From NCBI GenBank assembly GCA_903897715.1, contig CAIUCS010000065.1:1-32365 (forward strand): a DNA stretch of 32,365 bases, read 5' to 3'. Below the pieces are notes generated by a model. It was given only the letters and a program-made list of their open reading frames with translations, was not told where the DNA came from and did no database searches. The translations under genes and the position numbers were made by a program. Shown here piece by piece: positions 1 to 32,365 of the stretch; position 1 is the stretch's first letter; each line of letters opens with the position of its first letter. The stretch is from an uncultured Synechococcales cyanobacterium (lineage in GTDB: Bacteria; Cyanobacteriota; Cyanobacteriia; CAIUCS01).

Positions 1-2
1 AC

Positions 3-507
3 CATTTATTCGGCACCATTACCAACGACCAGATGGCATTGAATCCCATCGGTAAAATTGCCCACGACGAATGGCTCAAAACCGAATCCATGCGCCCTAA
101 CATCCGATTGCATGAATTCATCGTCATGCCCAACCACATCCACGGCATCATCGAAATCATCGGCGCTCTGCCCCATCCTGTACGGGCGCATTGCATGGGC
201 CCTCTTGATATCCGCCCCCCCCCCCGCAATCGGTGCCGCCTATAACGATTCCCCATCTGAACAATTTGGGTGCGGGCAACAACAATTTGGGCGTGGGCAA
301 CACGCCCCTACGGTGGGTGATATTATACGGGGTTATAAATCCGCTGTTACCAAACACGTTAATGTATTACGCAATACCCCCTGTCTGCCTGTATGGCAAC
401 GCAATTACCATGAACATATCATTCGTGACGAAACCGCCTATTTGAAAATCGCAGAATATACCCAAACCAACCCCCAGCCATGGCAGGAGGACACCTATCA
501 TGACTAA
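3..507 (+). pseudogene. RAYT / IS200-like (Y1) transposase, 5'-truncated by the window and frameshifted
   Basis: This is the remainder of a REP-associated tyrosine transposase, a single-strand DNA transposase of the Y1 superfamily. The first part reads in the frame starting at base 3 and contains the hallmark MPNHIHGIIEI, where HxH is the metal-binding pair. That frame dies at a stop near 243. The rest continues in the +1 frame to 507 with IIRGYKSAVTKHVN and the typical C-terminal block (VWQRNYHEHIIRDE, then AEYTQTNP), which carries the region where family members end. The two frames join at a run of 11 C (215-225); removing one C restores a single frame, so either a slippage mutation or a base-call error is possible. 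The start lies outside the window. It abuts restriction-gene debris, in line with a degraded accessory locus. Confidence 0.85.
260..301 (+). repeat. Two tandem copies of a 21-bp unit inside the transposase remnant
   Basis: The unit at 260-280 and the unit at 281-301 both begin AACAATTTGGG and end GGGCAAC, differing at only two or three bases between. Because 21 is a multiple of three, the array keeps the reading frame and encodes two copies of a QFGxGQ-type heptapeptide in the second half of the transposase. It lies in the variable linker between the HxH half and the tyrosine half, where extra sequence is tolerated. Confidence 0.8.
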
Positions 508-598
508 ACTCACCAAATCCGTGATCACAACCCTCGAAAAACTTCGCGACACGCTGTTACCCAAACTCATGAGCAGTGAGGTGAGGGTGATGTACTAA
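500..598 (+). pseudogene. hsdS: C-terminal remnant of type I restriction specificity subunit HsdS
   Basis: A 32-codon open frame begins with ATG at 500, overlapping the end of the transposase frame. Its residues 14-30 read EKLRDTLLPKLMSSEVRV, which closely matches the extreme C-terminus of HsdS proteins, where the second conserved helix ends with LLPKLMSGEV. Nothing of the DNA-recognition domains is present upstream; that position is taken by the transposase remnant. It is therefore a tail fragment and cannot specify DNA binding. The adjoining HsdR fragment supports a former hsd operon. The identification rests on one short but characteristic motif. Confidence 0.7.
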
Positions 599-602
599 AC
601 GA

Positions 603-920
603 TTGCTCAACAGCTTTACCGGCACCCCGATCGCAAAAAATGATGTCAACACCTCGGCAATGTTCGGAAATTATGTAGACATCTACGACATTGCCCAGGC
701 GGTGGAAGATGGCGCGATGGTGGGAATTTACTACGAAAGTCGCCTTGCTGAAATCAGCCTCAGCGAAGCAGGCAAACGGCAGATCGCTGAGCTAGACGAA
801 GAATTAGACCAAGGTGAACTCACCGAAACCCAGAAAGCCAAGGTCAAATGGACGAATGTAGAGGCACTGATCGGCAGTCAACAACGCATTCAGAGTATCC
901 CTAGAGATGATTGCCAGTGA
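603..920 (+). pseudogene. hsdR: Internal fragment of type I restriction enzyme HsdR (helicase region)
   Basis: The 105-residue frame (TTG at 603) matches the middle of HsdR. It opens at helicase motif III with SFTGTPI and continues with the conserved stretch [18 protein letters not shown], then YYESRLAE, and a segment equivalent to [16 protein letters not shown] full HsdR is around 1000 residues; the N-terminal nuclease domain, motifs I-II and everything after this block are missing. The frame ends abruptly at 920 just where the family normally continues into the next helicase motif. It follows the HsdS tail by 4 bases, so a large deletion has fused two distant parts of an hsd locus. It is not expected to be functional. 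Confidence 0.85.
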
Positions 921-989
921 GATGGCTGGTTAGTCTCAAAGGGTATAAGCATAGTTAGGCTTTTGTCTGTTGATGAGGAAAATCCTTCC

Positions 990-1079
990 ATGGCTCAACT
1001 TGGATACTGCCACAGTTGCTATCACCGTTTCAGCAGTGATGCGAGGATCTGTCCTGAATGTGGCAAGCCTAATCCATAG
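990..1079 (+). CDS. Small zinc-ribbon protein, 29 residues
   Basis: ATG at 990 is preceded by a purine-rich GAGGAA (974-979) at a normal ribosome-binding distance. The product has two CxxC pairs, CHSC at residues 7-10 and CPEC at 21-24, spaced as in a minimal zinc ribbon (double zinc knuckle), and ends KPNP. No other domain is attached, so it would be a free-standing metal-binding peptide; many bacterial genomes annotate such pieces as zinc-ribbon domain proteins. Its function is unknown. It stands alone between the restriction debris and bvdR, on the same strand as both. It could also be the remainder of a larger gene that lost its other end in the adjacent deletion. Confidence 0.55.
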   Translation: MAQLGYCHSCYHRFSSDARICPECGKPNP

Positions 1080-1113
1080 CAGTTTTCGATTCAGGAAGTA
1101 GGAAAAATGGGGA

Positions 1114-1119
1114 TATAAT
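1114..1119 (+). promoter_or_regulatory. Candidate -10 element upstream of bvdR
   Basis: A perfect TATAAT lies 27 bases before the bvdR start codon, in the only gap between the zinc-ribbon gene and bvdR. I do not see a good -35 box at the usual distance, which is common in cyanobacterial promoters. Inferred from sequence only. Confidence 0.4.
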
Positions 1120-1145
1120 AAACCTATGTAAATACAAGACTTAAG

Positions 1146-2183
1146 ATGATTGGAGATCGGAACTATTTATCCTTGCAATCCCCCTTGCGGGTAGGATTAA
1201 TCGGAACCGGATATGCAGCCAAGGCTAGGGCAGATGCATTTCGGTGTGACCCCCGATCGCAACTAGTGGCAATAACCGGTCACACCCCGGAGCGCACTGA
1301 TGAATTTGCTCAAATTTATCAAACAGAATCCTATGATCATTGGATGGATCTATTCACCCAAGTTGAACTGGATCTGGTAGTGATTGCCAATGTGAATCAA
1401 CTCCATGGCACCATTGCCAAAGCCGCTTTGTTAGCGGGCAAACATGTGGTTGTGGAATATCCATTGGCATTGAATTGGTCGGAAGCAAGGGATATTGTGG
1501 CATTAGCCCATACCAACAGGTTATTACTCCACGTTGAACATATTGAATTATTAGGGGGCTTACACCAGTCCTTATTACAGAATTTACCCTCAGTTGGTTC
1601 AGTTTGTTATATACGATATGCAACCCTCACCCCCCAACGACCAGCCCCCCGAAAATGGAACTATAACCAAGAACTCTTTGGTTTCCCTTATATCGCCGCC
1701 CTGTCTCGTATTCATCGTCTTACCCACACGTTTGGTGAAGTGACAGAGGTCAATTGTACGAGCCATTTTTGGGATCCTATGGGTCAGCCTCTCCAAGATT
1801 CCTATTACGGAACCTGTCTATGTTCATTACAGCTCCAATTTGCCAGTGGCATCAAGGCAGATGTACTCTATGGCAAGGGGGAATGTCTATGGCAGGGCGA
1901 TCGCCGTATGGAAATCCATGGGACTCAGGGAGCATTGATATTTAATGGGGATGAAGGATTATTATTAAACCATGGCGGGCAACAGCCTCTAAGAATTGAG
2001 GGACGGCGAGGCATCTTTGCCAAAGATACTGCCATGGTTTTAGATTACCTATACGATGGTACCCCCCTATATGTACAACCCCAATCCAGTTTATATGCCC
2101 TACAAGTGGCAGAAGCGGCTCATCAGTCTGCGTTAACTGGACAAAGGGTGAGGGTAGAGTCAATTGCCAACCATTCACCATAG
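1146..2183 (+). CDS. bvdR: Biliverdin reductase, Gfo/Idh/MocA fold
   Basis: Predicted to reduce biliverdin IX-alpha to bilirubin with NAD(P)H in the cytoplasm, an activity linked in Synechocystis to normal phycobilisome assembly. The 345 residues begin with a Rossmann motif GLIGTGY (17-23), have EYP (104-106) in the place where most Gfo/Idh/MocA members have EKP, and contain LHVEHIELLGG (128-138), which is characteristic of the cyanobacterial BvdR proteins as I remember them. The C-terminal half follows the same pattern (FGFP..AALSRI, then YGKGE). Length is close to the usual 320-345. ATG at 1146 sits shortly after a TATAAT. It stands alone, with a separate promoter-like site before the next gene. 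The alternative would be an uncharacterised oxidoreductase of the same superfamily; the motif matches make BvdR clearly better. Confidence 0.85.
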   Translation: MIGDRNYLSLQSPLRVGLIGTGYAAKARADAFRCDPRSQLVAITGHTPERTDEFAQIYQTESYDHWMDLFTQVELDLVVIANVNQLHGTIAKAALLAGKHVVVEYPLALNWSEARDIVALAHTNRLLLHVEHIELLGGLHQSLLQNLPSVGSVCYIRYATLTPQRPAPRKWNYNQELFGFPYIAALSRIHRLTHTFGEVTEVNCTSHFWDPMGQPLQDSYYGTCLCSLQLQFASGIKADVLYGKGECLWQGDRRMEIHGTQGALIFNGDEGLLLNHGGQQPLRIEGRRGIFAKDTAMVLDYLYDGTPLYVQPQSSLYALQVAEAAHQSALTGQRVRVESIANHSP

Positions 2184-2196
2184 AGTCAATCCAGGA

Positions 2197-2223
2197 TTGC
2201 CATAAATCCAATTCCCCTATAAT
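2197..2223 (+). promoter_or_regulatory. Candidate promoter of the ABC ATPase gene
   Basis: TTGCCA (2197-2202) and TATAAT (2218-2223) are separated by 15 bases, slightly shorter than ideal, 44 bases before the ATG. The site falls in the gap following bvdR, suggesting the ATPase has its own transcript. Confidence 0.4.
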
Positions 2224-2267
2224 TATAAATCCCTATTGCTTCAGTTCATTTTTATCAGTCATCATCC

Positions 2268-3155
2268 ATGTCATCTGCTGTCCAACTCCAACACGTTTAT
2301 AAGTTCTACAACCAGGTTCCGGTAGTCAATAATCTATCCGTTGAAATTCATACTGGTGAAATCTTTGGACTGTTAGGTCCCAATGGAGCTGGAAAATCCA
2401 CCACCATACGGATGTTAACCACCCTAACCCGTCCCAGTCAGGGTCAAGTTACTGTTTTTGGATATGATGTGACCCGCGATCAGTTCCAAGTGAAGCGGAG
2501 GATTGGAGTTGTTCTCCAACAAATTAGTGTAGATGGTGACCTGACGGTCTGGGAAAATTTAGAGTTACACGGACGGTTACATCATCTTCCCCAGCCCCAT
2601 CGTCAGCAACAAATTAACCGATGGTTAGACTATGTAGAACTGGGGGATCGCCGGCAGGATTCAGTTAAAACCCTATCAGGGGGAATGAAGCGTCGATTGC
2701 AAATTGCTCGGGCATTATTGCATCAGCCGCAGATTTTATTTTTAGATGAACCTACCGTCGGGTTAGATCCCCAGACTCGCCGCCGTCTCTGGGAAATAAT
2801 TCGAGACTTGAAGCGTCTGGGAATGACCATTTTGCTCACTACCCACTATATGGACGAAGTGGAATATCTATGCGATCGCATCGGCATTTTAGATAACGGA
2901 CAGTTAATTGAATTGGGAACCTTGGCTGAATTACGACATCATCATGGGGAAGGATTAGTCATGCACCAAGCCCACTCAGATGGATCATCGGGAGACGGAG
3001 ACCATACTCAAAACCGCTGGGACTACCAATTTTTCCCAACTTTGGATGCTGCCAAACAATACTTGGAGCAACAATCTGACAAGACAGGGATGCTGGTGAG
3101 ACCCACTAATTTGGAAGATATTTTTGTAGAATTAACCGGACGAAACTTGGATTAA
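2268..3155 (+). CDS. ABC transporter ATP-binding protein, DrrA/CcmA-like exporter type
   Basis: An ABC ATPase that would power an exporter at the inner membrane. Visible motifs are Walker A GPNGAGKST (37-45), signature LSGGM (136-140), Walker B ILFLDEP (156-162) with catalytic E161, and the switch histidine H193 in TTHYMDE. The C-terminal extension after about residue 215 ends with the block LEDIFVELTGRNL, typical of the daunorubicin-resistance (DrrA) and ABC-2 exporter branch. At 295 residues the protein is nearly full length for this family; one variable stretch (about 225-250) is rich in His, Gly and Asp. No ABC-2 permease gene flanks it: bvdR lies upstream and nth is convergent downstream, so the partner must be encoded elsewhere. 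The substrate cannot be inferred. Confidence 0.9.
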   Translation: MSSAVQLQHVYKFYNQVPVVNNLSVEIHTGEIFGLLGPNGAGKSTTIRMLTTLTRPSQGQVTVFGYDVTRDQFQVKRRIGVVLQQISVDGDLTVWENLELHGRLHHLPQPHRQQQINRWLDYVELGDRRQDSVKTLSGGMKRRLQIARALLHQPQILFLDEPTVGLDPQTRRRLWEIIRDLKRLGMTILLTTHYMDEVEYLCDRIGILDNGQLIELGTLAELRHHHGEGLVMHQAHSDGSSGDGDHTQNRWDYQFFPTLDAAKQYLEQQSDKTGMLVRPTNLEDIFVELTGRNLD

Positions 3156-3230
3156 TCATTGGACAATCAAAAAAACAGGACAACCCTCAAGCCTGCCTCA
3201 GATTTTCAACCTCCATGGCATTAAACCAAG

Positions 3231-3965
3231 TCAGGATTGAGCCGTTGGGCATAAATCCGCTAAAGCACAGTTACCACAATCAGGCTTTCGGGCTCCACAC
3301 GTTGCCCGACCATGGTAAATCAAACGGATAGACCAATTTTCCCATTCAGGCTGGGGTAATAATGTCATCAAATCCTGTTCTATCTTCCCTGGATCGGTTT
3401 GTTTCGTCAGCCCTAACCGGTTACTCAATCGTTTCACATGGGTGTCCACCGTCACCCCGGCATTGATTCCAAAGGCATGGGCAAGTACCACATTAGCCGT
3501 TTTCCGAGCTACCCCCGGCAACTGAAGCAAATCCTCCATCTTGGCAGGAACCCGCCCTTCGTAGTGAGTCATAATCAATTGACATGCAGCCCGTATATTC
3601 TTTGCTTTATTTCGATAAAAACCAGTTGAACGAACAAGTTGGGTGAGTTGTTCTAAATCAGATTCAGCAAAGGCGGCAGCATCAGGATACCGTTCAAATA
3701 AGGAAGGAGTCACTTGATTCACCCGTACATCGGTGCATTGGGCGGAAAGAATAGTTGCCACTAAAAGTTGGACGGGTGAATGATAGGTCAGGCTGCAAGT
3801 AGCATTTGGATATTGTTGGGTGAGACGACGTAAAATTTCCACTGCCCGCTGGGGGAGTTCATCGGTGGGTGAGGGTGGAGTTGAACCATGACCCTTTGAA
3901 GGTGGTTGGGGGTGGAGAAATTGTTTTGTTTTTGTCAAATGCATCATCTGTATCAATGAATTCAA
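3231..3965 (-). CDS. nth: Endonuclease III
   Basis: A DNA glycosylase and AP lyase that removes oxidised pyrimidines in base-excision repair. The helix-hairpin-helix reads LPGVARKTANVV with catalytic Lys155, and the conserved aspartate is D174 in VDTHVKRLSNRLG. A C-x6-C-x2-C-x5-C cluster (C223, C230, C233, C239) binds the [4Fe-4S] centre. The 244 residues include about 35 low-complexity, Pro/Ser-rich N-terminal residues beyond the E. coli length (211), so translation could begin at a later start, for instance the Met at residue 7 or 8. It follows rseP on the same strand by 40 bp and may be co-transcribed. It is convergent with the ABC ATPase gene. Confidence 0.93.
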   Translation of the reverse strand: MNSLIQMMHLTKTKQFLHPQPPSKGHGSTPPSPTDELPQRAVEILRRLTQQYPNATCSLTYHSPVQLLVATILSAQCTDVRVNQVTPSLFERYPDAAAFAESDLEQLTQLVRSTGFYRNKAKNIRAACQLIMTHYEGRVPAKMEDLLQLPGVARKTANVVLAHAFGINAGVTVDTHVKRLSNRLGLTKQTDPGKIEQDLMTLLPQPEWENWSIRLIYHGRATCGARKPDCGNCALADLCPTAQS

Positions 3966-4005
3966 ATCATAGAATGAAGATCAATCCGCTCATTGGTCTA
4001 ATGGC

Positions 4006-5103
4006 TTACAGCAGCTTTTGTACCCACTCCAACTGAGTGGTATCGCGGACAATCAGGAAAATACCCAAACCCAGCAACAATACCAATCCTGTCTGGGTTA
4101 CCCCTTCCTGAAATTGAGACGGTAAAGGCTTACCTCCCCGCAATGCTTCGATCATTAAAAAGGTTAACTGTCCCCCATCGAGAGCGGGTAAGGGAAGAAT
4201 ATTAATGATCGCTAAATTAACACTGATAAATGCCGCAAATCGGAATAATCCACCCCAATCAGATTGGGCAATGGTAGCCCCCTGCTCTACAATTTTCACA
4301 GGTCCTGAAACTTGGGAAGCCGTTTCCTGGAAGTGGGTTAACAGACTAAAGAAGCCTTGACCAATGCGAATGACAATCGTTTGAAACTCCTCAGCCCCTA
4401 AAGTTAGAATCTCAGTAATATTATGGGGAGACCGATAATTAATATTGCCGTTGGGTAAAAGTTGAACCCCAATTAATCCTTTTCCTTGTTCCCCAATACT
4501 TGGGGTTACAACGACAGAAACAAACTGACCCTGCCGTTGAATTTTTAATCGTAATGGCTCACCTCCATGGTCATGTATGGCATCCATTAAAGCCTGAATC
4601 GCTGAATCTTGAGCAGCCAAATCCTGTCCGTTAATTGCCACCACCACATCTCCATTCCGAATCCCTGCCTTGGCAGCAGCAGAGTTTGATGATAAAACTT
4701 GGGGGATTAATACTCCTGGAGCAGGGTTAATTTTGGGGATACCTAAGAGGCTAAATTGAAGAACAATGATGACATAGGCAAAAATTAAATTGGCGACCAC
4801 CCCAGCACTAATGACAATGGCTCGATCCATTAAGGGGCGATTGCGTAACAGATTTGGATCGTCGGCAGGGATATGGTTTTCAGGCTCATCATCTGGAAAA
4901 CCCACATATCCCCCTAACGGGATGGCACGGAGGGCGTATTCAGTTTCCTTTCCCTGGTACTTCAGGAGAACCGGTCCAAATCCGATGGAAAATCGACTGG
5001 CATAAATGCCTTGTAAACGAGCAGCCAGAAAGTGCCCTAATTCATGGACGATGATAAGTATTGCTAAAACTGCGATCGCCGCTAAAACTGCAAATAGGGA
5101 CAT
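4006..5103 (-). CDS. rseP: RIP metalloprotease RseP (site-2 protease, M50)
   Basis: An intramembrane zinc protease that releases membrane-tethered regulators. The active-site motif HELGH is at residues 20-24 inside the first membrane helix. A PDZ domain occupies roughly 115-205 (AAKAGIRNGDVVVAINGQ), and the third zinc ligand is in LPLPALDGGQL with D309 in the penultimate helix; a last helix spans about 338-352. At 365 residues the length fits cyanobacterial members, which have a single PDZ domain. ATG at 5103 places the active site at the expected distance from the N-terminus. The downstream nth lies 40 bp away on the same strand. A stress-sigma-regulator substrate is family knowledge from E. 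coli and is not shown here. Confidence 0.93.
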   Translation of the reverse strand: MSLFAVLAAIAVLAILIIVHELGHFLAARLQGIYASRFSIGFGPVLLKYQGKETEYALRAIPLGGYVGFPDDEPENHIPADDPNLLRNRPLMDRAIVISAGVVANLIFAYVIIVLQFSLLGIPKINPAPGVLIPQVLSSNSAAAKAGIRNGDVVVAINGQDLAAQDSAIQALMDAIHDHGGEPLRLKIQRQGQFVSVVVTPSIGEQGKGLIGVQLLPNGNINYRSPHNITEILTLGAEEFQTIVIRIGQGFFSLLTHFQETASQVSGPVKIVEQGATIAQSDWGGLFRFAAFISVNLAIINILPLPALDGGQLTFLMIEALRGGKPLPSQFQEGVTQTGLVLLLGLGIFLIVRDTTQLEWVQKLL

Positions 5104-5172
5104 GGTGGATGAATAAGTGGAGAAGGATAGGTTCGCTATTGATTAATATTAACGTTATTAATGAGGATCCTA

Positions 5173-5667
5173 TCAGATGGAACGCAATTTAGTCAGAGTT
5201 AGGGTAAAGGAACCCCCAGGCGATCGCCCAAATGCTTGAACCCGGATAATATGGGAACCTGATTCATGAATACGAGTCAGGAGCAAGGAATTAGAACTGC
5301 CATTGGGTCCGTCATCATTTTCGGCAAAGGTGGATCCATCTGGGGTGAGCAAGGTAAGAATTGTATCAAACTGGGTAGAGGTTAGTTCAATGGAGACCTG
5401 TTCCCCTTTTTGAAGAGTAACCTGATAGTCACGGGCAAAACTTCCCAACCCAGTGGGGATGTCTTGGTTGGAGAGAGTGTCTACCACATTGCCACTAGGG
5501 GGAAAAGGTAAGGGGTTATAAAATCGAGATTGGGCTAATCCGGGCAATCCAACTAGGGGAATCATGAAGGCAAGGATGGATATCCACCCAAACCCCAGTG
5601 AATAGGATGAATGGGGGTTGTTGTGGGGATGGAATCCATTGTATTCATTGTAATTAAGACCAACCAT
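5173..5667 (-). CDS. Secreted protein with a PPC (pre-peptidase C-terminal) beta-sandwich domain
   Basis: A 164-residue exported protein. After a polar N-terminus a hydrophobic stretch (about residues 25-45) ends at LPGLAQS, a plausible signal-peptidase site. The rest (about 70-160) is one PPC domain: DYQVTLQKGEQVSIELTS, then the DTILTLLTPDG and END-DGPNG segments, then GSFTLTLTK at the end. PPC domains usually accompany secreted peptidases, but here no catalytic domain is attached, so a binding or surface role is likelier. The start is supported by AAGGAG four bases before the ATG at 5667. It lies 33 bp behind the phytase-like lipoprotein on the same strand, so the two probably form a transcription unit. 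The domain call is solid; the role is unknown. Confidence 0.8.
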   Translation of the reverse strand: MVGLNYNEYNGFHPHNNPHSSYSLGFGWISILAFMIPLVGLPGLAQSRFYNPLPFPPSGNVVDTLSNQDIPTGLGSFARDYQVTLQKGEQVSIELTSTQFDTILTLLTPDGSTFAENDDGPNGSSNSLLLTRIHESGSHIIRVQAFGRSPGGSFTLTLTKLRSI

Positions 5668-5700
5668 GGAACTCCTTGGGAAAATAGACCAGAGTAACAG

Positions 5701-6870
5701 TCAGGGAGACTGGATGAGTCGAAATAATAGGAACTGAGTGACTTGGGTCTGGTTGAAATTATCATCACTGACCATCAATAAACTCTGGCTACCGTCAGCC
5801 AAACGGGGACCAACGGTCATCCCTTCCACATTATCGATAGGAATTCCTAAGGTGTTTAAATCAAGTAACAATCGTTTACGAATGGGACGGAGACTGCCTA
5901 AATTTCCTTTAAAACTGGGAACGGCGGAAGTGTCGGTAGCCGTAGCGGTAGTAAATTGAAAAAGCTTGACAGAAAACCCTTGGGGACCAAATGCCCGTTC
6001 TAAACCAAGAAATTGTCCTGCTGGATTCAAGGGTTGAAAATCAGTTAATCCATTTACCACCGCTAAGGGAACAAAGTCTAAGGGATAGAGGTGCTCCGCC
6101 ACTAGCAGGGGCGGATCGCTTGTATTGATTAAATAATGAAGGAAGCGACTTCTTGCCCCTTGTTGGGCAACATTCCCATCAAAATCTTGCAATAACCCTG
6201 ACTCGGTGGCTGTAAAAAGACGAAAGGGTTCCCCATCCCCCTCCCGATGAATTGCTAAGGATTCAAAGGCAAGATTATTTTGGACACCCTGGGGCGGTAG
6301 GGTGGAGGAGGACTGTTCCTGGGGTTGGATCAGGTATCGGTGGGGGAGGGGTAAACATGATTGTTGCTGTCCGGATTCAAGATTAAACTCACATAAAAAG
6401 GGGTTGATTCCCTTGGAACGATCCCCCTCACTACTAATGTAAAGGCTGTGGTGAGGGCTAAAGGCAATGGCTTCTGGGTCAATACCACCCTTGGGAAACG
6501 GTGTTCCATCCGTTCTCTTTAGGATAGTGGCTGATTCCACTACTACCTTACCAATACTTGATGTTTTAGGGTTCAACTGCACTTGAAGGGTATAAAACCG
6601 AGCAGGTGATTGGTCACTGCGATCGTCAGAAATGGCATAGAATCGTTCCTGACGACGGCTATAAACAATCCCGGATAGACCACCCACAATGGTTCCATCC
6701 ACCGTCTGCCGGGGTAATATGTAATCTCCGATAAATTCCAGGTTGACATGACTGAATAATCGCTCTTCGGCATTAACCCGTGGAATTTCACAACCCACTA
6801 ACCCACAACTGAGGAAGATCAATCCTGCTAATCCTAACCCTCGCCATAATCGACTTCCATGGATTTTCAT
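5701..6870 (-). CDS. Phytase-like (esterase-like) beta-propeller lipoprotein
   Basis: Belongs to the family annotated as esterase-like activity of phytase (PF13449), whose biochemical role is poorly established. The opening block GGLSGIVYSRRQERFYAISDD followed by RFYTL is the family signature, and GGIDPEAIAF and NVEGMTVGPR are typical later strands. I prefer the ATG at 6870 because it gives a classical signal peptide: a basic n-region (MKIHGSRLWR), a hydrophobic core and the lipobox LVGC, so the mature protein should be lipid-anchored at the envelope. A longer start at 6906 adds 12 residues with acidic character and destroys the signal-peptide layout. Product about 389 residues. The downstream PPC-domain gene follows after 33 bp. 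Confidence 0.82.
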   Translation of the reverse strand: MKIHGSRLWRGLGLAGLIFLSCGLVGCEIPRVNAEERLFSHVNLEFIGDYILPRQTVDGTIVGGLSGIVYSRRQERFYAISDDRSDQSPARFYTLQVQLNPKTSSIGKVVVESATILKRTDGTPFPKGGIDPEAIAFSPHHSLYISSEGDRSKGINPFLCEFNLESGQQQSCLPLPHRYLIQPQEQSSSTLPPQGVQNNLAFESLAIHREGDGEPFRLFTATESGLLQDFDGNVAQQGARSRFLHYLINTSDPPLLVAEHLYPLDFVPLAVVNGLTDFQPLNPAGQFLGLERAFGPQGFSVKLFQFTTATATDTSAVPSFKGNLGSLRPIRKRLLLDLNTLGIPIDNVEGMTVGPRLADGSQSLLMVSDDNFNQTQVTQFLLFRLIQSP

Positions 6871-7109
6871 CACCCATTCAGTCAATTGTTCAAAATAACT
6901 CATCATTTGAGTAACCCTATCGCTAGTCTTAATATTGGGATGAATCCTCTAAACTGACCCTACCGCGAACCTAATGAGAGTGGGGAATGTATAAAAATTG
7001 TATGGCAAGTTTCCTGTGATTGAAAAGTAAAAATGAAAATAAGTGTATATGCTATTGGGTTACCCATAAGGACGGTTGCTTTTCGGGAACTATCCTAGTT
7101 TCCCTAGCT

Positions 7110-7115
7110 TATAAT
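7110..7115 (+). promoter_or_regulatory. Candidate -10 element for the DUF1997 gene
   Basis: A perfect TATAAT within the longest possible open frame of the next gene, 49 bases before the TTG I prefer as start. Its presence there argues that the extra upstream codons are untranslated leader. No convincing -35 is visible. Confidence 0.35.
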
Positions 7116-7163
7116 GAGTTAGTCATAAAAGATTCGACCGGGTTTCGAGTGAGGGTTTCAAGT

Positions 7164-7769
7164 TTGACAGACGCTTACCGATTTGCAAGCCACTTTGAAG
7201 ACTGTATGGCAATGAATGCCCCTGCAGCCATGGTGGCAAACTACTTAGATGTTCATCAAGAATGGTTCCGTCGATGTGCCCGTCCCCTAAGTGCTGAATT
7301 AATTAGTGAAAATGGGTATGCCCTCTCTCTGGGCAAATTCGGGGCACTGGGTTATGATATTGAACCGAAGATAGGGCTGGATTTATTACCCCAAGACCAT
7401 GGAATGTACTCCATGGTCACCATTCCAGTTCCCAATTATCAACCCCAAGGCTATGACGTTGATTTTCGTGCTTCCCTCAAGTTACGGGAAATCTCACCAG
7501 AGGAAGGGGGGGTGGATGAGCATCATTCTAGAACAGTAGTACGAATGACCAAGGTAGAGTGGCATCTTGACTTGGAAGTCATGATTTATTTCCCCCAATT
7601 CATCCAGAGGTTACCCAAAACCCTCATCCAATCAACGGGTGATCAATTGTTACGTCATGTGGTTGGGCAAATCTCCCGTCGGTTGACCCGAAGGGTACAG
7701 CAGGATTTTCACTCAGACCGTAATTTGCCCATGCCCAGGTATAACCGAAGAAATAGGGAAATTTTTTAG
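7164..7769 (+). CDS. DUF1997 family protein
   Basis: A conserved protein of cyanobacteria and plastids with no established function. Recognisable blocks are the N-terminal ANYLDVHQEWFRRCARPL, then ENGYALSLGKFGALGYDIEP and GLDLLP, a central YDVDF, and the C-terminal FPQFIQRLPKTLIQSTGDQLL followed by QISRRLTRRVQQDFH. No membrane segment or signal peptide. The frame stays open back to a TTG at 7020 (249 residues), but the first 48 residues resemble no family member. I place the start at TTG 7164 because GAGGG stands 8 bases before it, a TATAAT lies upstream at 7110, and the resulting 201 residues match the family length; GTG 7149 and ATG 7206 are alternatives. Convergent with the ATPase gene, 27 bp apart. 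Confidence 0.82.
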   Translation: MTDAYRFASHFEDCMAMNAPAAMVANYLDVHQEWFRRCARPLSAELISENGYALSLGKFGALGYDIEPKIGLDLLPQDHGMYSMVTIPVPNYQPQGYDVDFRASLKLREISPEEGGVDEHHSRTVVRMTKVEWHLDLEVMIYFPQFIQRLPKTLIQSTGDQLLRHVVGQISRRLTRRVQQDFHSDRNLPMPRYNRRNREIF

Positions 7770-7796
7770 CGGGGTGCATGGATTTGGGGGTAACCA

Positions 7797-10631
7797 CTAG
7801 GATCGATTCATGAACCAACGCACAAATAATTTTTCCAATTCAATCCACACAAACATCAGGGCGCTAAATCCAAAGCAAACACTCAGATCAATTACAGTAA
7901 GATAATGGGTGCCAAAGAAAGAGCGTAATGGTTCTACATAAATCAGCAACAACTGTAGGAGGGTGGTCAGTCCCACAGATACCAGCACATAGGGGTTGGA
8001 AAGGGGATTTAATTCAACTGTTAGTTGAGTATTGGAACGGATGGCGATCGCATGCCCCATCTGAGCAATACAAAGGGTGGTAAACACCATGGTTTTCCAG
8101 CGATCGGGATCGGGAGACCCCTGGGTATAGTTGTAAGCCCATGCCATCAACCCAATGGAAATAATGGCAAGCACGATACCGATACGCACCATATAAAGCC
8201 CCAGTCCTCGGGCAAAAATACTTTCCTCAGGGTCATAGGGGGGGCGGCGCATAACATTGGGTTCCCCTGGTTCTACCGCTAATGCCAATGCTGGCAATCC
8301 ATCGGTTACCAAGTTCATCCACAATATTTGCAAAGGAGTTAATGGAACGCCACTGCCGGCAGTAATTAATGGTGAAACCGCAATGGTAATTACCTCCCCA
8401 ATATTAGACCCCAAAATGTATTTAATGAAACGACGAATATTTGTATAAACCACCCGTCCTTCCTCAACCGCAGCTACAATAGTGGCAAAATTATCATCCA
8501 AAAGTACCATATCGCTGGCTTCTTTACTCACATCAGTGCCAGTAATGCCCATAGCGATCCCAATGTCTGCCTGCTTAAGGGCCGGGGCATCATTTACCCC
8601 ATCCCCAGTCATGGCAACCACATGCCCTTGTTTTTGCAGGGCTTGTACAATGCGTAGTTTGTGCTCTGGAGCCACCCGGGCATAAACCGCAACTTGGTTC
8701 ACTTCTCTCTCCAACTCCGCCGGGCTCAGTTTTTCCAATTCCTGCCCCGTAAGAACGGGATCCCCCGGTTGGGCAATCCCTAAATCCGTTGCAATAGACC
8801 GGGCGGTCAATTGATGATCACCAGTAATCATCACCGCCCTCACCCCAGCAGTTTTACATCGGCTAACCGCTTCCTGGGCTTCTGGTCTGGGGGCATCCTG
8901 CATATCCACTAACCCCAACCAAATCATTTGTTGCTCTGTTTCTTCCTCTGAACCACTTGCAGGCAAGTCATACAATGGTTTATAAGCAAAGCCCAATACT
9001 CGCAAACCTTTGGCAGCCAACTGATTATTTTGGGTAATAATTTCTGAACGCTGTTCCCCAGTGAGGGTTTGCAAGTCAGCCCCGATTTGAAGATGGGTAC
9101 ACCGTTCTAAAATTAATTCTGGAGAACCTTTACAGAACAAAACCAAAGGAGCATCAAACCCGGAGCTGTATTGACGAACCCAGCCCTCCCCATCCTTGAG
9201 GATAACACCCATGCGTTTCCGTTCCGATGAAAAAGGAAACTCGTCCATTCGGGGTAACTTTGCTGCCCACTGATCCCGTTCTATTCCAGCCTTAGCCGCA
9301 GCTACTAGCAACGCCCCTTCCGTGGGATCACCCAATATAGACCATTGTCCCGACTCTGATTGTAAGATGGAGTCATTGCACAAGGCGCAACCTAATAAAA
9401 GCATGGTCACGTCCGGGTACTCTGACCAGTTGAATAAATCTGTTCCGCGATAAAATTGACCCCTAGGGTCGTATCCCTGTCCCGTAACCCTCAGCCTGCC
9501 GCTGGAGGGATGAACGGATTGAACCACCATTTTATTTTGGGTTAAGGTTCCGGTTTTGTCTGAACAAATGGTGGTGACTGAACCCAAGGTTTCCACTGCT
9601 GGAAGTTTACGAATTAATGCATGACGACGAACCATCCGTTGAGTACCGATGGCTAAAGTAACGGTGATGACCGCAGGCAATCCTTCTGGAACCACCGCCA
9701 CAGCCATACTTAACGACACTTGTAACAGATCACGCCACTTATCTAGTCCTGAAACAATCAATCCGCCTAAAACAACCAGAGCCACCAAAATTAATGAACC
9801 AGACACCAAGGCATTACTGAGTTGATCCATTCTTTGTTGCAACGGGGTAGGCTCTGATTCAACTGATTGAAGCATGGTGGCAATTTTGCCTAATTCAGTT
9901 TTCATGGCGGTGTCTGTAACCAAAACCACACCCCGACCATGAACCACCTCTGTACCTTGAAATACTAGATTAATGCGATCGCCTATGGGGGTGTCTTCGC
10001 TTAACTCAACAAGGGCAATTTTAGTAACCGCATGGGCTTCTCCGGTTAGGGCTGATTCCCGTATTTGCAAACTGGAAGACTCCAGCACTCGTCCATCGGC
10101 AGCAACCTGCACCCCGGCTTCCATCAACATAATGTCTCCAGGGACTAGTTCCTTGGAGGATACCTCTGTAATTCTGCCATCCCGAATAACCCGAACTCTG
10201 GGGGAGGAGAGTTTTTTAAGGGCAGCCAATGCTTTTTCAGCTCGACTTTCTTGGAGGAAGCCCAAAAGCCCATTCAGTAGTACGATTGCCATGACGGCAA
10301 TGGTGTCTTTAAATGGGATGTCGCCCACTTTACCAGTACCATTGATTAGGTCTAATAAATCCAACCCACCGGAAATAATTGCCACCACAATGAGCATAAT
10401 CAGCATAATATTCTTAAACTGATCAAGCAGGATCAACCAAGTGGTTCGCCCCGTAGTTTCCTTTAACTCGTTTGGACCAAATTGATCAAGGCGCACCCCA
10501 ACCTCAGCAAGGGTTAATCCAGAAAGGCGATCGCTGTGGAGTTGGGTCAAAGCCTGCTCTACATCCAAGGTATGCCACCTTCCCGCAGTAGATTCTACGA
10601 ATTCAGGAAAACGAGTCGGGGATGAGACCAT
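7797..10631 (-). CDS. pacL: Cation-transporting P-type ATPase, P2A (calcium-pump) type, PacL-like
   Basis: A 944-residue plasma-membrane pump, very likely for Ca2+. Domains in order: cation ATPase N-domain (15-80), actuator with TGEA (196-199), phosphorylation site DKTGTLT with D358, nucleotide-binding KGSP (501-504), hinge TGDGVNDAP (675-683), then six C-terminal helices. Ion-site residues as in SERCA: E316 in M4 (VVPEGLPA), N743 and E746 in M5 (GSNIGEV), N773, T776 and D777 in M6 (NLVTDGLP). The M8 glutamate of site I aligns with Gln857 (IAQMGHA), so site II is complete while site I is altered. ATG at 10631 has GGAC upstream. The gene is monocistronic, flanked by a 460-bp gap upstream. The symbol follows Synechococcus PacL; other P2A names are possible. 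Confidence 0.92.
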
Positions 10632-11075
10632 GGTTCTGTCCTCTAAGTGAATTTGAAAAGTGATTTTAAAAATAGAATAGAAACATAATTGCCCTTACTC
10701 CCTGGCAAATAGGGTTGTGGGCGAGAACCGCTGGTCCCTCCCCCATGGGAAAGTGAGCGGTTACATCAAAAAATATCCCTCAACCTATGGAACAGTTTCC
10801 CTGAAGTAAGAATTGAAGAAGAAATCATTTTTGTTTCCCCCCAAAGCATGACATCCCATTGAAGACAGGAATTGAGAGAAAAAAAATATTTTATCGCTGA
10901 CATGGTATTCGCTTCTAGCACTAAAAAATAGTGTTATTTCTATTTAATCGTAAAATTTGTCAAATTTGGGTGATTTTTTTGCCATTTATGAAATTTCCCA
11001 TTTGTTTTTGATCCAAGTGATAGATTTAGGCTGGGGGTATGGGGGCGTGTAGAACCTAGGTGACTGAAAATCATG
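10632..11075. other. Gene-free interval between dnaE-C and the ATPase
   Basis: About 440 bp, A+T-rich over 10840-11000, with no open frame that resembles a protein on either strand. It must contain the ATPase promoter (minus strand, near 10660-10720) and the 3' end of the dnaE-C transcript. I see no strong hairpin followed by a T-tract and no recognisable RNA family. Confidence 0.5.
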
Positions 11076-11107
11076 GCTTTTAGCTATCTAAGCTTTTAGC
11101 TATCTAA
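11076..11107. repeat. Perfect 16-bp tandem duplication across the dnaE-C stop codon
   Basis: The 16-mer GCTTTTAGCTATCTAA occurs at 11076-11091 and immediately again at 11092-11107. On the minus strand the dnaE-C stop (TAA, 11096-11098) falls in the gene-proximal copy, so the second copy lies entirely in the 3' untranslated region and leaves the protein end unchanged. Confidence 0.9.
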
Positions 11108-12436
11108 TGGGGTTACACGGGCTTGAAAGCCAGACTCAAGGAGCGACTGTACTGTGGATTGTTCATCCATTACCCGAAATTGGAGCCCGAAACGGACAAA
11201 CTGACGTCCATAGGCAGAATGTACAATTGCCACCACAGGAACTTTTGCTTTTGCCGCATCGTGAATTTGGGCTTGGATCAGGGTTCGGAGACGATGTTGT
11301 TCATTGATATTGGCAGCTTGCTGGGGTTGTAAATCCACCAAAACCATTTTGACAGACTCCACTGGCTCCATTGTTTCCACAATTAATTGCACCTGTTCAT
11401 CCCGACGGTCAACCTTTGCCCACATCATCACCCGTTGGTCAGGGATTAGATAATCTTTCACCCATTCGTAACTCTTAGGGAAAATAACCGCCTCCGCTCG
11501 ACCAGTGAGGTCTTCGATTTGGATAACAGCCATGCGATCGCCCTTTTTGGTGGTAACGGGTTTAATACTACTGATCATGGCAATGGCACTCACTGAGGTG
11601 GCATCATGCCAACGATGTAACTCCCCCAAATTAATGGGAGCTAAAAGACGAGCTGATTCTTGGACTGCTTTTAAGGGGTGGTCTGAAATATAGAAACCGA
11701 GTAATTCTTTTTCTAATCGTAGCTTTTCTTTTTGGGGCAGGTCAGGCACCGGTGGAGCTTTGGGAGCCATATCGTAGGCAGCAGCGCTCCCTGCGCCCGA
11801 TTCCCCATTCATACTCAATAAATCAAATAAATTGCCCTGCCCAATAGCCCTATCCCTGGCACGGCTTTGTACCCAATCCATAATTAAACCTAGGTCTTGG
11901 ACCAACTGATTTCGGTTGGGCTCAAGGTGGTCAAAAGCACCACAATGAACCAACGCCTCTAATGCCCGTCGGTTGACGGAACGAGCATCCACTCGCATAC
12001 ATAAATCTGCCAATGACTGAAAGGAGCCATCCTCATCTCTGGCTGCCAATATGGTTTCAATGGCGCCGCTACCTAAGTTGCGTACGGCGGAAAGACCAAA
12101 TAAAATAGTTTTGTCCCGGGTGGTAAAATTAATGCTGGAACGATTAATATCGGGGGGCTCTACTCGAATCCCCATGGACAAACAGGTGCTAATATATTTT
12201 TGTACCTTGTCTTGATCCCCGCTATTGGCGGTCAGCAGGGCAGCCATGTACTCCACTGGGTAGTTGGCCTTTAGGTAGGCAGTTTGGTAGGTTACATACC
12301 CATAGGCAGTAGAATGGGATTTATTAAAACAATTCGCTGCGATCGCCCCGCAATCTAACACAAAGTTATGGTCTTGTCCCAGTCCGATGTCGTACACCGG
12401 TTGAACCCCTAAATATTGCCGACCAATAATCTTCAC
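11096..12436 (-). CDS. dnaE: DNA polymerase III alpha subunit, C-terminal half with split intein-C (DnaE-C)
   Basis: One of the two half-genes of the replicative polymerase in cyanobacteria. Translation should start at GTG 12436, preceded by GGGAG: this gives a 35-residue intein-C ([10 protein letters not shown]... to GAIAAN) followed by the C-extein beginning [12 protein letters not shown]. Protein trans-splicing with DnaE-N/intein-N, encoded elsewhere and not in this window, joins the halves. The C-extein (about 411 residues) carries the last part of the fingers, the helix-hairpin-helix region ([15 protein letters not shown]), and an OB-fold near 315-385 ([25 protein letters not shown]). 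Total 446 residues, as usual for DnaE-C. An in-frame TTG at 12508 would add 24 residues with no family counterpart. Divergent from the small gene at 12561. Confidence 0.95.
12332..12436 (-). other. Split DnaE intein, C-terminal fragment (Int-C)
   Basis: Codons 1-35 of dnaE-C. Block F reads QDHNF (21-25) and the fragment ends AIAAN, with the splice-site asparagine N35 followed by the nucleophile Cys36 of the CFN extein junction. It resembles the Synechocystis type (AIAAN) more than the Nostoc type (IASN). A cysteine at position 29 (LDCG), seven residues before the splice junction, is not present in the Int-C sequences I remember. Confidence 0.95.
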
Positions 12437-12560
12437 CTTATTTTTTCTCCCGATACTATTCAGTTGGATAGGATGGGATAGCAAACCAAGATCGGCTGTT
12501 TTCCTCAACTAGTTTGCCCATCATATAATTCTTTATATCTGTTTTACGAGTTGATATTTT

Positions 12561-12836
12561 ATGACTACCTCCTTCCATCCGTTCAGTAGTCCACAGAGCA
12601 GTGGTCTGGTCAATTACAGTGACCAACAGTTGATACAAACCCTTGCCGAGCGTTTAATTATCAGTGAAGCTAAATGGCATCAACTTAAATCAAGTCCTAC
12701 AGCCCATGCACGGGAGCAGGTTGCCATAGCGTTACTGTTTTTGCTGAAGGATCAACCCATGGAGGCACTACCCCGCCTACAGCAAGCTGTGGGCTGGCTA
12801 GATCGCACAATTTCCCAACCTGCTTGTCCAAAATAA
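12561..12836 (+). CDS. Conserved small cyanobacterial protein (DUF6439-like)
   Basis: A 91-residue soluble protein. After about 20 polar residues it has QLIQTLAERLIISEAKWHQLK, then REQVAIALLFLLKDQP and ALPRLQQAVGWLDR, all predicted helices; it ends with PACPK. This pattern (ALAERL..WHRLK, EQ..AAL..LL..QP.EAL..L.QA.GWLDR) recurs in cyanobacterial proteins that I believe are filed under DUF6439. Function unknown; the helical repeat could serve protein contact. ATG at 12561 has no strong ribosome-binding site. It is divergent from dnaE-C across 124 bp, which must hold both promoters, and convergent with DUF1350 downstream. I am confident it is a gene and less sure of the family number. Confidence 0.7.
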   Translation: MTTSFHPFSSPQSSGLVNYSDQQLIQTLAERLIISEAKWHQLKSSPTAHAREQVAIALLFLLKDQPMEALPRLQQAVGWLDRTISQPACPK

Positions 12837-13015
12837 TTGGACGGAAATGGAATTGTAACTCATATCCACCCCATCTTAAAAGACATTGACCGAGGTGGCT
12901 ACCATGGGTAAAAGCCTGTCCCATTGTCGTCAGGGTACTTCACGGGGGAATGGATTGCGTCTTACATCAACAATGATGGGTCTTATCGCCCCCACACCCC
13001 ATTGGGATAGGTTCT

Positions 13016-13780
13016 TTAGTGAAAAGCAAAGGGATCCAACCAACGCAAAATTTCTTTTTCCAAGTATCCCAAATCCCTGAAGACTTCTTGTTTTAGAAAT
13101 TGTCCAATGGCATCTATGGGGGAATAAGAATCCCCCACTTGCCATTTAATATCTTGCCCTAGGGGGGTAAGGTGATTTCCGGGTAATCGACAAAAGGAAA
13201 CCATGTCAGGAAAACGTCCATTGAGGATGGTTTGCAAACTGGGAGTCTGATCAATTTCATCATTACGAAACTGAATTAATAAGTTCCGTCGGACTTGATA
13301 ATTCATCTGAATGAGCCGGTCGGTCTGGGCTGGAGAGGGAGTGAACTCCACAGAAAAAGCGGTAGGAAATTGTTCAACGAATGGAATGGAGCGTCGAGCC
13401 GAAAAGTTGTTATAGGATATTAAAATATTTCCTGAACGCTCTACTTGCCATAAACTGCCAATGAGCAGGTGAAGTTTACTACCCATACTATGACCCATGC
13501 CATAAATAGGAACATACCTCCGCTTGAGCAACCCTGCTTCCAGCCTTTGCCATCCTCGTTCAAAATTAACCAAAACGCTCTGGGCAATTGCTTCATGGTC
13601 TAATGTATTAATAAATGGGGTGGCTATAATTCCAAATCCATTGTTTGCCATGGTTTCTAGCAACAACCGATAGGTTACCTGGGGAGCGGTGGCAACAAAA
13701 GCACCCCCAAGAAAATGTATAATTGCTAAAGGGCGATCGGGAATCAACACCCAATTTCCAGCTAATTCTTTCCATTCCAT
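13016..13780 (-). CDS. DUF1350 family protein, alpha/beta-hydrolase-like
   Basis: A 254-residue protein of a family confined mostly to cyanobacteria and plants. It starts with a typical WVLIPDRPLAIIHFLGGAFVATAPQVTYR block, where the HFLGGAF turn would form the oxyanion region. The nucleophile elbow GHSMGSKLH has Ser98 (96-100 GHSMG). The expected family features (YNNFSA, FTPSPAQT) also occur. A late acid/His pair cannot be assigned with certainty, although GNHLTP near 202-207 is a good candidate for the catalytic His. Hydrolase activity is an inference from the fold. The ATG at 13780 opens the conserved region directly. It is convergent with the gene at 12561 and divergent from btpA. Confidence 0.85.
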   Translation of the reverse strand: MEWKELAGNWVLIPDRPLAIIHFLGGAFVATAPQVTYRLLLETMANNGFGIIATPFINTLDHEAIAQSVLVNFERGWQRLEAGLLKRRYVPIYGMGHSMGSKLHLLIGSLWQVERSGNILISYNNFSARRSIPFVEQFPTAFSVEFTPSPAQTDRLIQMNYQVRRNLLIQFRNDEIDQTPSLQTILNGRFPDMVSFCRLPGNHLTPLGQDIKWQVGDSYSPIDAIGQFLKQEVFRDLGYLEKEILRWLDPFAFH

Positions 13781-14185
13781 TGCTAATTTCCCATCAACGG
13801 TTACTTTTTTTGGGTATCGTAAAATGAAGTCAATCTGTAGTAGTCCTAAATCAGTAAGGATAGGAATGGGTTGGGGGCTTCGTCCCTACGAACCCTCTTC
13901 AATCTTTACCTATTTACCACCACCATGAAATCAATATTTTAAGATGTGAGGGTAAATCCCATACTAAGCGGGTCATCAAAACCCGAAACGATAATTTGGT
14001 TTCAGACCATGGGTTGGGTATGTCTGGAAAGTTATGTCTCGAATAAAGATATGATGAATTGGATACTAGTCTGCCAGTCCTCCATTGGCAGTAGAGGGTT
14101 GATGTTTCCTTGGCTTACTGACTGGACATCATTTGGCTCTCAATAAAGTAATCCTAATGTGAATCGGGCAAAAGAGTTTAAAAAC
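13781..14185. other. Gene-free divergent interval between DUF1350 and btpA
   Basis: About 400 bp with no convincing gene. A 6-bp perfect stem with a 9-base loop, CTGCCA (14071-14076) and TGGCAG (14086-14091), is the only hairpin I noticed, about 95 bases before btpA. Promoters for both flanking genes should lie here; none is clear enough to call. Confidence 0.4.
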
Positions 14186-15055
14186 GTGGACGTAAATCAG
14201 ATTTTTAAGACTGCTCACCCCATTATCGGAGTGGTGCATCTCCTGCCATTACCCACTTCACCATGCTGGGGTGGAAACCTCAAGTCTGTGATTGATCGGG
14301 CAGAGCAAGAGGCTACCGCCCTGGCAGCCGGTGGTGTAGATGGAGTAATGATTGAGAATTTTTTTGACGCGCCCTTTGCTAAAGACACGGTGGATCCTGC
14401 AGTGGTCAGTGTTATGACCATGATTGCTCGACGGTTGATGCGGCTAGTCTCCGTCCCCATTGGGATTAATGTCCTCCGTAATGATGCCCATAGCGCCATC
14501 GCCATTGCCACTTGTACCGGAGCCCGATTTATTCGGGTCAATGTATTAACCGGGGTGATGGCCACTGACCAGGGGTTAATTGAGGGTAAGGCTCATGAGG
14601 TCATGCGCTATCGTCGAGAATTAGGGAGTGATGTAAAAATTTTTGCGGATGTATTAGTCAAACATGCCCGTCCATTAGGAACCCCCAATCTAATCGTTGC
14701 CGTTCAAGATACCATTGAACGGGGGTTAGCTGATGCAGTTATTCTGTCTGGCTGGTCCACCGGTACCCCTCCCAATCCTGAAGACTTGGAGTTAGCCCAA
14801 ACTGCGGCTCAAGGGACACCTGTTTTTATCGGCAGTGGTGCAAATTTGGACAATGTTGCTAAATTACTGCATTCAGCGGATGGTGTCATCGTATCCAGTG
14901 CCCTTAAACGGCATGGACGACGGGATCAACCCATTGATCCCAATCGGGTTGCCCGATTTGTGGAGGCTGTGCGACTAGGGGTTCCCTCTGATACTAACCT
15001 CACCTGCCTGCCAACCCATACCCAAACTGAAATCATGGGAAGAAGTAGTTCGTAA
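14186..15055 (+). CDS. btpA: BtpA family protein (photosystem I biogenesis)
   Basis: In Synechocystis BtpA is a thylakoid-associated extrinsic protein needed for stable photosystem I reaction-centre proteins. The 289-residue product has the family opening HPIIGVVHLLPLPTSP and the long conserved stretch DRAEQEATALAAGGVDGVMIENFFDAPF, followed by GINVLRNDAHSAIAIA, FIRVNVLTG, and the barrel-end ILSGWSTGTPP. The fold is TIM-barrel-like. I prefer GTG 14186, since family members start a few residues before the PIIGVVHL block and AAAGAG lies upstream; GTG 14159 would add nine residues. It is transcribed alone and is convergent with pilD, 17 bp away. Confidence 0.9.
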   Translation: MDVNQIFKTAHPIIGVVHLLPLPTSPCWGGNLKSVIDRAEQEATALAAGGVDGVMIENFFDAPFAKDTVDPAVVSVMTMIARRLMRLVSVPIGINVLRNDAHSAIAIATCTGARFIRVNVLTGVMATDQGLIEGKAHEVMRYRRELGSDVKIFADVLVKHARPLGTPNLIVAVQDTIERGLADAVILSGWSTGTPPNPEDLELAQTAAQGTPVFIGSGANLDNVAKLLHSADGVIVSSALKRHGRRDQPIDPNRVARFVEAVRLGVPSDTNLTCLPTHTQTEIMGRSSS

Positions 15056-15072
15056 AAGAGAAGCATGGGACA

Positions 15073-15900
15073 TTAATATCTCCAAAAAATAGAAAAATAA
15101 GCCCCCAATAGTTCATGACCCCAAATCGCCGCTATGGCTGCACCCAATGCTAAAAATGGACCAAAGGGGATGGGTTGATGACGATGAATCAATCGGGTTG
15201 CTAGAGCAATCCCCCCAATCATTGCACCGAACCAACAGGCAATTAACCCTGCCAGGAGGAGTTGTTTCCAACCTAGCCAGGCTCCAATCATTGCGGATAA
15301 ATTAGCATCTCCTCCTCCCATGGCTGTTCTTCCTAAAAGGACAGACCCAAGAACTCTAATGGTATCCCATAGCCAAATCCCTAAAACCGCCCCCTCTATC
15401 CCTGCCATTAAGGATGTCATAGGATGGACAAAAAGGGGTTCATTCCCACCCACGCTACTGCCCCCCAACCCGCTAACGACTTGAAAAACTAACCCCATCC
15501 CTAATCCGGAGGTTGTCAATGGGTGGGGTAGGGTCAGGGTGTCTAGGTCGATGATGGCGAGAGCCAATAGCCAACTAAATAGCAGCCAGTTACCTAAGGT
15601 TATCCAGGATATGCCAAACTTGAGTAATAGTACTAAAAATAAGAATCCCGTCATCCCTTCAACCAATGGGTAGCGGAAGGGAATATGAACTCCACAGTAC
15701 CCACATCGACCGTTTAACCAAAACCAACTGAAAACCGGAATATTGTTTGCCCAATGGAGGGTGTGATAACATCGGGGACAATGGGAATGAGGATGAATTA
15801 GGGATAATCCCATTGGAATTCGATGTACAACAACATTGATGAAGCTGCCAATGGAAGCCCCAAGGAAAAAAACGAAAACGTAAATTAACAGAGGAAGCAA
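15073..15900 (-). CDS. pilD: Type IV prepilin peptidase / N-methyltransferase
   Basis: An inner-membrane aspartyl protease that cleaves type IV prepilin leaders and methylates the new N-terminus. The 275 residues start with FLGASIGSFINVVVHRIP, carry the zinc-binding pairs CPRC (41-44) and CGYC (66-69) of the methyltransferase domain, and the two catalytic aspartates in IIDLDTLTLP (D118) and GGGDANL (D198). About eight membrane helices are evident. In most members the GxGD motif continues with a lysine two residues later; here it is Asn200. Start codon is TTG 15900, supported by AAAGGAG eight bases upstream. It follows terC by 13 bp on the same strand, so both are probably on one transcript, although no functional link is known. 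Confidence 0.92.
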   Translation of the reverse strand: MLPLLIYVFVFFLGASIGSFINVVVHRIPMGLSLIHPHSHCPRCYHTLHWANNIPVFSWFWLNGRCGYCGVHIPFRYPLVEGMTGFLFLVLLLKFGISWITLGNWLLFSWLLALAIIDLDTLTLPHPLTTSGLGMGLVFQVVSGLGGSSVGGNEPLFVHPMTSLMAGIEGAVLGIWLWDTIRVLGSVLLGRTAMGGGDANLSAMIGAWLGWKQLLLAGLIACWFGAMIGGIALATRLIHRHQPIPFGPFLALGAAIAAIWGHELLGAYFSIFWRY

Positions 15901-15913
15901 TTAGTTTGCTCCT

Positions 15914-16642
15914 TTAGAGAGAATTACCCGAATCTTTAGGTTCTGATTCTGTGGGTTGAAGGGGTGAAGGAGGATAACGCACAGAAAACCCCCAGATAAA
16001 GAGGGTAGTGATGAGACTGATCATGATCCATTCCGGTGGCACAAAATCAGGATGAATGACTCGTAACAGTAAGCGCATCCCAACTAAGGCAACGGTAACA
16101 TAGGCAGCATCCTGAAGATGGACGAATTCTTCCAACCACTGGATAAATAACCCGGCTAAAAATCGTAAGGTGATCACCCCGATTACACCACCAGTGACGA
16201 CCAGCCAAACTTCTTTGGAGACGGCAATGGCTGTGGTAACACTGTCTAAGGAAAAGGCAACATCAGTCAATGCAATCAGGGGAATGGCTTGCCAAAATGA
16301 TTGAAACTTTATTTCCTGGTGATGGTCTGTTGTACTTTTAGTGGACGTAAAGTATTGAAACACCAACCATAGAAGATAAATAGCTCCCAAAAGTTCAAAC
16401 TGCCAAAATTGAAGTACCCAATTGGCAGTTAAAATCAAAGTCACCCGAAAAACTAATGCAATGGCTAAACCCAGATTCAGAGCCAGATTTTGATCTGCCG
16501 GTTCCTTTAATCCCCGTGCGATGGCTGCCAAGGCGATGGCATTGTCTGCAGACAAAATTGTCTCCAATGCAATCAACAAGGGGAGTAGAAAAAAAATCTC
16601 CATGCCCACCCCTGGGGTCGCATTCAAAATCTGATCAAACAT
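15914..16642 (-). CDS. TerC family integral membrane protein
   Basis: A 242-residue membrane protein of the TerC family; members are linked to metal (manganese) efflux or tellurium resistance in bacteria and to thylakoid biogenesis in plants. The two family motifs are present in helices: ALETILSADNAIAL with D33 and N34, and ALTDVAFSLDSV with D127 and D133. Seven or so hydrophobic helices cover the protein up to residue 222, followed by a polar tail. The ATG at 16642 has AAGG eight bases upstream. A leader of more than 100 bases with inverted repeats precedes it. pilD follows closely. Which ion it moves cannot be told from the sequence. Confidence 0.88.
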   Translation of the reverse strand: MFDQILNATPGVGMEIFFLLPLLIALETILSADNAIALAAIARGLKEPADQNLALNLGLAIALVFRVTLILTANWVLQFWQFELLGAIYLLWLVFQYFTSTKSTTDHHQEIKFQSFWQAIPLIALTDVAFSLDSVTTAIAVSKEVWLVVTGGVIGVITLRFLAGLFIQWLEEFVHLQDAAYVTVALVGMRLLLRVIHPDFVPPEWIMISLITTLFIWGFSVRYPPSPLQPTESEPKDSGNSL

Positions 16643-16800
16643 TAGATTTGCCTTAAACTTTACTGCTCTCTTTTAGGATAACCCTTTCAGGGGTAATGGT
16701 TCCCCGCCTCGACTTGGAGTTTTTTGTGAATGTCTGAAAAAGCGGGGATGATACGAGGGTAATACATTAATATATATTAACCCCAAACGGACGAGCTGTT
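16643..16800 (-). promoter_or_regulatory. Structured leader and probable promoter region of terC
   Basis: Reading the minus strand, an A+T palindrome (14 bp, TTAATATATATTAA, 16767-16780) is followed by a two-part hairpin: CCCCGC and GCGGGG (16742-16747 and 16702-16707) enclose a second pairing, TTTTT with AAAAA. After it come the ribosome-binding site and terC. TerC genes are often controlled by the yybP-ykoY manganese riboswitch, but I cannot find that motif's conserved loops here. The palindrome may be a promoter or operator. No gene is seen between 16643 and 16916. Confidence 0.4.
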
Positions 16801-16916
16801 GGTTCTCCAGGAATTTTGTTTCCACGGCACCAATATCCTCTCAGCCATGACGAGCGGGCACCACAACACCTAATTACCTGATTGACTAACAAAACTTCTC
16901 AGCCAAAACCCTGAAA

Positions 16917-16963
16917 GCCCTCACCCTAGCCCTCTCCCCCTGGGAGAGGGCTAGGGTGAGGGC
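16917..16963. repeat. Perfect 22-bp inverted repeat with a 3-base loop
   Basis: The arms 16917-16938 and 16942-16963 are exactly complementary and are built from CCCTCACCC and CCCTCTCCC blocks. It lies 30 bp beyond the stop codon of the nuclease gene (minus strand) and could end that transcript; on the minus strand it is followed by a moderately T-rich stretch. Related C-rich elements occur at 26208 and 31953, so it belongs to a dispersed family. Confidence 0.85.
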
Positions 16964-16992
16964 GTACAACTTTTGTCAGTCAACCAGCCCAA

Positions 16993-17787
16993 TTACAGTA
17001 AAGCCAATTGTAAGCCTTGGAACCGTTGAGATGTCTGGGGTATGGGCTGGGGTTGGGGTTGGTGCGCCGGGCAGTAAGATAGATAGGGACAACGGTGGCA
17101 ATGGTCTCCCATTTGAGGTTCCCAGGTTTTTTCAGCTCTCAGTCGCATCGCCAAGTTACAAACTGATGCTTCAATTTGTTCCTTGTGGAAGGGAGTAGCA
17201 TCAAAACTAACCACCTGCCCACTGCGAAGATAAATAATACTCAATCTCTTCAAACGTTGGTGATATCGTTGCTCTAATGCAAGGTAATACAAACCCAGTT
17301 GAAGGTTGATTTGATCAGGACTCATCTCTTTGACTGCTTTAGAAGATTTGTAATCAATTAGTTCCAGTCCATCACTTAGCCAATCTAGGCGGTCATATCG
17401 TCCAGATAGGGAAAACTCCAGGTTATTGATGTTCAAATGACCCTGAACCTTACCCTCAGTGGCAACAGGACGATTCAAAACAGATCGATTTCCAATGAAG
17501 GTACGGTAATAGCGTCTTAGAATTGCCTGACCTTCAAAAATTTGGCTGGGAGTTAAATCCGTCGTATGCTGTTGCCAGCAATGATCTACCCAGTCTACAC
17601 CTGGCACCGGATCCTGATAGTGCCAATCCTGATAAATTTTAGCTAATGCTTGGTGAAGTGCTGTTCCCATCTCCGCCGGTCCCCCAGCAAATGCTGTCGG
17701 ACGCAGATGACATTCATAACGAAAATAATATGCTTGGGGGCACTGACGGTAAAAATGGAGTTTGGCAGTAGAAAGATGATAGCTCAT
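16993..17787 (-). CDS. PD-(D/E)XK nuclease family protein, RecB/Cas4-like with Fe-S cysteines
   Basis: A 264-residue stand-alone nuclease module. H45 in GTALHQAL, D132 in GRYDRLD, D145 and K147 in LIDYKSSK and the Q163-xxx-Y167 motif form the RecB-type active site. Cys16 (YRQCPQAYYFRY) with C230-x2-C233-x5-C239 matches the AddB/Cas4 iron-sulfur staple. I start at ATG 17787, where the family begins (MSYHLSTAKL); a TTG at 17853 would add 22 residues that look untranslated. The protein lacks helicase parts and no cas genes are nearby, so a role in DNA end processing is an inference. It stands alone: a 22-bp hairpin follows it, and a 12-bp palindrome sits about 80 bp upstream. Confidence 0.85.
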   Translation of the reverse strand: MSYHLSTAKLHFYRQCPQAYYFRYECHLRPTAFAGGPAEMGTALHQALAKIYQDWHYQDPVPGVDWVDHCWQQHTTDLTPSQIFEGQAILRRYYRTFIGNRSVLNRPVATEGKVQGHLNINNLEFSLSGRYDRLDWLSDGLELIDYKSSKAVKEMSPDQINLQLGLYYLALEQRYHQRLKRLSIIYLRSGQVVSFDATPFHKEQIEASVCNLAMRLRAEKTWEPQMGDHCHRCPYLSYCPAHQPQPQPIPQTSQRFQGLQLALL

Positions 17788-18112
17788 GGGTGATGGAGGG
17801 TAATGGAAGGAACAGTCCCTAGAGGAGTGTTTTTCAGTCTGCATCCCCAGCAAGGGTGTGCTAACCGTTGATGATCATCATACTGCCTTATTACTCAGAG
17901 TTCAAGGGTAGCCATACTACGGGTAGCGTGTTATAAAGCCTTAAAACCCTACTCGTAGCGTTAGTTATAGTACAGATTCATTTTTGGGAAATTGTTGTGG
18001 GGGAGAGTCGGACGGTGGTTTGATGGTGTCTTGGATGGGAAGAACTCTAAAAAAGATTAAGATCCGTACTAATTTTAAAAAAACCTGGCTTAACAGGATA
18101 ATAGGAAATGAT
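17788..18112. other. Gene-free interval with a palindrome
   Basis: About 325 bp without a credible gene. It holds the perfect 12-bp palindrome TGATGATCATCA (17869-17880), roughly 80 bp before the nuclease start and a possible operator. Two similar CTAC-x-GTAGCG motifs also occur near 17915 and 17952. Toward 18112 lies the candidate terminator of the nrtR operon. Confidence 0.4.
18077..18097 (-). terminator. Weak rho-independent terminator after nrtR
   Basis: On the minus strand, CCTG-TTAAGC-CAGG is followed by seven T. The stem is only four base pairs, but the T-tract and its position 16 bp beyond the nrtR stop fit an operon end. Confidence 0.4.
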
Positions 18113-18841
18113 TCAAACAAACACGAATGGTTGATCCTTATAAGGAGCAAAGGCTTGGGCATCAAAGCGATAAAGGGTGGCTGGGCGACCCGCACCACGA
18201 GAAACTTTCACCCCCGTATCTAATAGAAAACCTAACTTAAGCAGCCGAGTCCGGAAATTAGAATAATCAGAAAAACTTTCCCCTAAAACTGTGACATATA
18301 ATTGATACAAATCATTGAGGGTGAATTCTTGGGGTAATACCTCAAAGGCAACAGGGCTATACTCTAACTTGTTACGCAGCCGTTGATACCCGTACTTTAG
18401 AATTTCACTATGGTCAAAGGCAAGGTTGGGCAGTTGTTCAATGGGATACCAGGCAATACCACTGACTCCGTCAGCGATCAATGCTGCTTCATCAAATCGG
18501 ACGAGGGCAAAATAACTAACAGTTAAATAACGGGTGGCAAAACTGTTGGGATCGTCCCTGGGGTCACGACCCAGTCCATCAAAAGTGTAGAGTTGTTCTA
18601 GATAAAGGTTTTCAACTCGTATTTTTTCAGCTAGGATGCGATCGGCAGCAGCCTCTAAGGATTCACCAGTTCTCACTAGGGTGCTTGGTAAACTCCACCA
18701 CCCAAGGAATGGAGCATTCTGACGTATTACCAGTAAAACGAGTACCCGGTTTTGAATCCTATCTACCGAAAAAATAACATTATCTACCCCGACCTTGAAG
18801 TTAGCCAAATTGGGGGTATCTATGAGGGATGATTTTTTCAA
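18113..18841 (-). CDS. nrtR: NrtR, Nudix-related transcriptional regulator of NAD metabolism
   Basis: A 242-residue repressor-type protein with an N-terminal Nudix domain (about 15-150) that senses ADP-ribose and a C-terminal winged helix (about 165-235). The C-terminal block GRPATLYRFD is characteristic of NrtR. The Nudix box is degenerate: the expected first Gly is Thr54, and REUxEE reads RILAEK (68-73), with E60 and E72 kept, so hydrolysis is probably lost while ligand binding may remain. The gene is third in a minus-strand operon after a nuclease gene and nadD, and regulators of this family typically control NAD genes next to them. The 81-bp gap to nadD and the region upstream of 20388 are where operators would be expected. 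Confidence 0.87.
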   Translation of the reverse strand: MKKSSLIDTPNLANFKVGVDNVIFSVDRIQNRVLVLLVIRQNAPFLGWWSLPSTLVRTGESLEAAADRILAEKIRVENLYLEQLYTFDGLGRDPRDDPNSFATRYLTVSYFALVRFDEAALIADGVSGIAWYPIEQLPNLAFDHSEILKYGYQRLRNKLEYSPVAFEVLPQEFTLNDLYQLYVTVLGESFSDYSNFRTRLLKLGFLLDTGVKVSRGAGRPATLYRFDAQAFAPYKDQPFVFV

Positions 18842-18922
18842 CGGTGTTTAGTGGGATTAATAAAAAATCAGGTTTAGAGTTTGCTATAAAGCCAACAAAA
18901 TATTACTTAAAAACTGTACCAT

Positions 18923-19519
18923 TCACCTTCTATGGTTGATGGATTCCTGATATAGAGAATGGTCATGAATGTATTGGGCGATCGCAGGTGTAATCAAGCT
19001 GCTCTCTCCTACTTGACGGTAAATACTAGAAGAACCCGATAATCCTGTTACTTGAGCAATTGACCACCAAGCCCTTAACTCCTCAAGTTGGTGGATCTCC
19101 CGGGGAGTAATTCCATGGTTGGGACGGGGAATAATCAATAACCTTACCTGGGATAATAGATCCTGTATTTGATACCAATCGGGTAATTGATGGATTAAAT
19201 CTGAACCGATCACCAGGCTGAATTGTCCATTGGGCCATAGTTCCTTTGCCCTTTGTACCGTGTGGAAACTGCGGGGATGGCTGAGTTCAGGATAATAGGA
19301 AATATGACCACTTGGATCGATGAATTGATAATGGATCTCATCAATTAATAATTTCATCATCGCCACACGATGAAATAAGGGAGTTTGTTGTGATTTGAAT
19401 GGATTATCAGCAGCCCATACTGCTACCTGATCAAATTGCTGAAGCAACCAACTTAAAATAGCATGGTGACCAGCCGTAGGCGGATCGGCACTCGTACCGA
19501 ATAAGGCGATTAAATTCAT
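18923..19519 (-). CDS. nadD: Nicotinate-nucleotide adenylyltransferase
   Basis: Makes deamido-NAD from nicotinate mononucleotide and ATP, the penultimate step of NAD synthesis. The nucleotidyltransferase signature is FGTSADPPTAGHHAIL, where the (H/T)xGH motif is TAGH (15-18). The second ATP-binding block is SSSIYR near residue 165, and the conserved PFK (residues 40-42) and GSDL stretch are also present. The 198 residues equal the usual length. Its ATG overlaps the stop of the upstream nuclease gene as ATGA (19516-19519), which implies translational coupling; nrtR follows after 81 bp. The neighbourhood supports NAD synthesis. Confidence 0.92.
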   Translation of the reverse strand: MNLIALFGTSADPPTAGHHAILSWLLQQFDQVAVWAADNPFKSQQTPLFHRVAMMKLLIDEIHYQFIDPSGHISYYPELSHPRSFHTVQRAKELWPNGQFSLVIGSDLIHQLPDWYQIQDLLSQVRLLIIPRPNHGITPREIHQLEELRAWWSIAQVTGLSGSSSIYRQVGESSLITPAIAQYIHDHSLYQESINHRR

Positions 19520-20388
19520 CGGTCAATGGCACCTTCGTCTAAAATGACTTCTGGGATATCACTAATATTAAGACTCCCAGTCTCCCCTAAATTGGGGATA
19601 ACGGGGGTATCAGAGAAAGCCGTTCGTTGACACCGAATTGCAAAACAACACGTTGAGCATAGACCACTGGTTACATTCACCTGGGGTAGGGTTGAATAGG
19701 ACATGGAGGGCAGGGATGGGTTCAGCCACTCGGTCAACTGACGACATAGGGCAGTTAACTCCCGTCGAGTTTGTTCATGGAGGCTACGGTTATAGGGAAT
19801 GGATACCGATTGGGGGTGAGGATCGGGGGACGGGGATAAATGACGAGGACGGACAAACCAATAGGTCATTCTGAGGTGGTCTGCAGTTAAGATTGGATTT
19901 AAGATTTGTTGTGTTTCCGCCAAAACAAATAAATATAACTTCGTTTGCCAATCTTTGGAAAGACTGGGGAACTCCCGAGGGTGAAGGGTGGTTTTCCAAT
20001 CAATAATTTCAGCACGATGGGGATAGAGAATCAGGAGGTCATACACTACCGTCAACAAGTAGCCATGAAAAAACAAACTACGATGATGTTCACTACTCCG
20101 CAATAACTCCATGGTTCGGGGGGCATCTTGGACAGGAGAAAATAGCTCTGGAGCGGCTTTTCTTAAGGCAGCCATACATTGGTTAAATTCGTTATCTTCC
20201 TGGGAAAATAAGGTCGGTTCTAACCCAAGTTCCTGTTGTTGGATGAGCAAATGGAATTGCTGCCCCCAATCCAGGGCAGATTGTTGGTCTATGGAAATAG
20301 GAGTGGTGAGTTGTTCCAGAATCAAATATTGGAATTTACGGGGACAGGCTGAGAGTAAATTCAAGTGCCCATGGGTAAGACTAAACAT
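19516..20388 (-). CDS. PD-(D/E)XK nuclease family protein with AddB-type Fe-S cysteines, first gene of the nadD operon
   Basis: A 290-residue protein with D117 (VVYDLL), D130 and K132 (IIDWKTT), and Q148-xxx-Y152 (WQTKLY), the RecB-type nuclease centre. Cys15 (LLSACPRKFQY) plus C244-x2-C247-x5-C253 give the four ligands of the AddB/Cas4-like cluster; an additional Cys248 follows. Members usually assist DNA end processing, but this one has no helicase partner here. Its start ATG at 20388 is close to the conserved motif. It overlaps nadD by 4 bp, so it is expressed with NAD-synthesis genes, an association whose sense is unknown. It is similar in layout to the nuclease at 16993 but too divergent to be a recent duplicate. 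Confidence 0.82.
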   Translation of the reverse strand: MFSLTHGHLNLLSACPRKFQYLILEQLTTPISIDQQSALDWGQQFHLLIQQQELGLEPTLFSQEDNEFNQCMAALRKAAPELFSPVQDAPRTMELLRSSEHHRSLFFHGYLLTVVYDLLILYPHRAEIIDWKTTLHPREFPSLSKDWQTKLYLFVLAETQQILNPILTADHLRMTYWFVRPRHLSPSPDPHPQSVSIPYNRSLHEQTRRELTALCRQLTEWLNPSLPSMSYSTLPQVNVTSGLCSTCCFAIRCQRTAFSDTPVIPNLGETGSLNISDIPEVILDEGAIDR

Positions 20389-20459
20389 TCGGGTAAACCC
20401 AATGTCGGTGGTGATTACCCATCCATATTACTGAATTGATGTACCCCACACCAAAGATT

Positions 20460-22157
20460 TTATGGACGTTGTTGTAAATTGGACGGGGAAATGGGGTCTA
20501 AAACTGGGGGCGGGTTGGTTACGGGCGGATTAAGGGAAGGGTTATTGAAGGGATCGGGTACAACGGGATTGGGAATAGTGTCTGAATGAACTTGAACTCC
20601 GTCTTGGGGAATACCTGAGTTCTGAGCAGCGGCTTCCGGGGGAGGAGTAGGAGGTGATGATTCATTCAATTCATTCAATTGAAGAACAGGGGTGGAAACA
20701 GGGGATGGGACAACGGGATCCTTCATCGGTTGACGACGGATGGGCTGGGTAAACCATGCTGAGTCGGGTTGATTAAATCGAGGATTGACCGCCGAACCTT
20801 CTGTAATATGCTGTCCAGGCCAGTCCTTGACCGGGAAGGTTTGCACAGGGTTTAAAAAGGGTAGGGTCGCCTCAGCCCCCATTTGAACCCGAATGACGAT
20901 ACCAGCTACAACGCCTGTAAATAAAGCAGTTACCATGGTAATCCCCAGGGATCGGGTTAAGGTGCGTTTGTTCATTTGTAAGTAGGTGAGACTGAAAGGT
21001 GGCTTGGAAAAAACAGTCACTTCAGGGGGAGGAATGGACTCTTCCAACTGGTTATGAATGGATGACTCTGGTGGTGTATTTAGAGTTCCGGAAGCAAAGA
21101 TTTCCTCGGTGTGGGATGGTGTATTCTTTTCAAGAATTAAATTCCTGGAAAATATACCACTGTCTTCTTTTTGGAAACTGGATTTCCCTGGGACATCATC
21201 CGCAATTGCAATCCTATCTCCATCCACTGATCCGTTAGGAAGTGATGGAAGGGGACTCATTGGACTGACGCCAGGATTGGGTAACTGAATGTGAATGGCA
21301 ACTGGAATGGTGGAAAGGGTTCCCAAGTCATTCAACTGGGACAGGGCTTCCTTTGGCAATCGTTCAATCCAGTCCATCACATTGGATGGTCTTAAGACTG
21401 ATTCGATTTCCATTCCTCCAAGAATTGCCTGCTCTGTGACCGGGCTGATACTGGGTTGAATTTGACGGGGATTAGTGAAGGGGCTGTGAGGTCGAAAAGA
21501 AGCGGCCATTGGGGGTTCACCCGTCAATAAATAAAACAAAGTGGCTGCTAGTCCATAAATATCAGTGGCTGGCGTATATTGAACAGGGGGTAGATATTGT
21601 TCCAGAGCGGCATAGCCTACAGCCAACCCATTGGGATCTAGTTGAATAACATCCGTGGTAAACTGACGAACAAATCCCATATCCACCAGAACAATGACAT
21701 TTCGCACCGAGTCCAAAATAAAGTTTTCTGGTTTAATATCTCGATGTAATAGCCCATGATTATGCAAAATGGACAGGGCGATGGCAGCTTCTTTTATGTA
21801 GGGAATGGCTTTTACTTCCGGTAACACTCCACCTTTCTTCACTAGTTCAAGTAAGGAAAATCCTGGTATCCATTCCGTAACTCCATAGGCAACCCCGTCC
21901 TCCTGAAAGGTATGGAGTACTCTGGGTAGATGTAAACTACGGCATTGAGATAAACGTTGGAACTCCTTGAGAAATTGATTCTGTAATTGGTGCCCATCAT
22001 TTCGTTGAAGCAAACCATCACTTAGGGATTTAAGTGCCACAAACTGGTTAGACGGGGAGTGAATTCCTTGATAGGTGACTCCAAAAAGCCCTTTTCCCAC
22101 AACTCCTTCAATCCTATACTTCCCGTTTTGAAGAATGGTGCCAACTTGAAGATCCAT
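20460..22157 (-). CDS. Membrane-anchored serine/threonine protein kinase
   Basis: A Hanks-type kinase with 565 residues from ATG 22157. Kinase domain about 14-275: glycine loop GKGLFGVTYQG (21-31), Lys43, catalytic HRDIKPEN (138-145) with D140 and N145, and DMG (159-161) where DFG is standard. The activation loop ends in YAALEQY, as in cyanobacterial kinases. A linker to about 395, one membrane helix (about 400-423) and a proline-rich 138-residue tail follow, so the tail should be outside the cytoplasm. Usual signal-domain repeats (PASTA, WD40) are absent. The open frame reaches back to TTG 22235, but the 26 extra residues do not resemble the family. Divergent from the sphR-like gene. Target unknown. 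Confidence 0.87.
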   Translation of the reverse strand: MDLQVGTILQNGKYRIEGVVGKGLFGVTYQGIHSPSNQFVALKSLSDGLLQRNDGHQLQNQFLKEFQRLSQCRSLHLPRVLHTFQEDGVAYGVTEWIPGFSLLELVKKGGVLPEVKAIPYIKEAAIALSILHNHGLLHRDIKPENFILDSVRNVIVLVDMGFVRQFTTDVIQLDPNGLAVGYAALEQYLPPVQYTPATDIYGLAATLFYLLTGEPPMAASFRPHSPFTNPRQIQPSISPVTEQAILGGMEIESVLRPSNVMDWIERLPKEALSQLNDLGTLSTIPVAIHIQLPNPGVSPMSPLPSLPNGSVDGDRIAIADDVPGKSSFQKEDSGIFSRNLILEKNTPSHTEEIFASGTLNTPPESSIHNQLEESIPPPEVTVFSKPPFSLTYLQMNKRTLTRSLGITMVTALFTGVVAGIVIRVQMGAEATLPFLNPVQTFPVKDWPGQHITEGSAVNPRFNQPDSAWFTQPIRRQPMKDPVVPSPVSTPVLQLNELNESSPPTPPPEAAAQNSGIPQDGVQVHSDTIPNPVVPDPFNNPSLNPPVTNPPPVLDPISPSNLQQRP

Positions 22158-22377
22158 GAATAAAAGCCTAGAGTTTTTCCTGATTATATCCAGAACAACA
22201 TTAATATTACGCTGATTCCTGACTGAAAACAGCAAATTTGAATTCGTCGTTGGAAAGCAGGAACCACCTCGGTAATAAAAACTTGAAAGTTCTGATTGTA
22301 ATATTGTATTCTTTACGTGGGATAGATTAACAGGTTAGGTGCGGAGAGGGTAATGGCATTTGGGGACACAGACTGTC

Positions 22378-23127
22378 ATGTTAAAAACCAATAAACTTGA
22401 CAAGATGGCTTGTCTGGGTAAAGTTCTGGTAGTAGAAGATGAAGCCCTGATTCGCGATTCCATTGTATTGGCATTAATAGAAGAGGGATACGAGGTGATA
22501 GTGGCTGAAGACGGGCGGGGTGCCCTTGAATTACTTCAAGAAACCAAGCTTAATTCCCCACAAAACTACCCTCAGTTTGACCTGATTATCTTAGATTTAA
22601 TGTTGCCCTACCTAAGCGGCTTAGACTTTTGTCGAGTGGTACGCAGAGAGGGGAATAGTGTACCAATTCTGATCCTAAGTGCAAAGGGTACTGAAATGGA
22701 TCGGGTAGTGGGGTTGGAAGTGGGAGCAGATGATTATTTACCAAAACCCTTTGGCATGAGGGAGTTGATCGCTCGTTGTCGGGCTTTATTACGTCGTCAT
22801 CATCACATCCAACCGCTCATGGCTGCTGAAACCATCTTAAAATATAGGGATGTGGCAGTTTATCCCCAAGAGTGTCGAGTAACGATGAAGGGAGAAGAAA
22901 TTAATTTATCTCCCAAGGAATTTAGGATTTTAGAATTGTTTATTACCCATCCCAGACGGGTATGGTCAAGGGAACAACTCTTGGAACGGATATGGGGAGC
23001 TGACTTTGTTGGGGATAGTAAAACCGTTGATGTCCATATTCGTTGGCTACGGGAAAAATTAGAGTCTGATCCCAGTCACCCCGAGTATTTATTAACAGTG
23101 CGTGGGTTTGGTTATCGATTTGGGTAA
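22378..23127 (+). CDS. sphR: OmpR/PhoB-family response regulator, probably SphR
   Basis: A DNA-binding response regulator. Receiver domain: acidic pair E20 D21 (VVEDE), phosphoacceptor D73 (ILDLMLP), Ser101 and Lys123 (YLPKPF); winged-helix C-terminal domain from about 145 with GDSKTVDVHIRWLREKLE and the final VRGFGYRFG. The kinase gene begins 7 bp after its stop, and that kinase resembles SphS, so phosphate-starvation control is the best reading. The start is uncertain: ATG 22378 is chosen over TTG 22360 and ATG 22405. GGAGAGGG at 22343-22350 serves a different frame (a 13-codon micro-ORF). The segment CTAACCT on the minus strand (22334-22340) vaguely resembles a Pho-box octamer. The family is certain; the name is less so. 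Confidence 0.78.
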   Translation: MLKTNKLDKMACLGKVLVVEDEALIRDSIVLALIEEGYEVIVAEDGRGALELLQETKLNSPQNYPQFDLIILDLMLPYLSGLDFCRVVRREGNSVPILILSAKGTEMDRVVGLEVGADDYLPKPFGMRELIARCRALLRRHHHIQPLMAAETILKYRDVAVYPQECRVTMKGEEINLSPKEFRILELFITHPRRVWSREQLLERIWGADFVGDSKTVDVHIRWLREKLESDPSHPEYLLTVRGFGYRFG

Positions 23128-23134
23128 ATAGCCG

Positions 23135-24463
23135 ATGGAATTTCTGGCTTTTCTTCTGGGTCTATCTGCAGGAATACTGTTATGGAACGGGTGGCGACTC
23201 CATGGAAGCCATTGGTTTCCATTACTGGTTCGTCTTACTAACCCTTTTGTCCGGGTAACCCTCCTTAAAAAAAGCCCCTCTCCCCCTCGTAAACCATCAG
23301 AGAATGGATTACTTTTTCCACACCAATTTGACCCATGGCAACAAATTTTAGATGCTGCTCCCCTTGGCTACCTAAAGCTTGATGAAGAAAACCATATCGT
23401 AGGCTGTAATCGACTGGCTTATCGGCTGTTAAGCATTGATCCGGCTCACATTATTCCACCCCGATCCCTGTTACAAGTAGTGCGTAGTTATGAATTAGAT
23501 GAATTAGTCGAACGAGTTAGGGTGACGCGCCTATCTTGTCAACAGGATTGGACATTTCATCCTGCATCTCCTGATCCAGTGGAGTTGATGGAGTCCCAGT
23601 CTTATGAAGTGAGAGGTCATGCATCCCTCTTACCCAACTATCATGTAGTGGTGTTTTTAGAAAGCCGACAGGAAGCGATCGCCTTAGCTCAACAACGGGA
23701 TCGGTGGGCTTCAGATGTTGCCCATGAGTTGAAAACACCACTGACATCCATTCGGTTAGTTGCAGAAACCTTACAATCAAAGTTAATGCCACCCCATCGG
23801 GATTGGATCGAACGCTTATTAAGTGAGGTGATCCGCCTCAGCAACCTAGTACAAGACCTATTAGATCTTGGTCAATTACAACAGGGTGCTACCTATAGCC
23901 TCAATCGTACCCGGTTTGACCTCATTGAAGAGATTTTTACTGCCTGGATGGGTTTGGAGCCCCTTGCTTCCGCCAGAGGACTAGATATTGACTACAGCGG
24001 TCCCCCGACACTGATGATTGAAGCAGATCAACCTAGAATTTCCCGTATACTGATTAATCTATTGGATAATGGGATTAAATATAGCCCCATGGATGCCATG
24101 ATTCAGGTTCATGTGCAAATAGAGCCTAACGTTAATCAACAATTTGACTTGGACAAAGATTGGGTTTCCATCGACATCATCGATTCTGGTCCTGGTTTTA
24201 ATGCCATTGACCTTCCCCATGTTTTTGAGCGGTTTTATCGATCAGAACCTTCCCGAACCCGCCAGATTATCCATTCCTCCCTGCCCCATCCTAGTGGCAC
24301 TGATGTGACGCAACCCACCACTCACCCTTATCCCACCCACAGCGTTGGTTTGGGGTTGGCGATAGTGGAACAAATCGTCAAAGCCCATGAAGGGGTTGTC
24401 ACTGCCCGTAATCATCCGGAGACTTGTGGAGCATGGATGCAGGTCATTTTACCAATCCCATAA
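23135..24463 (+). CDS. sphS: Sensor histidine kinase, probably SphS (phosphate sensor)
   Basis: A 442-residue kinase. One hydrophobic N-terminal segment (1-20) without a large periplasmic domain, a PAS-like region (about 66-175, with APLGYLKLDEENHIVGCN and VRSYELDELVE), then the phosphoacceptor box DVAHELKTPLTSIRLVAETLQ around H197, N-box NLLDNGIKYSP, DSGPGF and GLGLAIV. The short N-terminal anchor and the VRSYELD block are as I recall for cyanobacterial SphS, which senses phosphate via PhoU and the Pst system. A run of hydroxyl, proline and histidine residues sits between DSGPGF and the last G box. Starts 7 bp after the regulator stop, so both are co-transcribed. No pst or phoU genes lie in the window. 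Confidence 0.78.
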   Translation: MEFLAFLLGLSAGILLWNGWRLHGSHWFPLLVRLTNPFVRVTLLKKSPSPPRKPSENGLLFPHQFDPWQQILDAAPLGYLKLDEENHIVGCNRLAYRLLSIDPAHIIPPRSLLQVVRSYELDELVERVRVTRLSCQQDWTFHPASPDPVELMESQSYEVRGHASLLPNYHVVVFLESRQEAIALAQQRDRWASDVAHELKTPLTSIRLVAETLQSKLMPPHRDWIERLLSEVIRLSNLVQDLLDLGQLQQGATYSLNRTRFDLIEEIFTAWMGLEPLASARGLDIDYSGPPTLMIEADQPRISRILINLLDNGIKYSPMDAMIQVHVQIEPNVNQQFDLDKDWVSIDIIDSGPGFNAIDLPHVFERFYRSEPSRTRQIIHSSLPHPSGTDVTQPTTHPYPTHSVGLGLAIVEQIVKAHEGVVTARNHPETCGAWMQVILPIP

Positions 24464-24578
24464 ATCAATATCACCACCCAACGCTCCATGGGAAAAGTCA
24501 TTCAATATCCCTTGTTGCCGCCTGGATTTTGATTTGAACCAATGCTAATCATTGAAACCCCTGTTCCAGGCAATAACC

Positions 24579-26186
24579 ATGTCCTACTTTCAAGATGAAC
24601 GACTCCTGTTTCACCCCGTTCCACCAAAGGGGGATGCCATCCCAACTGCCTTTGCCTTTCCCAACCAATACAGCGTAGGGATTACCAGTTTAGGATATCA
24701 AGTGGTATGGGCAACCCTAGCCAGTCGAGCCGATGTAAATGTTGGTAGAGTATTTACTGATGTACGGGAGCAATTGCCCTCACCCTTAGAATTAGTTGGG
24801 TTTTCCCTTTCCTGGGAATTAGACTATGGCAATGTTCTCAGCATCCTGGAAACCTTACACATTCCTATTTGGGCTCACGATCGCAAGCAAACACACCCTC
24901 TGGTGTTTGGGGGTGGAGCCGTACTCACTGCTAATCCTGAACCATTCGCCCCCTTTTTTGATGTCATTTTGTTGGGAGACGGGGAAGAATTATTGGGAAG
25001 ATTAATAGATACCTATCAATGTGTACGGGGAAGCGATCGCTCCCTCCAGCTCCATGAACTAGCCAGGGTTCCTGGCATATACGTACCATCATTATACGGC
25101 GTGGACTATGAAAACCCCGTTGGGTTCATAAAAACTATCCAGCCCCTTCATCATTCCCATCCATCCATCATCGAAAAACAAACCTATCGTGGTACTTATT
25201 TGTCTGCTTCAACAGTGGTCACCAAGAGGGCGGCATGGGACGACATCTATATGATTGAAGTGGTGCGTAGTTGTCCCGAATTATGTCGCTTTTGTTTAGC
25301 CAGTTACCTCACCCTACCCTTTCGCCCCGCTAATTTAGAAGAATTCCTGTTACCAGCAGTGGATCGGGGGTTTGCCATTACCCCGCGACTCGGGTTATTG
25401 GGGGCATCCATCACTCAACATCCGGAGTTTGAAGTACTCCTCCGTCACCTTACCCATTCCCGTTATGACGGAATGCGGCTGACCTTAGCTTCAGTACGCA
25501 CCAATACGGTTACAACCCAATTAGCCCAAACCCTGGTGAAACGGGGAACCAAATCCTTAACCATTGCCGTAGAAAGTGGATCTGACCGATTGCGACACCT
25601 AATTAATAAAAAACTCACCACGGATGAAATTATCCAGGCTGCCAAAAATGCAAAGGCTGGGGGACTCACCGGGCTGAAGTTCTATGGCATGGTGGGGTTA
25701 CCAGGGGAATTACCTGAAGACATTGACCTAACGGTAAAGATGATGCAAATGGTTAAAAAAGCAACCCCCGGATTGCGCCTCACTTTGGGATGTAGCACCT
25801 TTGTTCCCAAAGCCCATACCCCCTTTCAATGGTTTGGGGTGAATTCCCAGGCAAAAAAAAGAATGGATCAGTTGCAAAAACAATTACGACCCATGGGGAT
25901 AGATTTTCGACCGGAAAGTTATGACTGGTCAACGATTCAAGCATTAATCTCTAGGGGCGATCGCCGACTGGCTCCCCTTTTAGAACGAGTGCGGCATTAT
26001 GGAGACTCCCTGGGTAGTTACCGACGAGCATTCAAAGATTTGCGCGGTCAATTACCTGACATGGAGTTTTATGTTCACGATCACTGGTCAACGGATCAAA
26101 TGCTTCCATGGAGCCATATAAACGGTTCCTTGCCCTTGGCTACATTAGTTAAACATCAACAGTCGTCTTTCACGGATAGGGAGTGA
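24579..26186 (+). CDS. B12-binding-domain radical SAM protein of unknown function
   Basis: A radical SAM enzyme of 535 residues. The [4Fe-4S] motif is C232-x3-C236-x2-C239 (CPELCRFC). The preceding 200 residues have the look of a cobalamin-binding-like domain (VGFSLSWELDYGNVLSILE, VFGGGAVLTANPEPFAPFFD, LLGDGEE). Later blocks SLTIAVESGSDRLR, KFYGMVGLPGE and STFVPKAHTPFQW are typical of the same group, which is widespread in cyanobacteria. ATG 24579 opens the conserved region (MSYFQDERLLF); the TTG at 24552 adds nine residues. The reaction is unknown: relatives act on RNA or small molecules. It stands alone, with sphS upstream on the same strand and repeats after it. Confidence 0.85.
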   Translation: MSYFQDERLLFHPVPPKGDAIPTAFAFPNQYSVGITSLGYQVVWATLASRADVNVGRVFTDVREQLPSPLELVGFSLSWELDYGNVLSILETLHIPIWAHDRKQTHPLVFGGGAVLTANPEPFAPFFDVILLGDGEELLGRLIDTYQCVRGSDRSLQLHELARVPGIYVPSLYGVDYENPVGFIKTIQPLHHSHPSIIEKQTYRGTYLSASTVVTKRAAWDDIYMIEVVRSCPELCRFCLASYLTLPFRPANLEEFLLPAVDRGFAITPRLGLLGASITQHPEFEVLLRHLTHSRYDGMRLTLASVRTNTVTTQLAQTLVKRGTKSLTIAVESGSDRLRHLINKKLTTDEIIQAAKNAKAGGLTGLKFYGMVGLPGELPEDIDLTVKMMQMVKKATPGLRLTLGCSTFVPKAHTPFQWFGVNSQAKKRMDQLQKQLRPMGIDFRPESYDWSTIQALISRGDRRLAPLLERVRHYGDSLGSYRRAFKDLRGQLPDMEFYVHDHWSTDQMLPWSHINGSLPLATLVKHQQSSFTDRE

Positions 26187-26207
26187 ACCCATTGAACTTG
26201 TGAGAGT

Positions 26208-26303
26208 ATCCCAATGTTGCACGTTTGCCTTCATCCCCTAACCCATTCTCCCTTTTTGGGAGAATGGGAACCGGATTTAGGGTGAGGGTTGCAACATTGG
26301 GAT
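26208..26303. repeat. Nested inverted repeat, about 96 bp
   Basis: Outer arms of 14 bp (26208-26221, 26290-26303; ATCCCAATGTTGCA) and inner arms of 11 bp (26242-26252, 26258-26268; CCCATTCTCCC) with a TTTTT loop are each perfect. Between them the CCCTAA-like segments also pair imperfectly. It starts 22 bp after the radical SAM stop codon and may terminate it. Its CCCTCACCCTAA-like content links it to the elements at 16917 and 31953. Confidence 0.8.
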
Positions 26304-26328
26304 GCACCCGTTACCGAAAAATTGGGTC

Positions 26329-26766
26329 TAAAGCCCCGCCCCTTTAGGTCGGCTGCTTATTTGGCTTTATGATAGTATTTTATCTGTAGCTAATTTAGAT
26401 AAAATGCTATAGTGTGGAGATGACAGTTAGAGAAGCTAGGTAAAAACACGGAACAGCACAACACTATGCTGCCATTGATAAAGCCATCACAACAGCACAG
26501 TTTATCAAGAATAAATCTGTTCGTTATTCGACGGACAATCAAGGCGCAAATAAAGCCCATCGGTATAGGATCTGTAATACTCTAACTGGGGCTAAACATT
26601 CTTGGTGTTGAATGGAACAAACACAACAGTATTTCAGGGCATGAAGATCTGCACCTGAAGGTGGAAAGGCTGGGAGAAGAGCGCCGCTACTGCTGATGAA
26701 AAATTTGTGTAGCATGTGAACCTCTATAAACCAGTGGTTAAAGTCCCCCCGCCTTTTAATCCGGGG
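26329..26766. mobile_element. Decayed IS200/IS605-type element (deletion derivative)
   Basis: Both ends carry a similar sequence in the same orientation: AAAGCCCCGCCCCTTTAGG near 26331 and AAAGTCCCCCCGCCTTTTAA near 26740, which can form the subterminal hairpins expected of this family. Between them is a fragment of the accessory TnpB protein and no room for a complete gene (full elements are about 1.3 kb or more). The boundaries are estimates. No target-site duplication is expected for this family. Confidence 0.5.
26444..26611 (+). pseudogene. tnpB: TnpB (IS605 OrfB) N-terminal fragment
   Basis: An open stretch without a proper start encodes AIDKAITTAQFIKNKSVRY and then TDNQGANKA, which matches the N-terminal region of cyanobacterial TnpB proteins (EAIRTxQFIRNKxVRxWMDN). 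It ends at a stop at 26609-26611, about 50 residues in, and all nuclease (RuvC-like) motifs are gone. TnpB is an RNA-guided nuclease in intact elements; this remnant cannot act. Confidence 0.65.
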
Positions 26767-26807
26767 AATATATCAATTATCCTTTATTACTAAGAACAAG
26801 TTCTGTC

Positions 26808-28475
26808 ATGGCTAGGAAAAAATTAGTTCTTTCGTTATTAGCACTGACGGGAGTAGTTGCCAGCGGGGCGATCGCCCTCCATTACTTTATACAGACTCGG
26901 ACTGAACCCTTACTGTTGACTCTGGCACGAGTCGTACCCCAGCAGGCACTCACCATTGGCTATATTTCCACCAACAATCAAACCTGGAATACATTCACTC
27001 AATTTGCCCTACCGTTTGACCAAAAAGCAGTTGATGATGGGTTTAAGGTTATAGACCAGTCAATTTTGGGGAATACTAATGTAAGTTTTCAGAAAGATTT
27101 ACTTCCCCTATTCAATGGTTTATTAGTGGCTGTTTTGCCGGATCATTCACCACAACCGTCATCTGACTCAACTATCTTAATTGCCGCCCAGGTGAAGGAT
27201 GGGGTGGGTTTATTGACCTTACAAGATAAATTAAAAAACCAGTCGGGTAACCAGATAAGGGAGGTGAAAATCCAGGAAGTCCCCGTAGTTGAAATAGTAA
27301 CCCCCCATCTTAATTCCCCAGAAGACCAAAACCAAGGGACTCAATCCACCCAAACCACCCATTATGTGGCATTGGTGAACCAAACCGTGATACTTACCAA
27401 TCATCAAACAACCATGGAACAGGCGATCGCCACCACCAAAGGCTCTCCATCCCTGGTTCAACGGCAAGGAATGAATAATATCCTTGCCCACTCGGACTTC
27501 CCGTCCCCCGTCCTGATGGAACTCTTCATTCCAGACTACCCCGCCTTAGTTAACCAGACCCAACAGCAACTGAATACCATTCCCCCCTTGTCCTACCCAC
27601 CGGTTCAATCTGCCATCATTCGGATGGGAGTGGCAGACCAGGAAGGGATTCGGGTACGGGTTGGGTTCACCCTTGATGCCAAAACGGCAAACCTCACCTA
27701 CCAATCCACGGAAGGTAAAATTTTAGACCATCTACCCCAGGAAACCTTTGCACTAATCAATGGTCGAGGGGTTAACCAACTGTGGAAAATGCTGATTAAT
27801 CAGGCAAAAACTGACTCGAAAGTATCGGAGGCAGTTAATCGTATCCGGGAACAGTTTCAATCCTGGAAGTTAGACGCTGATCAGGATATATTCAGTTGGA
27901 TGGATGGTGAATTCGCCCTAGGCATGATTTCTCCATCCCAGGGGTTTCTACCCCCTCTTGGGTTTGGATTAGGAGTAGTGTTGGAAACGAACGATCGCCG
28001 CAAGACTGAAGCAACCCTCACCGCATTAAATCAAGTAGCTGAGCAGAACTTTTTACAAGTAAAACCCCGTAATTTAGGGGGTAAGGAAGTGACTGAATGG
28101 CGTGATGCCAATGGACAATCTACGGTTTTGGGTTATGGTTGGGTGAATGGAAATACAATTTTTGGTGGGATAGGACAACCAATTGTGGAAATGCTTGCTC
28201 AAACCCCAAAAGTGAGTGTACGGAAAGATGAACGGTTTCAGAGGATGAGTAACAGTTTACCATCCCCCAATGGGGGTTACATCTATCTCAACGTAGATTC
28301 TGGGACTTCTGCCCTAGTGAAGGGCTTATTTCAACCCCAAGGAGGTGAATTACGACCGGAGGTGAAGGCTATTACCAACTCTGTGCGTGGTGTTGGTGTA
28401 ACGTTCATCCAACCAAATTCATTAACGGGTCAGTTGGAAGCTATCATTTCATTGAAACCAAATGTCAAAAAATAA
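26808..28475 (+). CDS. DUF3352 domain-containing protein, membrane-anchored
   Basis: A 555-residue protein found throughout cyanobacteria. A single membrane segment (about 7-26) anchors it, with the rest probably exported. The DUF3352 features are visible: the opening VPQQALTIGYISTN, a central domain ending in LPQETFALINGRG, an acidic SWMDGEFALGMIS block, and the late GYIYLNVDSG and NSVRGVGVTF segments. Family function is unknown. ATG at 26808 starts the signal anchor directly. It is preceded by the decayed element and followed by a 292-bp leader of tsf, so it is likely a single-gene unit. No catalytic motif is visible. Confidence 0.83.
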   Translation: MARKKLVLSLLALTGVVASGAIALHYFIQTRTEPLLLTLARVVPQQALTIGYISTNNQTWNTFTQFALPFDQKAVDDGFKVIDQSILGNTNVSFQKDLLPLFNGLLVAVLPDHSPQPSSDSTILIAAQVKDGVGLLTLQDKLKNQSGNQIREVKIQEVPVVEIVTPHLNSPEDQNQGTQSTQTTHYVALVNQTVILTNHQTTMEQAIATTKGSPSLVQRQGMNNILAHSDFPSPVLMELFIPDYPALVNQTQQQLNTIPPLSYPPVQSAIIRMGVADQEGIRVRVGFTLDAKTANLTYQSTEGKILDHLPQETFALINGRGVNQLWKMLINQAKTDSKVSEAVNRIREQFQSWKLDADQDIFSWMDGEFALGMISPSQGFLPPLGFGLGVVLETNDRRKTEATLTALNQVAEQNFLQVKPRNLGGKEVTEWRDANGQSTVLGYGWVNGNTIFGGIGQPIVEMLAQTPKVSVRKDERFQRMSNSLPSPNGGYIYLNVDSGTSALVKGLFQPQGGELRPEVKAITNSVRGVGVTFIQPNSLTGQLEAIISLKPNVKK

Positions 28476-28767
28476 TCCCACAGGGATAGTTATGATTAAA
28501 TAGGATTGCTTCCTATCCGATCAGGAGTAAACCCAATACCCTATTATTGTAATGATTCAGGTTATAAAGACAACAAGGGCAACCCTTAGTTCTTCAACGT
28601 CTTTCACCGGATGAGGGTATCAATCGGGAAGCGGCTCGTTATTACCCCCAAAAATTACCCATGGGTTCTCCATAATTTACTGATGTCATTGGTTGTAAAC
28701 TATAAATTTCTCACCAACGACCCCGTCGATGATTCGTTAAATACTTTTTCAAGGTTGAATAAAAACA

Positions 28768-29394
28768 ATGGCAGAAATTTCACCCAAAACAGTTAAAGAC
28801 TTGCGTGACCAAACAGGCGCAGGGATGATGGATTGCAAGAAAGCCCTTCAAGAGTCGGAGGGTGATTTGGAAAAAGCAAAAGATTGGTTACGGAAAAAGG
28901 GATTGGCTTCGGCTACCAAGAAGGCTGATCGAAAAACCTCTGAAGGTTTAGTAGGAAGTTATATTCATACGGGTGGTCGGGTTGGTGTTTTGTTAGAAGT
29001 CAATTGTGAAACTGATTTTGTAGCCCGTCGAGAAGAGTTTCAAACCTTGGTTCGGAATGTGGCAATGCAAATTGCTGCCTGTCCCAATGTGGAATACGTC
29101 AGCACCAATGATGTGCCTAGTGAAGTTGTGACCAAAGAAACGGAAATTGAACGTGGTCGAGATGATTTAGAGGGTAAACCTGAGACCGTAAAGCAAAAAA
29201 TTGTTCAGGGGCGAATTGAGAAACGCTTGAAGGAATTATCTTTAGTGGATCAACCCTATATTAAAGACCAAAGTATCACCGTTGAGGAGATGATCAAACA
29301 AGCCATCGCACAATTGAATGAAAATATACAAGTTCGACGATTTGTCCGGTTTATCCTAGGAGAAGGTGAAGGTAAACCCACTGAGTCACCGTAA
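28768..29394 (+). CDS. tsf: Elongation factor Ts
   Basis: Recycles EF-Tu by exchanging GDP for GTP in translation. The UBA-like N-domain reads [19 protein letters not shown] (9-27), and the EF-Tu-contacting motif TDFVAR is at 82-87. At 208 residues it is the short cyanobacterial/plastid form, without the second half of the E. coli dimerisation core. ATG 28768 follows a 292-bp region that contains no gene; a TATTAT and small repeats there could be a promoter. Normally rpsB lies directly upstream; here DUF3352 does. A hairpin 30 bp after the stop likely ends the transcript. Confidence 0.95.
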
Positions 29395-29423
29395 TCGGTA
29401 TGGATGGTGGAGTGTAAGGAACC

Positions 29424-29459
29424 CCATCTCCATCATGGCGGTTGTCATGATGGAGATGG
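29424..29459 (+). terminator. Strong hairpin after tsf
   Basis: A perfect 14-bp stem, CCATCTCCATCATG (29424-29437) and its complement (29446-29459), with an 8-base loop, begins 29 bp after the tsf stop. No clear T-tract follows (ACTATTAAAAC), so it may stabilise the mRNA end rather than terminate on its own. Not related to the CCCTCACCC family. Confidence 0.6.
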
Positions 29460-29557
29460 ACTATTAAAACACGGGTTCCACTATCCCCTTCCTGAGGTTT
29501 GATTTATCTTTTTTAGAGCATCACTGAGCTTAGAAAGCCACTAAATTACTGGGAATC

Positions 29558-30775
29558 ATGGCTGGAGTCATCAAACAAATAGAACAAGAGATGGTGGGAA
29601 TTGAACAGCAGGTTGCAGCAACAGGCACCCAGCTACAACAGTTCTATGAACAATACCTAATTGCATTGGGAAAATCAGTGGGTCGGCAATTTATCCTGGC
29701 AAGCTACCAGGTTTGTACTTACCATTATCCACAGAAATTTTTGCATCTCAACCAAAATGAACGAGAGCAATTACAACAGTCATTACGACGGGCAGTACAG
29801 GTGATGGTGGAAAAACTCATCACTCTTTTCCAACCTAACCCCCCGGAGGAACCGTCCGAAGAGTTACCCAACTTAACCCTTGGGTTAACGCAGGAGACGA
29901 GTCAGGAATTTCGTCCAACTCCCCTACAGCTTGATGACCATCAGTCTAATCTAATGAATCGGTTACTGACTAGTCTCCGGAAACGGGAGAGTTCTTCTTC
30001 AAACCCAAAGACTTCCTTTCATGCCGACGGAAATACCTCCTCCCATGGCGCCAATGATGATTTAGAAAAAGATACCAATTCCCCTAGTACATTTGATGGA
30101 AATACCATGGAAATGTCCATATTGGCTGCATTAAAAAATTCCATTGCTGAGTTGGATAGGCAACCCCAACCCCTTACATCAAATGATGATGAAGACGAAG
30201 ATGATGCTTTACAGGAGAAGGAACAATTCCATTCTTCACAAGCGATTGCTTCCATCCTGAAACCAGGTAACTTTACACCAACCCCAATGAAGATATCCCC
30301 CATTCCACCTGAGGTAACGCATCCCCAAGACATTATTCAGTGGCAGGAAACGGTAGAATCAGCGATCGCTAAATTATTAAACCAGTTATCATTAATGGGC
30401 AATCGCATTCTATGGCAAGCAGATGTGATCACCCATCAGTTTCCGGAGCGCTTATTAGCCATTGCCACAAAAACGGAAGCGGCAACGGAAGTCGTTGCGG
30501 GATCACCCAATTTATTACACATTATGATTGAACCAGAAGGGGGGGCTGCCAATGATGACAGTGCCCACAGAGGCGACCCCCCCCTGCGCCTTTGTTTAAT
30601 CCGCCTCCGTCTTGGGGAAGTGGAATTTACTGATCCTAGCACCTTGGCATGGCGGGGAAAAATTCGTGAAGGAATGGCTCGGTTATCCCGGTTATCAAGG
30701 GAATATCAAAAGTTAGAACAAAAAAAAATGATTGCGGAAGCCGAGTCAGCTTGGCGGTCAACCTGGATAGATTAA
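29558..30775 (+). CDS. Uncharacterised conserved cyanobacterial protein, 405 residues
   Basis: I do not recognise a named family. Residues 1-95 are a helical domain (VIKQIEQEMVGIEQQVAATG, later FYEQYLIALGKSVGRQFILA). Residues 96-235 are low-complexity and acidic (SNDDEDEDD), probably a disordered linker. Residues 240-405 form a second conserved region (QADVITHQFPERLLAIATKT, IRLRLGEVEF, then REYQKLEQKK and AWRSTWID at the end). No signal peptide or membrane helix. The next gene, CobT-like, starts 27 bp downstream on the same strand, so both are likely co-transcribed. The layout of two ordered domains with an acidic linker suggests a scaffold or adaptor, but that is guesswork. Confidence 0.75.
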   Translation: MAGVIKQIEQEMVGIEQQVAATGTQLQQFYEQYLIALGKSVGRQFILASYQVCTYHYPQKFLHLNQNEREQLQQSLRRAVQVMVEKLITLFQPNPPEEPSEELPNLTLGLTQETSQEFRPTPLQLDDHQSNLMNRLLTSLRKRESSSSNPKTSFHADGNTSSHGANDDLEKDTNSPSTFDGNTMEMSILAALKNSIAELDRQPQPLTSNDDEDEDDALQEKEQFHSSQAIASILKPGNFTPTPMKISPIPPEVTHPQDIIQWQETVESAIAKLLNQLSLMGNRILWQADVITHQFPERLLAIATKTEAATEVVAGSPNLLHIMIEPEGGAANDDSAHRGDPPLRLCLIRLRLGEVEFTDPSTLAWRGKIREGMARLSRLSREYQKLEQKKMIAEAESAWRSTWID

Positions 30776-30802
30776 TCTCTGTGGGACTACCATGGAAAGG
30801 GG

Positions 30803-31930
30803 ATGAGCCGAGAAGTGCATCTTATCCGTATCCACACTCAACCCTCCCGGGGACAAGTATGGTTAGACCAATACATGGGTCAACGACCCACATTTAATTG
30901 TGTTTTGGGCTTCACCGCTACCGGATTAATTCCAGGCATTTCAGCCGCAGGACTCACTCCTCGGGATCGGGAATATACAGCGGTGGCAGATGCCGAATTT
31001 TTGTACCGTGGTCACCAACCCCATCCAACCTACCCCTTACCCCCTCTCCATGCCGGAGCCTCCCCCGTATTGATTACTAGAGCGATTGTGGATGCATTAA
31101 ACGTTCCATTACAGTTGTTCAACGCAGGCTTACCCCATGAGCCCAGTATTCCTACCATTGATCTTCAAGGTGAGCCAGCCCAATGCCTCAGTGATGGAAA
31201 AGCCCTACCCCTAAGGACGGTTTATCATTTATTTCGCCAAGGGTTACGATGGGGACACCAACTGGGAGAATCTAGTCAGGAGAGTTATCAAATTATTAGT
31301 GAATGTGTGGTTGGGGGAACAACCACCGCTTTAGCAGTTTTATTAGGATTAGGTGTTCCAGCTATTGGTAAGGTGAATAGTAGTCATCCTGTCTGTAACC
31401 ATGGGCAAAAATTAATGATTGTGCAACAAGGGCTGCAACTAGCTCAATTATGGGGTCAGCCGTTGATTCCCTCTCCCCTGGAATTAGTTGCAGCTGTTGG
31501 GGACCCAATGCAGGTGGTTGCAGCCGGACTGACCATTTCCGCTAGTCAACACTGTGGAGTTATGTTGGCGGGCGGGACACAAATGTTAGCAGTATATAGT
31601 TTGGCACGGGCAATGTGTACCCAATATGGCTTACCATGGCATTCCCAGCGAATTGTTGTGGGCACCACTCGTTGGGTTGCTGAAGATAGTACAGGAGATA
31701 CGGTTGGTTTGGCTACTGCAATTGGAGATGTTCCTTTATTATCCACCCAGCTTGATTTCAGTGAATCTCGCCATGCTGCTTTAAGAGCTTATGAGCAAGG
31801 TTATGTTAAAGAGGGAGTGGGTGCTGGAGCGGCGGCGATCGCAGCGGTTCTCTATGCAGGTTGGACCCAGCCTCACTTGTTAGCTGTAGTTGACCAACTT
31901 GCTGATCAACTCATACTGAAGCCAACCTGA
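30803..31930 (+). CDS. CobT-like nicotinate-nucleotide phosphoribosyltransferase, UPF0284 / TIGR00303 family
   Basis: Related to the enzyme that activates the lower ligand of cobalamin with nicotinate mononucleotide, in the archaeal/cyanobacterial branch, possibly for adenine-type (pseudo)cobalamin. The 375 residues include the glycine-rich blocks VLGFTATGLIPGISAAGLTPRD, HAGASPVLITRA, CVVGGTTTALAVLLGLG and VMLAGGTQMLAVY, and GAGAAAIAAVLYAG near the end, all as in the family. The catalytic glutamate of classical CobT cannot be placed confidently. ATG 30803 follows the preceding gene by 27 bp. A C-rich repeat lies 22 bp past the stop. Confidence 0.85.
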   Translation: MSREVHLIRIHTQPSRGQVWLDQYMGQRPTFNCVLGFTATGLIPGISAAGLTPRDREYTAVADAEFLYRGHQPHPTYPLPPLHAGASPVLITRAIVDALNVPLQLFNAGLPHEPSIPTIDLQGEPAQCLSDGKALPLRTVYHLFRQGLRWGHQLGESSQESYQIISECVVGGTTTALAVLLGLGVPAIGKVNSSHPVCNHGQKLMIVQQGLQLAQLWGQPLIPSPLELVAAVGDPMQVVAAGLTISASQHCGVMLAGGTQMLAVYSLARAMCTQYGLPWHSQRIVVGTTRWVAEDSTGDTVGLATAIGDVPLLSTQLDFSESRHAALRAYEQGYVKEGVGAGAAAIAAVLYAGWTQPHLLAVVDQLADQLILKPT

Positions 31931-31952
31931 GTTTGACAAGGATTAAGAATAT

Positions 31953-31989
31953 GCCCTCACCCCCAACCCCTCTCCCATGGGGCGAGGGG
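31953..31989. repeat. C-rich hairpin element, third copy of the dispersed family
   Basis: GCCCTCACCCCCAACCCC leads into an imperfect hairpin with arms CCCCTC (31967-31972) and GAGGGG (31984-31989), enclosing CCCATGGG. It starts 22 bp after the CobT-like stop and may act as a terminator. It shares the CCCTCACCC start with the element at 16917. Confidence 0.6.
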
Positions 31990-32365
31990 AGCCGATCCAC
32001 CCCTGCGGATATATCAACGTTCCCAATACCCACTTTTATTTTTAAGCCAATCTTAAGAAATAAGTTGAAATAGTTTATGAAAATAACTCGTTTTTTTGTA
32101 AATATTAGTAACTTTTCATCAAGAAAGTACTGCTAAATTTGTATCTCATTATAGTACAAGAGTTTTAAAATTCTATGGTAAATTAAAGTTCATTGTTTCC
32201 AGGTTTACTGAAGAATATTTTTCCTAAATCCTTTTTCTTGATGGGGAGAAAGGGTTTAACGCTGAAGACCAGGTTCACAATCCCTTTCCAAATTACGAGA
32301 AGGACTTGGTGGTGATGGGGTAGTTTTTGCATAACGGAAAGCCTTAAGTCCTATGGGTTAGGGGG
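31990..32365. other. A+T-rich gene-free right end
   Basis: About 375 bp with no convincing frame on either strand. A TATAGT at 32150 and several A/T tracts (32030-32180) look like upstream region of a gene beyond the window. Nothing more can be supported. Confidence 0.4.

What the first reader, a model, noticed from the sequence alone, without database searches (positions are those of the whole stretch)
26329..26766. Deletion derivative of an IS200/IS605 element keeping a TnpB fragment
Similar GC-rich ends about 410 bp apart flank a fragment of TnpB (AIDKAITTAQFIKNKSVRY). The element lost the RuvC part but keeps both ends, so it could be mobilised in trans, and the retained right-end region might still be transcribed as a guide-like RNA. 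This link to an RNA-guided nuclease family makes it worth a look.
Basis: partly seen in the sequence, partly recalled or inferred. Interest (0 to 1): 0.55.

Follow-up and report, generated by a model that had tools for sequence, protein, structure and literature searches.

The report
Decayed remnant of tnpB insertion sequence
This is a crippled leftover of a common cyanobacterial jumping gene that once carried an RNA-guided nuclease; it keeps both end pieces but has lost the middle of the gene and looks dead, so it is ordinary.

Summary
Window 26315-26776 (462 bp, just 3' of TTAC at 26311-26314) is an internally deleted IS200/IS605-family element of the tnpB-only kind. Its left end, the first ~52 codons of tnpB, the tnpB tail with the guide-RNA-type region, and the right end match intact 1.37-1.39 kb elements of other cyanobacteria. 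About 930 bp, with the RuvC region, is missing at 26577-26589. Three IS608-type marks are present: TTAC and AAAG on the left, TCAA on the right. The right guide tetranucleotide reads AAGT where the other three aligned own-genome right ends have GAAT, and tnpB has a stop at codon 8. Decayed relatives lie on 12 other contigs; no full-length cognate tnpB was found. No other significant hit crosses this deletion junction, and the other two copies with both ends carry different deletions. This favours separate decay of once-complete copies over spread of a deleted form in trans. A retained guide RNA is not excluded, but no partner nuclease was found. A known kind (compare haloarchaeal PATEs and core-deleted IS605 elements); low interest.

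The parts
26315..26776 (+). Whole deletion derivative of an IS200/IS605-family tnpB-only element (462 bp)
   Evidence: Matches both ends and both tnpB termini of six intact 1.37-1.39 kb elements; several own-genome copies begin at the same left boundary
26311..26314 (+). TTAC, left cleavage/target motif (IS608 CL type)
   Evidence: Sequence; left pattern upstream of tnpB in 19 of 38 relatives examined, against 38 of 1900 mononucleotide shuffles; IS608 motifs from PMC5934647 passages
26330..26333 (+). AAAG, left guide tetranucleotide (IS608 GL type)
   Evidence: kept in 7 of 9 own-genome left ends in alignment A3
26333..26353 (+). Left subterminal imperfect palindrome, by homologous position; pairing weak in this copy
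   Evidence: Alignment A3; DNA fold z 0.11, not better than shuffles
26420..26577 (+). tnpB codons 1 to about 52, with TAA at codon 8
   Evidence: Alignment A1; stop at 26441-26443
26577..26589 (+). Deletion junction; about 930 bp of the parent missing here
   Evidence: L091: element 1-267 on parent 1-255 and 267-467 on 1184-1383; L109: 1-277 on 1-271 and 279-466 on 1202-1389
26590..26740 (+). tnpB 3' tail and the region that would carry the guide-RNA scaffold
   Evidence: Alignment A2 with own-genome copies and two relatives; role as RNA inferred from ISDra2 (PMC8612924 passages)
26741..26744 (+). Position of the right guide tetranucleotide: AAGT here, GAAT in relatives
   Evidence: alignment A2
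26744..26767 (+). Right subterminal imperfect palindrome, by homologous position
   Evidence: Alignment A2; DNA fold z -1.09
26773..26776 (+). TCAA, right cleavage motif (IS608 CR type)
   Evidence: Sequence; alignment A2; PMC5934647 passages

Best explanation
An IS200/IS605-family element of the tnpB-only kind inserted 3' of TTAC between two open frames. It then lost about 930 bp of tnpB by an internal deletion and has been decaying since (stop at codon 8, altered right guide tetranucleotide). When whole, it would have been moved as single-stranded DNA by a Y1 transposase supplied from elsewhere, while its TnpB with a right-end RNA cut the empty donor site. Shown by sequence: homology of both ends and of both tnpB termini, and the deletion. 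Inferred: the mechanism of movement, and that the copy is now immobile and without function.
For: Both halves align to each of six intact relatives, with one large gap between. Left end as in intact elements such as L090 and L091. TTAC/AAAG/TCAA as in IS608. AAGT in place of GAAT. The other copies keep different parts. A search across the junction (26490-26670, 10 of 10 candidates scored) gave, besides the window, two significant hits that stop on either side of it (C123, C114) and one 23-base hit at E 0.84 that I take as chance. A 418-residue TnpB query found 10 places in the genome, each only a piece.
Against: TTAC, AAAG and TCAA are intact, so some excision by a tolerant transposase cannot be excluded. 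One open Y1 frame covering the whole domain exists and scores as IS200/IS605 transposase (C132, NF033573 70.4 bits, cut-off 55). The C59 and C123 copies appear to share a deletion of 39 bp of the tnpB start (by eye; length), which could mean that a defective copy moved once, although a short direct repeat at its edges makes repeated slippage as plausible.
Confidence: 0.9

Rival explanations
1. A MITE/PATE-like non-autonomous element that was, or is, mobilised in trans by a Y1 transposase in its deleted form.
For: Both ends with cleavage motifs kept; one open 152-codon Y1 frame in the genome; three copies (C65, C9, C64) keep both ends; C59 and C123 may share a small deletion.
Against: The three two-ended copies have different interiors, and none has all four IS608-type tetranucleotides: the window copy has AAGT for GAAT, C9 has TTAT for TTAC, C64 has TAAA for TCAA. 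No second copy of the window's deleted form in the genome.
Confidence: 0.06
2. The retained right-end region is transcribed as a guide RNA used by another TnpB in trans, aimed at the empty site TTAC-TTATCC.
For: The scaffold region is still alignable with relatives; in ISDra2 such RNAs of ~150 nt run ~16 nt past the right end (PMC8612924 passages).
Against: No full-length cognate TnpB found in the genome; no Rfam match at threshold; no sigma-70-type promoter-like site in 26150-26900 (a crude scan); element decayed.
Confidence: 0.03
3. A chance resemblance, not an insertion sequence.
For: Profile searches with the short fragment were empty.
Against: 52-residue matches at up to 69% identity and DNA matches of both ends to intact elements; E down to 1.2e-36 within the genome.
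Confidence: 0.01

Closest known systems
Cyanobacterial tnpB-only IS200/IS605 elements (IS1341 group; the group name is recalled), e.g. in Nostoc sp. CHAB 5824 (L090) and Plectonema radiosum NIES-515 (L091)
   Same: Left end, tnpB start, tnpB tail, right end
   Different: Those have a 411-412 codon open tnpB and GAAT at the right end; this one lacks ~930 bp and has AAGT
IS608 of Helicobacter pylori
   Same: TTAC and TCAA cleavage motifs, AAAG left guide (PMC5934647 passages)
   Different: IS608 also has tnpA; this element has none and its right guide is altered
PATEs and core-deleted IS605-type elements of Haloquadratum walsbyi (PMC3119063 passages)
   Same: IS605-type ends kept, core lost, many heterogeneous copies, other small repeats inserted in them
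   Different: Another domain of life; some of those are homogeneous amplified families, which was not seen here

Membership tests
IS200/IS605 family (tnpB-only type) | tnpB homologue | tested here: met
   Start of ~52 codons, up to 69% identity; tail also present. Profile searches with the fragment alone were empty; full-length relative L033 scores 272.6 bits with NF040570
IS200/IS605 family (tnpB-only type) | Left end with target tetranucleotide and guide tetranucleotide before a palindrome | tested here: met
   TTAC...AAAG at 26311-26333; same arrangement in 19 of 38 relatives examined. The palindrome itself does not fold better than shuffles
IS200/IS605 family (tnpB-only type) | Right end with guide tetranucleotide, palindrome and TCAA-type cleavage site | tested here: inconclusive
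   TCAA and palindrome position kept, guide AAGT instead of GAAT; GAAT..TCAA pattern in 20 of 25 relatives with frames of 300 codons or more, not in the window
IS200/IS605 family (tnpB-only type) | Insertion without target duplication at a known empty site | not testable with these tools
   The 38 other genomes are related only at class level
Mobile non-autonomous derivative (PATE/MITE) | Several copies of the same deleted form | tested here: not met
   No second copy across the junction; other two-ended copies differ
TnpB guide RNA (omega RNA) locus | Transcribed right-end RNA with a partner TnpB | not testable with these tools
   No RNA data; no full-length cognate TnpB found

The most novel reading that the evidence does not exclude
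The nuclease-less remnant still makes a right-end guide RNA that loads another TnpB in trans, so that a dead element goes on defending its own insertion site.
Probability: 0.02. Interest if true: 0.55.

Novelty: new member of a known kind. Interest (0 to 1): 0.08.

Why it matters
Little beyond annotation. It documents decay of a tnpB-only IS family in one cyanobacterial genome, with several differently deleted copies, and shows that IS608-like end motifs occur in this family. If the remnant made a working guide RNA it would matter, but nothing found here points to that.

Tried and rejected
Profile and PDB searches with the fragment: no hit; relatedness was shown by locus searches instead. Rfam over 26190-26820 at E up to 10: four matches, all far below their gathering scores (best 18.1 against 90), taken as chance. 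DNA folding of the window and C9 ends: not clearly better than shuffles (z 0.11, -1.09, -0.38, -0.56), so the palindromes are called by homology only. Promoter/terminator scan: no promoter-like site and two terminator-like sites, one in the start of the downstream frame and one on the minus strand at 26473-26452; not pursued. Global alignment with L090 scattered small matches through the deleted part; I relied on the local alignments. MITE-type amplification was rejected because the deletions differ between copies. No viral collection was scanned. The copy list rests on genome-search hits; one search scored 40 of 97 candidates, while (21 of 21; 13 of 13; 10 of 10) scored all of theirs; very short pieces may be missed.

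Full report
Observation. The window lies in a 2.86 Mb, 207-contig genome. The relatives of this element named are all cyanobacteria by their record titles; the 38 other genomes searched are related only at class level. The stretch lies between open frames at 24552-26186 and 26808-28475. The sequence and the family alignments give limits of 26315-26776, just 3' of TTAC (26311-26314) and ending in TCAA (26773-26776).

TnpB fragment. From 26420 the frame reads MTVREAR, a stop, then KHGTAQHYAAIDKAITTAQFIKNKSVRYSTDNQGANKAHRYRICN. A scan of genome contigs found 423 stretches, of which 317 encode relatives and the best 80 were kept; the best is 69% identical over residues 1-52. A plasmid search gave 12 records, all cyanobacterial and all under 60% identity: 4 places annotated transposase, 5 annotated RNA-guided endonuclease TnpB family protein, 3 with no feature. 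Profile searches with the fragment itself were empty, so the family label rests on relatives: L033 scores 272.6 bits with NF040570.

Deletion. Local alignment with six intact elements, chosen from the 80 loci for having both end motifs and an open tnpB, gives two blocks for each. With L091 they are 1-267 on 1-255 and 267-467 on 1184-1383 of a 1378 bp element; with L109, 1-277 on 1-271 and 279-466 on 1202-1389. Block edges vary among the six (left block ends at 255-277, right block begins at 267-312). So about 930 bp is missing at 26577-26589, including the RuvC region (its place in TnpB is recalled), and the tnpB tail is kept in another frame. The six elements have their left end 91-112 bp before the tnpB start, so no tnpA fits between them: they are tnpB-only and depend on a transposase from elsewhere (inference).

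Ends. IS608 has TTAC and TCAA as cleavage sites and AAAG and GAAT as left and right guides (PMC5934647, passages). The window has TTAC, AAAG and TCAA. Of the 80 loci I examined 38 (L072-L110 without L097, whose match lies 19 bases from the locus start; L111-L151 were not examined). The left pattern was in 19 of 38, against 38 of 1900 mononucleotide shuffles. The right pattern was in 20 of the 25 with open frames of at least 300 codons; 19 of these end GTATGTCAA and one (L101) looks spurious. No shuffle control was run for the right pattern, and some loci come from one genome and are not independent. The window matches the left pattern and not the right one: AAGT stands where GAAT is expected.

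Copies in the genome. The left end finds 10 places including the window, the right end 4. Nine of the ten left ends were aligned; C59, which has only an inner part, was left out. TTAC is kept in 4 of 9 (window, C34, C64, C120) and AAAG in 7 of 9 (not C191, C33). Of the 4 own-genome right ends aligned, GAAT is kept in 3 (not the window) and TCAA in 3 (not C64); a fifth right end, at C123, was read by eye only. In all, pieces were read on 12 other contigs: C9, C28, C33, C34, C59, C64, C114, C120, C123, C133, C182, C191, of which C133 and C182 may be one locus. Copies with both ends are C65 (window), C9 and C64. C9 has its left end run almost directly into the right end; C64 keeps a middle piece of tnpB; the window keeps the tnpB start and tail. 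A search across the junction gave no second copy: C123 and C114 stop on either side of it, and a 23-base match in C17 has E 0.84. C59 and C123 seem to share a deletion of 39 bp in the tnpB start, with a short direct repeat at its edges (by eye). On the whole this is the pattern of separate decay.

Partners. A 418-residue relative used as query found 10 places in the genome, all pieces, the window among them; the best covers residues 181-359. The PF01385 search found 7 places, 5 over the cut-off; the longest open frame is 331 codons at C139, below the cut-off and of another TnpB type by eye. PF01797 found 18 places; one (C132, 152-codon open frame) covers the whole domain in one frame and scores as an IS200/IS605 transposase, the other 17 cover parts. 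Whether C132 could act on these ends is unknown.

Literature. PMC3119063 (passages) describes transposase-free PATEs in Haloquadratum walsbyi, some derived from IS605-type elements by core deletion, some amplified, often with other small repeats inserted. PMC8612924 (passages) describes the ~150 nt right-end RNA of ISDra2 whose last ~16 nt come from the flank. Other papers were seen in listings only. I make no claim that this element is absent from print.

Verdict. A decayed, internally deleted tnpB-only IS200/IS605 element. Real, correctly recognised, ordinary.

Noticed in passing
window 26208-26303: A 96 bp repeat with perfect 14 bp inverted ends (ATCCCAATGTTGCA/TGCAACATTGGGAT) directly beside the element; the genome search gives 48 matches with 40 of 86 candidates scored, some being two pieces of one copy: a MITE-like family.
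   Followed up: partly
window 25-507: Remnant of a REP-associated tyrosine transposase; read with stops as X it gives NF047646 at E 7.2e-8, 32.4 bits, below the cut-off of 80.
   Followed up: partly
L005 (C182) and L004 (C133): Two contigs that both end in the same small repeat inside a tnpB-element copy and seem to carry the same 9 bp (ATTCTATCC) on its two sides, so they may be one locus split by the assembly; read by eye.
   Followed up: no
L002 (C34), L042 (C59), L004 (C133): A second small repeat with ends like TTGACTGACAAAAC / GTTGTCAGTCAACC inside several tnpB-element remnants, as small repeats do in Haloquadratum PATEs; read by eye.
   Followed up: no
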